A stretch of 64,000 bases of DNA from Rhodohalobacter mucosus (GTDB taxonomy: Bacteria > Bacteroidota > Rhodothermia > Balneolales > Balneolaceae). A model generated the notes under the pieces. The model saw nothing but the letters and a program-made list of their open reading frames with translations. It was not told the DNA's origin and ran no database searches. The position numbers and the translations under genes are program-made. Positions within the stretch are counted from its first letter, which is position 1, and each line of letters opens with the position of its first letter. Below are positions 1-64,000 of the stretch, one piece after another. The DNA lies in NCBI RefSeq assembly GCF_003150675.1, contig NZ_QGGB01000008.1, positions 124,001-188,000 on the forward strand, given 5' to 3'.

Positions 1-45
1 CTAATTTAGAAGTTTCTTTGCCTCATTCACAGACGAAATTTACCC

Positions 46-1164
46 ATGAATAGCAGAGCAGCTGAGCCCCGGAAAATCATTCATGTGGATATGGATGCTT
101 TTTACGCCTCTGTTGAGCAGCGTGACAAGCCGGAATATCGCGGCAAACCCGTAGTTGTTGGGGGCTCACCTCAGGGAAGAGGAGTGGTAGCCGCAGCAAG
201 CTATGAGGCACGCAAATTCGGTATACATTCTGCCATGCCGGCATCGCGTGCCGTTCAGCTCTGTCCGAATGCCGTTTTTTTAAAACCGCGGTTTGACGTT
301 TACAAAGAGGTATCGGGTCAAATACGCGAGATCTTTTTTGAATATACTGACCTTGTGGAACCTCTCTCCCTGGATGAAGCCTACCTGGACGTTACGGTGA
401 ACCGCAAAAACAACCCCTCTGCCACCCTCATTGCACGGGAGATTAAAAAAAGGATTCGCAATGCAACGGAACTGACCGCTTCGGCAGGTGTTGCAGGAAA
501 TAAGTTTCTGGCCAAAATCGCTTCCGACCTTGACAAGCCGAACGGATTGAGCATCATCACTCCCGATGAAGCCGAAGCATTTATCGAGCAGCTGCCCATC
601 GGCGACTTTTACGGAGTGGGAAAGGCAACACAACAGAAAATGGAAAAGCTGGGCATCCGCACAGGCAAGGACCTGAAAAAATGGAGTGAGGTGGATCTGG
701 TTAAACAGTTCGGCAAGTCGGGCCACCACTATTACCGGATTGCACGAGGCATTGACAACCGAACCGTTAAACCGGACCGAATTCGAAAGTCGATCGGAAA
801 AGAGCGCACATTTTCTGAGGATGTGTCGGACCTGGAATGGATTCATGAGTTCCTGGACGAGCTGTCCGGTAAAATCTCGCAATCGATGAAAAAACTGGAT
901 GCTTCCGGCAAGACCATAACGCTAAAGGTTCGTTACCGCAATTTTGAAACCGTAACCAGAAGTGCAACTCTCCACCACTATACCCATAGCGCTGAGGAGC
1001 TTGCAGCAACGGCAAAAACCCTGCTGGCTGAGACGGAGGCTGGAATAAGGGAGGTCAGGCTACTGGGAATTTCCGTATCATCCCTCAACCTTACAGAAGG
1101 CGGTTCTTTTGGAGAACAACTTGAACTGCCATTCAGGCTGGCCGCAGGGAAAACCACAAAGTAG
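46..1164 (+). CDS. dinB: DNA polymerase IV (Y-family translesion polymerase)
   Basis: A 372-residue Y-family polymerase, which copies past damaged template bases at the cost of accuracy. The palm carries the metal ligands in HVDMDAFYASVE (Asp15) and SLDEAYLDV (Asp110-Glu111), matching Asp8 and Asp103-Glu104 of E. coli DinB. The steric-gate position that excludes ribonucleotides is Tyr20. A helix-hairpin-helix thumb region follows at about residues 185-230 and the little-finger domain at about 250-350. The C-terminal tail has EQLELPF, a standard beta-clamp-binding peptide, so it should be recruited to replication forks by the sliding clamp. Length is normal for the family. It starts at the first ATG, 45 bases into the window, so its promoter is only partly visible. 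The next gene follows after about 75 bases on the same strand and is probably unrelated in function. Confidence 0.96.
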   Translation: MNSRAAEPRKIIHVDMDAFYASVEQRDKPEYRGKPVVVGGSPQGRGVVAAASYEARKFGIHSAMPASRAVQLCPNAVFLKPRFDVYKEVSGQIREIFFEYTDLVEPLSLDEAYLDVTVNRKNNPSATLIAREIKKRIRNATELTASAGVAGNKFLAKIASDLDKPNGLSIITPDEAEAFIEQLPIGDFYGVGKATQQKMEKLGIRTGKDLKKWSEVDLVKQFGKSGHHYYRIARGIDNRTVKPDRIRKSIGKERTFSEDVSDLEWIHEFLDELSGKISQSMKKLDASGKTITLKVRYRNFETVTRSATLHHYTHSAEELAATAKTLLAETEAGIREVRLLGISVSSLNLTEGGSFGEQLELPFRLAAGKTTK

Positions 1165-1238
1165 ATATCGCTGTCAATGATCCCAACGGAACCCCGGCAT
1201 CACAAGAAATGTAAAAACAGAATACACACCGCATCAGC

Positions 1239-2234
1239 ATGGATCCCGTAACCCAAGGCCTTGTAGGAGCTTCGGCAGCCTTTCTGTTCTCCGACAGCGA
1301 GAAGGCCCGGCCTGCAGCGCTCACAGGGGCTCTTTCCGCCATGGCGGCAGACCTGGATATTTTTATTGCAAGCCCGAGCGATCCGCTGCTCAACATTGAA
1401 ATGCACCGCCAGTTTACGCATTCGCTTCTTTTTATTCCCGCAGGCGCCCTGCTTGTATCCGTTGTTCTCTATCTTTTTTTGAAAAAGCGGTTGAATTTCC
1501 GCCAGCTTTACATCTACTCATTTGCGGGATTTTCAACGGCAGGGCTACTGGACGCCTGTACCAGCTACGGTACCCAGCTTCTCTGGCCATTTGCAGATAC
1601 CCGAATTGCCTGGAGCGTTATTTCTATTTTTGATCCGCTCGTTACGGCCGGACTGATTCTGTTTGTTGTTCCGGCCCTGATAAAGAAGAAAAAACGATTT
1701 GCATACATGTCCCTGGGCTGGCTGACTCTGTTTCTGCTTTATGGTCTATTGCAGCAGCAGCGTGCTGAATCGGCGGCGGAGCGCCTGGCGGACAGCCGTT
1801 CCCATTCTCCAACAGAGTGGGTTGTAAAGCCCACGCTTGGTAATCAGATTCTGTGGCGGGTTAACTACAAGCAGGGCGGCAAAATTTATACAGACGCCAT
1901 CCGGACCGGTATTTTTTCAGGAATCCGAATTTATGAGGGCGAAAGCAGTGATGAAGTAAATCCGCAGTCGGAATATAAAAACATTGAAGGCACCACGCTC
2001 TATCGTGACCTGCTCCGTTTTGAAGCACTCAGCGATGGATACCTGGTGCGCCATCCTGAACGCCCTGATGTAATCGGTGACGCCAGGTTCTCTATGCTGC
2101 CAACTTCCATAACCCCGCTCTGGGGCATAGAGGCAGACACCACGCTGACAGGCCGGCATGCACCCTTTCTCTATTTCAGGGATTCGGGCCAGGAAGTGAG
2201 GAATGAGTACCTCAGAATGTTAACACATAATTAA
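1239..2234 (+). CDS. Membrane-bound DUF457/YdjM-type metal-dependent hydrolase
   Basis: A 331-residue integral membrane protein of the family annotated as inner-membrane metal-dependent hydrolase (DUF457, YdjM/YbcI-like). The N-terminal half has the family hallmarks MDPVTQGLVGAS, MAADLDIFI (about residue 36) and HRQFTHSLLF (about residue 60), whose Asp and His residues are the presumed metal ligands. Four to five hydrophobic segments span about residues 60-170. The C-terminal 150 residues are soluble, rich in aromatic residues, and probably face the periplasm. Substrate and reaction are not established for the family; an earlier name ties it to SOS regulation, and the gene follows a translesion polymerase, but I saw no LexA-type operator. 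The start is an ATG with no obvious Shine-Dalgarno sequence. Confidence 0.85.
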   Translation: MDPVTQGLVGASAAFLFSDSEKARPAALTGALSAMAADLDIFIASPSDPLLNIEMHRQFTHSLLFIPAGALLVSVVLYLFLKKRLNFRQLYIYSFAGFSTAGLLDACTSYGTQLLWPFADTRIAWSVISIFDPLVTAGLILFVVPALIKKKKRFAYMSLGWLTLFLLYGLLQQQRAESAAERLADSRSHSPTEWVVKPTLGNQILWRVNYKQGGKIYTDAIRTGIFSGIRIYEGESSDEVNPQSEYKNIEGTTLYRDLLRFEALSDGYLVRHPERPDVIGDARFSMLPTSITPLWGIEADTTLTGRHAPFLYFRDSGQEVRNEYLRMLTHN

Positions 2235-2260
2235 TCTTCGCCGATTTTTTTCGCTCCTCT

Positions 2261-2288
2261 AAAACTTTTTTGAATCCCCTGTCGTCTT
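2261..2288 (+). promoter_or_regulatory. Possible ECF-sigma-type promoter upstream of the sigma operon
   Basis: The 100-base gap before the sigma gene contains AAAACTTTTT (2261-2270) followed by CGTCTT (2283-2288). An AAC/T-rich -35 with a CGTC -10 is the usual form of ECF promoters, and ECF operons are commonly autoregulated. The distance between the two elements (12 bases) is shorter than the usual 16-17 unless the -35 begins further left, so this is a tentative call. Confidence 0.35.
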
Positions 2289-2334
2289 AAACATAAACCC
2301 ACAAACCAATAACAACAGCGTCAAATTGAACGAA

Positions 2335-2904
2335 ATGGACGACATTTCGCTGATACGACTGGCCCAAAACGGGGATGCCAACGCATTCAATGAGCTTGCA
2401 CAGCGCTGGCAGGGAAAAATTCACCGGTTTGTATACGGGTTCTTTGGAAATGCAGACGATGCCGGAGAGATTACGCAAAAAACATTGATTCGCGTATACA
2501 GAAAGGTTCAGGACCTGGATGATCCGGCCCGTTTTTCGTCCTGGATCTACCGCATAGCCAACAACCTTTGCCTGGATGAACTGAAGCGCGCAGGACGCAG
2601 GAGGTCAACCCCTCTGAACGGAGAAGAGACACTGATCGCCGATTCGCCCAGCCGCACTCCCGCAGGACAGCTGGAAAACAGGGAGCTGGGCGAAATTATT
2701 CAGGATGCATTGGTCCTGCTGCCTGACGAACAGCGAATTGTTATTGTTTTGAAAGAATATGAAGGGATGAAGTTTCGGGAAATTGCCGACATCCTTGAGG
2801 AGCCCGAAAATACAATCAAATCAAGAATGTATTACGGGCTAAAAACCCTCAGAAACACATTAACAAAGTGGAACATACCCAAGGAGTACCTGAACCATGA
2901 ATAA
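2335..2904 (+). CDS. RNA polymerase sigma factor, ECF subfamily
   Basis: A sigma-70 family factor of the extracytoplasmic-function group with only regions 2 and 4. Region 2 (about residues 15-85) includes the core-binding helix and the -10 recognition part with SSWIYRIANNLCLDELKR. Region 4 (about 120-180) has LPDEQRIVIVLKEYEGMKF followed by the helix-turn-helix EIADILEEPENTIKSRM. The frame is open from a TTG at 2326, but the ATG at 2335 gives MDDISLIRLAQNG, which aligns with normal ECF N-termini, so I prefer it (189 residues). The stop overlaps the start of the next gene by 8 bases, which indicates translational coupling with its anti-sigma factor. It probably senses an envelope or stress signal through that partner. 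Confidence 0.92.
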   Translation: MDDISLIRLAQNGDANAFNELAQRWQGKIHRFVYGFFGNADDAGEITQKTLIRVYRKVQDLDDPARFSSWIYRIANNLCLDELKRAGRRRSTPLNGEETLIADSPSRTPAGQLENRELGEIIQDALVLLPDEQRIVIVLKEYEGMKFREIADILEEPENTIKSRMYYGLKTLRNTLTKWNIPKEYLNHE

Positions 2905-3586
2905 AGAAGAAACCAGAAACCGTCTGATGGACTATCTCTACGATGAGATGGAAAGCGAGGAAAGAGCCGCATTTGAGAAGCAGCTTTCAGCCGATAAGGA
3001 GCTTCAGAATGAACTGAATGAACTGAAGTCTGCGCGATCGCTTTTTTCGAACATACCGTATGAAGCCCCATCCGGTTTGCTCTTCCAGGTGAATGATAAA
3101 TCATCTGAACCGGACAGGGAGTCGCTGCCTGATGCGGAACAGCGCACTGCCCGCGGAGCATCCATTTACTCACTGTTCGGGCGCGGACTTGCAGCGGCAG
3201 CCATCTTACTGATCGGTGTATTTATTACCGCTTTTGCCGGCATCGAGTTTGGCAAAACGGAGAGCGGGTTCTATCTCACAATCGGTGAGCCTCCTGCCGT
3301 ATCACAATCCGGACTCAGCGAGGAAGATGTGCTGAATGTGGTGACCCAGATGCGCGAGGAGAACGCCATCATGATGGCGGCCATGCTCGATCAGGCTCAG
3401 GCACAACAGAATGAGCAGCTTGAGGAGGCCATCAACATTCTAACGACTTACTATGAGGATCGCCGTCAGCAGGACCTGATGCTTATTTCAGAGGGTTTCA
3501 ACCAGCTGGAGAGAGACACCTACTCCCGCTTCCGGCAGACAGATGAAACACTGGGCAACCTTATCTACGCACTGAGCAACCCATAA
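2897..3586 (+). CDS. Membrane-anchored anti-sigma factor (probable)
   Basis: A 229-residue single-pass membrane protein whose start codon lies inside the sigma gene, the standard arrangement for an anti-sigma partner. The cytoplasmic part (1-95) is helical and acidic, with MDYLYDEMESEERAAFEKQL resembling the anti-sigma domain of zf-HC2 proteins, but the HxxxCxxC zinc ligands are absent. One transmembrane helix spans about 96-115. The exported part (about 120-229) is Gln/Glu-rich and probably coiled-coil, with LDQAQAQQNEQLEEAINIL. I infer that it holds the ECF factor at the membrane and releases it on an envelope signal. The assignment rests on position, topology and the N-terminal pattern rather than on a clear family signature. 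Confidence 0.75.
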   Translation: MNKEETRNRLMDYLYDEMESEERAAFEKQLSADKELQNELNELKSARSLFSNIPYEAPSGLLFQVNDKSSEPDRESLPDAEQRTARGASIYSLFGRGLAAAAILLIGVFITAFAGIEFGKTESGFYLTIGEPPAVSQSGLSEEDVLNVVTQMREENAIMMAAMLDQAQAQQNEQLEEAINILTTYYEDRRQQDLMLISEGFNQLERDTYSRFRQTDETLGNLIYALSNP

Positions 3587-3604
3587 AGATTAAACATTTA
3601 TATT

Positions 3605-4849
3605 ATGAAGACACTTATCAAACTGATCCTGATTATCATTGCCATACTGCTCGGTGAACAACAGTTACAAGCTCAGAATGCCAATAATCAGATTGACTCC
3701 CAGATCCGAATCGCCGAAAGTATTCTGGAAGAGATATTTAAAAGCCCGGATTCCAATGCGCGTAATTTTTTTCCGGGGGGGCAAAAATTGGTACAAGGTG
3801 AATACATACCCGGCATAGGGGTGCACTTCAAAATTGACATCAGCCAATCCAGGTTTTACATGGACAGAGACAGCAGCAAAACAATATCCGGTAGTGTTGT
3901 AACCAAAGAATGGGTAGAGGAAAGAATGCTGGAGTACTACAACGGATATGCGGCGCAGCTGCGAAGCGTGCCCGACAGGGAGCAGGTGCGAATCACGTAC
4001 GGTTCCGATACCATAAACCGGAGTGTTTTCATAATTGGGCGTCGACAGGAGATTTCATATGAAAGTCCTGAAACAATCACCGCCTGGGCATCCATGTCCG
4101 ACATCAAAGCGTATGCATCCGGAAATTTGTCTGAACGTCAGTTTCGCGAACGTCTGACGATACAGGATATAAGTGAACAGGATGAAAGGAGGGATCTTAA
4201 CATTTTTGCCTCTGTCCTGGAAACCGCCATGAACAGCGCCGAAACCGAACATCTTCGTGTTCGGCGTGAACCCACCTACGAATACCTGCCGGGTTACGGG
4301 GTTCATTATCACGTACGCGTCGGTACAGGATCTTCGTTTTCATTCGGAATTCTGGAAGACATCGCCGTAGATCTTGACGAGGCGGATCTTGAGGATTTTG
4401 ATATAGAGATCGATCTGGGTGACATTGATGTGGATCAGAACAGATTCGAGTTTGATCTCGACAGCATGGACATTTCTATACAGAGAATGGCCGATTCTAT
4501 GAAGGTTTATGCAGAGGGCATCCGGATCGATACGGCGCAGCTCAGGCAGCACGCTGAGCAGGCCCGTCAGCAAGCCGAACAGATGCGGCAGCGTTTTGAA
4601 CTTCGGATTGCAGAGAGAGACAGCGTTGATCTGTCAGGCGATGCCGAACTGATGATGGACGAGCTAATACAAACCATGCGAGATTATTCCGGAACGCTGG
4701 CCAGTCTTGAGGAGGATCAGCTGCTGGTGATTACCCTGCACTGGGAAGGACGGAACCCGTCGCTGCCAGAACGCACGCAAATCCGCATAATCAAAGGCGA
4801 TCTGCAGCGGGGCGCTGAGCCGGAAATTGAAGAAATCAGGCGTAGATAA
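3605..4849 (+). CDS. Secreted acidic coiled-coil protein of unknown function
   Basis: A 414-residue protein with a clear signal peptide (hydrophobic residues 4-17, likely cleavage after QAQ near residue 24). I do not recognise a family. Residues 25-235 hold two similar segments, each with a PG-x-GVHF/Y pattern (YIPGIGVHFKID and YLPGYGVHYHVRV), suggesting an internal duplication. Residues about 250-295 are extremely acidic (LDEADLEDFDIEIDLGDID), and about 300-345 form a Gln/Glu-rich heptad coiled coil (QHAEQARQQAEQMRQRFEL). It sits 18 bases behind the anti-sigma gene and before a strong terminator, so it is the third member of that operon. A role as envelope sensor or as a target of the sigma factor is inference only. 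Confidence 0.8.
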   Translation: MKTLIKLILIIIAILLGEQQLQAQNANNQIDSQIRIAESILEEIFKSPDSNARNFFPGGQKLVQGEYIPGIGVHFKIDISQSRFYMDRDSSKTISGSVVTKEWVEERMLEYYNGYAAQLRSVPDREQVRITYGSDTINRSVFIIGRRQEISYESPETITAWASMSDIKAYASGNLSERQFRERLTIQDISEQDERRDLNIFASVLETAMNSAETEHLRVRREPTYEYLPGYGVHYHVRVGTGSSFSFGILEDIAVDLDEADLEDFDIEIDLGDIDVDQNRFEFDLDSMDISIQRMADSMKVYAEGIRIDTAQLRQHAEQARQQAEQMRQRFELRIAERDSVDLSGDAELMMDELIQTMRDYSGTLASLEEDQLLVITLHWEGRNPSLPERTQIRIIKGDLQRGAEPEIEEIRRR

Positions 4850-4870
4850 CCTGACCCGTGAAACCTCAGA

Positions 4871-4907
4871 AAAAAGCCGCTGACCCGATACAGGTCAGCG
4901 GCTTTTT
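4871..4907 (+). terminator. Rho-independent terminator of the sigma operon
   Basis: A perfect inverted repeat: AAAAAGCCGCTGACC (4871-4885), a 7-base loop, then its exact complement at 4893-4907 ending in a T run. It lies 22 bases after the stop of the secreted protein gene. The A and T runs on both sides make it able to work in both directions. Confidence 0.93.
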
Positions 4908-4950
4908 ATTTGTTCCTTTAACGGAGTCTTCGGATAATCTGACCCTGTCT

Positions 4951-5184
4951 CCCGGTCAGCTTGACCGGGGGGCATGATCGATGGAGGGTACTATCCGTCT
5001 CACGATCAGCCTGACCGTGCAGAAGAAGTAACACATCAAAGCCCTACGGCAGAACTCCTCAAGAGCAACCCTGCAAGTAGGTTAAGCGGGCAAGCTGCCC
5101 GCTGGACTAAGGAAGTCCCTCCTTCAACCGTTCAAGGTATAAGACACCCCGGACTGGATGTCCAGGGAACTTGGGACAAACCCG
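4951..5184 (+). repeat. REP-like four-hairpin module, upstream copy
   Basis: Four short palindromes share the form GGnCA-loop-TGnCC with a 3-base loop: 4951-4969 (CCCGGTCA/TGACCGGG), 5004-5018 (CGATCA/TGACCG, one mismatch), 5085-5103 (AGCGGGCA/TGCCCGCT) and 5147-5167 (degenerate, GGAC/GTCC). The 179 bases from 5006 to 5184 recur at 5979-6157 with 8 differences, in the same orientation. The upstream-most hairpin is also duplicated in form and spacing (see 5926). An open frame at 4974-5204 lies inside this repeat and is not considered a gene. Together with the transposase it forms a probable REP/RAYT unit. Confidence 0.85.
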
Positions 5185-5250
5185 TTGAATGTTATTCTAA
5201 ATAATCAAATATTTCCCTGAATTGAACGGAGAGAATATAATCCTACATCC

Positions 5251-5907
5251 ATGCCTTTCTACAGGAGAAATCTTCCGCACTTGCAAGAGCCGGGGGCTGA
5301 GTACTTTGTAACCTTTCGATTAGCGGGTTCTCTTCCTAAAGAAGTGATTCTGCAACTCAAGGAATCCAGGCATTTTTTGGAAAAAGATTTTTGCAAGGAC
5401 GTCGATTATCAGCTCAGAAAACGCAGGATTGACGAATTGTTTTTCAAAAAATACGAGTCATTATTGGACAGTCAGAGCACAGGACCTCATTGGCTGAAGA
5501 AAAAATCTATTGCTGCTATCGTGATGGAAGCACTTCATTTTCGCGATCGTAAAGAATACGATCTATATGCCTATTGCATTATGAGCAATCACGTGCACAT
5601 CGTATTCAAAGATCTCTCTCCATATCAATTGAACCCGATACCCGAAAAAGAAAAGGAGAAAGCATTTCCGGTAACAAAAATCATGCACAGCCTGAAGTCC
5701 TACACCGCGTTAATGGCCAACAGGAAATTAAACAGAACCGGTGCTTTCTGGCATGAAGAGAGCTACGACCGAATGATCCGAAGTGAAACAGAGCTGGAAA
5801 ACACCATCAGGTATACATTAAACAATCCCGTCAAAATAAATCTTGTAACAGATTGGTGGGATTGGCCATATAATTACTGTAAACCCGAGTTTTCGGAGAG
5901 TTTTTAA
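5251..5907 (+). CDS. REP-associated tyrosine transposase (RAYT, Y1/HUH family)
   Basis: A 218-residue member of the IS200-like Y1 transposase superfamily, RAYT branch: single-strand DNA nucleases that recognise REP hairpins. Visible hallmarks are the HUH metal site NHVHIVF (His114, His116), FWHEESYDRMIR, and the catalytic tyrosine in YTLNNPVK (Tyr188) followed by WDWPYN, which aligns with the C-terminal WPF of E. coli TnpA-REP. The N-terminus MPFYRRNLPHLQ and YFVTFRL is also typical. It is flanked on both sides by copies of a four-hairpin repeat module, which supports the RAYT call over a transposing IS200/IS605 element. The frame is intact. The gene is more AT-rich than its neighbours, consistent with horizontal origin. 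Start is the ATG at 5251. Confidence 0.92.
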   Translation: MPFYRRNLPHLQEPGAEYFVTFRLAGSLPKEVILQLKESRHFLEKDFCKDVDYQLRKRRIDELFFKKYESLLDSQSTGPHWLKKKSIAAIVMEALHFRDRKEYDLYAYCIMSNHVHIVFKDLSPYQLNPIPEKEKEKAFPVTKIMHSLKSYTALMANRKLNRTGAFWHEESYDRMIRSETELENTIRYTLNNPVKINLVTDWWDWPYNYCKPEFSESF

Positions 5908-5925
5908 TTTGCTCAATAAACAATC

Positions 5926-6157
5926 TTTGGACAAGCTGTCCGGGGTACATGTTCCAACATAAAGTAGTGCCCCTCCGGTCAGCCTGACCGTGCAGAAGAA
6001 GTAACACATCAAAGCCCTACGGCAGAACTCCTCAAGAGCAACCCTGCAAGCAGGTTAAGCGGGCAAGCTGCCCGCTGGACTAAGGAAGTTCCTCCTTCAA
6101 CCATTTAAGGTATAAGACACCCCGGACAGGCTGTCCGGGGGACTTGGGACAAACCCG
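5926..6157 (+). repeat. REP-like four-hairpin module, downstream copy
   Basis: Second copy of the module. Hairpins lie at 5926-5944 (GGACA/TGTCC), 5976-5990 (CGGTCA/TGACCG), 6058-6076 (AGCGGGCA/TGCCCGCT) and 6120-6140 (CCCCGGACA/TGTCCGGGG, perfect 9-bp arms). Distances between hairpin starts are about 50, 82 and 62 bases, against 53, 81 and 62 in the upstream copy. The identity block ends at 6157, three bases before the stop codon of the convergent osmC-type gene. The third stem base varies T-A, A-T or G-C between hairpins while pairing is kept. Confidence 0.85.
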
Positions 6158-6160
6158 CAC

Positions 6161-6595
6161 TCACCCATTCAGCGTATAATCGAGCGTAATATCGGCATTG
6201 AGCACTTTGGACACGGGGCATCCCTTTTTCGCGCCTTCTGCAAGCTCGTCGAACTTGTCGTTTTCAATTCCCGGAACTTTGGCATCCAGTTTCAGGGCAA
6301 TTTTGGTAATGGCCCAACCGCCATTCTGCTTATCAAGCGAGAGTTCTGCATCCACGCTGAGTGTATCTGCCGTATATCCCTCTTTCTCCAGGGCAACACT
6401 GAGAGCCATGGCATAGCATCCTGAATGGGCGGCTGCAATCAGCTCTTCCGGATTGGTCCCAAGTTTACCATCTTCATTTTCAAAGCGTAATTTTACGGAG
6501 TACGGCTGCTCGTCGAATGCACCGCTTTGCGTGGTTAGCATTCCTTTTCCGCTGGTGCCGGCTCCTTTCCAAACTGCTTTCGCTGTACGTTTCAT
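6161..6595 (-). CDS. OsmC family peroxiredoxin
   Basis: A 144-residue OsmC/Ohr-superfamily thiol peroxidase that reduces organic hydroperoxides in the cytoplasm. The two redox cysteines are present in their expected contexts: Cys60 in AHSGCYAMALS and Cys126 in KKGCPVSK. The sequence follows the OsmC rather than the Ohr pattern, with the N-terminal TAKAVWKGAGTSGKG and GTNPEELIAAAHSGC. Full length. The stop codon lies only 3 bases beyond a REP-type repeat module, so the natural 3' flank has probably been replaced by the mobile repeat. It is transcribed away from the adaptor gene at 6839, with a 243-base divergent spacer between them. Confidence 0.93.
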   Translation of the reverse strand: MKRTAKAVWKGAGTSGKGMLTTQSGAFDEQPYSVKLRFENEDGKLGTNPEELIAAAHSGCYAMALSVALEKEGYTADTLSVDAELSLDKQNGGWAITKIALKLDAKVPGIENDKFDELAEGAKKGCPVSKVLNADITLDYTLNG

Positions 6596-6838
6596 AGATT
6601 TTCAATCAATGGGTTAATGGTTGTTTAATAACAAAGAAATTGCGGAATATTTCGTTCACCCTTTACACTGATCTCACTCTCCTAGCTGCCCGAAAGTAAT
6701 GTAAAATGAACCTTTTAAACGATTGCACTGCATGCCTATGCTCCCGGGAGCCCGATAAAAAATTTTTCACATCAGTAACATTTTGAACACGCTTTCGTAG
6801 AGTGACGAAGATAACGAATCAACAACAAATTTTGATAT

Positions 6839-7960
6839 ATGATGGGAAATCGACGCACTCGAAAACGAATCTGGATCACACTGACAACTGTAATTATTCT
6901 GGGCGGAGGTGCATTTTTTCTGATCTACAGTCAGTCTTCTGATGATGAAGTTCAGGAAGATCCGCATGTGGTCGCCGAGGTAGGCACCGTAATTGAAAAA
7001 GCACTCGCGGTGGGCACAATTGAGCCTGACAATGAAATTGAAGTAAAGTCAAAAATTTCGGGCGTGGTCAATAAAATTTATGCCGAACCGGGCGACTACG
7101 TGGAAGAAGGCGATCCACTTATTGAAGTGCGGCCGGACCCCACCCCGCTTGAGCTGGCTGAAGCCAAACGGAATGTAGAACGAACCGAAATTGAGAAAGA
7201 GAATCTCTCAAGGGAGATGGAAAGAATGCGGGTACTCCGGGAAAGCAATCTTGCATCCGATGCTGAATTTGAGGAACTCGAGCAGCGGTTCAAGGATGTT
7301 CAGATTCGCCTTCAGATCAATCAGGAAAGGCTTCAACTGCTTGAAACAGGCAGAATTACAATGGGAGACACCATGATCGAATCAATTATTCGCGCGCCCA
7401 TCGACGGATATATTCTTGAAAAAATGGTGGATGTTGGTGAGCCCGTTGTGCCCCTTACCTCGTACCAGGCAGGTACGGCATTGATGAGCATTGCCGGTAT
7501 GGACCAGCTTCTGTTCAAAGGCACGGTTGATGAAATTGATGTAGGCAAAATGACGGAAGGGATGAAAGCTGAAATCAAGATTGGCGCTGTTCCGGGCTCC
7601 GTGGTTTATGGCGAAGTATCCAGAATTTCCCTCAAGGCAACTACTGAAGACAACGCAACCGTATTTCCGGTTGAAATTACAATCACCGATCCAAATGACG
7701 TGGTTCTGCGCGCCGGCTACTCTGCCAACGCAGACATTATCATTGAACAGATGGTTGATGTTGTAACCATACCTGAACGGGTCATCATACTGCGGGACGG
7801 CCAAAGCTATGTGGAAATTCCTGGAGTTCAGCCTGGCACCCGGGAAGAGATTATGATTGAGACCGGTTTGAGTGATGCGATTACCACGGCTGTGGTTGAA
7901 GGCCTCGAAGAGGGCGACAAAGTTCTTGAGAAACCCGTACGAGAGCTTGCCATCCGATAA
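6839..7960 (+). CDS. Periplasmic adaptor (HlyD/MacA-type) of an efflux system
   Basis: A 373-residue membrane-fusion protein. One N-terminal membrane helix (about residues 10-31) anchors it in the inner membrane. A split lipoyl-like domain follows (SGVVNKIYAEPGDYVEEGDPL, about 75-95, and RAPIDGYILEKMVDVGEPV, about 183-203), separated by a coiled-coil hairpin (about 105-165), then beta-barrel and membrane-proximal domains to the end. Such adaptors link an inner-membrane pump to an outer-membrane channel. The two following genes are MacB/FtsX-type permeases, so a MacAB-like ABC exporter is likely, although no ATPase gene is adjacent. Two successive ATG codons begin the frame; either could be the start. 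Confidence 0.9.
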   Translation: MMGNRRTRKRIWITLTTVIILGGGAFFLIYSQSSDDEVQEDPHVVAEVGTVIEKALAVGTIEPDNEIEVKSKISGVVNKIYAEPGDYVEEGDPLIEVRPDPTPLELAEAKRNVERTEIEKENLSREMERMRVLRESNLASDAEFEELEQRFKDVQIRLQINQERLQLLETGRITMGDTMIESIIRAPIDGYILEKMVDVGEPVVPLTSYQAGTALMSIAGMDQLLFKGTVDEIDVGKMTEGMKAEIKIGAVPGSVVYGEVSRISLKATTEDNATVFPVEITITDPNDVVLRAGYSANADIIIEQMVDVVTIPERVIILRDGQSYVEIPGVQPGTREEIMIETGLSDAITTAVVEGLEEGDKVLEKPVRELAIR

Positions 7961-8040
7961 CAAGGCCGATTGATTGCCAGCTACCGGTTCAGCCGTTGGT
8001 TTGGTCTGGGTCTACCGCAGTTACTATAGACATTTGATTT

Positions 8041-9270
8041 ATGACACTCTTAAACCATATCTCTGAACTTTTCAAAAACCTTAGACAGCAGAAGCTTCGA
8101 AGCTTTCTCACCATCTTTGGGATTATGTGGGGAACCGCTACCCTTATTCTGCTTCTTGCTTTTGGGTTCGGATTTCGCGACCAGACCGTCCTGAATATGA
8201 GAGGCATGGGAGACCAGCTTGCCATCATGTTTCCGGGCCAGACAACCAAAGCCTTTGAAGGCTATGGAGTCGGCCGGCCGGTTCGATTCAGGGAAGCTGA
8301 TGCACAAATGCTTGAGGAACAGATCTCCGACATTGGTGTAGCTACCCCCGAATATTCAAGAAATATGACTATATCCAACGGTCAAAGCCGCCGGAGCTCA
8401 TCGGTTGGGGGAGTCATGCCCGTGTACAGCAATTTGAGAAATATCTTTGAACAGCCTGGCGGTCGATGGCTAAATGAGAATGACATTCAGGATCGGCGAC
8501 GGGTTATTTTTATCGGCAATAAATTGGCGGAAAACCTTTTTGCCGACGAAGATCCGGTCGGAAAACGGGTGCTGGTAGATGATACGCCTTTCACAGTGAT
8601 CGGTGTAATGCAGGAAAAACTGCAAAACAGCTCCTACAACCAGCGCGACGAGGACCGCGCATTCATTCCTGCCTCTACATTTTCGGTAATGGCGGGTACC
8701 GACCTGATAAACAATATTCTTTATGTGCCTGTAAGCGCAGAAATCGCGCCTGCGGTGCGGGACCAGGTTTACGAGGTGATGGGCAAGATACATCGTTTTG
8801 ACCCATCCGACACGGATGCTATCGGGCTTTGGGACACTAATGAGTTCTGGTCTTTTATTGACGTCATGTTTCTGGGAATCAACGGCTTCCTTGGACTGAT
8901 CGGATTCTTCACCCTGGCGGTAGGTGGTATCGGTGTGGCCAACATCATGTTTGTGGTTGTGCAGGAGCGTATGAAAGAGATCGGGATTCGCAGATCGGTC
9001 GGAGCCCGCCGTCATCACATCATGGGTCAGTTTTTTGTTGAAACATTTATGATTATCGGCATCGGTGCCGCAGCGGGATACGGAATCGGATGGCTTCTGG
9101 TGATGGCCACTCAAAACCTGCCCATCAAGGAATTTGTTGGTGCCCCGTTCTTTGCTCCGGAAGTAGGCATGCTGGCATTTCTGGTACTTGCTATTGTAGG
9201 ACTTGCGGCAGGATTTCTGCCGGCCTGGAGGGCGTCACGGCTCGATATTGTGGAATGCCTGCGGAATTAA
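8041..9270 (+). CDS. MacB/FtsX-type ABC transporter permease (first)
   Basis: A 409-residue permease with the MacB fold: one N-terminal transmembrane helix (LTIFGIMWGTATLILLLAF, about 22-42), a periplasmic MacB_PCD domain (about 50-270), and a C-terminal FtsX domain with three helices (about 280-310, 335-358, 370-395). FtsX motifs visible are VGGIGVANIMFVVVQER, KEIGIRRSVGARR and the C-terminal PAWRASRLDIVECLRN. It lacks the nucleotide-binding domain that is fused to E. coli MacB. It belongs with the adaptor 80 bases upstream and the paralogue 24 bases downstream. Such pairs may form a heterodimer that uses transmembrane mechanotransmission to expel substrates from the periplasm. Substrate unknown. 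Confidence 0.9.
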   Translation: MTLLNHISELFKNLRQQKLRSFLTIFGIMWGTATLILLLAFGFGFRDQTVLNMRGMGDQLAIMFPGQTTKAFEGYGVGRPVRFREADAQMLEEQISDIGVATPEYSRNMTISNGQSRRSSSVGGVMPVYSNLRNIFEQPGGRWLNENDIQDRRRVIFIGNKLAENLFADEDPVGKRVLVDDTPFTVIGVMQEKLQNSSYNQRDEDRAFIPASTFSVMAGTDLINNILYVPVSAEIAPAVRDQVYEVMGKIHRFDPSDTDAIGLWDTNEFWSFIDVMFLGINGFLGLIGFFTLAVGGIGVANIMFVVVQERMKEIGIRRSVGARRHHIMGQFFVETFMIIGIGAAAGYGIGWLLVMATQNLPIKEFVGAPFFAPEVGMLAFLVLAIVGLAAGFLPAWRASRLDIVECLRN

Positions 9271-9294
9271 CAGAGAATCTTCATCATTGCTTTT

Positions 9295-10539
9295 ATGTGG
9301 AACTCATTATTCATAGAATTTTTCTCGGACCTTCGTAAACAAAAACTGAGGTCAACCCTGACTCTTATTGCGATAGCCTGGGGTACGCTGTCAGTTATTC
9401 TGCTTCTTGCGTTTGGACGCGGACTGGGCAACGGTTTGATCAAAGGCATGCTGGGTGCAGGGAACCAGGTGATGGTTATTTACGGTGGACAGACAAGCAT
9501 CAATTATGAAGGACTCGGTGAGGGACGGCCGATCCGGTTCTCGGAAGAAGATGTTGACATGATTACCGATGCAGTACCCGGCATCTCCTATTCCAGTCCC
9601 CAGTATGGCCGTTGGGGAGCCAGCCTGGAGCGCGGTGACGTGATTACAACCACCTACATGGAGGGCGTGAATCCTGACTTTGAAATCATGAGAACCATGT
9701 ACCCGGCAGCCGGCGGACGTTTTATCAATGAAACGGATGTAGACCAAAAGAGGCGCGTGTTGTTTTTGGGTGATGAAATTGCGGTACGTCTTTTTCAGGA
9801 CGAAAATCCCATCGGGCAGCAGCTGTTTCTGGACGGAACCCCCTTTACAGTTGTTGGAGTGATGAAGCCCAAAATGCAAACGTCCATGAATAACGGCCCC
9901 GACGCCAACCGTGCCATTATTCCCTATACCACGTTCAAAAATATGTACGGCAACCGGAACGTGGGATCCATCCTCATCCGTCCTGAAGATCCCAACATGC
10001 AGGAGGAGATCAAAGCCGGAATCACGAATCTGCTATCCTCAAAATATAAATTTGATCCTGTCGATGAGCAGGCTATGCCGGTATGGGATTTTATTGAGCA
10101 GGAGGAGATGACTTACAAAATTGCAACCGGATTTGAGATCTTTCTCTTCACGGTTGGATTTTTTACCCTCATGATTGCAGGTGTCGGTGTGGCCAATATC
10201 ATGTTCGTGATTGTAAAGGAGAGAACCCGTGAAATCGGCGTGAAGCTTGCCGTAGGTGCACGAAAGGTTCACATTATCACCCAGTTTATCTTTGAATCCC
10301 TGTTCATCTCCTTTATGGGGGGTGCTCTCGGAATCGCCATATCCTCTGCAATCGTTTATGGCGTAAATTCCATGCAGCTATCCGGCGGAGCAGCCGATTT
10401 TCTTGGCCAGCCCCAGATTTCTCAGATTGCTGTAATTGTGACCATTTCCGTTCTGGCATTGATAGGGCTTCTGGCAGGTATCTTTCCCGCTATCAAGGCA
10501 TCCAGGGTGGATCCGGTGGAATCTCTGAGATACGAATAA
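9295..10539 (+). CDS. MacB/FtsX-type ABC transporter permease (second)
   Basis: A 414-residue paralogue of the preceding permease with the same topology: N-terminal helix (LTLIAIAWGTLSVILLLAFG), periplasmic MacB_PCD domain, and a three-helix FtsX domain containing IAGVGVANIMFVIVKER, EIGVKLAVGARK and the terminal PAIKASRVDPVESLRYE. The two permeases are similar along their whole length, pointing to tandem duplication followed by specialisation. They probably form a heterodimeric exporter with the upstream adaptor. No ATP-binding subunit is encoded between 6.8 and 10.7 kb, so the ATPase must be supplied from elsewhere. The start is the ATG after a 24-base gap. Confidence 0.9.
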   Translation: MWNSLFIEFFSDLRKQKLRSTLTLIAIAWGTLSVILLLAFGRGLGNGLIKGMLGAGNQVMVIYGGQTSINYEGLGEGRPIRFSEEDVDMITDAVPGISYSSPQYGRWGASLERGDVITTTYMEGVNPDFEIMRTMYPAAGGRFINETDVDQKRRVLFLGDEIAVRLFQDENPIGQQLFLDGTPFTVVGVMKPKMQTSMNNGPDANRAIIPYTTFKNMYGNRNVGSILIRPEDPNMQEEIKAGITNLLSSKYKFDPVDEQAMPVWDFIEQEEMTYKIATGFEIFLFTVGFFTLMIAGVGVANIMFVIVKERTREIGVKLAVGARKVHIITQFIFESLFISFMGGALGIAISSAIVYGVNSMQLSGGAADFLGQPQISQIAVIVTISVLALIGLLAGIFPAIKASRVDPVESLRYE

Positions 10540-10702
10540 CTGTGTTGAGTACCGGAAACACAAAACGGCAAATCATTATGATACCGGTTTCTGACTGCGC
10601 CCCAGCACTTTTGCCGGTTCAATTATTGTCAGGTCCGCTTTTCCACGGCTCTTTTTCTTATATTGATTGAAAGCCGTTATTTCGAAAACTTAAAATTTAC
10701 AG

Positions 10703-11785
10703 ATGAATATCCGAATCTCTTTCGGCGTATTCCTGATAGCTATTCTTCTGCCCTGCACAACTATAATGGGTCAGTCACTAATACGTGACGTTGACTTTAG
10801 CGGGCAGTTTTTTTTCAGCACTGAGCATACAACCGGCACCGAGAATGTCAATAATGAGTTTTTCTTCAAAAGGGGGTATATCACGTTCCGAAAGGATATC
10901 ACTGAACGGGTAGGAATCCGCTTTACACAAGACGTCTCCGTTGATCAGGAGGGTGACGGTGCAGGAGACATTGAGCTGAGGCTGAAATATGCTTTGGTAG
11001 ACGTTCAATTCAGTGACTTCGGATTTCTGAAAAATCAGCATATCGAATTTGGCGTTGTTCATCGTCCATGGATCGATTTTGAGCAGGATATCAACGATTT
11101 TCGCAGCCAAAATCCCATGTTTCTGGACAGTAATAACTATCTTAGTTCTGCCGATTACGGATTTACCTATTTTGCGCATTTAGGGGAAGAGCTCCCGGGT
11201 GAATACCAGGATGGATTGCGTTCACCTCCGGGTCGATATGGCAGTTTCAGCATCGGCATTTATAACGGTGGCGGGTACTCCCGGCTTGAACAGAATAACA
11301 ACAAGCTGCTGGAAGCACGCTTATCGCTAAGATTATTTCCCGATCGGCTACCCGGGCTTCAGACCACTGTTTTTGGCGACTACGGGAAAGGCAACCACGT
11401 TCAGAGTCCTGACTTCCGGATGGCGGGAGGTGCACTGTCTTTTGAGTCCAAAAAATGGGCTGTCGTTGGGGAGGGATTTATCGGAGTAGGTGATGGGGAT
11501 GCCCGCTATTTAAATGAAGCAGGTGAAGCTTTAGCCACAATGGGCTGGAGCATATTTCAGGAACTCAAGCCCTTCAGCTTTCCTGTAAGTCTGACTCTAA
11601 GGTACGATGAGCTTGTTGACCGTGAAAACAAACAGTGGTTCGTCCATGAGCTGATCGCCGGTGTATCGTGGGTATTTCCCAACCGATCCAAAATCATCCT
11701 GAGCCTTGACCAGGTCTGGCTGCAGGATATCACGTTCTCCGACCACATTTCAACCGTTGAAATTATCACTGAGATACGGTTTTAA
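10703..11785 (+). CDS. Porin-like outer-membrane beta-barrel protein
   Basis: A 360-residue exported protein with a signal peptide (hydrophobic residues about 6-20, probable cleavage after MGQ). The mature chain has alternating amphipathic strands, repeated aromatic girdle residues (FSGQFFFSTE, FFFKRGYITFRKD) and a terminal phenylalanine (ITEIRF), the signal read by the BAM machinery. The pattern resembles the phosphate-selective OprO/OprP-type porin family, but the substrate cannot be told from the sequence. It lies 163 bases downstream of the permease pair on the same strand; whether it is part of that system or independently transcribed is unclear. Its stop codon is 6 bases from the convergent glycosylasparaginase gene, with no room for a separate terminator. 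Confidence 0.78.
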   Translation: MNIRISFGVFLIAILLPCTTIMGQSLIRDVDFSGQFFFSTEHTTGTENVNNEFFFKRGYITFRKDITERVGIRFTQDVSVDQEGDGAGDIELRLKYALVDVQFSDFGFLKNQHIEFGVVHRPWIDFEQDINDFRSQNPMFLDSNNYLSSADYGFTYFAHLGEELPGEYQDGLRSPPGRYGSFSIGIYNGGGYSRLEQNNNKLLEARLSLRLFPDRLPGLQTTVFGDYGKGNHVQSPDFRMAGGALSFESKKWAVVGEGFIGVGDGDARYLNEAGEALATMGWSIFQELKPFSFPVSLTLRYDELVDRENKQWFVHELIAGVSWVFPNRSKIILSLDQVWLQDITFSDHISTVEIITEIRF

Positions 11786-11791
11786 TCCGTT

Positions 11792-12781
11792 TCAGCTTCG
11801 CATACTGCCCGAATCGACCAGCTCATTTCCGGCCCGGTTATGCAGGGCGTAATTAAAGCCCGGCTGAACGGCATAGGCTCCCGCTTCACCATCTTTATTC
11901 AGGGCCAGGAATCCGGCCTGAATGTCATCCACATTATCATGTTTTGATATGAGTCGCCGAACAGCTTCTTCACAGGCTTCCTGCGGTGTTCTTCCCTGAC
12001 GCATCAGTTCCACGATTAAAAAGCTTCCGCAGATACGGATAATTGACTCCCCCAGTCCGGTAGCCGTTGCGGCACCCACTTCATCATCCACATAAAGCCC
12101 GGCTCCTATGATGGGGCTGTCGCCAACGCGGCCGTGCATCTTGTAGGCGAGTCCGCTGGTGGTGCAGCTTCCCGCCATCTTCCCGTTTCCATCGATGCCG
12201 ATCATACCAATGGTATCATGATTTTCAATATTTATGACCGGCTTGTACTCCGACTGTTCCAGCCATTTTTCATAAGCCTCTTCTGCCCTGGGGCTCAACT
12301 CCTCCTCTTGCAGTTCAAATCCGTTTTCAGCCGCCAGCTTCCGGGCCCCCTCACCTGCAATCATCACATGGGGGGTTTCATCCATTACCAGGCGAGCCAG
12401 GGATATCGGGTGCTTCACCTGCCGCACGAATGCCACAGACCCGCACGATCCGTCTCCTTTCATAATGGAAGCATCAAGCGTCACGATTCCGTCCCGGTCG
12501 GGAAGTCCCTGCAGGCCAACGGACAGATTATCGGGATCATTTTCGATAACCCTTACTCCCTGTTCCACTGCATCAACAATCGACCCGGTTTCATTCAAAA
12601 CCTGCCACGCTTTCTCATTTGCGGGTATGCCGTGGTTCCAGGTGGATAACAAAACCGGATCGCCAATAATCTTCATCCGGATTTCCGGTTTATCAGACTT
12701 ACTTATTGTTGCGGCAAAAGGAAATGCAGCAGAAGCAGCTGCAAGCATGGAGCTTCTGAGAAAAGATCGGCGATCAGGCAT
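11792..12781 (-). CDS. Tat-exported N4-(beta-N-acetylglucosaminyl)-L-asparaginase
   Basis: A 329-residue N-terminal-nucleophile hydrolase of the glycosylasparaginase / type 2 asparaginase family. These precursors cleave themselves before a threonine that becomes the nucleophile; here this is Thr190 in NHDTIGMIG. Other family marks are STWNHG near residue 47 and GDSPIIGAGLYVDDEVGAATATG, which forms the substrate site. The N-terminus has MPDRRSFLRSS followed by a hydrophobic Ala-rich stretch, a twin-arginine signal, so the enzyme should be folded before export to the periplasm. The likely role is cleavage of the GlcNAc-Asn bond in glycopeptides, or of asparagine-type substrates, for nutrient scavenging. 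Starts at an ATG; full length. Confidence 0.9.
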   Translation of the reverse strand: MPDRRSFLRSSMLAAASAAFPFAATISKSDKPEIRMKIIGDPVLLSTWNHGIPANEKAWQVLNETGSIVDAVEQGVRVIENDPDNLSVGLQGLPDRDGIVTLDASIMKGDGSCGSVAFVRQVKHPISLARLVMDETPHVMIAGEGARKLAAENGFELQEEELSPRAEEAYEKWLEQSEYKPVINIENHDTIGMIGIDGNGKMAGSCTTSGLAYKMHGRVGDSPIIGAGLYVDDEVGAATATGLGESIIRICGSFLIVELMRQGRTPQEACEEAVRRLISKHDNVDDIQAGFLALNKDGEAGAYAVQPGFNYALHNRAGNELVDSGSMRS

Positions 12782-13042
12782 GTTTAATTCAGATGATTAA
12801 GGTTCACCATCATGAAACTAAATGCCTTTCAATTAATCAATCGGAAAAAATGCCTTTTGAGCAGGGTCTCTATTTTCCAATTTCATTGATCCCGCTCTGG
12901 TACATCTCTCTGTTTGCACTCTTAAAGCCGCAAAACATGAGCCCTTGTATCGAAATCAGGTTTACTTAATTCATTTGAGCCCGTTTAACCCACAACGGTC
13001 ACGACAACAATCAAAATTTACATGTCGTTATGGTCAAACGGG

Positions 13043-14428
13043 TTATTTTCCAATGCAAAACCGTGAGAAAATGCTGTCCAAAACGTCCTCATTGGTAATT
13101 TCGCCCGTTATTTCTCCCAGCTGCCTGAGTGATGAGCGCAGGTCAATGGAAAGAAAATCACCGGTCATGCCGCTATCGAGGGCTTCAACGGCTCTCCTGA
13201 TATGCTCCCGCGCCTTCTGAAGCGCATCGCGGTGACGCGAGGAGGTTACAAGCAGGCTGGATGTATCATAATCCTTGTTTTCAAGGGCCCGCTGCTTCAT
13301 CAGCTTTTTTAGGGTGTCAATATTCTCTTCCTTGATGGCCGATATTTTCAAATCAAAATGGATGCGCTCATCCTTATCATCCCGACCGGCAGCCAGATCC
13401 AGTTTGGTGCCTACCAACAGAAAGGGGGTTTCCCCGGCTCTTTTCTGAAACCCTGCGATCTCTTCTCTCTCACTTGTATGCAGCGGCTGTGAGAGGTCTT
13501 TCAGGTAAACAATAAGATCTGCCTGCTCAAACGCTTTTTGTGAGCGCCGTACCCCCTCAGCTTCAATGATATCTTTCGTTTCACGAAGGCCCGCCGTATC
13601 AATCAATTTGAACAGCAGGCCGTCGTAGCTCCAGTCGGCATCGATGGTATCGCGGGTGGTACCGGCGATATCCGTCACAATGGCGCGTTCTGTGCCGATC
13701 AGTGTGTTCAGAAGTGTGGACTTACCCGCATTGGGCCGCCCGATAAAGACCGTTTTGACTCCATCGCGGACCAGCCGGCCGGTTTCATAGGTATCCAGAA
13801 GTGTACCTATTTCCCTGTCCAGATCGGTGAGAAGCTTCCTCAGCTGCTCCTTGTTGGCGAATTCGACATCCTCTTCAATAAAATCGAGTTCAAGTTCCAC
13901 CATCGCTGTGGCGTCAATAATCTGCTGCCGGAATTTATTTATATGCTCACCGAGCCTTCCCTCCAGCTGCTGGTGGGCAGCATCAACAGCTTTAATGCTT
14001 TTCGCATGTATGAGATCGGCCACCGCTTCCGCCTGCTCCAGGTCCAGCTTCCCGTTCAAAAAGGCCCGCTGAGTGAATTCGCCAGGTTTTGCAGCACGGA
14101 TTCCCTGATCCAGTATGGTTTCCAGCACCGACTGAGTAACCAGCACCCCGCCGTGGCAGGAAACTTCTACCGTATCTTCGCCGGTATATGATTTCGGAGA
14201 ACGCAAAACGGTAACAAGCACCTCGTCCACAACGCGCCCGTCTTTATGTACGATTTTTCCGAAATGTACCGTATGGCTCTCCACTTTGGTAAGGTCTTTC
14301 CCCCTGAAGCAGTTCTGAACCTTTTCAATCACTCCCCTCCCCGATGCACGGATTACAGCAATGCCTCCCTCACCAATGGGTGTGGCAATAGCGGCAACGG
14401 GCGGTTGATGGGAAATTTCAGACGTCAT
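13043..14428 (-). CDS. mnmE: tRNA uridine-5-carboxymethylaminomethyl GTPase MnmE
   Basis: A GTPase that works with MnmG to install the cmnm5 group on the wobble uridine of several tRNAs. The N-terminal tetrahydrofolate-binding domain begins with IATPIGEGGIAVIRASG; the central helical domain holds an inserted G domain with G1 GRPNAGKS, G2 TTRDT, G3 DTAG and G4 TKLD; the chain ends in FCIGK, the conserved C-terminal motif with its essential cysteine. The frame is open from a GTG at 14449, but the ATG at 14428 (461 residues) places the N-terminus where MnmE proteins usually begin, so I use it. It appears to be transcribed alone. A 260-base stretch without a gene separates it from the glycosylasparaginase gene. 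Confidence 0.96.
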   Translation of the reverse strand: MTSEISHQPPVAAIATPIGEGGIAVIRASGRGVIEKVQNCFRGKDLTKVESHTVHFGKIVHKDGRVVDEVLVTVLRSPKSYTGEDTVEVSCHGGVLVTQSVLETILDQGIRAAKPGEFTQRAFLNGKLDLEQAEAVADLIHAKSIKAVDAAHQQLEGRLGEHINKFRQQIIDATAMVELELDFIEEDVEFANKEQLRKLLTDLDREIGTLLDTYETGRLVRDGVKTVFIGRPNAGKSTLLNTLIGTERAIVTDIAGTTRDTIDADWSYDGLLFKLIDTAGLRETKDIIEAEGVRRSQKAFEQADLIVYLKDLSQPLHTSEREEIAGFQKRAGETPFLLVGTKLDLAAGRDDKDERIHFDLKISAIKEENIDTLKKLMKQRALENKDYDTSSLLVTSSRHRDALQKAREHIRRAVEALDSGMTGDFLSIDLRSSLRQLGEITGEITNEDVLDSIFSRFCIGK

Positions 14429-14598
14429 GTACGCAGGTAAATAATTCACTGAAAATTAACCAATCCCTACCCAAATGCAGAATTCGATTTTATTTCGTTC
14501 ACGAGGGCGACCTTCATCAATAACTCATAGATTTTTCTGATATTGACAGAATCTGAGTAGTTTTCAGGGATCTTTCAAAAAGACGCGCAGGTTCTGCA

Positions 14599-15990
14599 AT
14601 GACGAAAACAAAACTAACCGGCATCTTCCTGGGGCTATTGGGGTTCCTCATACCGCTGGTTCTTGATTTTCCCGGGCTCTCGCTTGCGGGGCACTATGCC
14701 ATGAGTATTTTCCTGATGGCCGCCGTTTTCTGGATGTTTGAAGCGATACCCATTTATTCCACTTCCATTCTTGTCATCTTTTCACAGGTTATTTTACTGA
14801 GCACAGAGGGCGTGATTGATTACAGCGGTATCGCGGGCTACGAACCGGCATCCTACACCCGCTTTATTGCCACACTGGCCGATCCCATCATCATTTTATT
14901 TTTGGGAGGGTTCGTTTTGGCTGATGCCGCCGTGAAATACGATTTTGACAAAAACCTGACCCGTATTCTTCTTCGCCCCTTTGGCATTCGCACGGTGAAT
15001 ATCATGTTCGGCCTGATGGCGGTTACAGCAGCTTTATCAGCCTTTATGAGCAATACGGCTACCACAGCCATGATGGTCACCGTGATAATACCGATTATTG
15101 CAAAAATGGATCCGGCTGACCCCGCTCGAATTGGCATTGCGCTATCCGTTCCTTTTGCGGCCAATATCGGCGGAATTTCTACACCCATCGGTACTCCTCC
15201 GAATGCTGTTGTAATCGGGGCACTTAACCAGCAGGGGGTTGCTGTGGCATTCAGCAGCTGGATGCTTTACGCACTGCCTCTCGCGCTTGTTATGCTGTTT
15301 ATCGCATGGCGCGTGCTGTTATGGCTCTACCCGCCGCAAACCGATACCGTTTCCATGACGCTCGACACGCGAATGAAACAGTCTGTACAAGCCTGGATTC
15401 TCTATATCACATTCGGGGTAACCGTTCTTTTATGGGTAACGGAAGGCATACATGGAATCAGGAGCAGCGTTGTGGCGCTCCTGCCCGTTACACTCCTCAC
15501 TCTAACATCGGTTATCAGCAAGCAGGACATCCGAAAGCTGCCATGGGAAGTGCTCTGGCTTATTGCGGGCGGTATCGCACTCGGCATCTCCATGAAAGAG
15601 ACGGGACTCGCGGAATGGATGGTGGGCAGTATTTCCTGGGATCAGCTATCATACATCATGGTACTGGTTGTATTTGGCGTGGTGGCACTGGTTATGTCCA
15701 ACTTCCTTTCCAATACCGTTACCGCTTCCCTGCTTATACCGCTTGCCTTGTCGCTGGCCACATCAGGTGTGCTGGATGGTGTATTCGGCATGCTGATGAT
15801 AGGCCTGGTTATTGCACTTTCTGCCAGTTTTGCTATGGTGCTGCCGATCTCCACGCCCCCAAATGCCATTGCGGTGAGTACGGGAATTATTAAAACAAAA
15901 GATATGATTGTGTCCGGCTTCATCATCGGCCTAATCGGTTTGCTGTTTGTACTGGTGCTTGCGGCTGTTTACTGGCCTTTTATTATTTAA
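14599..15990 (+). CDS. DASS/SLC13-family sodium:carboxylate symporter
   Basis: A 463-residue membrane protein with about 11-12 hydrophobic segments. The two inverted halves each carry the SNT substrate/sodium motif: FMSNTATTAMM (about 152) followed by STPIGTPPNAVVIG (about 194), and FLSNTVTASLL (about 373) followed by STPPNAIAVSTG (about 420). These define the divalent-anion:sodium symporter family, which usually imports succinate, malate or fumarate. The gene lies 12 bases before a response regulator and histidine kinase pair on the same strand, suggesting that carboxylate uptake and that two-component system share transcription. Which carboxylate is transported cannot be read from the sequence. 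It starts at an ATG. Confidence 0.92.
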   Translation: MTKTKLTGIFLGLLGFLIPLVLDFPGLSLAGHYAMSIFLMAAVFWMFEAIPIYSTSILVIFSQVILLSTEGVIDYSGIAGYEPASYTRFIATLADPIIILFLGGFVLADAAVKYDFDKNLTRILLRPFGIRTVNIMFGLMAVTAALSAFMSNTATTAMMVTVIIPIIAKMDPADPARIGIALSVPFAANIGGISTPIGTPPNAVVIGALNQQGVAVAFSSWMLYALPLALVMLFIAWRVLLWLYPPQTDTVSMTLDTRMKQSVQAWILYITFGVTVLLWVTEGIHGIRSSVVALLPVTLLTLTSVISKQDIRKLPWEVLWLIAGGIALGISMKETGLAEWMVGSISWDQLSYIMVLVVFGVVALVMSNFLSNTVTASLLIPLALSLATSGVLDGVFGMLMIGLVIALSASFAMVLPISTPPNAIAVSTGIIKTKDMIVSGFIIGLIGLLFVLVLAAVYWPFII

Positions 15991-16002
15991 CAGGAGAACA
16001 TC

Positions 16003-16503
16003 ATGGCTAAAAAGATCTATATATTTGTAGTTGAGGATGAACCGGAGGTGCTGGACGCCATTGTGCGCGATATTTCCGGCTTTGAGGATGTGTTCCCGGT
16101 TGAAATGGCTGATACCGCTGAGGAGGCAAGGGATCTCATGACTGAGCTTTTGGATGCGGGCAGTGAAATTGGCCTGATTCTGTGTGATCATGTGCTTCCC
16201 GGACAGAACGGGGTGGAGCTTCTGGTTGATATGCAGAAAGATCCCCGTACCCGAAAAACAAGAAAAGTGCTGATTACGGGTCAGGCCGGGCTCGATGAAA
16301 CGGTGCGAGCCGTAAATGAAGCAGACCTGGAGCACTACATAGCCAAACCCTGGAAAAAAGAGGAACTGGTCAGTATTACAAAAAAACTCCTTACCGATTA
16401 TGTGCTCGATAACGGAGAGAACCCAATGGCCTACATGCAGGTGCTGGACAGTGAGCGCATCGCAGATGAAATCAGAAAAGGAAAAGGAATCACGGATTCA
16501 TAG
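16003..16503 (+). CDS. Single-domain response regulator
   Basis: A 166-residue CheY-like receiver with a 40-residue C-terminal extension and no DNA-binding domain. The acidic pocket is Glu11-Asp12, the phosphoacceptor is Asp62 in LILCDHVLPG, with Thr92 and Lys115 at the usual switch positions (VLITGQAG, YIAKPW). A clear AGGAG lies 6 bases before the ATG. It is followed after 5 bases by a cyclic-nucleotide-binding histidine kinase, which is its probable partner. The output is therefore likely through protein-protein interaction or phosphotransfer. In related loci I know of, the receiver next to this type of kinase may be fused to a thioredoxin-reductase-like domain; that domain is absent here. 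Confidence 0.92.
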   Translation: MAKKIYIFVVEDEPEVLDAIVRDISGFEDVFPVEMADTAEEARDLMTELLDAGSEIGLILCDHVLPGQNGVELLVDMQKDPRTRKTRKVLITGQAGLDETVRAVNEADLEHYIAKPWKKEELVSITKKLLTDYVLDNGENPMAYMQVLDSERIADEIRKGKGITDS

Positions 16504-16508
16504 CTCTT

Positions 16509-17972
16509 ATGAAATTCAAGCTTGGGTCTAAATGGCTCGAAAACCGTACCTACGTTACCCAGATGATTCAGCGGGCCATCACTGAATCAGGAAGCGATCA
16601 GCACCTGATGATGCGGGTAAAAAAGGGCCATGAGATCTTTCAGGAAGGCGAAGAGCTGAATGATGTTTATATCCTCCTGGAAGGCGGTGTAACGCTTTAT
16701 AAACGAAAACCACAAACCGGGATTGACTTTCCCGTCCTGGAAGTTACGCCGGGCGCCATTATAGGAATTGTTGCCTATACAACCGGACAGCCCTCTCTTA
16801 CCAAAGCGGTTGCCACGGAATCATCTACGCTGCTCAAAATTCCTGAGGAGGAGATCCGGGAGTTGCTGGCCGGCAGTGAAAAGGTTGGCGAATTTATCGA
16901 CGAATTGATCCTGGCAAACCTTCTTGAGCGCTTCCGGGAGACGATTATTCTGCAGATAAAACTGGATTCGCTGAATCAGCGGCTTCAAAACGAACGCAAC
17001 GACCTCAAAAAGGCATATGATGAATTAAAGACAATGCAGGACCAGCTGATCTACCAGGAGAAAATGTCAACGCTGGGTATGCTTGTCGCAGGATTTGCTC
17101 ATGAGGTGAATAATCCCGCAACCTCTCTTTTACGATCTACAGAAACGCTCGAACGGCGCCTGAACGGATTCATGGAGTGGCAGGATGACGGATCAGAACG
17201 AATGGCCGCAGCACGAAAGTGCTACGAAGCGGGGAAAAAAACCGTTTATCCGGATACACATACCATCCGCGAAAAGTCGAAAGAACTGGAAAAAAGGTTC
17301 AGTATGGGACGCAAGTCACAGCTTCGGCTTCTGGCACAGTTTCCCGATGACCTTGTACGTCTTCTTGAAAACCTGCAGCCTGAGAATGACGAAGCCCTCA
17401 ATTTCTATCTCAACTATTTTGAGATGGGCAAGATGCTTCAAAATATCGAATCGGCGGGAAACAGGATTTCAGGGATGGTGCAGAGCCTGAAAAGCTACAG
17501 CCGCAGCGACACCGAACAAGAGTGGGAAATGGTGGATATCCGGGAGGGGATACACGACACACTGCAGCTCACAAGCAACCGGATCAAGTACTACGATATT
17601 GAAATTGACCTTCAGGAAATTCCGAACACCCGTGCAAATCCAGCTGCCCTGAACCAGGTATGGACCAACATCATCCTGAACGCGGCCGACGCTATGGGAA
17701 AGAACGGATCACTGAAAATTCGATGCGACAATGACGAAGAACACATCTGGGTCACCATTGAGGATTCGGGGCCCGGAATAAAGGAGGAGTACCTGGATAA
17801 GATTTTTGAATCTTCGTTCACCACAAAAAAAAGAGATGTCAAATTCGGACTGGGCCTTGGTTTGTCCATCTGCAAGGAGATCGTGGAAAAACACGGTGGG
17901 TCCATCACGGCAAAAAACTCACTCCATGGAGGTGCAATCTTCACAGTTACGCTGCCGATTCGCGACATGTAA
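16509..17972 (+). CDS. Cyclic-nucleotide-binding sensor histidine kinase
   Basis: A 487-residue soluble kinase. Residues about 35-135 form a cNMP-binding (CRP-like) domain, with GHEIFQEGEELNDVYILLEG at its start. A coiled coil (about 150-185) leads to the HisKA H-box FAHEVNNPATSLLRS with phosphoacceptor His198. The second helix of the HisKA dimer appears only after an insert of about 100 residues (about 212-315), a form seen in HEVNNPA-type kinases. The HATPase domain has the N box NIILNAADAMGKNG and the G boxes DSGPGIKEEY and GLGLGLSICKEIV. No transmembrane segment is present, so it should sense a cytoplasmic ligand. It is translated 5 bases after the receiver gene. Whether it binds cAMP, another nucleotide or none is not decided by the sequence. 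Confidence 0.92.
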   Translation: MKFKLGSKWLENRTYVTQMIQRAITESGSDQHLMMRVKKGHEIFQEGEELNDVYILLEGGVTLYKRKPQTGIDFPVLEVTPGAIIGIVAYTTGQPSLTKAVATESSTLLKIPEEEIRELLAGSEKVGEFIDELILANLLERFRETIILQIKLDSLNQRLQNERNDLKKAYDELKTMQDQLIYQEKMSTLGMLVAGFAHEVNNPATSLLRSTETLERRLNGFMEWQDDGSERMAAARKCYEAGKKTVYPDTHTIREKSKELEKRFSMGRKSQLRLLAQFPDDLVRLLENLQPENDEALNFYLNYFEMGKMLQNIESAGNRISGMVQSLKSYSRSDTEQEWEMVDIREGIHDTLQLTSNRIKYYDIEIDLQEIPNTRANPAALNQVWTNIILNAADAMGKNGSLKIRCDNDEEHIWVTIEDSGPGIKEEYLDKIFESSFTTKKRDVKFGLGLGLSICKEIVEKHGGSITAKNSLHGGAIFTVTLPIRDM

Positions 17973-18014
17973 TACAGAACCCCGTGAGAGGATCACACAC
18001 CGGAATTTTATGTA

Positions 18015-18036
18015 TTTTAACGTGAGTTCGTTAAAA
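18015..18036. terminator. Possible bidirectional terminator between convergent genes
   Basis: TTTTAACG (18015-18022), a 6-base loop, and CGTTAAAA (18029-18036) form an AT-rich hairpin between the histidine kinase gene and the convergent M28 peptidase gene. The right arm overlaps the peptidase stop codon. The stem is weak in G-C pairs, so this is tentative. Confidence 0.4.
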
Positions 18037-19014
18037 CCGGCCCGATTCTTCAGCCACCGTATCCAGGTTCAGGTCGAGTGCTTCAACAACCCGGACGATC
18101 ATTTCTGATGCATCCACAAAGAAATCGGGATTGGTATTCTCAAACGTGTCGGTGGGCTGGTGATAATTCGGATGGTCTACAACGCCGAAATAGATAAAGG
18201 GAACTCCCTTTTCATGAAACGGGCCATGATCACTTGACATGGTCCAGTCCTGGGGCCAGTCTTCTGAATCATAACCGAATTCTACATTCACTTCAGAGTT
18301 TACTGCGACTCCCTCGATGATCGGTTTCAGAAATGGATAATGGGACGTACCAGCAGCAAAAATCTCATTTTCGAAATTGGCGCTTATCATATCCATGTTC
18401 ACGTTCATCACTACGCTGTCGAGAGGCACAACCGGATTTTCAACAAACCATCTTGCCCCGCCAAGTCCCTGCTCCTCAGCATCCAGAGCCAGAAAAATGA
18501 TGCTGTTTTGAGGCTGGTTTTGCGAAAAATACCGTGCGGCTGCTAGCAATGCGGCCGTTCCGGAAGCATTGTCATCAGCTCCGTTATAAATCTCCTGATC
18601 AACCATACCCAGGTGATCGTAGTGAGCGGTAACAACAATATACCGATCGGGATTAGCGGATCCTTCAGCATAGCCGATAAGATTCACTGCATCAATAAAT
18701 TCATCGCCCGACCCGGGATTTACGTGGTTAAACAGGTGCTGATAGCTGTCTCCAAACATGGACAGATTAAGAGAATCATAGCGCTGTTCGATAAATTCAC
18801 GCGCAATCCGGTTACCTTCGGTTCCGGTCAATCTGCCTTCCAATTCATCTGATGACAAAAATTTCAAATCACTGATAAGCTGCTCTTCATCCACGCGCTC
18901 GGGTACGTCGATTGTTTGATCTGCATCCGGTGAACAAGCAGGTAAACCGATACTGATTGCGATGACGAACAGAAAAACCGTTAGGCGTGTCAACATTTTG
19001 CTTATTTTGAACAT
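18031..19014 (-). CDS. M28-family zinc aminopeptidase, lipoprotein
   Basis: A metallopeptidase of family M28 with the complete set of di-zinc ligands and catalytic acids: TAHYDHLG (His), NGADDNASGTAALL (bridging Asp), DAEEQGLGGARW (general-base Glu and ligand Glu), NVNMDMIS (Asp) and SSDHGPFH (His). It probably removes N-terminal residues from peptides outside the cytoplasm. The N-terminus MFKISKMLTRLTVFLFVI ends in the lipobox GLPAC, so it should be a lipoprotein. The frame is open from a TTG at 19065, but the ATG at 19014 gives a normal lipoprotein signal; the ATG at 18996 is also possible. It lies divergent from the helical-repeat protein gene. Confidence 0.93.
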   Translation of the reverse strand: MFKISKMLTRLTVFLFVIAISIGLPACSPDADQTIDVPERVDEEQLISDLKFLSSDELEGRLTGTEGNRIAREFIEQRYDSLNLSMFGDSYQHLFNHVNPGSGDEFIDAVNLIGYAEGSANPDRYIVVTAHYDHLGMVDQEIYNGADDNASGTAALLAAARYFSQNQPQNSIIFLALDAEEQGLGGARWFVENPVVPLDSVVMNVNMDMISANFENEIFAAGTSHYPFLKPIIEGVAVNSEVNVEFGYDSEDWPQDWTMSSDHGPFHEKGVPFIYFGVVDHPNYHQPTDTFENTNPDFFVDASEMIVRVVEALDLNLDTVAEESGRF

Positions 19015-19201
19015 GGTTTGAAAATTGAATGAGATTTTCGGTCTTTGACAATATACGGAGGTCAAGATCGAATTCTAACCCCGATTCAAAGGCTTTGTAA
19101 CCATGGTGGTGGTTTTCCGTAAAGCTATAAGCTGACCAATACATTTCATAGTGAACATGAGGATATTCAATTCCGATAAATGACATAAGCGGAGGTAAGA
19201 G

Positions 19202-19903
19202 ATGAGTATAAAATACAGAGGGTCAGATTACGACTCATACGATTCACGGGATCCGCTGGATGACTACCTGGACAAAGCGGAGCGAAGGGCCATACGAAAA
19301 GAACACGAAGGAAGGCGTTCAGGGAACTCCAACCTTAGAAATTTTGCAGTTATTTTCATTATCGCCCTGGCAGGTGTATTCGTGATTCGCGGTGTACAAA
19401 ATTTTTCTATCTCACCCATTCCCGATGTAATTGAGTCCATTACAAACCCACAGCCCAGTGAAGATCTTCTAAACAGAATGAATGCACTGATGATTGAAAT
19501 GGGCTACACGGATCTCACCAACGAACAGCTCACCGAATTGCGGAGTCAGGGTGTAACAGCCACCTATATATCAAATATCCGGTCGTTGGGATATGAAGAC
19601 CTGACACTTGAGGACGCGGTGCGGCTTTCACAGGCCGACGTATCATCCACGTTCACGGCTATGCTTCAGGAGCTGGGTTATGAACCCACGGTTGAAGATC
19701 TGATCAACCTGCGCCGGGCGGATGTTACGGCATTTTATACCAGTAATATCCATGATCTGGGCTATCGGGATGTAACCTTCGATCAGCTCATCCGCATGCA
19801 GAGGATTGGCGTTTCGCCCGAACTAATCAGCCAGCTTCAGGCAGAGCGCGGAGAAGATCTACCCCTAGAGGAGATCATTCGATACCGAATCAGTAACCAA
19901 TAA
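19202..19903 (+). CDS. Membrane-anchored helical-repeat protein of unknown function
   Basis: A 233-residue protein with an acidic, basic-patched N-terminus, one transmembrane helix (FAVIFIIALAGVFVIRG, about 48-64) and a C-terminal array of about four and a half repeats of 28-29 residues. Each repeat runs GY-x-DLT-x(2)-QL-x(2)-L-x(3)-GVT-x(2)-YI-x(3)-L, beginning near residues 100, 129, 158, 186 and 215. Similar repeats are common in the tails of BlaR1/M56-type proteins of Acidobacteria and Bacteroidota, but the protease is missing here. A good Shine-Dalgarno (GGAGG, 19191-19195) supports the ATG start. The repeats probably form an extracytoplasmic or cytoplasmic protein-binding solenoid. No function is assigned. 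Confidence 0.8.
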   Translation: MSIKYRGSDYDSYDSRDPLDDYLDKAERRAIRKEHEGRRSGNSNLRNFAVIFIIALAGVFVIRGVQNFSISPIPDVIESITNPQPSEDLLNRMNALMIEMGYTDLTNEQLTELRSQGVTATYISNIRSLGYEDLTLEDAVRLSQADVSSTFTAMLQELGYEPTVEDLINLRRADVTAFYTSNIHDLGYRDVTFDQLIRMQRIGVSPELISQLQAERGEDLPLEEIIRYRISNQ

Positions 19904-19979
19904 AAAAGTTCCATCTCCCCTCCCATATGACGACTCACAGGGAGAAGAGAGGAACGTATTATGCTGAGGTTTGATTTGT

Positions 19980-22622
19980 TTATTTCAGCGTAGCCTGTGC
20001 TGCTGCAAGCCTGGCTACCGGAACCCTGAATGGTGAACAGGATACATAGTCCAGGCCGTGCTCGTAACAGAACGATACACTGGACGGCTCACCGCCATGC
20101 TCTCCGCAAATACCCACTTTAAGCTCTGGTTTGGTTTCACGTCCAAGCCTTGTACCCATCTCAATAAGCTGGCCGACACCTTCCGTATCCAGCACCTGAA
20201 ATGGATCCTGCTGCAGAATCCCTTCCTTGATATACTCCCCAAGGAATTTGGCGGCGTCATCCCGGCTGTACCCGAACGTCATTTGCGTAAGGTCATTTGT
20301 TCCGAATGAGAAAAATTCAGCATCCCTGGCAATCTGATCGGCCACAAGAGCCGCACGCGGTATTTCAATCATGGTTCCTACCTTGTACTCTACAGACTCA
20401 CCGGTCTCTTCAAACAGATCGGCGGCCGTATTGTTGATCACCAGCTTCTGGCTTCTGAACTCCTGAGGTGTTCCGATCAGCGGAACCATTATTTCCGGAA
20501 TCACTTTGATTTTTTCCTTTTTCAGTTCAATTGCAGCGCCAAGAATGGCCCGGGTCTGCATCTCCGTAATTTCAGGATAACTGATTCCAAGCCTGCAGCC
20601 GCGATGACCCAGCATAGGATTAAACTCTCTGAGCAGACGAACTTTTTCTGCAAACTCCGAGTGTCTGATGCCCAACTCTCCAGCTACCTTTTTGATCTCC
20701 TCGGGCTCATCAGGCAGGAATTCATGAAGCGGCGGATCCAGCAACCTGATCGTGACCGGGAACCCCTTCATAACACGGAAAATCTCCGTGAAATCCTTTT
20801 TCTGATAAGGGAGCAGCTTTTCAAGAGCTTCTTTTCTCTCCTCCAGCGAATTGGAAACAATCATTTTACGGATCGCTTTGATTCGTTCTTCACCGAAAAA
20901 CATATGCTCCGTTCTGCATAAGCCTATTCCCTCGGCACCGAATTCAAGCGCTCGTTTGGAATCTTCAGGTGTATCGGCGTTGGTTCGAACCCTCATTTTT
21001 CTGATCTCATCCACCCAGGTCATGAAGGTGTGATAGTCTTCGTCAAGCTCGGGCTTTACGACATCCTTTTTGCCCTGGTACACGGTTCCCCGGGCTCCAT
21101 CGATGGAGATCCACTCACCCTCGTGTATGGTAATTTCACCATTGGTAAAGGTATTGTTCTCATAATTTATAATGATGTCACCACAGCCTGCAACACACGG
21201 CTTGCCCCAGCCCCGGGCCACAACAGCAGCGTGGCTGGTCATTCCTCCCCGCGAGGTTAGGATACCTTCGGCCGCCGACATCCCGCCCACATCTTCCGGG
21301 CTGGTTTCTATACGAACCAGAATTACAGGAGTACCGTCAATAACCGCCTGTTCGGCTTCTTCAGAAGTAAAAACCACCTTGCCTACAGCCGCTCCGGGAG
21401 AGGCGGGCAGGCCCTGACCGATCACGGCATTTCCATTACTGTTTTTCTGGTCGATCTGCGGGTGAAGCAACTGGTCAAGGTGACCGGGTTCAACCAGACT
21501 TTTGACTGCGTGACGTTTCTCGACCAGTCCCTCTGCAACCATGTCGGATGCTATACGAATAGCTGCATGCCCCGTACGCTTACCGTTTCTGGTTTGCAGT
21601 ATATAGAGAGTGCCCTTCTGAATGGTGAATTCAATATCCTGCATATTGCCATAATGCTTCTCCAGTTTTTTTCCGATTCCAACCAGTTCCCTGTACGGGT
21701 CGGGCATAACATTCTGGAGCGCTTTGATATCCTGTGGAGTACGGATACCGGCAACCACATCTTCACCCTGTGCGTTAAGCAGAAACTCTCCGTAAAAGCG
21801 ATTCTCACCTGTTGACGGGTTGCGTGTAAAACATACACCCGTGGCACAATCATCTCCCATATTTCCATATACCATGGCCTGCACATTAACCCCGGTACCC
21901 AGGAGGCCTGTAATGTGGTTAATTCGTCTGTACTTCACGGCCCTGTCACTGTCCCAGGATTCAAATACAGCATTAACTGCTTTTTCCAGCTGCTCGTACG
22001 GATCGTCGGGGAACATATACCCCGTAGCTTTGCGATAAACCGCCTTGTACCGGTCAACAAGCTCTTTCAGGCTTTCCGTATCCAGTTCCGTATCGTGCTC
22101 CACACCCTGGGTTTCCTTAAGATCTTCGAGGGCATGCTCAAACTTCTCATGTGAGATCCCCATAACAACACACCCAAACATATCAATGAACCGCCTGTAG
22201 CTGTCGTAGGCAAATCGCTCATTGTTGGTATGGCGCATCAGCGCTTCAACCGTATAGTCATTCAAACCAAGATTCAGCACTGTATCCATCATTCCCGGCA
22301 TGGATACGGCAGCTCCCGAACGAACCGATATCAGCAGGGGATGTTCGGAATCTCCAAACCGGGTGCCCATTTTCTCTTCAATAAAGTGGATTCCATCCTT
22401 TACACTTTGTTTGAGGTTGCGCGGCCAGATGCCCCCATGGCTTGAATAGTAGTGACAGGCTTCCGTTGATATGGTGAAACCGGCGGGTACGGGCAAGCCA
22501 ATCGATGACATCTCAGCCAGGTTCGCTCCCTTTCCTCCCAGTAATTGCTTCATGCTGCGATCGCCTTCAGCTCCGCCGCCACCAAATGTAAATACTACCT
22601 TCTCATCTTTCACAGTCTGCAT
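19980..22622 (-). CDS. ppdK: Pyruvate, phosphate dikinase
   Basis: An 880-residue enzyme that interconverts pyruvate, ATP and phosphate with phosphoenolpyruvate, AMP and pyrophosphate. Domains in order are the N-terminal ATP-grasp (starting with [23 protein letters not shown] split over residues 28-50), the central phosphohistidine domain with [13 protein letters not shown] (near residue 460), and the C-terminal PEP/pyruvate TIM barrel with [30 protein letters not shown] and [10 protein letters not shown], which has the catalytic cysteine. Length matches the bacterial family and distinguishes it from PEP synthase. It allows gluconeogenesis from pyruvate, in line with growth on peptides and organic acids suggested by neighbouring transporters. 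A convergent spacer of 76 bases separates it from the repeat protein gene. Confidence 0.97.
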
Positions 22623-22922
22623 AATATTTTCCTGTTAATTCAAAATCTTTACGTTAAAAAAGTTATCCGGAAGAACCGGTCACCCGACAGTATCCGTAAA
22701 ATGCCCGGAACATTGTATAGGGTTATTCCCGATTGGGGCATCCTGTAATAGTCTTAGGGTACGAAGGGGCGGACAGGCCTTACTCCGGTGAGAAGCCATC
22801 TTTTTGAACTGCCGGCATCGGACCGGCAGACCATTTTAATTTCTCTCTGAGTGCAGAAAATGTAGCCGGTTTCCAGGTTCCCCTTATGGCTGGTGCAGAA
22901 TAGAGAGGATCCCGGATAAAAG
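22623..22922. other. 300-base intergenic stretch without a gene
   Basis: Lies between the POT transporter gene and ppdK, both on the minus strand. I find no convincing coding frame. It contains a 7-bp hairpin (CTGCCGG 22809-22815 / CCGGCAG 22823-22829) without a clear T run on either side. The ppdK promoter should lie in its left part, but I cannot assign elements with confidence. Confidence 0.5.
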
Positions 22923-24452
22923 TTAGTGAATGTTGCCCATAAGCTTTCTTATCGGCTTACTGAACAGTAGTAAAATGATTCCACCCCCAACCGTTGTCAT
23001 CACGATGATCCAGAACAGGTCGGGCAGCAGTGTGGGGTCGGCCTGAATTGCCTGGTCGTCAAACTGTCCCGCAATTCGCCCTGCAATCAGATTTCCGAAA
23101 GCAATAGACATAAACCAAATTCCCATCATCTGTCCAACCAGCTTTTTGGGAGCAAGTTTTGTAACGGCGCTCAGTCCCACAGGGCTCAGGCAAAGTTCGC
23201 CTGTAGTGTGAAGCAGGTAGGTCATGATCAGCCATGTGGGAAGCACCTGGTTTCCGCCAACTACGTAGTATGATGCAAACATCATAACCAAAAAACCAAA
23301 GCCAAGAAATATCAGTCCGAGTGCAAATTTTGCCGGCGTGGAGGGTTCCAGGTTCTTTTTGGCCAACCAGACCCAGAGCCATCCAAAAACAGGCGCAAGC
23401 GTTATGATAAAAATGGGATTCACGGATTGCAGCCAGCTGGCCGGCATCAGCCAGCCAAAAATTTCACGATCTGTATAGCGCTCCGCAAAAAGATTCAGAG
23501 ATGATCCGGCCTGTTCAAACCCTGACCAAAAAATTGCTGAAAAAACAAACAGCGCGGCAATCACACCGATTTTCTTCTTTTCATCACCTGTCAGCTCTTC
23601 TGCGATATAGATATAGGCAAAATAGGCAAGCACCAAAATAAAGATAACCAGTCCGGACGCATCTGCGATGGCAACCGGGTTGATGGTAATATATCCGCCG
23701 CTAACGGCTGCAAACAACATCACAAACAGTACGCCGGTTGCCCAGAGACCAATTTTAATCTTTCGGAACAGTTTATCACGATTCTCAGGAGAGTCTGTCA
23801 CTTCGGGAGCGGCTCCCACATCGCCCAGATATTTTTCAGTGGCTTTGTACTGAATAAGGCCCAGCAGCATACCCACACCAGCTGCACCGAATCCGTAGTG
23901 CCAGTTAATTCCTTCTCCCAGATAGCCTGTAACCAGAGGCGCTATAAACGCGCCAATATTGATGCCCATATAGAAGATGGAAAACCCTGCATCCCTTCTG
24001 GCTTGTTCGTCATCAGCATACAGGCCGCCTACAATACTGCTGATGTTAGGTTTCAGCAGCCCCGTGCCGATTACAATGAGAATCAGGCCCAGATAAAATG
24101 TGGTATTGCCGGGTATGGCCATACTGAAGTGGCCCAGCGTAATGATGATACCGCCGTACCATATAGCGTTCCTCAACCCGAAAAATTTATCTGCAAGCCA
24201 TCCTCCGGGAAGTGCCAGCAGATATACAAACATCGTATAGAGGCCGTAGATTGCTGTTGCAGTACGATCATCAAGACCGAGACCGCCACGATTGATTGCA
24301 TCAACCATAAACAGTACCAGTATAGCCCGCATACCGTAGTAGCTGAATCTTTCCCACATTTCCGTAAAAAAGAGCGTAGCCAGCCCCCGGGGATGGCCAA
24401 AAAAGGAGTGGCTGTATTGACTAGTCCCGTCGGAATTTCCAGAATCTTTCAT
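22923..24452 (-). CDS. POT/PTR2-family proton-coupled peptide transporter
   Basis: A 509-residue major-facilitator protein of the POT family, importing di- and tripeptides with protons. Visible signatures are the N-terminal GTLFFTEMWERFSYYGMRA-type block (ExxER is the proton-coupling motif; here FFTEMWERFSYYGMRA), PGGWLADKFFGLRNA between helices 2 and 3, and the PTR2 signature FSIFYMGINIGAF. About 14 hydrophobic segments are present, as in bacterial POT proteins, and the chain is full length. It is divergent from a secreted S9 peptidase gene with a roughly 246-base shared upstream region, which suggests joint regulation of external peptide cleavage and uptake. Starts at an ATG. Confidence 0.95.
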   Translation of the reverse strand: MKDSGNSDGTSQYSHSFFGHPRGLATLFFTEMWERFSYYGMRAILVLFMVDAINRGGLGLDDRTATAIYGLYTMFVYLLALPGGWLADKFFGLRNAIWYGGIIITLGHFSMAIPGNTTFYLGLILIVIGTGLLKPNISSIVGGLYADDEQARRDAGFSIFYMGINIGAFIAPLVTGYLGEGINWHYGFGAAGVGMLLGLIQYKATEKYLGDVGAAPEVTDSPENRDKLFRKIKIGLWATGVLFVMLFAAVSGGYITINPVAIADASGLVIFILVLAYFAYIYIAEELTGDEKKKIGVIAALFVFSAIFWSGFEQAGSSLNLFAERYTDREIFGWLMPASWLQSVNPIFIITLAPVFGWLWVWLAKKNLEPSTPAKFALGLIFLGFGFLVMMFASYYVVGGNQVLPTWLIMTYLLHTTGELCLSPVGLSAVTKLAPKKLVGQMMGIWFMSIAFGNLIAGRIAGQFDDQAIQADPTLLPDLFWIIVMTTVGGGIILLLFSKPIRKLMGNIH

Positions 24453-24698
24453 TATCTATATAAAAGGTTAACTGTTCATGACGTCCGCCATGATACTTAA
24501 TGACGGCAATGTACGCAAGCTGCAGTGTTGTTTGGTATAATCTGCGTCTTCAGGCTGGCAGCCGATGCACTGCACAGCACCGGTCTAATGCAGGTAATTC
24601 GGCCGTGATTGGTTCTTTAACTCATTGGAGTGTTTTGGTTTTGCACAATACTGCTTTTGCAGCAATTTCACGATAATCCTAACCAACATATTTGCAAA

Positions 24699-26690
24699 AT
24701 GATGAGAAGCATAACTCTTTCCATTTTCTTTCTGGCCTTCCTTCTTCAAACAGCTGCCCTGCCGGTAATTTCTTCTGCCCAAAGCCTCACTCCAGAAGAC
24801 ATCGTCAAACTCGAAACGGTTTCTTCTGCCGAAATGAGCCGCGACGGCAGCCGTATCGCTTTTACGCTAAGCGTTCCGCGAACCGATGAGGATGCCATCG
24901 GCCGCAACTATTCAGAGCTCTATCTTATACCGGCATCCGGCGGCGACCCAATTCCCGTCATTGAAAAACCGAACAGCGCCGGCTCACCCGAATGGGGTGC
25001 GGACGGACGCCTCTACTTCACTACACGGCTGACAGAGCACCATGCCTCAACCCAGGTTTATTCGGTAAACCGGGCAGGTGATGATCTGCAGCGTCATACG
25101 GATTCAGAATATGGGGTGGGTGCATTCCAGTGGAGTGACGATGGAAGCCGACTGGCTTTCACGGTAACGGACCCTGTGTCTCAGGAGAGACAGGACGCCG
25201 TATCACGAGGGTTTGACATGATCGTAGCCGGAGAAAATCTGCGCTATACCCGTCTCTATGTTCAATCGGCGGACGGGTCTGCCCGTTCTGTATCACCCGG
25301 TGACCTTCATGTGGTCGGTTTCAGCTGGACGCCCGACGGATCCAGGATTGCACTTCGTGTGACCGACGAACCCGGTGCTGACAATGACCAGATGTATTCC
25401 AGCATTATTGAAATCAATCATGACGGCACCGGCATGCGAACACTCCTCGATGAGCCAAAGAAAAAGGCCGGCATGAGCTGGTCGCCCGACGGATCCAGGC
25501 TGGCGCTGCTTGCAGGACGATCCTACAGCGATCCGCTGCCGCAGCGGATCTGGGTAATCGACCGCGAAAGCGGTGCATCCAGGGATATCACACCGCCGAA
25601 CTGGGAAGGCACCCCCGAATGGGTAGGGTGGATGGACAATTCAACCGTGATGTTCAGCGCAGTGGAGCGATCCTCTACCGTACTCTATACGCTTCGTACC
25701 GACCGTGAAACACCAACGCGAATATCGGGCGGCGGGGCAGAGATTTTCAGGAGTGTAAGCCCGGACCTGCGGAACCGCTCATTTGCGGCTTCAGTGAATA
25801 CCGCAGAACACCCCGGTGAGGTGTACGTTGGAGACGTAAGAAGGGGAGAACTCCGGCGGCTGACCAACCATAACGAGTGGCTTTCGGATCGATCGATGGG
25901 AGAGCAGCAATCCATTACCTGGCCGGGTGCAGACGGGCTTGAAATCGAAGGTGTTCTTACCAAACCGACCGGGTACGAGGAAGGGGTGAGGTATCCGCTT
26001 CTCATTCTTCCACACGGCGGGCCGGAAGGCATCAGCCTGAACGGATGGACTACGCGTGCGCTCTACCCGGTTCAGCTACTTGCCGGCCGGGGCTACATGG
26101 TACTGGAACCAAACTATCGGGGCAGCGGCGGGCGCGGAACCGATTTTGCTTCTGCCAACCACCGCGATCTGGGCGGCAAGGAATTTGATGACGTTCTGCT
26201 CGGCATTGATCATCTTGGCGCCATGGGCATGATCGATCCGGATCGCGTGGGTATTTCAGGCACATCCTATGGAGGCTATTTTTCAGCCTGGGCAGCCACA
26301 CGCTACAGCGACCGCTTTGCGGCGGGTATCACCTTTGCGGGCCTCTCCAACTGGATCTCTTTTACGGGAACCACCGATATTCCGCATGAAATGAGCGTGG
26401 TTCACTGGGATCTCTACTGGTTCGACAATCCGGGGCAGAACTGGGAACGCTCACCGGTAGCCTGGTTATTGCAATCCGATACGCCCATGCTGGTAGCTCA
26501 CGGCCTGGCAGACGACCGCGTACATCCCGAGCAGTCAATTCAGCTGCATCAGTTTCTGAAAATGAGGGATATTCCGACCGGCCTGGTACTCTATCCGAGA
26601 GAACCGCACGGACTCACCGAACGTGCGCACCAGCTCGATTTTATGAACAGGGTGATTGACTGGTTTGATGGGTATGTGAAAACCCCGTGA
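24699..26690 (+). CDS. S9 family prolyl-oligopeptidase-type serine peptidase, secreted
   Basis: A secreted alpha/beta-hydrolase peptidase with an N-terminal TolB/PD40-type beta-propeller and a C-terminal catalytic domain. The catalytic serine is Ser523 in GISGTSYGGY; the Asp is in GLADDRVHPEQS and the His in EPHGLTERAHQ. Propeller blades show the repeated W/S-PDGSR pattern (TPDGSRIAL, SPDGSRLAL). The frame is open from a GTG at 24630, but the tandem ATGs at 24699/24702 start a normal signal peptide (MMRSITLSIFFLAFLLQ, cleavage near SSAQS), so I use 24699 (663 residues). It should trim peptides in the periplasm or outside, feeding the divergent peptide transporter. Among S9 subfamilies it resembles acylaminoacyl-peptidase/S9C most. 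Confidence 0.93.
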   Translation: MMRSITLSIFFLAFLLQTAALPVISSAQSLTPEDIVKLETVSSAEMSRDGSRIAFTLSVPRTDEDAIGRNYSELYLIPASGGDPIPVIEKPNSAGSPEWGADGRLYFTTRLTEHHASTQVYSVNRAGDDLQRHTDSEYGVGAFQWSDDGSRLAFTVTDPVSQERQDAVSRGFDMIVAGENLRYTRLYVQSADGSARSVSPGDLHVVGFSWTPDGSRIALRVTDEPGADNDQMYSSIIEINHDGTGMRTLLDEPKKKAGMSWSPDGSRLALLAGRSYSDPLPQRIWVIDRESGASRDITPPNWEGTPEWVGWMDNSTVMFSAVERSSTVLYTLRTDRETPTRISGGGAEIFRSVSPDLRNRSFAASVNTAEHPGEVYVGDVRRGELRRLTNHNEWLSDRSMGEQQSITWPGADGLEIEGVLTKPTGYEEGVRYPLLILPHGGPEGISLNGWTTRALYPVQLLAGRGYMVLEPNYRGSGGRGTDFASANHRDLGGKEFDDVLLGIDHLGAMGMIDPDRVGISGTSYGGYFSAWAATRYSDRFAAGITFAGLSNWISFTGTTDIPHEMSVVHWDLYWFDNPGQNWERSPVAWLLQSDTPMLVAHGLADDRVHPEQSIQLHQFLKMRDIPTGLVLYPREPHGLTERAHQLDFMNRVIDWFDGYVKTP

Positions 26691-26730
26691 GAATTTATCA
26701 CCAGAAAGTGCTATTTGGAGGTTGCAATCA

Positions 26731-27486
26731 CTATTTACGTTTATCCCGGACGTAAATGGCTTTCGACTGTCCGTCTCCGATTTTTCGCTCCTCCATATCA
26801 AACAGCTTGGTAGCTGAGATCAGCTCGCCCAGTTTGTTGTACCCGTAGTTCCTGGGATCAAATTCGGCGGAAGCTTTCGACATATAGCTTCCAACCGGGG
26901 CCAAGTGGGCCCACCCGCTCTCATCCGACGCAGCATCCACAGCATTGCGGATCAGGTTGATCAGCTTGGTATCCTGCTTCAGCTGATTTGTGGATTTCTT
27001 GCGTCTGGCAGTTGTTTTCTCATCCTTTTCATCCTCTACCTGCAGAACCTCCGTAAAGATGAACTTGTCGCAGGCGGCCACGAAAGGTTCAGGAGTCTTT
27101 TTCTCACCGAAACCATACACCACGAGCCCCGCTTCACGAATCCTGGCGGCCAGCTTGGTAAAGTCGCTGTCGCTTGATACCAGGCAAAAGCCATCGAACT
27201 TTCCGGTGTAGAGAAGATCCATGGCGTCAATAATCAGGGCGCTGTCGGTCGAATTCTTTCCGCGGGTATAGCCGAACTGCTGAATGGGCTGAATGGAGTG
27301 CTGAAGAAGGATCTCCTTCCAGCTTCGCAGCTGCGGCTGTGTCCAGTCGCCGTAGATACGTTTTGCATTTGCGGTTCCATATTTTGCGATTTCGGCCAGC
27401 AGTCCGTCAATAATGGCGGCCTGTGCATTATCAGCGTCTATTAATACCGCCAGTTTAGGAGTATTCTCCATGTTCGTCTTTAACAT
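26731..27486 (-). CDS. NYN-domain nuclease with C-terminal OST-HTH/LOTUS domain
   Basis: A 251-residue protein of the LabA/DUF88 group. The NYN domain (about 10-150), a PIN-like ribonuclease fold, has LAVLIDADNAQ with conserved acidic residues, RGKNSTDSALIIDAMDLL and LVSSDSDFTKLAARIRE, together forming the acidic metal site. A lysine/arginine-rich linker leads to an OST-HTH (LOTUS) domain (about 175-248, with LAPVGSYMSKASAEFDPRNYGY), an RNA-binding fold. The pairing suggests a small RNA-targeted nuclease. The ATG at 27486 is used; the ATG at 27471 is possible too. It is convergent with the S9 peptidase gene, only 40 bases away. The target is unknown. Confidence 0.9.
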   Translation of the reverse strand: MLKTNMENTPKLAVLIDADNAQAAIIDGLLAEIAKYGTANAKRIYGDWTQPQLRSWKEILLQHSIQPIQQFGYTRGKNSTDSALIIDAMDLLYTGKFDGFCLVSSDSDFTKLAARIREAGLVVYGFGEKKTPEPFVAACDKFIFTEVLQVEDEKDEKTTARRKKSTNQLKQDTKLINLIRNAVDAASDESGWAHLAPVGSYMSKASAEFDPRNYGYNKLGELISATKLFDMEERKIGDGQSKAIYVRDKRK

Positions 27487-27693
27487 TCTTTTTTAGTTCG
27501 ATTTGGCTCAATATACCATTGATCCTGCTTAATTCTGTAATTTGAGTCAAAGAAGTCTTTGTAGCCTGCTATGATACTTTCCAAAAAAAGAGTACATGAA
27601 AAGAACGGCTGAAGAGCTTGTTCCAAACCCGGACAGCAAGCCAGATTGAGTCCTGCAAAATGGCAGCCTCACCGCTTTTTTTAACGATGCCGG

Positions 27694-27727
27694 TTTTAAA
27701 TATCAATCAAGTTGTGTAATATTTTTG
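27694..27727 (+). promoter_or_regulatory. Possible Bacteroidota-type promoter of the metal island
   Basis: TATTTTTG at 27720-27727 fits the TAnnTTTG -7 element of Bacteroidota promoters, with a TTTT stretch at 27694-27697 about 22 bases earlier in place of the -33 TTTG. Transcription would begin about 27734, upstream of the ATG at 27754 but downstream of the alternative TTG at 27712, supporting the ATG start. Confidence 0.35.
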
Positions 27728-27753
27728 GATTGTTGCATAAAGCAACTCAAATC

Positions 27754-28212
27754 ATGTATTCTTACGCTGTGAAAATTTTTGGTGTAACATATCGATCGGT
27801 TTCAAAGCCGGCTGCATTCCTTCTTTTAGCGGCTCTGCTGATGCCCACATGTCTGCATGCTCATGAGCTTGCAGAATTCTGCTCTACCGACATGGCAGCA
27901 CATCATTCAATGAATGATTCTGCTCAGGACAGCAGTCATAAAGGATCCGATAACAACCACCATGCACCCGCTCCGGATGAAGAACAGCACTGCGGTTCGC
28001 TCGCTTTTTGTGCTTGCTCCTCAGACGAAGCTCCGCGCATTGATGAAAACCTGCTGATCCCCTCAACTGTTTCTGCGGCCATGCTCCCGGCTGATCCGGA
28101 TTTCCGGCTGCAACCTGTTACTCTTTCCAAAAACATTTCTCCGGCTCTAAGCGGCCCCATTAACGGGCATGCTCCGCCTCTCTGGCTTCTTTACGACACC
28201 TATTTGCTGTAG
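27754..28212 (+). CDS. Small exported His/Cys-rich protein, first gene of the metal island
   Basis: A 152-residue protein with a hydrophobic signal (SKPAAFLLLAALLMPTCLHA, probable cleavage after LHA). The mature part is rich in histidine, methionine and cysteine: HELAEFCSTDMAAHHSMND, NNHHAPAPDEEQHCGSLAFC and ACSS, consistent with binding soft or borderline metal ions. I do not recognise a named family, though small His-rich proteins are frequently found before cus-type operons in this group. The frame is open from a TTG at 27712; the ATG at 27754 (MYSYAVKIFG) is preferred because the promoter-like element lies between the two. It is 340 bases upstream of cusA on the same strand. A periplasmic copper-binding role is inference. 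Confidence 0.7.
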   Translation: MYSYAVKIFGVTYRSVSKPAAFLLLAALLMPTCLHAHELAEFCSTDMAAHHSMNDSAQDSSHKGSDNNHHAPAPDEEQHCGSLAFCACSSDEAPRIDENLLIPSTVSAAMLPADPDFRLQPVTLSKNISPALSGPINGHAPPLWLLYDTYLL

Positions 28213-28350
28213 CTCATTCTGCATATTGGAAGGAGAATCCCGCTTAATGGCGAGGACAGACAGAGGAGTGAACTGCGAATCTGTATAGGTGTGTGTGATG
28301 ATGGAGCGTTGATTCAGCGAGAAGCCTTTTTAAGGTGTTGAATCCCCGCG

Positions 28351-28535
28351 AACACACCCCTCGCTTATGAAAATCAGCTTCGCTTTTTTCAATTCGCTTT
28401 CCCCTCTCCAGAGGGGATATTAAAGCTCCTTTCCCAACCTGAAACACCCACTCAATACAAAACTTTTAAACTCTTTAAAGAGTCCTCCCCCTTTGCGCGC
28501 AGAGAGGGAGACAGCCCCATAGGGAACCCTATGGG
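28351..28535 (+). repeat. Dispersed hairpin repeats upstream of cusA
   Basis: Within the 339-base gap before cusA there is no gene but several repeat-like words: AACACACCCCT (28351-28361, the reverse complement of a word found at 32449 and 33871), the hairpin CCCCTCT/AGAGGGG (28401-28416), and the perfect 9-bp hairpin CCCATAGGG/CCCTATGGG (28516-28535). An in-frame ATG at 28531 lies inside the last hairpin. Confidence 0.7.
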
Positions 28536-28551
28536 AAGAGTGAGTCCCGAA

Positions 28552-31500
28552 ATGACGAATAAACTTATACGCTTTTTTCTCGAGAACAAACTGATCGCCG
28601 TGCTGTTATTTCTGACGCTGGCAGGGTGGGGACTATCCACGGCTCCGTTCGACTGGGATATCGGATTCCTTCCCCGTAATCCGGTGCCGGTCGATGCCAT
28701 ACCCGATATTGGAGATAATCAGCAAATTGTATTCACGGAGTGGCCCGGACGTTCCCCGCAGGATATTGAGGATCAGATTACCTACCCGCTTACCACACAG
28801 CTATTGGGACTACCCGGCGTTAAAACCGTTCGGAGTAATTCCATGTTCGGCTTTTCATCCATCAATGTCATATTTGAAGATGATGCAGAGTTTTACTGGA
28901 GCAGAACCCGCATACTTGAGAAACTGAACTCCCTCCCCGGCGGCACATTGCCAGAGGGTGTACAGCCCACACTGGGGCCGGATGCAACCGCACTGGGGCA
29001 AATCTTCTGGTATACCCTTGAGGGGTACGATTCTGAAGGGAATCCCGCCGGGGGCTGGGACCCTCAGGAACTTCGGTCTGTGCAGGATTTTCAGGTAAAA
29101 TATGCCCTTTCATCGGTTGAAGGTGTGGCTGAAGTGGCCAGCATCGGAGGGTATGTAAAGGAGTATCAGGTAGAGATCGACCCGGCTGCAATGCGTGAAG
29201 CGGACGTCACGGTGCTTCAAATTGCAGAGGCCGTACGAAAGAGCAATCTGGATGTGGGAGCCCGAACCATTGAGATGAACCGCGCAGAGTACCTCGTTCG
29301 GGGGCTCGGTTACATCGAGTCTCTGGAAGACCTGGAGGGGAGCGTTGTAGCCGTTAACGGCAACACTCCTATAAAGATCAGCGATGTAGCCCGCGTACAA
29401 ATGGGTCCTGCACAACGCAGGGGTGCGCTCGACAAAGCCGGTGCTGAAGCTGTGGGCGGCGTTATCGTAGCGCGATATGGTGAGAACCCGCTTGAGGTGA
29501 TCAATAATGTAAAAGCCGAAATCGAGAGGATTAAATCCGGACTCCCATCCAAAGAGTTGTCAGACGGGACAGTCTCACAAGTAACCATAGTACCGTTTTA
29601 CGACCGTACAGGACTCATTTACGAAACTCTTGGCACCCTGGAGGAAGCCCTTACCCTGCAGATTCTGATCACCATCATCGTGATCATCGTCATGGTGATG
29701 CATCTTAGAACATCTATCGTGATCTCTGCACTGCTGCCTCTTGCCGTTCTGATGAGTTTTATCATGATGAAGTATTTCGGTGTGGATGCCAATGTGGTGG
29801 CTTTGGCCGGTATTGCAATATCCATCGGTACCGTTGTGGATATGGGCATTATACTCACTGAAAACATGCTCCGCCACATGGAGGAAAAAGACCGGGAAGA
29901 ACCGCTTCTTGAGACCATCTATCGTGCAACAACAGAAGTAAGTCCCGCTGTGATCACAGCGCTGTTAACCACTATTGTCAGTTTCCTGCCCGTATTTATG
30001 CTGGAAGCGCAGGAAGGGCGACTATTCGGACCATTGGCCTGGACCAAAACATTTATCCTAATTGCTGCACTGGTGATCGTTATCACCCTGATCCCCGCAT
30101 TCTCTCACCGGCTTTTTTCACTAACGATTGATAAAAGGCGCTGGAAGATCTTCTGGAACGGTGTGATGATTACCGGCGGATTGATAGTTGCACTCACCGT
30201 TTACGGCTGGGGCGGACTGATACTGATCGCACTTGGCACCAATAATCTTATCGGGATTTATCGTGAAGAGTACAGGCCGCTGTCACCGCGGGTCAATACC
30301 GGCATTATCCTTCTGGGGGTCGTCTGGCTTCTTGCCGGTCAGTGGCTGCCGCTCGGTCCTGAAAACCCGATCTCCCTCAGTATGATATTTATCATCTTGA
30401 TAATCGGTGTGATTTTCGGCCTCCTGTGGCTCTTCATGAAATATTACGAGCAGATTCTTACCCGTGCCCTAAGGAAAAAAAGGGTGTTTTTGTTGCTTCC
30501 TGTTCTCATTCTGATCGTTGGCCTCATGGGATGGAGGGGGTTTGACACCACTTTTCGCTATGTGGCCGAAGGATTCGATACAATTGGGATCGAAATTGAT
30601 GATACCTCAGCATGGACCGCATTGGAGCAACGTTTTCCCGGACTGGGTCAGGAGTTCATGCCCACACTGGATGAGGGTTCTTTCCTGCTGATGCCCACCA
30701 CCATGCCTCATGCAGGGTTGGAGGAGTCACTGCAGATGATGCAGGAAATGGATATGCGAATCGCGTCTATTCCGGAAGTGGAAACCGTGACAGGAAAAGT
30801 CGGGCGGGTGGAATCGGCCCTCGACCCAGCGCCAATTTCCATGTTCGAAAATATTATCCAGTACAAAAGTGAGTACAAGACGGATGATCGTGGACGCCGG
30901 ATTCGGTTTAAAACTGAAAACGGTGACTTTGTCCGGGATGAATGCGGTAACCTGATACCGGACCGTAACGGGCGATACTACCGCCAATGGCGCGATCAAA
31001 TCAAATCGCCGGATGATATCTGGGCGGAAATTGTGACAGCTTCCGACATACCGGGAGTCACCTCTGCACCACAGCTTCAGCCGATTGAAACGCGCCTGAT
31101 CATGCTGCAAACCGGTATGCGGGCCAATATGGGAATACGAATAAGCGGGCCAGGCCTTGATGTTATTGACGGGTTTGCCACAGACCTGGAACGCATCGTC
31201 AGGGAGGTGGATGGAGTCCGCCCTGCATCAGTCTTCGCAGAACGCATCGCAGGAAAACCCTATTTAGAGATTGACATCAACCGCGATGATATTGCGCGAT
31301 ATGGAATGACCATTGCCGACGTCCAGCAGGTCATCACTACAGCCATTGGAGGGCAGGCGCTTGGAATGACTGTCGAAGGGCGGGAACGTTATCCGATACG
31401 TGTCAGGTATGCACGGGAGTACCGCAATACACCGGAAATGATGAATCGGATACTTGTGCCCTCACCAAACGGCAGCCAGATTCCGCTGGGGCAGCTTGCC

Positions 31501-32319
31501 GATATACGGTTCGAAACCGGTCCGGTGACTATTCGGAGTGAAAACACATTTTTAAGCGCCTACGTCACGTTCGACAGCCAGACAGGATTATCATCTGTGG
31601 ATGTTGTAAATCGAGTTCGCAGAGATCTGGATGAGCGAATCAGTGAGGGGTCCTTAGCCATTCCCGATGGAATCAGCTACACGTTCGAAGGTGAATTCAA
31701 AAATCAACAGAGAGCGGCCGACCGTTTATCCGTTGTCCTTCCGATTACGCTGATGATCATATTTTTGATCATCTGGTTCCAGTTCAGGTCAACTCCGGTT
31801 ACACTCATTGTCTTTTCAGGAATAGTACTTGTGTGGGCCGGCGGATTTATACTGCTTTGGCTTTACGGGCAGGACTGGTTTTTCAATTTTTCGCTATTTG
31901 GAACTGAGCTGCGCGAATTTTTCCACATGGGCACCATCAACATGAGCGTAGCGGTATGGGTCGGTTTTTTGGCTCTTTTCGGTATCGCCGTGGATAACGG
32001 AGTGGTGATGGCAACCTATCTCAATCAGTTATTTGAGCGAAAAAACCCACAAAATCGCGAAAACATCTATGCCACAGCTGTAGAAGCGGGCATGCGCAGG
32101 GTTCGTCCCTGCCTCATGACTACGGGCACCACACTTCTGGCACTGCTACCCATACTTACATCTGCCGGAAAAGGATCTGAAATCATGATTCCCATGGCGA
32201 TCCCCATTTTTGGAGGAATGCTGGTCCAGGTATTAAGCCTGCTGCTGGTTCCGCTGCTGTATGCGATGTGGAAGGAGTCTGGTTTACAAACTGTGAATAA
32301 ATTGGAGGATGAGGTATGA
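28552..32319 (+). CDS. cusA: CusA/CzcA-type heavy-metal efflux RND pump
   Basis: A 1255-residue inner-membrane RND transporter that exports Cu(I)/Ag(I) or divalent metals from cytoplasm or periplasm using protons. Marks include the N-terminal helix, DAIPDIGDNQQIVFTEWPG, the TM4 proton-relay block GTVVDMGIILTENML, QEFMPTLDEGSFLLMPTTMP in the porter domain, and FGIAVDNGVVMATYL near the end. It is about 200 residues longer than E. coli CusA: residues about 530-630 hold three extra hydrophobic segments between the two membrane halves, and about 772-820 a hydrophilic insert. The frame could start at 28531, but that ATG is in a repeat hairpin, so the ATG at 28552 (MTNKLIRFFLENKL) is used. Its stop overlaps the next start as ATGA. 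Confidence 0.95.
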   Translation: MTNKLIRFFLENKLIAVLLFLTLAGWGLSTAPFDWDIGFLPRNPVPVDAIPDIGDNQQIVFTEWPGRSPQDIEDQITYPLTTQLLGLPGVKTVRSNSMFGFSSINVIFEDDAEFYWSRTRILEKLNSLPGGTLPEGVQPTLGPDATALGQIFWYTLEGYDSEGNPAGGWDPQELRSVQDFQVKYALSSVEGVAEVASIGGYVKEYQVEIDPAAMREADVTVLQIAEAVRKSNLDVGARTIEMNRAEYLVRGLGYIESLEDLEGSVVAVNGNTPIKISDVARVQMGPAQRRGALDKAGAEAVGGVIVARYGENPLEVINNVKAEIERIKSGLPSKELSDGTVSQVTIVPFYDRTGLIYETLGTLEEALTLQILITIIVIIVMVMHLRTSIVISALLPLAVLMSFIMMKYFGVDANVVALAGIAISIGTVVDMGIILTENMLRHMEEKDREEPLLETIYRATTEVSPAVITALLTTIVSFLPVFMLEAQEGRLFGPLAWTKTFILIAALVIVITLIPAFSHRLFSLTIDKRRWKIFWNGVMITGGLIVALTVYGWGGLILIALGTNNLIGIYREEYRPLSPRVNTGIILLGVVWLLAGQWLPLGPENPISLSMIFIILIIGVIFGLLWLFMKYYEQILTRALRKKRVFLLLPVLILIVGLMGWRGFDTTFRYVAEGFDTIGIEIDDTSAWTALEQRFPGLGQEFMPTLDEGSFLLMPTTMPHAGLEESLQMMQEMDMRIASIPEVETVTGKVGRVESALDPAPISMFENIIQYKSEYKTDDRGRRIRFKTENGDFVRDECGNLIPDRNGRYYRQWRDQIKSPDDIWAEIVTASDIPGVTSAPQLQPIETRLIMLQTGMRANMGIRISGPGLDVIDGFATDLERIVREVDGVRPASVFAERIAGKPYLEIDINRDDIARYGMTIADVQQVITTAIGGQALGMTVEGRERYPIRVRYAREYRNTPEMMNRILVPSPNGSQIPLGQLADIRFETGPVTIRSENTFLSAYVTFDSQTGLSSVDVVNRVRRDLDERISEGSLAIPDGISYTFEGEFKNQQRAADRLSVVLPITLMIIFLIIWFQFRSTPVTLIVFSGIVLVWAGGFILLWLYGQDWFFNFSLFGTELREFFHMGTINMSVAVWVGFLALFGIAVDNGVVMATYLNQLFERKNPQNRENIYATAVEAGMRRVRPCLMTTGTTLLALLPILTSAGKGSEIMIPMAIPIFGGMLVQVLSLLLVPLLYAMWKESGLQTVNKLEDEV

Positions 32320-33848
32320 ATAGTGAAAAGGCAAAAGGCAAAAGGCAGAAGACCCCCTCTTCCGTAGGGATCCCTATTGAAAAAGGGGGGGAGAGTCCGG
32401 GTCTCCTCCTCAGAGTCAACAGCTTGCTGAGTGTTCAGCGCAGCAATCAGGGGTGTGTTGGCGGGATGATGTTTAACGATTCAATTTGTTCACAACACAA
32501 AACCCCGGCAATACATACCCCAATATCCCCTCTGCCCGGTGGGTCGGGACGTGAACGCAAGAGGAGACTCCTGGCGCCCGTCCTGATTCTTGTAATTGGC
32601 ATGATAACGACATTCACTCAAGCTGCTTCCGCTCAATTCCAGGAAACATATCCCCAGCTCGAAGAGTATCTCCGGATTGCGGTTGACCAGAACCCGGAGC
32701 TGCGATCTCTTCGCTATCTCTATGAAGCCGAGAGAGAAAAAGCCCGGGAAACCGGTATTCTGCCCGATCCGGAGCTGAACATCCGGTACGATTTCAATCC
32801 GATGATGCCCGAATCTCAACTGGGCCGGTTTTCGCTGTCGGCAATGCAGATGTTTCCATGGATCGGGACGCTTGATGCCCGTAAGCAGGCTCAGATTCAT
32901 ACAGCGGAAGTACAGCGATCATTGATTGATAGCAGACAGCTGGAAATACTTCGGGATATTCGGATCACCTGGCTCGATATCGCGGAAGTGACACAGCACA
33001 TGAGAATTGCAGATCAGACGCTTCAGCTTGTGGGAGACCTTGAGCAGCTGGTAGAGATCCGATACGAAACCGCCCGGACCAGCCAGGCTGATATTCTTCG
33101 TATTCAGATGGAGAAGCAGAGAATTCAAAACAGAATCAGGAACCTCGAAGACAGGCTTGCGCCCCTGTTGGCCTCATTTAATGAACTCCTGAACAGGGAG
33201 AGAGATGAAGAGGTGAATACGTCCGAACCGCAGCAGCTGCCAGGCCCTGCTTATCCGGCTGAAGAGATCGCGGGACTGGCAAGGGATCAAAATCCGGTTT
33301 TTGAAACGCTGCGCCTGCGTGAGTCTGCACTTGAACAACAGGAACGGGCCGCCGTGCTCAGCGGGCGGCCGTCCGTTGGGCTGGGTCTTGAGGTTATGGG
33401 TCGTGATTTTGGCCCGATGTCCATGAATCCAAACGCCACCGAGAGTTTTATCGGAATGGCTACAATCAGGCTGCCGATTTATCGCGCCAAAACAAGTTCA
33501 CAGAAGCAGCAAATATCAAGCATGCTGCAATCCGTTGAGATGCAGCGACAGCAAACTGAAAACAGAATTTCGTCTGAACTGGAACAGGCCCTTGAAACTT
33601 TGCGGTCTTCGAACAGGTCCATTGAGCTTTTAAATGTAGAATTGATTCCGCGTGCACGTCAGGTGCTCGATATTCTCAGTGAAGAGTACACGGCCGGCAA
33701 TACCGCTTTTGATGAACTGCTTCAAATTCAGCGCGAACTGCTCGACCTCGAATTTGAACGGGTTGAAGCGATTGTGAATCAGAATAAGGCCATGGCAAGA
33801 ATAGAGCGATTGATTGGAGGGAGTTCCCTCTTGAGAGGGGACAGATGA
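32316..33848 (+). CDS. cusC: CusC/TolC-type outer-membrane efflux channel
   Basis: An outer-membrane factor of the OEP family that forms the exit duct of the metal pump. The signal peptide core is LLAPVLILVIGMITTF, with cleavage near ASAQF at about residue 107; the mature part shows the two-fold OEP pattern of long coiled-coil helices with YLRIAVDQNPELRSLRYL and, later, EIAGLARDQNPVFETLRLRE. The ATG at 32316 overlaps the cusA stop (ATGA) and is used, giving 510 residues, but residues 5-80 are encoded by repeat DNA; starts at 32466 or 32469 would skip most of it. The last residues (GGSSLLRGDR) and the stop are also supplied by a repeat hairpin. Works with CusA and CusB. Confidence 0.88.
   Translation: MNSEKAKGKRQKTPSSVGIPIEKGGESPGLLLRVNSLLSVQRSNQGCVGGMMFNDSICSQHKTPAIHTPISPLPGGSGRERKRRLLAPVLILVIGMITTFTQAASAQFQETYPQLEEYLRIAVDQNPELRSLRYLYEAEREKARETGILPDPELNIRYDFNPMMPESQLGRFSLSAMQMFPWIGTLDARKQAQIHTAEVQRSLIDSRQLEILRDIRITWLDIAEVTQHMRIADQTLQLVGDLEQLVEIRYETARTSQADILRIQMEKQRIQNRIRNLEDRLAPLLASFNELLNRERDEEVNTSEPQQLPGPAYPAEEIAGLARDQNPVFETLRLRESALEQQERAAVLSGRPSVGLGLEVMGRDFGPMSMNPNATESFIGMATIRLPIYRAKTSSQKQQISSMLQSVEMQRQQTENRISSELEQALETLRSSNRSIELLNVELIPRARQVLDILSEEYTAGNTAFDELLQIQRELLDLEFERVEAIVNQNKAMARIERLIGGSSLLRGDR
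32326..32353 (+). repeat. Heptamer tandem repeat AAAAGGC at the cusA-cusC junction
   Basis: Three exact copies of AAAAGGC (32326-32346) followed by a degenerate fourth (AGAAGAC). The array lies inside the first codons of the cusC frame and encodes the Lys-rich EKAKGKRQK. The 7-bp unit length matches other tandem arrays in this window. Confidence 0.75.
32353..32459 (+). repeat. Dispersed hairpin repeat within the start of the cusC frame
   Basis: A quasi-palindrome from 32353 to 32390 begins CCCCCT, has TAGGGATCCCTA at its centre and ends AGGGGGG. It is followed by the word AGGGGTGTGTT at 32449-32459, which also occurs at 33871 and, inverted, at 28351. The sequence is read in frame by the upstream-extended cusC reading frame but looks like intergenic repeat rather than conserved coding sequence. 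Confidence 0.65.
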
Positions 33849-33958
33849 TGAAGAGTCCAGCAAAATCATCAGGGGTGTGTTTATGTCAGGAGACCGAATC
33901 CTGATTGCAGACACCTCCTATAACCAACCACCCCCAACCCCTCCTTGGAAAGGAGGGG
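33826..33958 (+). repeat. Dispersed hairpin repeats at the cusC-cusB junction
   Basis: Contains CCCTCT/AGAGGG (33826-33839), which encodes the end of cusC, the shared word AGGGGTGTGTT (33871-33881), and the perfect 9-bp hairpin CCCCTCCTT/AAGGAGGGG (33938-33958). The second hairpin ends 9 bases before the cusB ATG. Confidence 0.7.
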
Positions 33959-33967
33959 AGAGCCGAA

Positions 33968-35821
33968 ATGAAATTTAATAAACAAACCAATACCAGAATG
34001 AACATCACAAAAAGCCAATATCTCACATACGCATCTGTATTGATAGCGGGCGTCATCCTCGGCTGGCTCTTTTTTGGGGGGTCAGAAACCACTCAAAACG
34101 GACATGACGACCACAGCCACGAACAGGTTGTCAATGAATCGGGTGAACAGGTCTGGACCTGCTCCATGCATCCATCCGTTCGGGAGGATGGCCCAGGCTC
34201 CTGCCCGATATGCGGAATGGATCTGATTCCCGTCTCAACCGATGAACGTGTGGACGACTACAGCATGGTGATGACCGAAGCTTCCATCCAGCTGGCCAAT
34301 ATTCAGACAGCGCCCGCCGTGCGCAGACAACCGGTTCGCGAGATTTACCTGCCGGGCCGGGTTGAAGTTGATGAACGGCGTGTCAGTTACGTTACCGCTC
34401 ACTTTGAAGGACGCATCCGTGATGTGAAAATTGACTTTACCGGGGCGCCCATTCGCAAAGGCGATGTAATGGCCACCATCTACTCACCGGAGCTTGTGAG
34501 TGCACAACGGGAGCTGCTGCAGGCTGTAGAAACCCGCGAGCGCAATCCTGAACTCTACAACGCTGCTGTACGGAAATTCAGCCTCTGGGAGTTTACCGAT
34601 GAACAGATTCAGGCTATCATAGACCGCGGGACTGTCCAAACCTATATGGAAATCCTTTCGCCTGTTAACGGTTTTGTGATGAAACGCAACGTGGTGGATG
34701 AGCAGCACGTGATGGAAGGAACCGTTATCTATGAGGTAGCCAATCTGGATCAATTATGGGTTACCCTGGATGCCTATGAGCAGGACCTACCCTGGATTTC
34801 AGAGGGTGACGACGTGCTGTTTCAGACCCGCTCAAACCCGGATCAGAATTACAGTGCGTCGATTGATTTTATTGATCCGGCTTTTAATAATGAGAAACGC
34901 ACCATTCGGCTGAGAGCCGACGTGGAAAACGGGAACCACTCTCTAAAACCGAATATGCTGGTGCACGGAACCGTTCACGCGAAAATGGATGGTGAAAAGA
35001 TCCTTGTGCCCGCTTCCGCCGTGTTATGGACCGGGCCCAGATCAATTGTTTATGTAAAAGATGCATCCGCAGAAATTCCGCGGTTTGAAGCCCGTGAAGT
35101 GGACCTGGGCGTAAGGGCGGGAGATCACTATATCATCGAAAACGGAATTGATGAGGGTGAAGACGTAGTCTTCAACGGTACTTTCCGTATCGACAGTGAA
35201 TTTCAGCTGGCCGACCGATTCAGCATGATGAACCGCACCCCGGGTTCGGGAGCCGCTCAGGCCGGGCATCAGCATGGCGGAATGGATATGGCACGAAACG
35301 GAATCGACGATGCAGATCAGATTAATTATCAGAATGAAGCAGCCTCCGTTCCCGCTGCCGAACAGTTCAACGATGTTCCCAACGACTTTCGTGAGCTATT
35401 TACCAAAGCTGTTTCGTATTACATTGAAGGAAAGGATGCGCTGTTGGAGTCCGACCTGAGCTCTGCTCAATCCGCTTACGAAAGCTTCATTTCCAGCCTG
35501 GAAGAAATTGGTGTTCATGGGCTTTCGGGCGACGGACATGTAGCCTGGATGGAGAGCTATGAGGCTCTGGTGACCCATGCCTCGGGCATGCTCTCGGCTG
35601 ATGATCGGGAAGCCAGGGCAAACTCTTTCAGGAGTCTCTCAGAAGAGCTGATCCGCGCGGTGAAGATGTTTGGCATAGATGGAGTGGTGTATCATCAGTA
35701 CTGTCCCATGGCTTTTGGCAATGAGGGCGCAAGCTGGCTAAGCAGCAATCAGCAGATTCAAAATCCATATTTCCCGGAGACCATGCCGCGATGCGGTGAG
35801 GTGATTGAGAGAATTGAATAA
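33968..35821 (+). CDS. cusB: CusB-type periplasmic adaptor with metal-binding domain and DUF3347
   Basis: A 617-residue membrane-fusion protein connecting CusA and CusC. After a membrane anchor (about 12-30) and a His-rich stretch (NGHDDHSHEQ) there is a heavy-metal-binding domain with WTCSMHPSV and PGSCPICGMDLIPV (about 55-85), which presents metal through Cys/Met. The adaptor core follows (lipoyl-like, hairpin and barrel domains, about 110-420), then a linker with GHQHGGMDM and a C-terminal DUF3347 domain (about 470-615) ending YHQYCPMAFGNEGASW and PYFPETMPRCG. The frame extends upstream to a TTG at 33905, but this part is repeat DNA, so the ATG at 33968 is chosen. The Met/His clusters favour copper or silver as substrate. 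Confidence 0.94.
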   Translation: MKFNKQTNTRMNITKSQYLTYASVLIAGVILGWLFFGGSETTQNGHDDHSHEQVVNESGEQVWTCSMHPSVREDGPGSCPICGMDLIPVSTDERVDDYSMVMTEASIQLANIQTAPAVRRQPVREIYLPGRVEVDERRVSYVTAHFEGRIRDVKIDFTGAPIRKGDVMATIYSPELVSAQRELLQAVETRERNPELYNAAVRKFSLWEFTDEQIQAIIDRGTVQTYMEILSPVNGFVMKRNVVDEQHVMEGTVIYEVANLDQLWVTLDAYEQDLPWISEGDDVLFQTRSNPDQNYSASIDFIDPAFNNEKRTIRLRADVENGNHSLKPNMLVHGTVHAKMDGEKILVPASAVLWTGPRSIVYVKDASAEIPRFEAREVDLGVRAGDHYIIENGIDEGEDVVFNGTFRIDSEFQLADRFSMMNRTPGSGAAQAGHQHGGMDMARNGIDDADQINYQNEAASVPAAEQFNDVPNDFRELFTKAVSYYIEGKDALLESDLSSAQSAYESFISSLEEIGVHGLSGDGHVAWMESYEALVTHASGMLSADDREARANSFRSLSEELIRAVKMFGIDGVVYHQYCPMAFGNEGASWLSSNQQIQNPYFPETMPRCGEVIERIE

Positions 35822-35938
35822 AAATCCCCTCTTCAATCTGCATGGCTGATACGGATTAAAAAGAAACTCTGATCCGAAGCATATTGTTAAACCTATAGGA
35901 GGCAATAATTTTTATAAAAATAAAGAAAGGTACACATT

Positions 35939-36232
35939 ATGCCATTATTAGATAGAAGCGATTTAAAATACGATTACATATGGTCAACGGAACCGGCTAA
36001 AAAGCCGCGATCCAGTGCAACCACAGAAAATGTGTCCAGACCAGAGGTATTAAGATCTGATGAAGGAGATAAGGTGCTTACGTTTCTAAACGGGTATGCA
36101 GAAAGCCGCGATATTTCGGATAAAGAAGAAGCACGCAATCTGGAGCCTCTTCTTCAGGACAAGCTTAAAGAGGAGGGAGAAATGACTGAACCGGATGCGG
36201 AAAAGTGGTTGGATAAGCAGCGGGCACAGTAA
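35939..36232 (+). CDS. Small hypothetical protein between cusB and copB
   Basis: A 97-residue, strongly charged, soluble protein with no signal peptide or membrane segment. I do not recognise a family. The N-terminal third has LKYDYIWSTEP and a Lys/Ser-rich stretch; residues 45-97 are predicted helical (VLTFLNGYAESRDI, EARNLEPLLQDKLKEEG, PDAEKWLDKQRAQ). A GAAAGG Shine-Dalgarno-like sequence stands about 7 bases before the ATG, and the frame has codon use like its neighbours, so it is likely real. It sits 117 bases after cusB and 205 bases before copB, inside the metal island, but nothing in its sequence looks metal-binding. Function unknown. Confidence 0.7.
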   Translation: MPLLDRSDLKYDYIWSTEPAKKPRSSATTENVSRPEVLRSDEGDKVLTFLNGYAESRDISDKEEARNLEPLLQDKLKEEGEMTEPDAEKWLDKQRAQ

Positions 36233-36437
36233 GAGCCCCTTAAAAATCACTTTATTTGTCTTTTTTTCGAGTGCAGTGCGTAATGGCACGGGGTATATCT
36301 TATGACTTAAGGTCACCGGCAGAAATAAGCATCAGGGGATTTGTGTTAAACTATTTCTGATGTCATTGTGAATGATAAATAAAGCGTTGCGGCAGAAGGC
36401 AGCGCAAACCAAACTATTGAACTGTAAACACACCTGA

Positions 36438-38486
36438 ATGAAAGACGATCCTGAAGAACACTCACACAGCCAAAATGATCATTCAGCTGAAGGTGATCAT
36501 AACCACAACAGCGATCACGATCACAATGGCCACTCCCACCGCGAACACCACAAGCAGATGGTGCAGGATTTTAAATGGAGATTCTGGTGGGTGCTTGGCC
36601 TGACCCTTCCCATTTTGGCGCTCTCCCCGATGATTCAGCAGTTTATGGGTGTCGATTGGCGATTCACGGGTGATGAGTGGATTCTTGCGGGCCTTTCCAC
36701 CATCGTTTTCTTCTTTGGCGGATGGCCGTTTCTCACCGGTCTGGTGGATGAACTGAGGGAGAAACAGCCCGGCATGATGACACTCATCGGACTCGCCATT
36801 TCAATCGCTTATTTTTACAGTACGGCCGTTGTGTTCGGATTTGAGGGCGACCTGCTCTATTGGGAGCTTTCCACGCTGGTTGCGATTATGCTGCTGGGCC
36901 ATTGGGTAGAGATGCGATCTGTTCTGAGTGCCTCGGCTGCCCTGGAAGAACTTGCTGAACTTTTACCGGGCGAGGCTCATCGCGTAAAGGAGGACGGTTC
37001 AACCGAAGATATTCCGGTGGATGAACTCCATAAGAGCGATAAGGTGCTTATTAAACCGGGTGAGAAAATTCCCGCAGACGGAAAGGTGGTAAAAGGCGAG
37101 TCGAGCGTAAACGAAGCGATGCTCACCGGTGAATCCAAGCCTGTAAATAAAGCTGAGGGAGATGAGGTGATCGGCGGATCTGTAAATGAAAAAGGCTCGC
37201 TCACAATCGAAATCACCAAGACGGGTGATGATTCCTTTCTATCACAGGTCATGAATCTGGTGGAGGAAGCCCAGCAAAGCAAATCACGTACGCAGGATCT
37301 CGCCAACCGCGCAGCGTTCTGGCTCACAATTATCGCCATTACCGCCGGCCTGATCACGTTTTTTTCATGGATCTCTTTTACGGGACAAGAGTTCGGTTTT
37401 GCCATGAACAGGACCGTAGCCGTGATGGTGATCACCTGCCCGCACGCATTGGGCCTCGCGATACCGCTTGTTGTATCCATGTCAACCAGCATCGCTGCAA
37501 CCAACGGGTTCCTGATCCGCGATCGCGCTGCATTTGAACAGGCACGAAACCTGGATGCCGTCATCTTCGATAAAACGGGTACTCTTACCCAAGGCACTTT
37601 CACGGTTACGGACATCATGAGTTTCGGGGATGAATTTTCGGAAGAAGAAATTCTGAAATATGCCGCATCCCTGGAGAAAAATTCAGAGCACCCTCTGGCA
37701 AGGGGGATCCTTGAAAAAGCCGATGAAACATTTGAAGTGGATGAGTTTGATTCCATCACCGGCAAAGGTATTCAGGGCAAAGTAAACGGGAAATCCGTGA
37801 AAGTGGTCAGCCCCGGGTACATCCGCGAGAATAACATGGAGTATCCGGAAGACGATGTGGACGAAATCTCATCCCAGGGTAAAACCGTTGTATTTGTGGT
37901 TGTTGAAAACAACCTTGCCGGAGCCATTGCACTGGGTGATGAGATCCGGGAGTCATCAAGGAATGCCATTAAAGCGCTGCATGAAATGGACATTGAGTGC
38001 ATCATGCTAACGGGCGATAATCAACAAACAGCCGATTTTGTAGCCAGTGAACTGGGCATCGATCAGGTTTTTGCCGAAGTGCTGCCCGATGAAAAAGCAG
38101 ACAAGGTGAAAGAGGTGCAGAACCAGGGGAAACTTGTCGCGATGACAGGTGATGGGGTGAATGACGCCCCGGCGCTGGCCCAGTCCGATGTGGGAATCGC
38201 TATCGGTGCCGGTTCGGATGTAGCCGTGGAGACGGGAGATATTGTGCTGGTCAGAGACAACCCCGAAGATGTTACTGCATTGGTTAAACTTTCCAAATCC
38301 ACCTACAGCAAAATGGTGCAGAACCTGTTCTGGGCTACCGGTTACAACGTGGTGGCCATCCCGCTGGCCGCAGGAGCCCTCTTCGCGTGGGGAATTGTGT
38401 TAAGCCCTGCCGTGGGTGCCATCCTGATGTCGCTGAGTACGGTGATCGTGGCGGTGAATGCGCGGTTTTTGAAGATGGATGCCTGA
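36438..38486 (+). CDS. copB: CopB-type P1B copper/silver-translocating ATPase
   Basis: A 682-residue P-type ATPase. The N-terminus is a histidine-rich, metal-binding tail (about residues 7-40, with HNHNSDHDHNGHSHREHH) in place of the usual HMA domain. The membrane metal site is Cys334-Pro335-His336 in TCPHALGLAIP, the CPH form of the P1B-3 group. The actuator domain has LTGESKPV, the phosphorylated Asp378 is in FDKTGTLTQG, and the hinge is MTGDGVNDAPALAQSDVG. It should export Cu(I)/Ag(I), or Cu(II) as proposed for CopB, from the cytoplasm to the periplasm, where the CusABC pump can take over. Full length and intact; ends shortly before a tandem heptamer repeat. Confidence 0.95.
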   Translation: MKDDPEEHSHSQNDHSAEGDHNHNSDHDHNGHSHREHHKQMVQDFKWRFWWVLGLTLPILALSPMIQQFMGVDWRFTGDEWILAGLSTIVFFFGGWPFLTGLVDELREKQPGMMTLIGLAISIAYFYSTAVVFGFEGDLLYWELSTLVAIMLLGHWVEMRSVLSASAALEELAELLPGEAHRVKEDGSTEDIPVDELHKSDKVLIKPGEKIPADGKVVKGESSVNEAMLTGESKPVNKAEGDEVIGGSVNEKGSLTIEITKTGDDSFLSQVMNLVEEAQQSKSRTQDLANRAAFWLTIIAITAGLITFFSWISFTGQEFGFAMNRTVAVMVITCPHALGLAIPLVVSMSTSIAATNGFLIRDRAAFEQARNLDAVIFDKTGTLTQGTFTVTDIMSFGDEFSEEEILKYAASLEKNSEHPLARGILEKADETFEVDEFDSITGKGIQGKVNGKSVKVVSPGYIRENNMEYPEDDVDEISSQGKTVVFVVVENNLAGAIALGDEIRESSRNAIKALHEMDIECIMLTGDNQQTADFVASELGIDQVFAEVLPDEKADKVKEVQNQGKLVAMTGDGVNDAPALAQSDVGIAIGAGSDVAVETGDIVLVRDNPEDVTALVKLSKSTYSKMVQNLFWATGYNVVAIPLAAGALFAWGIVLSPAVGAILMSLSTVIVAVNARFLKMDA

Positions 38487-38505
38487 TTACTGCACGCATG
38501 GGTCC

Positions 38506-38575
<70 letters not shown>

Positions 38576-38613
38576 TAAAAAATGAACTAATTTTTCTCAC
38601 GCACCAAAGTGTC

Positions 38614-40002
38614 CTATTCCATTTCACCGGTATACACCACCCGCCAGATGCGTCCTTTTGTGGAGTCAGAGATATAGAGAGCTCCGTCGGGCGCTACCGC
38701 CAGGCCCATGGGACGGAATTCGGCGTTTCCGGGATTGATGATCTCTTCGGCACCTACAAAACCGTCCGCGAATATTTCATAATCAGCGGTTAAATCACCG
38801 TTCTGAAAAGGAATAAATGCAACGTTGTATCCTCCCTGTGGCAGGGGCGCACGGTTCCAGGATCCGTGAAAGGCGACAAAAGCGCCTCCCCGGTACCGTT
38901 CTGGAAAATGTGTTCCGGTATAGAAGCGCAGGTCGTTGGGTGCCCAGTGACCCGGAAAAGCCGTTACAGGATCCAGGTACTCAGAACAGCGTCCCACCTC
39001 CTCACCATCGCCGCCATATTCAGGAGCGAGCACTTTTCTTTGCTGCCGGCCGTCGTAATAGCAGTATGGCCAGCCCGCGTTCGCGCCCTCATTCAGGCGT
39101 AAGATCTCTTCAGCGGGCAATTCGGCATTATCTTCGGTCGTGAAAAGTTCCGGCCAGAGTGTATTGAGCTGATCCCGGCCGTGTTGTGCAACATAAAGTG
39201 AGCCGTTTTCGGAATTCCAGTCCAGACCCACGACATTCCGGATTCCCATGGCATATCGTAACCCATCCTGCTGCTGGGTCTGGTTAAGTGAATCAGCATG
39301 GAATCGCCAGATTCCAGCCTGACGCTCCAGCTGGGGGCACGGGTCAAGCCCCGGCGAGCCGGGTGTGCGCGAACTTTCCTGGCAGGCATTCGAGGGGGCT
39401 CCAACATTCACATAAAGATAACCGCTGTCATCGAATGTAAAGGATTTGGAGTCGTGCGACTCCTGTTCCGGAAATCCGGTGGCAACAATCTCAGGATTTC
39501 CTCCCGGAACAAGTGCACCGTTTTCAGGCATCGGCCAGCGATAGACGGCCTCTGTGTTTGATGCCCATATGTATCCATTGTGTACGGCCATGCCCGTCTC
39601 CCAGAGTATTCCGCTGCCCATCGGGGTCATATCACTGAATAACTCGATGACATCGGCTTTGAAATCGCCCGTGGTATCACGCAAAGCGGCAATACCTCCC
39701 TCTTCGCTTCGTGTTTTCACGTAGATATCACCATTGGGTGCGACGGCAATGTGACGTGCGGGTCCAAGACTGTCAATCACTACGCTTGCACAAAATCCGT
39801 CCGGCAGCGTGATGCCGCCATTATCTTCATCACAAACAATTTCCGCAGCTGTTTGCATCTGGCTCTCATCGCCAGCAGGTGCACCGCAGCCCGTTATCAG
39901 CAGCGATACAAAAAAAGCCAGGAGGGGAAGCTTCAGGTAATACCTGTCGGATAGTGAGGAATGGCTGTTACCCGGATGCGGATGGTTTTTGAAGTCGGAC
40001 AT
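38614..40002 (-). CDS. PQQ-dependent sugar/sorbosone dehydrogenase-like lipoprotein
   Basis: A 462-residue six-bladed beta-propeller of the soluble glucose/L-sorbosone dehydrogenase group, which oxidises aldoses or related sugars with PQQ in the periplasm. It has a long positively charged N-terminus, a hydrophobic core and the lipobox LLITGC (lipid on Cys39), so it is a probable lipoprotein. Characteristic segments are GPARHIAVAPNGDIYVKTR, SLYVAQHGRDQLN, GANAGWPYCYYDG and FHGSWNRAPLPQGGYNV. Six cysteines suggest disulfides. Whether PQQ is bound cannot be shown; no PQQ synthesis genes are in the window, and many of these proteins may act as heme- or Ca-linked relatives. It follows the large peptidase gene on the same strand after a 151-base gap. 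Confidence 0.85.
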   Translation of the reverse strand: MSDFKNHPHPGNSHSSLSDRYYLKLPLLAFFVSLLITGCGAPAGDESQMQTAAEIVCDEDNGGITLPDGFCASVVIDSLGPARHIAVAPNGDIYVKTRSEEGGIAALRDTTGDFKADVIELFSDMTPMGSGILWETGMAVHNGYIWASNTEAVYRWPMPENGALVPGGNPEIVATGFPEQESHDSKSFTFDDSGYLYVNVGAPSNACQESSRTPGSPGLDPCPQLERQAGIWRFHADSLNQTQQQDGLRYAMGIRNVVGLDWNSENGSLYVAQHGRDQLNTLWPELFTTEDNAELPAEEILRLNEGANAGWPYCYYDGRQQRKVLAPEYGGDGEEVGRCSEYLDPVTAFPGHWAPNDLRFYTGTHFPERYRGGAFVAFHGSWNRAPLPQGGYNVAFIPFQNGDLTADYEIFADGFVGAEEIINPGNAEFRPMGLAVAPDGALYISDSTKGRIWRVVYTGEME

Positions 40003-40153
40003 TCTATCTGTGATTTGGTTGTCGGAATCGATTGATAAGGCTTGCTCTGTTTTCTCCGAAGGCTTTACTGCACAACGGAATGGTTTTCTGTTACACTAAA
40101 AAACCAAAAAAGAAGGCCCGATCAAAGTATGGAAGTTATCATCTTTCTGATGA

Positions 40154-43100
40154 TCACCATCCCGGAGAGATATGAAAGCCGACATATCCCCCTTTTTCGG
40201 GCCGCTGAAACGGTACGGCATAATAAAGTTCTGTAATGAGGTAACCCAGTATATTGACGCGTACACTTACACCGGCACTGAATACCGGAATACGCTCCGT
40301 TGAACGTGTTTCCCATTTCAATTCAGGCAGATCATTCGGGGTCCAGCTCACGCCACCGTCAAAGAATGTGGTAAGTGTGGTAGGAATGGTCCGGGTGCTG
40401 AACAGTGCAAACTCATCCGGCCCAAGCAGGGGGTACCTTAATTCCAGATTTGCCACAGCCATACTGCTTCCAAGCAGCCTGTTAAACTCAGCACAGCCAT
40501 TATTCCCGTCAGGAAGCCGGGTACACTCGCCCGGTTCAAACGAAGCGAAATTATATCCGCGCATGATGCTTTCAAATCCGAGAAAATTAGGGCTTAACCT
40601 GTCATCATTGGCATCTTCTCCGTAACGCCCGATGTGAAGCCCCCTGAATGCGAGCGTAAGAGGGTTAAAAAAGACGTATCGCCTGTAATCTGTTATTGTA
40701 CTGACGTAATTCAATGTTCCGCGGGTGGGAGTCACCTCCAGACGAAACCGCTGACCAGCAACCGGTCCCGTAAGGGCCGGCACGGAGCTATCCTGAACGT
40801 ACGCCAATGATACATTGAATAAGTTGAGCGGTGAGGGTGTTTCCAACTCTTCTACATCACGATCGAAAGCATTTCCAACCCGGTCGAATAGTGTGGTTAC
40901 CACTTCTATATCTGACCATATATGTGTAAAACCTATACTGCTTTCAAGTCGCTGCGTGGTGGAAAAGGGATAAAAGCCCAACAGTGAAATACGGTCGTTG
41001 TATATTCGCCTGTTCACCTGATTCAGTGCATTTGCAACCACCTCTGTACCATCTATGGTGGTTGTATCCTGCGTAAAAAAAGCACGGCTTGTACGGAAGG
41101 GTATATGCGACACAGATGCGCCCCATATAAACCGGTTATCCTGGTTAAGATACGCTACCTGACCGCCTATATCTTTATAGGATCCCTGCAGTCGCAATGA
41201 TGTCATCAACTGATGCTGGTTCAACATGTCGCTGAATTGCATAAATAATCCGCCTGCAGCTGCCACGCCAAGCTGATTTGATACTCCGACACCCCCTCCT
41301 CCCGTGATAAACTCCAATCCCAGTTTGGGGCGGTAGTCCGTTCTTGTAATGGCAGTGTCGGGAAGCACCTCCTGCCTTCCTTCAGCCAGTAATTCTGAAA
41401 CTGCCTGCTGGCCCCTGCGATTCGCAGGTGGTAATTTTCCTGCTTCAGCCACGGGTCCGGCACGGTCCACAGGCACTCCGTCTGCATCATCAACCTGAAG
41501 TGTTCGAAACAGATAGCTGGATTGGCTGAATGTGGTAAATATCATCCTTCCCGAATCACGCCCCATTGTTAATGCAGGAGAATAACTGCTGATACCGCTT
41601 ACCCCGGTACTGACGTCCGTAACCTGATAATAATCTTCGTCCTGGAAATCATAACGAAAGATATTGTTGACACCCCCGCGGTCTGAAATGAAATAGAGTG
41701 AATTACCATCAGGACTGAAAATCGGATTGATATGCTTTGCACCTTGAAATGGCGGTAAAACGGTTATTTCACGTGATTCAACGTCCATGAGCGTTATGAC
41801 CATCTCGCCAAAATCCAGATTTTCCAGATCCGTATCCGGTCCGCGTTCCGAAATAAAGGCAATCGTCCCGCCATCAGGCGACCATGCCGGGTGCAGGTCT
41901 GAATAGGCGTCTTCTGTTAATTGCTGAAGAGAATCCTGTTTCAGATCGTACATCCAGAGATCGCTGAACCCATCCCTGGAGCCGGAAAAAACGATTCGGT
42001 TGCCATCGGGCGACCATGCCGGGTTGGTCATTGCTTCAGCTTCATCAAAACGGAATTCCTGTGTAATATTTCCATTATCCGGGTCAATGATGATCAGTTG
42101 ATTATCGCCTTTCTTAAATACGACGGTGGCAAACCGTTCCCCCTCGGGCGACCAGCTGCCGGACGACTCAATAAAGCGCAGAGCATTCAGGTGCGGGTCG
42201 GTAAGGGTATTGGTCAAACTTCGGATCACTTCCCCGGTTTCAACATCGGCCAGGTACCACTCCAGTGAAAAAAGCTTTTCATTCGAAACATATACAACAT
42301 ACTCTCCGTCCGGACTGATGGATGGGGCTGTTCTGAGGATGTCGTCATCATCATCGAACACCGGCTCCCCGATCTCGTCGGGCGGTGTAGCCTGCTCGAC
42401 CTCTTCACCATAGGTTGAAACAAGTGCATCATGCCAGAGTCCTGACAATGAATCGGCTGAAATATTCAGTGTATCCTGCAGCGCGTTATTAACGCCTTTC
42501 TGTGCAACTGCGCTGTAGAGCGGAAAAACAATTTGATCACCCCATGTTCCGGTCATGAACGTCCATAATGCATGACCATAACGATAGGGAAAATACTCCC
42601 TGCTGTTTCTGAGGTCATTAACGCTCGGAAGGTTATCATACAGTACAGCATCTCGCATCCACATCTCTGTCTGGGTGTCTTCAGTGCCAATTGATAGATA
42701 TTCTGCCATGCCTTCGATAAACCATAGCGGAATATTCGCAGTAGCTCTGATACCGCCCAGATTGCTTGCCAACCTGTATTGAAATACATGAACGAGCTCA
42801 TGGCCAAGTACATGATTGGTACTGCTGTTAGATTCAGCAAGGGGCATAATCACCCTCTTTCTAAGGCCTTCAGTAACACCGCCGGTTCCAACACCTACAT
42901 TGGGTACGATATCGTTCTGCTGAAAATCAGCATGATTTGCATACAGAACCAGAGGGTTATCGTCGGCAAATGTATAACCGAACACCTGTGCATGCCGACC
43001 ATACCAGCGTTCGGAAAGAGTGGCAAGCTGAGTTACCGCTTTCTCACTGCGGGGATAGTAGTATATATTGAAATTAGGAGAGTGCAGTACTTCAAAGTCA

Positions 43101-43216
43101 AAATCTTCATATTGAACCTTGTTCCTGCCAAAATACTGAGCATTCACCAGCTCGGGTAGCAACATCAGAACAACACAAAACAAAGTTAAAAAGTTAAACT
43201 TGTTTAAAATGTTCAT
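40154..43216 (-). CDS. Peptidase MA-like / TolB-propeller / beta-barrel surface protein
   Basis: A 1020-residue exported protein with three parts. Residues about 30-290 form a gluzincin-like metallopeptidase (peptidase MA clan) with GHELVHVFQ (His139, Glu140, His143) and FIEGMAEYLSIG, which supplies the third ligand. Residues about 300-600 form a TolB/PD40 propeller (SPDGEYVVYVS, SPEGERFATV, SPDGNRIVFSG, SPDGGTIAF). The last 350 residues look like a 12- to 16-strand surface-antigen barrel with FDGGVSWTPNDLPE and the end VGFHISPGW. It probably cleaves proteins at the cell surface while anchored in the outer membrane. The frame opens at a TTG (43252); the ATG at 43216 gives the best signal peptide (cleavage after VNAQ). 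Confidence 0.82.
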   Translation of the reverse strand: MNILNKFNFLTLFCVVLMLLPELVNAQYFGRNKVQYEDFDFEVLHSPNFNIYYYPRSEKAVTQLATLSERWYGRHAQVFGYTFADDNPLVLYANHADFQQNDIVPNVGVGTGGVTEGLRKRVIMPLAESNSSTNHVLGHELVHVFQYRLASNLGGIRATANIPLWFIEGMAEYLSIGTEDTQTEMWMRDAVLYDNLPSVNDLRNSREYFPYRYGHALWTFMTGTWGDQIVFPLYSAVAQKGVNNALQDTLNISADSLSGLWHDALVSTYGEEVEQATPPDEIGEPVFDDDDDILRTAPSISPDGEYVVYVSNEKLFSLEWYLADVETGEVIRSLTNTLTDPHLNALRFIESSGSWSPEGERFATVVFKKGDNQLIIIDPDNGNITQEFRFDEAEAMTNPAWSPDGNRIVFSGSRDGFSDLWMYDLKQDSLQQLTEDAYSDLHPAWSPDGGTIAFISERGPDTDLENLDFGEMVITLMDVESREITVLPPFQGAKHINPIFSPDGNSLYFISDRGGVNNIFRYDFQDEDYYQVTDVSTGVSGISSYSPALTMGRDSGRMIFTTFSQSSYLFRTLQVDDADGVPVDRAGPVAEAGKLPPANRRGQQAVSELLAEGRQEVLPDTAITRTDYRPKLGLEFITGGGGVGVSNQLGVAAAGGLFMQFSDMLNQHQLMTSLRLQGSYKDIGGQVAYLNQDNRFIWGASVSHIPFRTSRAFFTQDTTTIDGTEVVANALNQVNRRIYNDRISLLGFYPFSTTQRLESSIGFTHIWSDIEVVTTLFDRVGNAFDRDVEELETPSPLNLFNVSLAYVQDSSVPALTGPVAGQRFRLEVTPTRGTLNYVSTITDYRRYVFFNPLTLAFRGLHIGRYGEDANDDRLSPNFLGFESIMRGYNFASFEPGECTRLPDGNNGCAEFNRLLGSSMAVANLELRYPLLGPDEFALFSTRTIPTTLTTFFDGGVSWTPNDLPELKWETRSTERIPVFSAGVSVRVNILGYLITELYYAVPFQRPEKGGYVGFHISPGW

Positions 43217-43460
43217 AGAGCACGGATTCATTAAAATTAATAATCGCAACAACTGCCCCTATTAAATAAATGGGAGACAATGACCTAACGTTCCAAATAT
43301 TTGTAGATCCTGATCTTTTATTGCAGATTATTCGGGGGCTGCCAAAAGAGTGCAAACCAAAAAGAACCCCTCTCATCCTTCAGGATTTGCCTTCATGCCT
43401 GAATCATGCCGATTCAAAGAAGTGATATGAACGGTCATTGAAGATGTGGTATCTTCAGGT

Positions 43461-44348
43461 ATGGGGGAACAGAATCAAAATAATACCGGTCACCGTACAA
43501 AGAAGAACCTTATCTATGACAGCATAACTGCATTTTTGCTGTTCATTGCCGTTATCGGGATTGCCTTTTGGGTTGTAAGGGATATGGCCGGCGGCAGCGT
43601 TACCCTGTTTCATGTATTTGTTGCCGCATCCATCACAGCTGTTGCTACAGGCTTCGGAGCACTGCCCTTTCTGTTTGTGGAATCGTTTGAGGACAAATGG
43701 CTGGGTGTTGGCAATGCCATTGCTGCAGGGCTTATGCTGGGTGCCAGTATCGGACTTGTTTTTGAGGGTTACACCCTGGAGGGGGTCAGTTATCCCATCT
43801 TAAAAATGATTTCCGGCATTGTTGCTGGAGGAGTTCTGGTCTTTTTTTCACATCGTTTTTTAAATAACCGGGATGAGGACTATTCCATTGGCAACATCCG
43901 GGGGGCTAACGCCATTAAAATGCTGATGATCGTGGGAATTATGACCGTACACTCATTTGCGGAGGGAATCGGTGTGGGTGTCTCTTTTGGGGACAGCCCT
44001 ACATTCGGGGCTTTTATCTCCATCGCAATCGCCGTTCACAATATTCCGGAAGGCCTGGCAATTAGCCTAATCCTCATTCCAAGAGGTACCAGTGTCCGCA
44101 AAGCCGCCTGGTGGAGTATTTTCAGCAGTCTTCCGCAGCCTTTAATGGCTGTTCCGGCTTTTCTCTTTGTACTTACGTTTAAGGAATTTCTGCCCGTTGG
44201 CCTCGGTATCGCCGCCGGCGCAATGTTCTGGATGGTGTTTAAAGAGCTGATTCCGGAAGCCAGGGAGGAGATCAGCAACCGGTCGGTTTACCTTATTACC
44301 GTAATAACGGCGATTGCCATGATGATTTTCCAGTTTCTCATTGAATAA
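43461..44348 (+). CDS. ZIP family divalent metal transporter
   Basis: A 295-residue membrane protein with about eight hydrophobic segments. The metal path is formed by HSFAEGIGVGVSFG in TM4 and HNIPEGLAISLIL in TM5, the signature of ZIP transporters, which bring zinc, iron or manganese into the cytoplasm. The frame is open from a GTG at 43446, but the ATG at 43461 (MGEQNQNNTGHRTKK) is preferred. It is divergent from the large surface peptidase gene and 46 bases upstream of the ATP-cone nuclease gene on the same strand. ZIP proteins of this GufA-like type often transport zinc, but selectivity cannot be told here. Confidence 0.92.
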   Translation: MGEQNQNNTGHRTKKNLIYDSITAFLLFIAVIGIAFWVVRDMAGGSVTLFHVFVAASITAVATGFGALPFLFVESFEDKWLGVGNAIAAGLMLGASIGLVFEGYTLEGVSYPILKMISGIVAGGVLVFFSHRFLNNRDEDYSIGNIRGANAIKMLMIVGIMTVHSFAEGIGVGVSFGDSPTFGAFISIAIAVHNIPEGLAISLILIPRGTSVRKAAWWSIFSSLPQPLMAVPAFLFVLTFKEFLPVGLGIAAGAMFWMVFKELIPEAREEISNRSVYLITVITAIAMMIFQFLIE

Positions 44349-44394
44349 TCAGATAATCGGAAAGAATCCGAAACCGCATTAAACCAGAGATAAA

Positions 44395-45252
44395 ATGTCA
44401 GCCGTAAACGTCACAAAATATTCAGGCGATGTCGAAACGTATGATGAATCGAAACTAAGAAAATCCCTAAGGAGCGCCGGTGCAGCCGAAGCGGTAATTG
44501 ATGAAATTGCGGCGCATATCAGAAAGATGCTCTATGAAGGCATCTCCACACAAAAAATTTATAATGAAGCCTTCAAAAAACTGCGTGATGTTTCAGCACG
44601 GTCGGCCGGCAGATATAAACTGAAGGAAGCCCTTTTCGAACTGGGACCTTCCGGCTATCCGTTCGAAAAGTTTATCGGTGAACTTCTTACTCGTCTCGGC
44701 TATGAAACGAAGGTAGGCGTGGTTGTGGAAGGGGATTGCGTTAGCCATGAAATTGATGTGATTGCAAACAAGGAAAATGATTATGTACTGGTTGAATGCA
44801 AATTTCATAACAGAAATCAAAAGTACTGCAATGTGAAAGTGCCGCTCTACATTCAGTCTCGCTTCCTGGATGTAAAAAAGAACTGGACCAGCCAGCCGAA
44901 TCATAGAAATAAACATCATTACGGATGGGTAGTGACCAATACAAGGTTCACAGACGATGCCAAAACATATGGCAACTGTGTGGGCCTTCGGCTTCTGAGC
45001 TGGGATCATCCCAAAGACAACGCCATCAAAGACCTGATCGGGCGCATGAATCTGCACCCCGTCACCTGTCTCTCATCTTTGACAAATGAAGAGAAATCAT
45101 CACTCCTGGATGCCGATATTATATTTTGCAAACAGATCTGTGAGAATCCCAATATCATGAATACGACATCCGTCAGTAAACGTAAGTTCAACCGGATTGC
45201 CAAAGAAGCTGAGGCCATCTGCAACAATAACCGGGGGCTGGCAAATGGATAA
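44395..45252 (+). CDS. ATP-cone / Mrr-like PD-(D/E)XK nuclease fusion
   Basis: A 285-residue cytoplasmic protein with an N-terminal ATP-cone (about 3-90; VTKYSGDVETYDESKLRKSL), the nucleotide-sensing domain known from ribonucleotide reductases and NrdR, and a Mrr-like restriction-endonuclease fold (about 95-215). The nuclease site is visible: HEIDVI (Asp121) and VECKFH (Glu134, Lys136), spaced as in PD-(D/E)XK enzymes. A Cys-containing C-terminal tail (about 220-285, with FCKQICENPN) has no match I recognise. The stop overlaps the next gene, a beta-CASP nuclease, by 8 bases. I infer a nuclease whose activity depends on ATP or dATP binding. Alternatives are a DNA-repair or a defence role. Confidence 0.85.
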   Translation: MSAVNVTKYSGDVETYDESKLRKSLRSAGAAEAVIDEIAAHIRKMLYEGISTQKIYNEAFKKLRDVSARSAGRYKLKEALFELGPSGYPFEKFIGELLTRLGYETKVGVVVEGDCVSHEIDVIANKENDYVLVECKFHNRNQKYCNVKVPLYIQSRFLDVKKNWTSQPNHRNKHHYGWVVTNTRFTDDAKTYGNCVGLRLLSWDHPKDNAIKDLIGRMNLHPVTCLSSLTNEEKSSLLDADIIFCKQICENPNIMNTTSVSKRKFNRIAKEAEAICNNNRGLANG

Positions 45253-46621
45253 TAATAAGACCTTGAAAATACACTTTCTAGGCGCATCAGGTACAGTCAC
45301 CGGTTCTAAGTATCTGCTTGAGTTTCCCGATTGTACCGTTCTTACAGACTGCGGACTCTTCCAGGGTTTGAAGAAGCTTCGTGAACTCAACTGGCAACAG
45401 CTCCCAGTACGCGCATCGGATATCGACTATGTTCTTCTGACTCATGGTCACCTTGACCATACCGGTTTTTTACCGCGGTTGGTTAAAATGGGATTTAAGG
45501 GTGAAATATGGGGCACTGCACCGACGCTTGATATTGCAGAAATCATTCTGCGTGACTCAGCCAAAATACAGGAAGAGGATGCGGAAAGAGCCAACCGGGA
45601 CGGATTCACAAAGCACAGCCCCGCCAAACCACTCTATAATACCCTTGATGTTGAAAAAACCCTGAAGCTCTTCGAATCCAAACCACTGGATGATTGGATT
45701 CGGCTTGGCAACAATATCCGCATGCGTTTCAGATATAACGGACACATTCTGGGTGCTACATTCATTGAGTTGGATGCAGATGAAAATCGGATTGTATTTT
45801 CGGGAGACGTAGGCCGAAAAGATGACTTTCTTCTCAGGGATCCAGCAAAACCCGACAGGGCAGATTTTCTATTCCTTGAATCCACTTATGGCGACCGGAT
45901 TCACCCGCACAGCGATAACCTGAAAAAGCTGCGGCAGGTAATCCTTGACACCACAGAACAAAACGGAACCCTGATCATACCCAGTTTTGCCGTTGAACGT
46001 GCCCAGCTTCTGATGTACATGATCTATTTGCTCCACCTGGAGGAGTCGATTCCGCGTTCCCTGCCCGTTATACTCGATAGTCCAATGGCCATTTCTGCTC
46101 TTTCCGTGTTCAGAAAACACCCCGGCTGGCACAAATTGTCGGATGAACAGTGTATGGGTATGACGGATCGCATCATTGCGGTGCAGTCCTATTCGGAAAC
46201 TCTTGAACTGATCGACAACCCTGAATCAAAAATCATAATTGCCGGCAGCGGTATGGTTGGGGGCGGACGAGTGCTAAGCTACCTGGAAAAATATATCGGA
46301 AAGGAAGAGACGACCATTCTTCTGGCCGGCTTCCAGGCTGAAGGCACACGCGGGCGGCAGCTGCTGGAGGGAGCAGACGAGATTAAATTTTTTGGCAACT
46401 ACCATAACGTAAAAGCAAGAGTAGATCTGCTTGAAGGTTTATCGGCTCATGCCGACCGGAACGGGCTTCTTGACTGGATATCCGACATAGAGGCGGCTCC
46501 CTCACATCTGTTTCTGACCCACGGTGAGCCCCACGCGCTCGACTCGCTCCGGGTAAAACTAAAAGATGAATATGGATGGAATTCTGACATTCCGGAGCTT
46601 TACGACATAAAAGAGATATGA
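45245..46621 (+). CDS. MBL-fold / beta-CASP RNA-processing hydrolase
   Basis: A 458-residue metallo-beta-lactamase-fold nuclease of the CPSF73/RNase J-like beta-CASP group. Zinc ligands are in THGHLDHTG (His67, His69, Asp71, His72), followed by FNG-type SGDVGR and FLESTYGDR; the beta-CASP motifs are IPSFAVERAQLLMYM, ILDSPMA, GSGMVGGGRVLSYLE and LSAHADRNGLLDWI. Members cut RNA endonucleolytically, some also 5'-3'. The ATG at 45245 overlaps the preceding nuclease gene; an upstream in-frame start at 45197 lies within that gene and lacks support. The coupled synthesis suggests that the two enzymes act on the same substrate. The promoter for the next gene probably lies beyond its stop. Confidence 0.93.
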   Translation: MDNNKTLKIHFLGASGTVTGSKYLLEFPDCTVLTDCGLFQGLKKLRELNWQQLPVRASDIDYVLLTHGHLDHTGFLPRLVKMGFKGEIWGTAPTLDIAEIILRDSAKIQEEDAERANRDGFTKHSPAKPLYNTLDVEKTLKLFESKPLDDWIRLGNNIRMRFRYNGHILGATFIELDADENRIVFSGDVGRKDDFLLRDPAKPDRADFLFLESTYGDRIHPHSDNLKKLRQVILDTTEQNGTLIIPSFAVERAQLLMYMIYLLHLEESIPRSLPVILDSPMAISALSVFRKHPGWHKLSDEQCMGMTDRIIAVQSYSETLELIDNPESKIIIAGSGMVGGGRVLSYLEKYIGKEETTILLAGFQAEGTRGRQLLEGADEIKFFGNYHNVKARVDLLEGLSAHADRNGLLDWISDIEAAPSHLFLTHGEPHALDSLRVKLKDEYGWNSDIPELYDIKEI

Positions 46622-46752
46622 ACGCATCCAAAATTGAAGCGGTTATGAACCCGCAATCCGTTATATTTTTGCACCATAATGAAACCGGTTTGATTCCGTT
46701 ACATGCCTTTGCATTACCCGTACCGATTTAAGACAATTTGAACTCACCATTT

Positions 46753-47259
46753 ATGAAGAACAAAACATTTTACACGCTATTTGCCATCCTTATCGCTGCC
46801 AGCACAGGGTTTTGGATCTACATGTTTCAGGCTCCTTCTACGCAGGAGGCTGCTGCAGCTGAACCTTATGATGGACCGATTTCCCTTACCATGTATCATG
46901 CCGAAGGCTGTAACTGCTGTGTGAAATGGGGCGAATACCTGGAGCGAAATGGAGTTGAGGTTACCAGTGAACTGGTTCCCGACCTGGGTGTTGTGAAACA
47001 GGAGAAAGGTGTGCCCGGCCGGCTGCAGTCCTGCCATACCGCTGTAGCCGACGGCTACGTAATAGAGGGGCATGTGCCCGTCGAAGACATTCGAAGACTA
47101 TTGGGTGAACGCCCTGATGCCATCGGAATTTCCGTTCCCGGAATGCCCCCGAATTCACCCGGTATGGACATCCCCTCCGACCGGCCTTACCAGTCAGTAC
47201 TCTTTACGGAAGACCAGATGGCCATTTACAATACCCACGAGGGGCTGATTACCGAATAA
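46753..47259 (+). CDS. DUF411 metal-related exported protein
   Basis: A 168-residue protein with an N-terminal membrane anchor or signal (YTLFAILIAASTGFWIYMF, about 5-23) and a DUF411 domain. The conserved cysteines appear as AEGCNCCVKWGEYL and LQSCHTAVADGYVIEGHVP, and the tail GISVPGMPPNSPGMD is Met-rich. DUF411 proteins are generally linked to copper handling or copper resistance, so this fits the metal genes of the window, though it lies 8 kb from copB. The frame is open from a TTG at 46738; the ATG at 46753 is chosen. About 80 bases upstream, TATTTTTGC (46664-46672) resembles the TAnnTTTG -7 element of Bacteroidota promoters. Confidence 0.88.
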   Translation: MKNKTFYTLFAILIAASTGFWIYMFQAPSTQEAAAAEPYDGPISLTMYHAEGCNCCVKWGEYLERNGVEVTSELVPDLGVVKQEKGVPGRLQSCHTAVADGYVIEGHVPVEDIRRLLGERPDAIGISVPGMPPNSPGMDIPSDRPYQSVLFTEDQMAIYNTHEGLITE

Positions 47260-47332
47260 GTCTTTAGATAGTTTATGTAGTTTTGTCCTTAGTAAACAAA
47301 CTACTACGATCCACTATCATGATTGTTCACAA

Positions 47333-48130
47333 ATGAATTACACGCAGGCTATTTTTTACCTCGTTTTGCTCTGCCTTCTGTTCAATTGTGATGAGCTAAT
47401 GGGGCAAAAAAATGACTCTTCACCTTCAAAAGACCGGTTTTTAGGCTGGGCTGTAAAAGATCCAATTGATATTGCCAAAGCCACAGACCGACAGGATCTT
47501 GAAGCACTTTTGGTGGCAGGTATAGGTATTGTGGGCATATCTGCCTTTGATTACCGGTCATCCGATTATTTCCGATCTACTTTCGGAAACAATGATTTTC
47601 TTGGAGTAGTAAATGAATTGGGAAATCTAAATTATGTTGCTCCGTTCTCTGCAGCTCTATTTGGAACATCGCTGCTCACGGATAATCATAAATTTCAGGA
47701 CGCGGCTTTTACTTCATTACAATCTGTTCTATACACAAAAATCACTGTAACTATTGCTAAATATGCATTTGCACGTGATCGGCCTGAGCAGAATACGGAT
47801 CCATACGTTTTCAATTTTTTTGAGAGGAACGCAACATCCTTTCCATCCGGTCACGCTTCAAATGCTTTCGCCCTGGTTGTACCCTGGGTTGTATATTATC
47901 CGAACGTACTTACCTACAGCATGCTTGCCCTGCCGGTTGGAACGGCTCTCGCTAGAGTATCGAAAGGCAGGCACTGGATATCCGATGTCTCCGCAGGTGC
48001 ATTGATCGGCGCTTACTGGGGTTATAAGCTCTCCAGGCGACACCTTAACCTTGCCGGTGCAGGAAATTTTCATGCAGTACCCATTATTCATGAAAACGGC
48101 GGGGGTATATCTTTAACGTTTTCTTTCTGA
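47333..48130 (+). CDS. PAP2-superfamily membrane phosphatase
   Basis: A 265-residue exported or membrane-bound acid phosphatase of the PAP2 superfamily, acting on lipid phosphates such as undecaprenyl diphosphate or phosphatidic acid. All three motifs are present: KYAFARDRP (KxxxxxxRP), FPSGHASNAF (PSGH) and RVSKGRHWISD (SRxxxxxHxxxD form, here with Arg and Asp conserved and the nucleophilic His in GRHW). The N-terminus is a signal sequence (IFYLVLLCLLFN) that could be read by signal peptidase I or, with LLFNC, as a lipobox. Hydrophobic segments fall around 130-170 and 190-235. A short spacer with the inverted repeat GTAGTTT/AAACTAC precedes the gene. Confidence 0.88.
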   Translation: MNYTQAIFYLVLLCLLFNCDELMGQKNDSSPSKDRFLGWAVKDPIDIAKATDRQDLEALLVAGIGIVGISAFDYRSSDYFRSTFGNNDFLGVVNELGNLNYVAPFSAALFGTSLLTDNHKFQDAAFTSLQSVLYTKITVTIAKYAFARDRPEQNTDPYVFNFFERNATSFPSGHASNAFALVVPWVVYYPNVLTYSMLALPVGTALARVSKGRHWISDVSAGALIGAYWGYKLSRRHLNLAGAGNFHAVPIIHENGGGISLTFSF

Positions 48131-48327
48131 ATATCTGGTCTGAAATCAGTTTGTGATTATCATTGTATTAGACCCCTAACAGGGTTATCCCTACAATTTT
48201 GATCCGAACTCATTTGTACCTTGTTTCATATAACAGAATCGAATTAACCCATTCCCGGGGGATCAAAATCTGCGTCAATCTGCAGAATAGTCAGCGAGCC
48301 TCCGGGGAAAAAAACAAGTTTAGAACC

Positions 48328-48714
48328 ATGAGCTACTACATATCTACAACATTTAAAGGATCTTTTGAAGACGCGATCCAAAAAGTTACGGAAGAGCTAA
48401 AGGAGGAGGGTTTCGGAGTACTGACGGAAATCGACGTGAAAGAGACGCTTAAGAAGAAGCTGGACGTTGATTTTAAAAAGTACAAAATCCTCGGAGCGTG
48501 CAATCCCAATTTTGCACACAAAGCCCTGACCATAGAAGACAAGATCGGTGCCATGCTTCCCTGCAACGTCATCGTCGAGGAGCATGAAAACGGCAGCGTG
48601 GAGGTATCAGCCGTTGATCCGGTCAGTTCCATGCAGTCGGTAGACAATGAAAAGCTGACTCCGATTGCCTCGGAAGTGCGTGATACCCTTGAAAAAGTAA
48701 TCAAGCGGGTCTAA
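48328..48714 (+). CDS. DUF302 domain protein
   Basis: A 128-residue cytoplasmic protein that consists of a single DUF302 domain, with the typical beginning YYISTTFKGSFEDAIQKV, the central LGACNPNFAHKAL, and MLPCNVIVEE, in which the two cysteines are conserved. The family is small, binds heme or metal in a few studied relatives and has no agreed function. The frame is open from 48199, but the upstream part is not domain sequence; the ATG at 48328 starts exactly at the domain, so it is used. The gene is followed by a hairpin terminator shared with the convergent tricorn-like protease gene. Confidence 0.9.
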   Translation: MSYYISTTFKGSFEDAIQKVTEELKEEGFGVLTEIDVKETLKKKLDVDFKKYKILGACNPNFAHKALTIEDKIGAMLPCNVIVEEHENGSVEVSAVDPVSSMQSVDNEKLTPIASEVRDTLEKVIKRV

Positions 48715-48723
48715 AAAGGGTTA

Positions 48724-48767
48724 GCCACGGAGGCACAGAGTTACTTCTTTTTCCGTGCCTCTGTGGC
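48724..48767. terminator. Bidirectional hairpin between convergent genes
   Basis: GCCACGGAGGCAC (48724-48736) pairs with GTGCCTCTGTGGC (48755-48767), 12 of 13 positions Watson-Crick plus one G-T pair, with an 18-base loop containing a T run. It separates the DUF302 gene from the convergent protease gene. The arm sequence resembles a word often found as a dispersed repeat in bacterial genomes. Confidence 0.7.
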
Positions 48768-48783
48768 AATCAGACTACTCCGA

Positions 48784-51700
48784 TCACTCCCCGGACACCT
48801 GGTTCATCAGCTCTTCGATTGCGCGTTCAAGCTGTTGGTCGCGCCCTTCGCTGATCACTTCCGGATCATTTTTTACCCTGATCATCGGTTCGGTTTGATT
48901 ATTTTCCATCCACTCGCCCGACATGTTTCTTGCGCTGACCGGCACCACACCCCAGCGGGTTCCGTCCGGAAGGCCTTCCCACCCTGCAAAGCTGCACGTT
49001 CCGGGAACCGGCATACCAACCGTAAGGCCGATCTCAAGCTCGCTGTAGGCACTGGCATAGCAGTGTCCGTCGGAATACATCGCCTCATTGTAGAGTGAGA
49101 GCGTGGGCTTGGTCCACCGGGAGGTGGGCTCTCCCCCTACGTCCATATCAGCCGTTGCGTAGGTATTGAACTCCACACCGGTAAAAAACATCGCCAGATC
49201 GGCCACCAGGTCACCGCCCCCGTTGAAGCGCGTGTCCACAATTACCGCATCGCGCTCTGGGTACTTGCCCAGCATTTCCTGAATCACATAGCGGAAGGGA
49301 CCGTCACCCATTCCCGGAATATGTACATATCCCAGGGTTCCGTTGCTTTTCTCATCCACTTCCTCTTCATTGATCCGGATATAGCGCTGGTAAAGCAGGC
49401 TGCGCTCCTGGCCCAGCGTGATCGGTTTCACCGTAATTTGCTGTAGATTGTCTCCATCCCCGTCGGTAACATCCAAAAGCACAAAATCGCCCGCTTTGCG
49501 GTTCAGGTAGGAGGCCACATCACGATCGGAGGTTATCTGTTCACCGTCTATTCGCTGAATTATCATACCGGAGTCCACCTCAAATGCAGCTTTGTCGAGC
49601 GGACCGCCATCCAGTACCTCGACAATGCGGATTCCATCGCCTTCGTAATCATAATCCATAAAAATACCCAGGGATGCGGTGGCGTCCGCATTGTCGATGC
49701 TGCGGTTGTACCGTGCCCCCGCATGCGAAACATTCAGCTCACCAAGCATTTCGGACAGCATTTCGGCAAACTCATAGGAGTTCCCTATGTGGGGTACATA
49801 CTTGCTGTACTCTTCATAGAGCATATCCCAGTCGTTACCGTGAAATGTGGGTTCGTAGAAGATATTTTTGGTTCGTATGTAAACATGTTCAAACATCGCA
49901 AGGCGCTCAGCATCGGCGTCGTAGGTCATTTCACCGCGAATACTGACAGGAGTTGAACTCCCTCCTGTGAGGTTCAATTTGGATATGCTTCCGCGGCTTA
50001 GCAGGTAGAGATTTTCCATGTCCGGATCCCACTGTAAACTTCCGAATCCGGTGTTCAGGCGAATCAGCATTTTTGTATCCTTCGTTCTGAGGTCTGTCTC
50101 CCACAAATTGTAGTTATCCTCAAAACTGGACAGGTAATAGAGCTTGCTGCCGTCTTTTGACAGTACAGCGTCACTCAGGGAGCTGGAGTGATTCGTCAGC
50201 CGCGCCGTCCGGTCTTTCATCCCTCTGCGATCGATGACCATTTCCTCCGCATTATCCTCTTCACTTTCTTCGTCATCGCTGTCACCATTTTCATCATCTT
50301 CAGCATCGGATACCTCCTGAATCTGTTTCCAGAGTTTATAGTCCTCCTCAGACAGGTTGAACATGTCCCACGCTTCCTGCGAAAAGAACATGGCGTAAAC
50401 ATCCCGCTCGGTGCGTCCGCTTGTAGCATAGCTGCGCAGTCCGTCACGGTTTGTAAACCAGATCATCTGTTTGCCGTCGTTCATCCATTTCGGTGAAGAG
50501 TCGTTGTATCCGCTTTCGGTGAGATTGATGCGTTCGCTGCCGTCAGCCGCCATCAGCAGTACTTCGCTGTTGTGAAGTTTCTTCGACCAGTCGACCAGCA
50601 GCCATTTGCTGTCGGGGCTCCACCTGAAGTATTTATCACCGTCGCGCATGTGAAAGAGATCATCCGGCGTTAGCAGATCCGTTGTATCCCCCGATTCCAG
50701 ATCCTGAATACGGAGCGTACGCCTGTCTGCAATGTAAGCAAGCTTCTCTCCATCTGGCGAGTAGGCCGGCAGGTAGTTATCCTCATCGTTCATAACTACA
50801 GGTTCCTCACTTAGAAGGGTACTTGCATAGAAAAAAGGTTCATCATCACGCACTTTGGTTGTCTTGAATATGCTCCAGCGTCCGTTCCGTTCTGATGCAT
50901 ATACGACCCCTTTACCGTCGGGTGTAAAGGTCACAAATCGTTCCTGTTCGGGTGTGTTGGTGATTCGTTTGGTCAGACTGCCGTCAACCGATGTCACAAA
51001 TACTTCTCCCCGTGCCACAAAGGCAATTTCCTTTCCGTTAGGGGAAATTTCCATCTCCCGAACCCCGCCGTTAATGGTAATGTAGCTGTCGGGATTGCTT
51101 GCCGTCTGGGTGCGTATCACAACATTCACTTTCTGAGGCTCTTCTCCCTCACGCATGGTGTAAAGCTCGCCGTCATAGCCAAATGCAAGCGTTCCGTTTC
51201 CGTGGCTCAGAAACCGGACAGGATGAAGGTCAAAGTCGGTAAGCTGTTCATTTTGTGGTGCAGCGCTTATCGACATTTTGTGAACATTGAAGCTTCCGCT
51301 CTCTTCACTCAGATAGTAGAATGATTGCTCGTCCGGACTAAAAACAGGCTGCCGGTCTTCTCCCTCAAATGATGTCAGCATGGAATGTTCATCCGTTGCT
51401 GCATCATACATCCAAATATCCCGGGTTATGGATGACGTATGGTGTTTTCTCCACTCATTTTCACCGCCTTTTTTATCGTGGTAGATCATCCGGTTTCCAT
51501 CTCCGTTTACCTGCACATATTCAGCTGGAACGGTGAAAATCTGGCCAATGCGTCCGCCGGACACAGGCACGCTGTAAAGCTCGGGCTGGGAACCTGTCGG
51601 GAATTGCCGGTGCTCAGCACGATCCTGTCTAACGGCGCCAAAAATGACGTTTTCATCATCAGCGCTAAAGCTGAAGGGACTCTCATCGTTCGAATGGTAG

Positions 51701-52011
51701 GTGAGTCGCGTTGCAGGTCCGCCATACGCTTCCATTAAAAAGATATCGAAGTTACCGTAACGGTCGGAAGCAAAAGCTATATGCCGGCCGTCGCTGCTCC
51801 ATACAGGCATATAGTCATGCGCTTCATGAAACGTAAGCTGCCGGGCCACTCCACCTCTTGACGGTACCCTGTATAGGTCTCCTTTATAGGTAAAAACGAT
51901 GGTATTTCCATCGGGTGAAATGGATTGGTAGCGTATCCATTGCGGGTTGTCGGTTGCATGACTGATGGAATAGGTTACAAGCGCAATCAGAATTGTGAGA
52001 AGTGTACGCAT
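48784..52011 (-). CDS. Tricorn-like S41 protease with TolB propellers and PDZ domain
   Basis: A 1075-residue exported protease. A signal peptide (MRTLLTILIALVTYSISHA) is followed by two beta-propeller regions of PD40/TolB type (about 20-340 and 345-690; SPDGNTIVFTYKG, SPNGKEIAFVARG, SPDGEKLAYIADR), a very acidic spacer near 570-600, the tricorn helical core segment (about 720-790), a PDZ domain (about 795-880, DGGPLDKAAFEVDSGMII) and the S41 catalytic domain. The nucleophile is Ser980 in YSDGHCYAS, and VDTRFNGGGDLV forms the oxyanion loop. It probably degrades peptides released by other proteases, in the periplasm. Family S41B members this long are common in this group. The start is an ATG; the gene is transcribed alone. 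Confidence 0.93.
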   Translation of the reverse strand: MRTLLTILIALVTYSISHATDNPQWIRYQSISPDGNTIVFTYKGDLYRVPSRGGVARQLTFHEAHDYMPVWSSDGRHIAFASDRYGNFDIFLMEAYGGPATRLTYHSNDESPFSFSADDENVIFGAVRQDRAEHRQFPTGSQPELYSVPVSGGRIGQIFTVPAEYVQVNGDGNRMIYHDKKGGENEWRKHHTSSITRDIWMYDAATDEHSMLTSFEGEDRQPVFSPDEQSFYYLSEESGSFNVHKMSISAAPQNEQLTDFDLHPVRFLSHGNGTLAFGYDGELYTMREGEEPQKVNVVIRTQTASNPDSYITINGGVREMEISPNGKEIAFVARGEVFVTSVDGSLTKRITNTPEQERFVTFTPDGKGVVYASERNGRWSIFKTTKVRDDEPFFYASTLLSEEPVVMNDEDNYLPAYSPDGEKLAYIADRRTLRIQDLESGDTTDLLTPDDLFHMRDGDKYFRWSPDSKWLLVDWSKKLHNSEVLLMAADGSERINLTESGYNDSSPKWMNDGKQMIWFTNRDGLRSYATSGRTERDVYAMFFSQEAWDMFNLSEEDYKLWKQIQEVSDAEDDENGDSDDEESEEDNAEEMVIDRRGMKDRTARLTNHSSSLSDAVLSKDGSKLYYLSSFEDNYNLWETDLRTKDTKMLIRLNTGFGSLQWDPDMENLYLLSRGSISKLNLTGGSSTPVSIRGEMTYDADAERLAMFEHVYIRTKNIFYEPTFHGNDWDMLYEEYSKYVPHIGNSYEFAEMLSEMLGELNVSHAGARYNRSIDNADATASLGIFMDYDYEGDGIRIVEVLDGGPLDKAAFEVDSGMIIQRIDGEQITSDRDVASYLNRKAGDFVLLDVTDGDGDNLQQITVKPITLGQERSLLYQRYIRINEEEVDEKSNGTLGYVHIPGMGDGPFRYVIQEMLGKYPERDAVIVDTRFNGGGDLVADLAMFFTGVEFNTYATADMDVGGEPTSRWTKPTLSLYNEAMYSDGHCYASAYSELEIGLTVGMPVPGTCSFAGWEGLPDGTRWGVVPVSARNMSGEWMENNQTEPMIRVKNDPEVISEGRDQQLERAIEELMNQVSGE

Positions 52012-52180
52012 GGCAGACTCAAAACGATTTTGTTAACATTAATGAATGATCACATACAAGAATGTAAGCTGATTCGAATCTGTTTAAAAATGGAATCGGA
52101 AAAGGTTTGCACAGATTTCGGGCCGGGATTTTATCGCCGGGGTATGTTCTCAATAAGAAAAATATGCTTGCAGCCGCAAC

Positions 52181-54124
52181 TCAGGCAGCCGCCATTGCAT
52201 TGATCGGGATAGGGCAGTCTATAGCTTCCGAAATGGCTCGGATCAGCTCTTTTTCTTCGATGGTAATCTCCTTGTCGGCCATTACGGTGTGTATAACCGA
52301 ACTCAGGATAAACTTTTTAACCGGGTTGGCCGTAGCCGCAAGTTCATCCAGCGCTTTGTCAAGATCGTCTAACCTGCAGTCGCTGTCATCAAGCAGTTTT
52401 AAGGAATCCGGAGCGACTTTTTTGATCGGCTCTATGCCTGCATCCCAGGCGGCGTGCTTTTTCTCTCCCGAAAGCTTTGCCAGGGCTGAGATCAGTACGG
52501 ACATCTCCCTGCCCAGGGTTTTCAGGTTATGGTGCCGTATGGAGGGTGATTTATTTGCCGAGAATACATTTTCCAGTTTTCGCTCTACAATCTTGTTAAT
52601 GGCAAATGCAAACAGGTTTTCCGTTTCACTTTCAAGTGCAAGTCGCCTGATGACGCTCCTGAAGCCTGAATACTGATCCCTTGTCATCCCCCGAAGCGAA
52701 CCATGAGCCATATCTGCCAGCGGCAGAAACCACGATCGATCTCCGTTTTGCAGAATCGGTATCAACCGCTTCGTTTCCCGCGGTAGCCCTTTACCTGCTT
52801 CATCCTCAAACCAGGCCGGCAGCTCCGTCTGCTCACCCGACACTATGATCATGGCATAGATCAGGGCTTCTGCCGGCAGAGCTTCATGCGCTGCCGTTCG
52901 CAGCGGCTGCGGAATTTCATCCAACATGGTTTCGGCGCGCCGGATATGGTTCTGGCCAAGTGTGCCGATTGCGCCCAGTATCACCTCCGGTGTGAGTGCC
53001 GCATGACCACCGATCCCCGGTGCCGGTACCGAAGCTTCCGGTTTTTCTGTAGAGGCTCCCGCCACGTGATCTTTCGCAAACTTATCACGGATCTTCTGCT
53101 TCCGTTTTTCGTCAGCCAGATCCATGGATGGATTGATGGCCCTGATACGCTTCTCTATCGGCGGATGCGTGGAATAGAGCCGGTCGAAAAAGGAGTGGTA
53201 GCTGCTCGCAAAAAACAGGTGGCTCATCTCCATGGCATGGCCATCCCTGATTTCAGCTCCCTTCTTTTTGGACCCTATCTTGGCAAGCGCTCCGGCCAGT
53301 CCGTCCGGGTTTCTGGTGTACTGAACAGCCGCGGCATCTGCAAGATATTCGCGCTGACGTGAGATTGCCGATTGAATCATTCGTCCAAACAGCATTCCTA
53401 TATATCCTACCACAACCAGTGAAAGGCCAACCAGAATAATAACCAATGCAGCATTGCCGCCTCCGTCTTTACTGCTTTTTCTGGATCTGCCGCCCCCCGA
53501 GTAGGCCATGCTGCGCATGATCACCATTCCCATCACGTGGATTAACAGTATGCCGTTGAGTACGCCGATCAGGCGAATGTTAAATTTCATGTCGCCGTTG
53601 AAAATGTGGCTGAACTCGTGAGCAATTACTCCCTGCATCTCGTCGCGGTTAAGCTGCTCAAGGGCACCTCGCGTTACCCCGATTGCAGCATCCGTGGTAT
53701 GGAATCCGGCCGCAAAAGCGTTGATATTCTTCTCATCATCAAGCACAAATACATCGGGTACCGACATTCCGGAGGCGATAGACATCTCCTCCACGATATT
53801 CATGAGGCGCCTTTCGTCCGTATCTGTTGTTGATGGATCTACACGACGTCCCCCCAAAAGTTCCGCGACAGCCGACCCTCCCTTCCGAAGCTGGTTCACG
53901 CGAATCAGCGTACCGATTAAGATGGTAAACATTACGGCGATTGTTACAATCGTAAGCCAAACAGGACTCCATAAGCCATTCCCAAAACTGCCGAACTGCC
54001 AGGTGATAATAAGCAGGCTGATAACATAAATCGAAACAATGATACCGATCACTGCGAGTAGGTAGAGAAACACCAGTTTCCCCGTATTGCGTTTTGCCCG
54101 GTCCTGGGCTTCAAAAAAGTCCAT
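52181..54124 (-). CDS. M48-family membrane zinc metalloprotease (HtpX-like), long C-terminal extension
   Basis: A 647-residue integral membrane protease. Two transmembrane helices (about 18-42 and 52-76) precede the M48 domain with IAHEFSHIFNGD (His169, Glu170, His173) and the third ligand Glu259 in QREYLADAAAV. Two further hydrophobic segments are at about 185-205 and 225-248. Residues about 330-647 form a soluble helical extension absent from E. coli HtpX; it carries no motif I can name. It lies downstream of a LemA gene on the same strand, the usual LemA-M48 partnership, and probably takes part in membrane protein quality control. The intergenic region between the two is filled with heptamer repeats. 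Confidence 0.92.
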   Translation of the reverse strand: MDFFEAQDRAKRNTGKLVFLYLLAVIGIIVSIYVISLLIITWQFGSFGNGLWSPVWLTIVTIAVMFTILIGTLIRVNQLRKGGSAVAELLGGRRVDPSTTDTDERRLMNIVEEMSIASGMSVPDVFVLDDEKNINAFAAGFHTTDAAIGVTRGALEQLNRDEMQGVIAHEFSHIFNGDMKFNIRLIGVLNGILLIHVMGMVIMRSMAYSGGGRSRKSSKDGGGNAALVIILVGLSLVVVGYIGMLFGRMIQSAISRQREYLADAAAVQYTRNPDGLAGALAKIGSKKKGAEIRDGHAMEMSHLFFASSYHSFFDRLYSTHPPIEKRIRAINPSMDLADEKRKQKIRDKFAKDHVAGASTEKPEASVPAPGIGGHAALTPEVILGAIGTLGQNHIRRAETMLDEIPQPLRTAAHEALPAEALIYAMIIVSGEQTELPAWFEDEAGKGLPRETKRLIPILQNGDRSWFLPLADMAHGSLRGMTRDQYSGFRSVIRRLALESETENLFAFAINKIVERKLENVFSANKSPSIRHHNLKTLGREMSVLISALAKLSGEKKHAAWDAGIEPIKKVAPDSLKLLDDSDCRLDDLDKALDELAATANPVKKFILSSVIHTVMADKEITIEEKELIRAISEAIDCPIPINAMAAA

Positions 54125-54127
54125 CTT

Positions 54128-54169
54128 GGTTGTTGGTTGTCGGTAGATGGTTGCTGGTGGTGTGTTGTT
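54128..54169. repeat. Degenerate heptamer array (GGTTGTT-like)
   Basis: Six consecutive 7-base units: GGTTGTT, GGTTGTC, GGTAGAT, GGTTGCT, GGTGGTG, TGTTGTT. The array begins 4 bases upstream of the M48 protease start codon, so it occupies the place of the ribosome-binding site and 5' leader. Confidence 0.75.
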
Positions 54170-54223
54170 CGTGGCAATGCAGATGTAAAAACGTCAACCT
54201 TATGCAGGCATCAACATACATTG

Positions 54224-54258
54224 AACCTCAAACCTTAACCCTTAAACTTTAAACCTTT
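54224..54258. repeat. Degenerate heptamer array (AACCTTA-like)
   Basis: Five consecutive 7-base units: AACCTCA, AACCTTA, ACCCTTA, AACTTTA, AACCTTT. It is in the same intergenic region as the array at 54128 but with an unrelated unit. It lies 50 bases downstream of the lemA stop. Confidence 0.75.
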
Positions 54259-54308
54259 ATGGCTGAGCACGTCAATTCTCTTATGCGATCCGCCTCAATC
54301 AATGCCGA

Positions 54309-54896
54309 TTAAAACTCCACCTTTGGAGCTTCACGCTCTTCGGCATTTTCAATAAGAAGCTGCTGTGCCGCATTGAATCCGAATGCATTTGCAAAAATCA
54401 TGTTCGGGAATTTTTCACGGTAGGTGTTATAATTCATCACCGAATCGTTAAAAGCCTGACGCGCAAAAGCGATCTTGTTTTCGGTTGAGGAGAGCTCTTC
54501 AGAAAGCTGCATCATGTTCTCATTGGCCTTGAGATCGGGGTAATTCTCAGAAAGAGCAAATAGACGGCCAAGGGTACCGGTCAGAGCCTGCTCTGCACCC
54601 ATCAGATCCTGAATGGCGTTCGGATCATCCGGATTTTGAGCGGCCTGTTTTTCAGCCTGCTGTGCCTGATTTCTAGCCTGAATCACGGCCTCCAGCGTTT
54701 CGCGCTCATGCTCCATATACGATTTCGCCACTTCCACAAGGTTGGGAATAAGATCGTATCGCCGCTTCAGTTGCACGTCGATCTGTGCAAAAGCGTTTTT
54801 AAACCGGTTGCGAAGAGCTACAAGTTTGTTATAGATACCTACTGACCAGGCAATCACAACAACTACCAGAACGATGAGAATAATGGTTAGAGTCAT
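54309..54896 (-). CDS. lemA: LemA family protein
   Basis: A 195-residue protein with an N-terminal membrane helix (IILIVLVVVVIAWSVGIY, about 5-22) and a long helical bundle outside. The family signature NRFKNAFAQIDVQLKRRYDLIPNL-type block is present (RFKNAFAQIDVQLKRR, then DLIPNLVEVAKSYMEHERE), as is FNDSVMNYNTYREKFPN near the C-terminus. LemA proteins pair with M48 proteases of the HtpX/BepA type, here the next gene downstream. The function is unknown; envelope stress control has been suggested. A perfect 7-bp palindrome lies 52-68 bases upstream of the start. Confidence 0.95.
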   Translation of the reverse strand: MTLTIILIVLVVVVIAWSVGIYNKLVALRNRFKNAFAQIDVQLKRRYDLIPNLVEVAKSYMEHERETLEAVIQARNQAQQAEKQAAQNPDDPNAIQDLMGAEQALTGTLGRLFALSENYPDLKANENMMQLSEELSSTENKIAFARQAFNDSVMNYNTYREKFPNMIFANAFGFNAAQQLLIENAEEREAPKVEF

Positions 54897-54947
54897 AGAA
54901 TCGATCCCTTTTATTTAGTTTAAAACCGTTATGAACAATCTCTGTAC

Positions 54948-54964
54948 TTCCTGATTCTCAGGAA
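54948..54964. promoter_or_regulatory. Palindrome between lemA and the SLC12 gene
   Basis: TTCCTGA (54948-54954), a 3-base centre, and TCAGGAA (54958-54964) form a perfect inverted repeat in the 226-base divergent spacer. Size and position fit an operator for a dimeric regulator, but no regulator gene is adjacent. Confidence 0.3.
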
Positions 54965-55122
54965 TATACAAGAAGAGATTGGGCGTACAAACTGCTTTTA
55001 TTTTCTATATGCGAATTTTTCATCCTGTGTGTTTCAGATGATCCATCTTTAATTCTTATCAAAAAGCTGTACTTTCAACGCCTGTCACAACATCCCAGCA
55101 ATCTGTTTGCGGCAGCTTTTTT

Positions 55123-57360
55123 ATGAAAAACCCCATCAGACAACTTTTCCCGCGACCTGAAAAAGTGGCTGCCCCCAAACAAGGCGGCCTTGGCACATTC
55201 GGAGGTGTATTTACCCCTTCCATTCTTACCATTCTGGGGGTAATCATGTACCTGCGTTTCGGCTGGGTTGTTGGAAATGTGGGTTTGCTGGGAACCCTGA
55301 TCATCGTTACGCTGGCCACATCCATCACCTTTTTAACGGCGCTTTCGGTCGCTTCCATTGCCACAGACCAGAGAGTAAGGATCGGTGGTGCCTACTACAT
55401 GATCAGCCGGTCGCTGGGCATTGAAACAGGCGGGGCCATAGGCATCCCTCTTTACATCGCACTTGCCCTTTCAGTTGCCCTTTACACCGTTGGTTTTGCG
55501 GAAAGTATTGTAAGTGTCTTTCCGGGTCTCAATTTCAAACTGGTTGGTATGGGAACCACTGTGTTTGTGGCCGTACTGGCGATGATCTCAGCCAAAGTTG
55601 CCATTCGCGCTCAGTATTTCATCATGTTCGGCATAGCGCTCTCGCTTCTTTCACTCTTCTTTGGCGGAGCGGTGGAAGAATCAACCATTGAACTTTGGGG
55701 GGCCTCGGAGCGGAATTCAGAAAGCTTCTGGGTTGTATTTGCCGTCTTTTTCCCTGCCGTTACCGGAATCATGGCCGGCGTAAACATGTCGGGTGATCTC
55801 GAGAACCCCGCAAAATCGATACCCAAAGGCACCTTTTACGCCATCGGCACCGGTTACCTGATTTACATGATTCTGCCTGTGATTCTGGCCACAAGGGCCG
55901 ATGCGCTAACACTAATTGAGGACCCTCTCGTTATGAGGAGAATGGCCTATTGGGGAGATGCCATTCTGATTGGTGTGTGGGGTGCTACGCTCTCAAGCGC
56001 CGTGGGAAGCGTTTTAGGAGCTCCGCGTGTACTTCAGGCCCTGGCACGTGACGGTGTGCTGCCCCGGTGGCTGCGCTGGCTTGGAACCGGAAGCGGTGAG
56101 GATGATTCCCCCCGCATCGGCACATTTATTACTATGATCATTGCACTGGTTGCCGTGTTTTTGGGCAATCTGAACGTCATTGCCCCGATTCTTACCATGT
56201 TTTTCCTTACGACATACGGAGTGCTTAATGCATCAGCCGGTATCGAACGACTGCTCGACAGCCCTTCATTTCGTCCTGAATTCAGGGTTCACTGGAGCTT
56301 TTCCATTCTGGGAGCCCTGGGCTGCCTGGCCGTTATGTTTCTGATCAATGCCGTTGCAACGACGCTGGCCTTTATCTTTGTGATTGCCATCTTCCTGTGG
56401 CTGCAGCGCCGGGAGATGAAAACCGCCTGGGGCGATGTCGGCAAAGGGCTTTGGATGGCACTTATCCGGACAGGGCTTCTGCGCATCAGCCACGAGTCGG
56501 AAGCCAAAACCTGGCGTCCGAACCCCCTGGTACTCTCCGGCGCCCCCACCAAACGGTGGCATTTGATCGATTTTGCCAACTCTATCACCCACAACCGCGG
56601 TATTCTTACCATTGCAACCGTTCTTACAGGCAGTAACATCCCTACGCAGCGACGGGAAAAAATGCAGGAAAATATCCGCGACTTTCTCTCCAAACGCGGA
56701 ATTCAGGGGCTCGTTCGCGTTACCAATGCCGATAACGCATTCAGCGGGGCGGGGGAGCTGGTGCAGTCGTACGGACTGGGACCGCTTGTTCCCAACACGA
56801 TTATTCTGGGCGACAGTGAAAATCCGGATATCCGGTCCGACTACTGCAAGATGGTGGCAGGCTTCAACCGAATGGGCCGTAACGTTCTCATTCTTCACGA
56901 CAATGATGAGGGCATGGTTTTCAGGGAGAGGAAGCGCATCGACCTGTGGTGGGGCGGACTCAAAGGCAACGGCGGACTGATGATGATTGTCGCCTACCTG
57001 CTGCAGAGCAGCCGAAGCTGGTGGGGATCGGAGGTAACCATTAAAATGATGGTGTCTGACGAGCAGGCTGCGGAGGACGCTCGTGCTAACCTCAATGCGA
57101 TGATCAAACGTCTGCGTACCGGTGCAAAGGCAGAAATTATCGTTTCCGGCAGCCGTACATTCAATGAGGTGCTGCATGAATCATCTGCGGGGGCCGACCT
57201 GATCATGATGGGCATGGCTGAGCCGGACGAAAACTTTGACGCCTATTATGAATCCATCCAGAAACGGCTGAGCGGACTGCCCACCACCCTGATGGTACTG
57301 GCCGGGGAAGAGATCTCCTATGGCGACGTACTGCTGCAGCAAGATGCGTATGAGGAGTGA
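55123..57360 (+). CDS. SLC12-type cation-chloride cotransporter / APC permease
   Basis: A 745-residue membrane protein. The N-terminal half (about 20-430) has 12 hydrophobic segments of the APC fold, beginning LGTFGGVFTPSILTILGVIM, the block conserved between Na-K-Cl cotransporters and bacterial relatives, then RIGGAYYMISRSLG. The C-terminal 300 residues are a soluble regulatory domain with two related halves (NRGILTIATVLTGSNI and NGGLMMIVAYLLQSSRSWWG) as in SLC12 proteins. Likely substrates are K+, Na+ or Cl-, or an amino acid; the SLC12-like C-terminus favours ion-coupled transport. It is full length and starts at an ATG. It is divergent from lemA. Confidence 0.9.
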   Translation: MKNPIRQLFPRPEKVAAPKQGGLGTFGGVFTPSILTILGVIMYLRFGWVVGNVGLLGTLIIVTLATSITFLTALSVASIATDQRVRIGGAYYMISRSLGIETGGAIGIPLYIALALSVALYTVGFAESIVSVFPGLNFKLVGMGTTVFVAVLAMISAKVAIRAQYFIMFGIALSLLSLFFGGAVEESTIELWGASERNSESFWVVFAVFFPAVTGIMAGVNMSGDLENPAKSIPKGTFYAIGTGYLIYMILPVILATRADALTLIEDPLVMRRMAYWGDAILIGVWGATLSSAVGSVLGAPRVLQALARDGVLPRWLRWLGTGSGEDDSPRIGTFITMIIALVAVFLGNLNVIAPILTMFFLTTYGVLNASAGIERLLDSPSFRPEFRVHWSFSILGALGCLAVMFLINAVATTLAFIFVIAIFLWLQRREMKTAWGDVGKGLWMALIRTGLLRISHESEAKTWRPNPLVLSGAPTKRWHLIDFANSITHNRGILTIATVLTGSNIPTQRREKMQENIRDFLSKRGIQGLVRVTNADNAFSGAGELVQSYGLGPLVPNTIILGDSENPDIRSDYCKMVAGFNRMGRNVLILHDNDEGMVFRERKRIDLWWGGLKGNGGLMMIVAYLLQSSRSWWGSEVTIKMMVSDEQAAEDARANLNAMIKRLRTGAKAEIIVSGSRTFNEVLHESSAGADLIMMGMAEPDENFDAYYESIQKRLSGLPTTLMVLAGEEISYGDVLLQQDAYEE

Positions 57361-57438
57361 AGCAGTTTCTGACATGTCAGGATGAATGAAAATTCCCGGA
57401 GATTTGTAGTTTTAGTATACATTAAAAAAATTACAGAC

Positions 57439-58110
57439 ATGCCACACACACTCACCATCACAGACATTCAGGACGTAACCCACGATGTACGACGGTATCG
57501 CTTTGAGAAACCTGAAGGCTACTCATTCACGCCCGGACAGGCTACGGAGGTGGCCATCGACAAAGACGGCTGGCGGGATGAAAAGCGGCCCTTCACATTT
57601 ACCTCGCTCAACTCGGATCCATATCTCGAATTTGTGATCAAATCCTATCCGGATCACAATGGCGTTACCGAACAGATTGGCAGACTGGAAACAGGGGATG
57701 CATTGATTATCGACGATCCCTGGGGAACCATTGAATACAAGGGCGAAGGAGTTTTCATCGCAGGCGGAGCCGGTGTCACGCCGTTTATAGCCATCTTCAG
57801 GGATTTGGATAAAAAAGGGAAACTGGGTGAAAACAGACTCATTTTCTCCAATAAGACAGATCAGGACGTGATCCTTGAAAAAGAGTTTGAGGATATGCTG
57901 GGTGATCATTTTATCAGCGTAATTACCGATGAGCCAACCGACGATCACCTGTTTCTTGATGGATTTATCGACAAGCCGTTTCTGGATGACAAGATTGATG
58001 ATTTCAGCCAGCCCTTTTACGTGTGCGGTCCCCAGCCGTTTAATAAAGCTATGATGGGCTACCTGAAAGAGCTGGGCGCTGATCCGGATGCACTGGTATT
58101 TGAGGAGTAG
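57439..58110 (+). CDS. Ferredoxin-NADP reductase-like flavoprotein
   Basis: A 223-residue FAD/NAD(P)-binding oxidoreductase of the ferredoxin-NADP reductase superfamily. The FAD-binding barrel (about 5-95) has RPFTFTSLNS, the RxYS-type FAD motif in a Phe-Thr variant. The NAD(P)-binding domain (about 100-223) has FIAGGAGVTPFIAIFRDL, FSNKTDQDVILEKEF and the C-terminal YVCGPQPFNKAM, which together bind the nicotinamide. No iron-sulfur domain is attached, so it must pass electrons to or from a separate partner. The frame is open from 57382, but the ATG at 57439 (MPHTLTITDIQD) fits family starts better. It follows the cotransporter gene after 78 bases. Confidence 0.88.
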   Translation: MPHTLTITDIQDVTHDVRRYRFEKPEGYSFTPGQATEVAIDKDGWRDEKRPFTFTSLNSDPYLEFVIKSYPDHNGVTEQIGRLETGDALIIDDPWGTIEYKGEGVFIAGGAGVTPFIAIFRDLDKKGKLGENRLIFSNKTDQDVILEKEFEDMLGDHFISVITDEPTDDHLFLDGFIDKPFLDDKIDDFSQPFYVCGPQPFNKAMMGYLKELGADPDALVFEE

Positions 58111-58119
58111 TTCGTACCT

Positions 58120-58214
58120 AACATGGTATGTCTGTTCAACACAGACCAACGTTCCCATCCCTCACGTCGATTAGAGCAATCACCTTTTGCGGATTCCATC
58201 AGACATACCATGTT
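58120..58214 (+). promoter_or_regulatory. Long-range inverted repeat upstream of serA
   Basis: AACATGGTATGTCTG (58120-58134) is exactly complementary to CAGACATACCATGTT (58200-58214), with 65 bases between them. The second arm runs into TTTTT. It lies between the flavoprotein stop and serA. It could be a terminator with a large loop, a structured leader, or an operator pair. Confidence 0.5.
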
Positions 58215-58326
58215 TTTGCTTATGCATATTCTTTCGGCATGAAACCGCTTCCCGGATTCTTTTCTGCTTTTAGTTACTTACATTTCCGTGATCCCTATTA
58301 ATAAAATTACGGACTTCACCCCAGGT

Positions 58327-59568
58327 ATGACGCAGGTAAACGACACCCTCTCCTATCCCAAAGAAAATATCAGAATTCTGCTTCTGGAAGGCATCCATCC
58401 CTCCGCCGTCAGAAACCTCAATAAAAACGGTTTTACAAATGTTGAACGGCACGACGTAGCCTGGAGCGAAAAAGAACTGCTCGAAAAAATAGGTGATGTC
58501 CATGTAATTGGCATACGCTCCAAAACGCAGATCACCGAAGAAGTAATACAGAAAGCCGGCAAGCTCAAAGCCATCGGCTGTTTCTGCATTGGCACCAATC
58601 AAGTGGATCTGACGGCGGCCATGCGGGCGGGAATCACGGTTTTCAACTCTCCCTATTCCAACACGCGATCCGTAGCGGAGCTTGTAATTGCCGAGTCGAT
58701 CATGCTGCTTCGAAAAATACCGCTGCGTGACAAAAAGGCTCATGAGGGTGTCTGGCTAAAAGATGCAAAGGAAAGCTACGAGATCCGGGGAAAGCGTATC
58801 GGCATTATCGGGTATGGCCATATTGGCTCACAGGTGTCTGTACTTGCCGAAAGCATGGGACTGAAAGTATCCTACTACGATATTTTACCAAAACTGCCCA
58901 TGGGAAATGCTCGAAGAGTGGAATCCATGGATGACCTGTTTGAAACCTGCGACATTATTACGTTGCACGTCCCCGCCACACCCGACACCTATATGATGAT
59001 AGGTACAGATCAGCTTTCAAAAATGAAAAAGGGGAGCATACTGCTGAATCTTTCGAGAGGATCCGTGGTGGACATCCATTCCCTTAAAGAATCCATTGAA
59101 TCCGGCCATATTTCGGGAGCGGCAATTGATGTCTACCCCAAAGAACCCGAGTCCAAAAATGAACGCTTTCATTCAGAGCTTCAGAATCTGCCCAACGTCA
59201 TTCTCACACCACATATCGGGGGCTCCACCCTCGAAGCCCAGTTCAATATCGGCGTGGATGTTTCCACTAAAATTATCAACCTGATAGATAACGGCACCAC
59301 CGTAGGATCACACTCTGTACCTGAACTGAACCTGCCCACACAAAAAAATGCGCACCGGATTCTCCATATTCATGAAAACAAGCCGGGTGTGCTCTCCGAA
59401 ATAAACCGAATCCTTTCGGACATGAACATCAACATCCTTGGGCAGTACCTTAAAACCAATGAGGAGATTGGCTACGTAGTGCTGGATATTGATAAACAGT
59501 ACGACGAAGCGCTGATTGAAAAACTCAGCGGCGTTAAATACACCATCCGCTCAAGGATATTGTACTGA
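58327..59568 (+). CDS. serA: D-3-phosphoglycerate dehydrogenase
   Basis: A 413-residue dehydrogenase for the first step of serine synthesis, converting 3-phosphoglycerate to 3-phosphohydroxypyruvate. It matches the E. coli-type SerA closely: IGCFCIGTNQVDL, NTRSVAELVI, the NAD-binding IGIIGYGHIGSQVS, LNLSRGSVVDI, the catalytic Arg/Glu/His with HIGGSTLEAQ, and an ACT domain (about 340-413) containing IHENKPGVLSEINRIL, which gives serine feedback. The frame is open from a GTG at 58288, but the ATG at 58327 with AGG before it gives a length near the 410 residues of E. coli SerA, so I choose it. A long inverted repeat stands 112 bases upstream. Confidence 0.96.
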   Translation: MTQVNDTLSYPKENIRILLLEGIHPSAVRNLNKNGFTNVERHDVAWSEKELLEKIGDVHVIGIRSKTQITEEVIQKAGKLKAIGCFCIGTNQVDLTAAMRAGITVFNSPYSNTRSVAELVIAESIMLLRKIPLRDKKAHEGVWLKDAKESYEIRGKRIGIIGYGHIGSQVSVLAESMGLKVSYYDILPKLPMGNARRVESMDDLFETCDIITLHVPATPDTYMMIGTDQLSKMKKGSILLNLSRGSVVDIHSLKESIESGHISGAAIDVYPKEPESKNERFHSELQNLPNVILTPHIGGSTLEAQFNIGVDVSTKIINLIDNGTTVGSHSVPELNLPTQKNAHRILHIHENKPGVLSEINRILSDMNINILGQYLKTNEEIGYVVLDIDKQYDEALIEKLSGVKYTIRSRILY

Positions 59569-59679
59569 GAACCCGTGTCTTACTGAGTTTGCAATTCGAA
59601 TACACACCCCAATGAGTAAATCTGCAAACCTGTGCAGAAAGTTTATGCCCCGAAGGAATCAATATGGGCCGGGAGCCAT

Positions 59680-61977
59680 TTAAAGCTCTTTTCGGTATTT
59701 ATTATACAGGTAGGACGCCAGCAGCAGCAATAAGCCAAGAATTACAAACACCACGGTCCGTGCAATCGCGTCCAGATCCGCCAGGTCGTAGAAAAAGAGC
59801 TTTATCAGCGTCACTCCCAACAGGGCAATCGCTCCGATTCGCAGGTGTTTCTTCTCTTTCCGGATTCCAAGGGCAATTACGGCGAGTGCATAGGCTCCCC
59901 ACAGAATGCTCAGCCCCAGTTTGTCGGGCTGTGCCGCTTCGCTGACATCCATCCAAAGCGTCAGCTCATCGCTGAGCACCCACAAAAGCACCAACGCTGC
60001 CAGTCCCTCAAATACACGGTTCAGGTTCTTTTGTGCATAGTTTCGATAGCTCATGCGACCTGTAACGATTATCATGAATGCCAGAAAGGCAAAGCAGGCA
60101 TACCGTATTCCGATATGAAACGGGCCTGAAGCATAATCGAAATTAACTTCCGCATTCAGGTAACTCAGCTCAAGCAGTTCAAGCACCTCCAGCCCCCTCA
60201 CAAGAAAGAGAGCGGCACAAACGGTTGCGGCTGCAAAAAGCAGAACCGACAGATCATTGCGCCTGACACGGTCGGCAACTGCCAGAATCAGCAAACCGAT
60301 AAAGAGCATCGCATAGTTGTACCCCCAGAGGGTTCCAAAATGAAGCAGATCTTCATTATTCGGCGGCATTGATGCAGCATACAGCTGGTGTACATAGCCG
60401 CTGATTTCCAGGCGAAAAGCAAAAAACAGTGCAATGATGAACAACAGCCGAATCAGCTGGCTAACCAGGCTGTTAAAGGCGGAATTTTGATAGGGACCGC
60501 TGAATGATTCCGGACCAACCGAATCTTTCCACACAATCCAGCCTGTACAGGCAATAAAAAAGAGAGATGTAAAAAAGTGAATATTGAGAAGCGGAAAAAA
60601 GGCATCTTCCATTTGTTCAATCCTGTAAAGCGAATATGCATTTTCCCAGGAAATCGTGAGGCTGAAAAATGCCAGGAAGAGCACCGGGTGTGACATGCGC
60701 TCATAGAATCCTGTTTTATACTGCCGGCCGATGGTGAAAAGAAGGGCGGCTTCAGCACTCCAGAGCAGCGTTACCCAGCTCCCTTCCAGTTCCACCGGAA
60801 TCGCAAGCGTAAAAAATGTGATGGCCAGTCCTGAAATAAGCCAGAGAAGTTTTCGGTCGGAAAAACCGGACCGGTAGACAATCACAGCTGCTGCCGCATG
60901 AATCAGTGCGTTTCCGGTCGTGAAGAATCCCGCCCAGGAGCCCGTGAGATCAGCCCCGTTCATCATAGCGTAGCCAAATGCATAAAACAGAAATGCATTG
61001 GTCAGAATAATCCAGATGTCGCCGCGCTCAAACTCCTGTACACGGAGCAATTTGTAGGCAAGTGCCGAACCATAAAAAATGAGAAAAAAGATAAGTGTAT
61101 AGGTAATGGTGATTCCAAAATCCGCCCCCGACTCATAGTCTCCCCAATACCATGAGGCAACGATTAACCATGTAAACAGAAAAGCCGTATAGGTGAGTTT
61201 TTTCCAGTATTTATACGTGGCCGTTATCAGAACACCGGTATTGATAATCACCATATAGAGGAAAAAAGAGCTGAGTGTGCCCTCCCCGCCTACCAAAAAC
61301 GGTACCGCATAGGCACCGACCAGTGCAATATGGGCTACGGGCTGCATATTCAGGTATACAGATACCGATACTGCGGCAATGGTGATCAATACCATCAGTA
61401 TAAAGGCTGCTGCCTGGGGCATCAGGTCGTAAAAGCTGTAGGCTGCAAATGTGATGATATAAAATATGGCCATCGATCCGCTGAACAGGACCGCACTGAA
61501 GCGGGTCATGGTCTTTTGCAGTTTTGCAGACGTGAGCAGCAGTGCAGTACCAAGAACATATCCCAAAACGATCCGCATTAGCGGACTGATCAGATCGTTA
61601 TCGATCGCATACCGCGCTCCAATGGCCACACCGATAATGGTAATCACGATGCCGATCTTGCTGATCAGGTTCTCTCCGATAAAAGCCTCCATGTCGTCTG
61701 AGGTGATCCCTTTTATCCTGGATACCCACGTTTCTTTGCCTTCTCTGGCTTTTACAAGCCGGCGGGTAAGCCTGCCGGGCTCTTCAGCCTCTTTCTTATC
61801 CTGGTCTTTCTCTGCAATGCGTTCCGATAACGACACGTTCTCACTGCTTTCAGCGCCGGATAAACGGTCTATCTCTGTTCTGATCTCTCTGATCTCATCC
61901 AGGAACCTGTTCTGTTTCTCTTCGAGCTCCCTCAACCGCTCCATAAGCCGGTTCAGTTTTGGATCATCGTAAGCCAT
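59680..61977 (-). CDS. DUF2339 polytopic membrane protein
   Basis: A 765-residue protein. The N-terminal 100 residues are soluble and coiled-coil (LMERLRELEEKQNRFLDEI), then about 20-24 closely packed hydrophobic segments follow to the end. The segment FIGENLISKIGIVITIIGVAIG at about 125 is the hallmark of DUF2339 membrane proteins, followed by VLGYVLGTALLL. The chain ends LLASYLYNKYRKEL. The family has no assigned function; it is widespread in Bacteroidota and often near envelope genes, but here the neighbours are metabolic. The gene is convergent with serA and divergent from the acetyltransferase-hydrolase fusion. It is intact and full length. Confidence 0.9.
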   Translation of the reverse strand: MAYDDPKLNRLMERLRELEEKQNRFLDEIREIRTEIDRLSGAESSENVSLSERIAEKDQDKKEAEEPGRLTRRLVKAREGKETWVSRIKGITSDDMEAFIGENLISKIGIVITIIGVAIGARYAIDNDLISPLMRIVLGYVLGTALLLTSAKLQKTMTRFSAVLFSGSMAIFYIITFAAYSFYDLMPQAAAFILMVLITIAAVSVSVYLNMQPVAHIALVGAYAVPFLVGGEGTLSSFFLYMVIINTGVLITATYKYWKKLTYTAFLFTWLIVASWYWGDYESGADFGITITYTLIFFLIFYGSALAYKLLRVQEFERGDIWIILTNAFLFYAFGYAMMNGADLTGSWAGFFTTGNALIHAAAAVIVYRSGFSDRKLLWLISGLAITFFTLAIPVELEGSWVTLLWSAEAALLFTIGRQYKTGFYERMSHPVLFLAFFSLTISWENAYSLYRIEQMEDAFFPLLNIHFFTSLFFIACTGWIVWKDSVGPESFSGPYQNSAFNSLVSQLIRLLFIIALFFAFRLEISGYVHQLYAASMPPNNEDLLHFGTLWGYNYAMLFIGLLILAVADRVRRNDLSVLLFAAATVCAALFLVRGLEVLELLELSYLNAEVNFDYASGPFHIGIRYACFAFLAFMIIVTGRMSYRNYAQKNLNRVFEGLAALVLLWVLSDELTLWMDVSEAAQPDKLGLSILWGAYALAVIALGIRKEKKHLRIGAIALLGVTLIKLFFYDLADLDAIARTVVFVILGLLLLLASYLYNKYRKEL

Positions 61978-62157
61978 ATCACATATTTAATTGGATGAAT
62001 TGCCATTATACAGAAATTTATTTCAATTCATAACCGGTAAAAGACGGATGCTCTCTGATCTCTTTATAGGTATCTTCTGACATTATTCTTATTTCGCTGC
62101 TGCCTTTCTTACCTTTTAATCTCATTTTCACTGTTGTAACCATCACGCTTTTCTGCC

Positions 62158-63690
62158 ATGAAAAACATTGAAAAAATTGACCTTGAGTACCTTAAATTCA
62201 GTGACTATAAGGAGCTGCAGGATCTGATGCATACGTGTTATCCCAAAATTAATGATCCGGCCTGGAGCAAAGAACAGATCCGAACCCTTACATCCATTTT
62301 TCCGGAAGGTCAGGTTGTAATCAAGATTGACGGACGGCTGGTTGCCTGTGCGATGGCCATTATCATCGATTACTCCCGGTTTGATGATAACCATACCTAT
62401 CTTGATGTCACCGGAAACGACTCCTTTAATACCCATACACCTGATGGTGACACACTTTACGGGCTTGATATGATGGTAGATCCGGAGTTTCGGGGGATGA
62501 GGCTTGGCAGGCGGCTGTACGATTACCGGAAAGAGCTTTGCGAAGAACTGAACCTTCGGAGCATCATCATAGGCGGCAGGCTGCCCAGTTTTCATAAGTA
62601 TGACGACCTTACAGCCAAACAGTACATCCGGAAGGTGAAAAGCAAGGAGATTCATGATCCCGTTCTCAACTTTCAGCTGTCAAACGACTTTCATGTGAAG
62701 CGGGTGGTAAAAAACTATCTTCCCGAAGACGATGCTTCCGAATCTTTTGCCGCCATCCTGGAGTGGGCCAACATCTATTACTCCAAACCTGAAAAAAAGT
62801 ATAAACCTGATAAATCCGTGGTGAGGCTTGGGCTGGTGCAGTGGGGCATGAGGCCATACAAGGGCTGGGACGATCTTACCGAGCAGATCGAATACTTTGT
62901 GGATGCCGTATCTGGATACAGAGCAGACTTTCTGCTCTTCCCGGAATATGTAAATGCACCGCTGATGGCTGAATACAATCACCTCTCCGAGGCTGATGCC
63001 ATTCGTCAGCTTGCCGGTTATACCGATCGCATGCGCGATACCCTGGCAGAATTTGCCATCTCCTATAATGTGAACATTATTACGGGCAGCATGCCGGAGT
63101 TTAAGGATGATGTACTCAAAAATATCGGCTATCTCTGCAAACGGAACGGAGAGATTGAGAGATACGAAAAAATTCATCCCACTCCCGATGAAGTGAAGGT
63201 CTGGGGGATGAGCGGGGGTAACCAGATAAAGACCTTCGATACCGATGCCGGCAAGATAGGAATCCTTATCTGCTATGATGTGGAGTTCCCCGAACTGAGC
63301 CGTCTGCTTGCAAATCAGGGCATGGACATCCTTTTTGTTCCCTTTCTTACCGATACGCAGAATGGATATTCCAGGGTGCGCAACTGCGCCATTGCACGGT
63401 CCATTGAAAATGAATGCTATGTAGCCCTTGCAGGCAGCGTGGGTAACCTGCCCAAGGTTCACAACATGGATATCTCGTTTGCACAATCGGTGGTTTTTAC
63501 GCCCTGCGATTTTTCATTTCCCACAAACGGCATCAAGGCGGAAGCCACGCCAAACACGGAGATGATCCTGATTGTGGATGTGGATCTTGACCTGCTCAAG
63601 GAGCTTCACGAACAGGGCAGTGTGCGAACCATGAAAGATCGCCGCACGGATCTGTATGATGTGATTATCAAGAAGGCCGCCAATCGTTAA
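62158..63690 (+). CDS. GNAT acetyltransferase / carbon-nitrogen hydrolase fusion
   Basis: A 510-residue fusion. Residues about 1-210 form a GNAT N-acetyltransferase with acetyl-CoA-binding MVDPEFRGMRLGRRLYDYR (about 105-123). Residues about 225-505 form a nitrilase-superfamily amidohydrolase with the full catalytic triad: Glu263 in LLFPEYVNAP, Lys338 in RYEKIHP and Cys372 in ILICYDVEFPE. Such fusions are known in Bacteroidota; their substrate has not been settled, but the pairing suggests that an amide is cleaved and an amine acetylated, or the reverse. Intact, with an ATG start following a divergent spacer of 180 bases from the DUF2339 gene. Confidence 0.93.
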   Translation: MKNIEKIDLEYLKFSDYKELQDLMHTCYPKINDPAWSKEQIRTLTSIFPEGQVVIKIDGRLVACAMAIIIDYSRFDDNHTYLDVTGNDSFNTHTPDGDTLYGLDMMVDPEFRGMRLGRRLYDYRKELCEELNLRSIIIGGRLPSFHKYDDLTAKQYIRKVKSKEIHDPVLNFQLSNDFHVKRVVKNYLPEDDASESFAAILEWANIYYSKPEKKYKPDKSVVRLGLVQWGMRPYKGWDDLTEQIEYFVDAVSGYRADFLLFPEYVNAPLMAEYNHLSEADAIRQLAGYTDRMRDTLAEFAISYNVNIITGSMPEFKDDVLKNIGYLCKRNGEIERYEKIHPTPDEVKVWGMSGGNQIKTFDTDAGKIGILICYDVEFPELSRLLANQGMDILFVPFLTDTQNGYSRVRNCAIARSIENECYVALAGSVGNLPKVHNMDISFAQSVVFTPCDFSFPTNGIKAEATPNTEMILIVDVDLDLLKELHEQGSVRTMKDRRTDLYDVIIKKAANR

Positions 63691-63723
63691 TGTAACGTCT
63701 GTTCTTTGATCCCGGTGCAGGTC

Positions 63724-63761
63724 TTCATAAGTTCATCGTAAAATCGCGATGATCTTATGAA
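63724..63761 (+). promoter_or_regulatory. Probable ArsR-family operator overlapping the start codon
   Basis: TTCATAAGTTCATCG (63724-63738) and CGATGATCTTATGAA (63747-63761) are complementary with a single mismatch, spaced by 8 bases. The inner ATCG/CGAT pair with an 8-base centre is of the kind bound by ArsR/SmtB repressors. The ATG of the regulator is at 63757-63759, inside the right arm, so binding should block both transcription and translation of the gene. Confidence 0.65.
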
Positions 63762-64000
63762 TGAACCAGACCACCCAACTATATCGATTGATGATCCTTC
63801 CAACAAGCGGTCCGCCGAACTGGCCAGGGCGTTGGGGCACCCGGCCCGAATCGCCATTCTCAGGATACTGGCCAGCCGAAACACATGCTTTTGCGGTGAT
63901 ATCACCGAGCAGATTCCCCTGGCTCAATCCACGGTGTCACAGCACCTGAAAGCACTCAGGCGCGCCGGACTGATAAAGGGTGAGATAGAGGGGGTCCGCA
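63757..64000 (+). CDS. ArsR-family metalloregulator (partial, runs off the window)
   Basis: The first 81 residues of a winged-helix repressor, cut by the window end. The segment ELARALGHPARIAILRIL is the typical ArsR helix, followed by CFCGDI with two cysteines in the spot of the ArsR arsenite-binding site (CxC) and the recognition helix QSTVSQHLKALRRAGLI. The arsenite (or antimonite) response is an inference from the CxC motif. The gene starts inside an inverted repeat that is likely its own operator, indicating autoregulation. Genes for arsenic export or reduction would be expected beyond the window. Another frame beginning at 63761 is its shadow. Confidence 0.85.
   Translation, partial: MNEPDHPTISIDDPSNKRSAELARALGHPARIAILRILASRNTCFCGDITEQIPLAQSTVSQHLKALRRAGLIKGEIEGVR

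Follow-up and report, generated by a model that had tools for sequence, protein, structure and literature searches.

The locus considered here carries a transposase gene between clusters of short hairpins, and the question it raises is whether gene and hairpins move together as one element or form a REPtron, a known kind of unit in which a domesticated transposase sits beside hairpins presumed to be cut by it. We put a probability of roughly 0.87 on the locus being a REPtron, with a TnpAREP/RAYT most like Quentin subclass 2.4 and cognate REPs on both sides. There is good support for reading the gene as a TnpAREP and the hairpins as its cognate REPs; sequence, predicted fold and hairpin enrichment around 24 loci agreed with the RAYT unit named in a preliminary description of this DNA. 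The features are listed in Table 1, in positions of the window, i.e., the whole 64-kb stretch that was analysed.

Table 1. Genes, repeat copies and hairpins of the RAYT locus, in window coordinates
Feature	Position	Strand	Form and remarks	Evidence
Upstream neighbour gene	3605..4849	+	414 aa; insertion-site marker	
Hairpin H1A, outer left	4951..4969	+	CCCGGTCA-GCT-TGACCGGG, foot GTCT	
Left copy of 182-bp block	5003..5184	+	hairpins 2, 3 and 4, of which 2 and 4 mispaired	
Hairpin H2A	5003..5017	+	CGATCA-GCC-TGACCG, one mispair, foot GTCT with 8-bp stem	
Hairpin H3A	5085..5103	-	AGCGGGCA-GCT-TGCCCGCT, foot GTCC	
Hairpin H4A	5147..5167	-	degenerate, GGACT-GGA-TGTCC; orientation from intact copy H4B	
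RAYT/TnpAREP gene	5251..5907	+	218 aa	sequence, profile, fold comparison
Hairpin H1B, outer right	5929..5948	-	GTAC-CCCGGACA-GCT-TGTCC; listed at 5926 in the preliminary description	
Right copy of 182-bp block	5976..6157	+	hairpins 2, 3 and 4, all of the form GGnCA-loop-TGnCC	
Hairpin H2B	5976..5990	+	CGGTCA-GCC-TGACCG, foot CCCC, no GT	
Hairpin H3B	6058..6076	-	AGCGGGCA-GCT-TGCCCGCT, foot GTCC	
Hairpin H4B	6120..6140	-	CCCGGACA-GCC-TGTCCGGG, foot GTCC	
Downstream convergent neighbour gene	6161..6595	-	insertion-site marker	

The eight hairpin positions and their spacing (53/81/62 and 50/82/62) held as first described. The form GGnCA-3 base loop-TGnCC, claimed for all eight, applied to six; the other two, both in the left copy, were mispaired (GATCA/TGACC at 5004 and GGACT/TGTCC at 5151). 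The sequence GGNCANNNTGNCC occurred eight times in the 64-kb window, six of them at the locus, compared with a mean of 1.29 and a maximum of 7 in 100 shuffled windows. GTCC was the foot of three hairpins, GTCT of two and GTAC of one (H1B, the sole GTAC foot of the unit), with two others; the GT[AG]G foot that marks the GTAG REP superfamily was found in 0/8. Changes between the two copies of one window hairpin broke pairs and were not compensated.

HUH and catalytic roles are assigned by homology to N113-H114-V115-H116 (NHVH) and to Y188, the presumed catalytic Tyr within Y-T-L-N-N-P; residues N113, H114, H116, Y188, N192 and P193 were invariant in 17 aligned sequences. The window protein matched Pfam Y1_Tnp above its cut-off and NCBIfam REP_Tyr_transpos (NF047646) with 65.7 bits (E 3.9e-18), below the curated cut-off of 80, and 17/17 family members matched the latter at E 0.001 or better. 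No match was obtained in the PDB with the single window sequence. A profile of 17 homologues (17 of the 24 loci) found one chain only, 4er8, the TnpAREP of E. coli (PMC8266576). The AlphaFold model of the window protein (mean pLDDT 84.4) aligned to 4er8 with a Z of 13.6 over 144 residues, the next entry, the best IS608 chain, reaching 10.2; Foldseek with the predicted model gave E 1.5e-07. Against the subclass 2.4 motifs NH[IFV]H, WQ and YIxNNP, the window protein has NHVH, WH and YTLNNP. Its W167-H168 stands where most relatives have W-Q (WQ at L058 in the alignment of homologues, which covered 22/24 loci, the broken genes L069 and L070 being excluded). In the profile alignment W167 corresponded to W94 of the 4er8 protein and H168 to Q95, for which, among other residues, an interaction with GTAG is reported in the available text of PMC6006769. 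The dN/dS between G058 and G042 was 0.14, and in pairs with the window gene, which were saturated at synonymous sites, pN (0.15-0.24) was below pS (0.74-0.82); these values show that the protein is kept under purifying selection. Elsewhere in the window genome the RAYT gene has only distant Y1 relatives. One of these (L071, G000:C2:14578-14973) had hairpin pairs on both sides with TCC/TCT loops, one core of which was present on both sides and at a single further position.

When 92 family genomes were searched, the window genome included, 53 had some match and 21 a close homologue, broken in two of these; with second copies counted, this gave 24 loci. Their flanks (at most 700 bp on the upstream and 900 bp on the downstream side, 37 kb in all) contained 81 perfect hairpins, compared with 1.4 in shuffled flanks. 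Palindromes particular to this RAYT subfamily flank the gene. The remaining 128 kb held 28, of which 15 were array REPs in G067, G078 and G050 and three were within the gene itself (G024, G023, G025). Two of the 24 loci (G024, G023) had no perfect hairpin in the flanks. An in-frame REP within the gene was seen in the homologues of G024, G023 and G025 and none in the window gene; such an insertion is described as a hallmark of subclass 2.4 in the available text of PMC6006769. A tandem array with a period of 145 nt was present in G078; G010 had a 32-aa N-terminal RAYT fragment upstream of the full gene (L055), and in G016 the full gene was followed by a second RAYT copy that had decayed (L062).

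The hairpins were scored with a 4-nt foot, an 8-bp stem in which no fewer than 7 positions paired and a 3-nt loop. Among the 77 scored, 62 had a GCY loop on one strand; a GTA* foot was found in 47/62 on the GCY-loop strand and in 0/62 on the other, and was missing in register from 15/62. The commonest feet were GTAC (29), GTAG (10) and GTAT (5). Loops of 4 nt or of other kinds were present at some loci in branches further away, and GTAG feet occurred in other branches of the RAYT family, e.g., in G078, G025 and G022. The REPs of this clade are oriented 23-mers with a 4-nt foot, an 8-bp stem and a GCY loop, and what is new here is that most of them carry GTAC as the foot, where published REPs have GTAG/GTGG. 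The stem covariation first claimed for the window had come from comparing hairpins of different types and failed there; it was recovered once relatives were added. In 26 distinct hairpins, 98.6% of cells were paired compared with 68.5% after shuffling, and the covariation score was 0.778 compared with 0.178 when shuffled and 0.036-0.099 with partners slid; these 26 were hand-picked from the 77 as distinct with a GCY loop, a choice that favours pairing.

The two copies of the 182-bp block were in direct orientation and 95% identical, with 9 differences. A duplicated inner block had been described correctly, its size (179 bases) and number of differing sites (8) had not. Beyond 5003-5184 and 5976-6157 similarity ended, with 2/10 bases matching at the left edge and 1/10 at the right, and by loop orientation the outer hairpins (GGTCA type at 4951, GGACA type at 5926) lay on opposite strands. 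There is therefore no symmetrical four-hairpin module, of which two copies had been proposed; the module that is repeated has three hairpins, the outer hairpins being outside it. Both copies of the block in the window genome were at the RAYT locus. The block minus its hairpins had no match in 91 relatives except 26-27 nt in G076 and G048, which overlapped hairpin 3. Tandem Repeats Finder reported no repeat at the RAYT locus and none in L009 of G067 either, although the array there was plain by eye. Elsewhere in the window, ten perfect GGACCGT copies (38506-38575) lay just after one gene, presumably for a metal-transporting ATPase, and before a convergent gene.

The chances are evenly balanced that plain replication slippage or unequal recombination produced the duplication of the block and the protein was not involved, an origin compatible with the REPtron explanation. 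The tandem array in G078 speaks for such an origin, as do the fragment in G010 and the decayed copy in G016, which look like tandem duplications. However, one edge of the repeat is the base of hairpin 2, a boundary that cleavage there would also give, so the edge fits the enzyme and slippage alike.

The copies of CGGRCANNNTGYCCG numbered 122 in G067, 46 in G063, 41 in G068, 40 in G055, 33 in G054, 29 in G025, 27 in G076, 24 in G058, 16 each in G050 and G077, 15 in G047 and 13 in G051, with 0-2 mirror controls in those twelve genomes. The window genome had four, three of them at the RAYT locus. With any third base allowed, CGGNCANNNTGNCCG was found at 12 places in the window genome, five at the locus and seven elsewhere (control 4); three of the seven were fully paired and one other had a GCC loop but was mispaired, none combining both, so that no fully paired hairpin with the right loop was found away from the RAYT locus. 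A lack of further hairpin copies in this genome had been named in the preliminary description as grounds against its reading, and the whole-genome search did find no dispersed ones; dispersed REPs in the host genome, as in other REPtrons, were present in relatives, e.g., G067. A GTAC foot together with a GCY loop was counted 112 times in G067, 40 in G063, 36 in G068, 33 in G055, 25 in G054, 18 each in G058 and G076, 13 in G077, 12 in G047, 5 in G051 and 3 in G050, and never in G025, G042 or the window genome; the control gave 0 in each of the 14 genomes. The GTAC foot was thus carried by 112/122 REPs of G067, which among the matches listed were grouped in twos or in small arrays at numerous sites, the usual REPIN pattern.

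REPs were also present in G063, G068, G055 and G047, where only distant Y1 genes were found, and in G051, where no Y1 match at all was found. These five genomes carry 13-46 REP copies; their assemblies consist of roughly 130 to 520 contigs each, and a RAYT buried in repeats could therefore be missing from them. Of the Y1 matches in ten genomes, 4 were close and 32 distant. Within at most 1.5 kb on each side, 25 of the 26 distant loci compared had no CGGNCA hairpin and one had a single hairpin about 1.36 kb from the gene; the other six distant matches were all in G067. Hairpins in relatives lacking a RAYT had been named in the preliminary description as grounds against the link, and such populations were indeed found where no close RAYT was found. 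The REPtron reading stands, because the same kind of hairpin flanks close RAYTs and is nearly absent around the 26 distant Y1 loci compared. In G063, a pair of genes (2626-3036 and 3044-3382 of L111, G063:C10:4500-10500) lay between two GTAC-footed REP arrays, where a RAYT would be expected; it encodes a nucleotidyltransferase and a substrate-binding partner (PF08780 and PF18765/PF01909) and, as we presume, resembles HEPN/MNT toxin-antitoxin systems.

The lack of dispersed copies in the window genome is also what would be expected if the REP family were extinct there, the gene now had another function and the hairpins were fossils. Two of the three left-copy hairpins are broken and the feet have drifted to GTCC/GTCT, in keeping with such a relic. 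However, the catalytic residues are intact, the protein is constrained and the three right-hand hairpins keep the form GGnCA-loop-TGnCC, and we consider a relic unlikely.

The insertion site bears on movement as a whole, with the hairpin modules as ends of an IS-like element, as the preliminary description had suggested in calling the locus a composite mobile unit. G042 has the upstream gene, the RAYT gene and the downstream neighbour, which we take to be an OsmC-like gene, in the same order as the window. The OsmC-like gene follows the RAYT gene in G058, whose contig starts before the latter, and the upstream gene precedes it in G077. The RAYT gene is absent from G043 and G062, where the two neighbours are about 95 bp apart, and from G044, where they are 108 bp apart and one hairpin is left (assembly listed with 9% contamination). 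That solo hairpin (L044) has a T-T mismatch, and each half is similar to an outer hairpin of relatives, the left half (like GGTCA) to the left one and the right half (like TGTCC) to the right one; it could be an excision scar or an old REP with one mutation. The RAYT proteins of the window, G058, G042 and G077 formed one supported clade (99/96). This pattern looks like an old insertion followed by inheritance with loss, and not recent movement. A mobile unit would account for the hairpins on both sides of the gene, for close homologues beside other genes in other genomes, and for the gene pair that lacks a RAYT in G043, G044 and G062. However, the genome has a single locus with gene and block, the block copies are direct and not inverted, the feet and left hairpins are decayed, and the shared site in G042 and the OsmC-like neighbour in G058 are as inheritance predicts. 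Because the site has the gene in two relatives and lacks it in three, nothing shows that the unit moves now as a whole, and we regard this explanation as very improbable.

A terminator-like hairpin (4871-4907) directly follows the upstream neighbour gene, and Rfam gave weak matches only in that region, all below the gathering score. That the hairpins act on RNA, by ending transcription of the flanking genes or stabilising their mRNA, with an incidental link to the transposase, is the least probable of the alternatives: they do lie between convergent genes, one usual REP position (PMC3733652, available text), but foot and loop follow a strand-specific rule, the association is with close RAYTs only, and Rfam had no match over the window hairpins up to E 1.

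The strand-specific rule of foot and loop, the dispersed populations and in-frame gene REPs of relatives and the constraint on the protein also speak for the REPtron. Points against it are the NCBIfam score below the cut-off, the lack of dispersed REPs in the window genome and of GT[AG]G feet on its eight hairpins, the two loci with bare flanks, the 15 GCY hairpins that lack a GTA* foot and the relatives that have hairpins but in which no close RAYT was found. For the REPtron, a mechanism can be outlined. The protein would be a domesticated IS200/IS605-like HUH nuclease acting on its own REPs. By homology, it would bind the folded single strand of one orientation, reading loop and foot, and would cleave near the REP through Y188, leaving strands that could be rejoined. 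Cleavage of REPs, with the foot as guide, is what we infer by analogy. In relatives, paired REPs, tandem arrays and dispersed REPINs would have come from enzyme action or from replication over repeats. The window genome keeps only the home cluster, duplicated once locally as the 182-bp block and partly decayed.

Published REP feet are GT[AG]G in the available text of PMC6006769 and GTAG/CGTC in that of PMC3733652. The main text of PMC6006769, PMC3733652 and PMC2817692 contained no word beginning with GTAC, although a consensus drawn in a figure may hold one. In the literature on RAYTs and GTAC palindromes, as far as the available texts go, GTAC was found only as a made mutant in PMC8266576, where no cleavage was left in the Sm system after this change and the Mb system cut at GA and GT, the cleavage site having moved. 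From this in-vitro work, GTAC feet are predicted to direct cleavage to GT/GA. On the family tree, the state GTAG versus not GTAG changed at least five times, counted over 19 manually labelled rows (three, G024, G023 and G016a, unlabelled) and on a tree with only 5/19 inner branches well supported. The foot was mixed in G075 (mostly GTAC, also GTAG and GTAA), and G050 had GTAG with GTAA. Six proteins (window, G058, G042, G077, G067 and G028) have H or C at the Q95 equivalent and all have non-GTAG feet; GTAC feet occur with three Q proteins as well (G054, G075, G026). The association between foot and Trp-x residue is suggestive only, because the independent-pairs test had 3 supported pairs and a p of 0.5-1. 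Cleavage sites were tested in sequence through the first bases 3' of REPs at 13/24 loci, in 15 GTAC and 8 GTAG stem families. For GTAC and GTAG respectively, CT was found in 11/15 and 4/8, CA in 9/15 and 2/8, GT in 9/15 and 7/8, and GA in 10/15 and 4/8; there was no clear difference, and the predicted GT/GA sites were neither supported nor contradicted by this comparison. We propose tentatively, at somewhat less than even odds, that within one RAYT family the foot, a guide to the cleavage site in published systems, went through several natural switches between GTAG and GTAC (and on to GTCC in the window) and that the reader residue changed to His or Cys only in non-GTAG proteins. If true, nature would have reprogrammed where these single-strand nucleases cut by changing guide and reader together, and GTAC REPs would be cut at GT/GA.

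These results extend RAYT/REP systems to the little-studied Balneolaceae; a search for the Balneola group with transposase or palindromic terms gave no REP literature among the matches listed. Natural GTAC-footed REP populations allow the foot to be tested as a cleavage guide, so far addressed with mutated oligonucleotides (PMC8266576, available text), and genomes with about 40 REPs in which no close RAYT was found bear on whether REPs outlive their nuclease.

Among known systems, the 4er8 protein is 16% identical to the window protein over the structural alignment (165 compared with 218 residues), and its REPs have a bulged stem, unlike those of the window. The REPtron Sm of Stenotrophomonas maltophilia (TnpASm/REPSm) shares with the clade a 23-nt REP, an 8-bp perfect palindrome, a GCT loop, of which the first base G is needed in Sm, and a 4-nt foot; however, the Sm foot is GTAG, compared with GTAC in most of the clade and GTCC/GTCT in the window, and TnpASm belongs to group 3 whereas the window protein has NHVH and YTLNNP (PMC8266576, available text). 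TnpAY1 subclass 2.4 (Bertels group 4), whose listed members come from Bacteroidetes and various phyla, has in common NHVH, Y..NNP and in-frame gene REPs, the last in three relatives. Differences are its WQ where the window has WH, the window feet, which are not GT[AG]G, and the in-gene REPs, which lie before the HUH motif in the relatives and generally between HUH and Y in subclass 2.4 (PMC6006769, available text). The REPtrons Ma and Mb of Marinomonas MWYL1 differ from the window in REP size and in their natural GTAG foot, and are like it in having REPs concentrated near the gene (PMC8266576, available text). Pseudomonas fluorescens SBW25 has about 1000 dispersed REPs, whereas none were found in the window genome; its REPIN clusters, with tandem units including flanking DNA beside RAYTs and inverted pairs, are like the arrangement described here (PMC3116915, available text).
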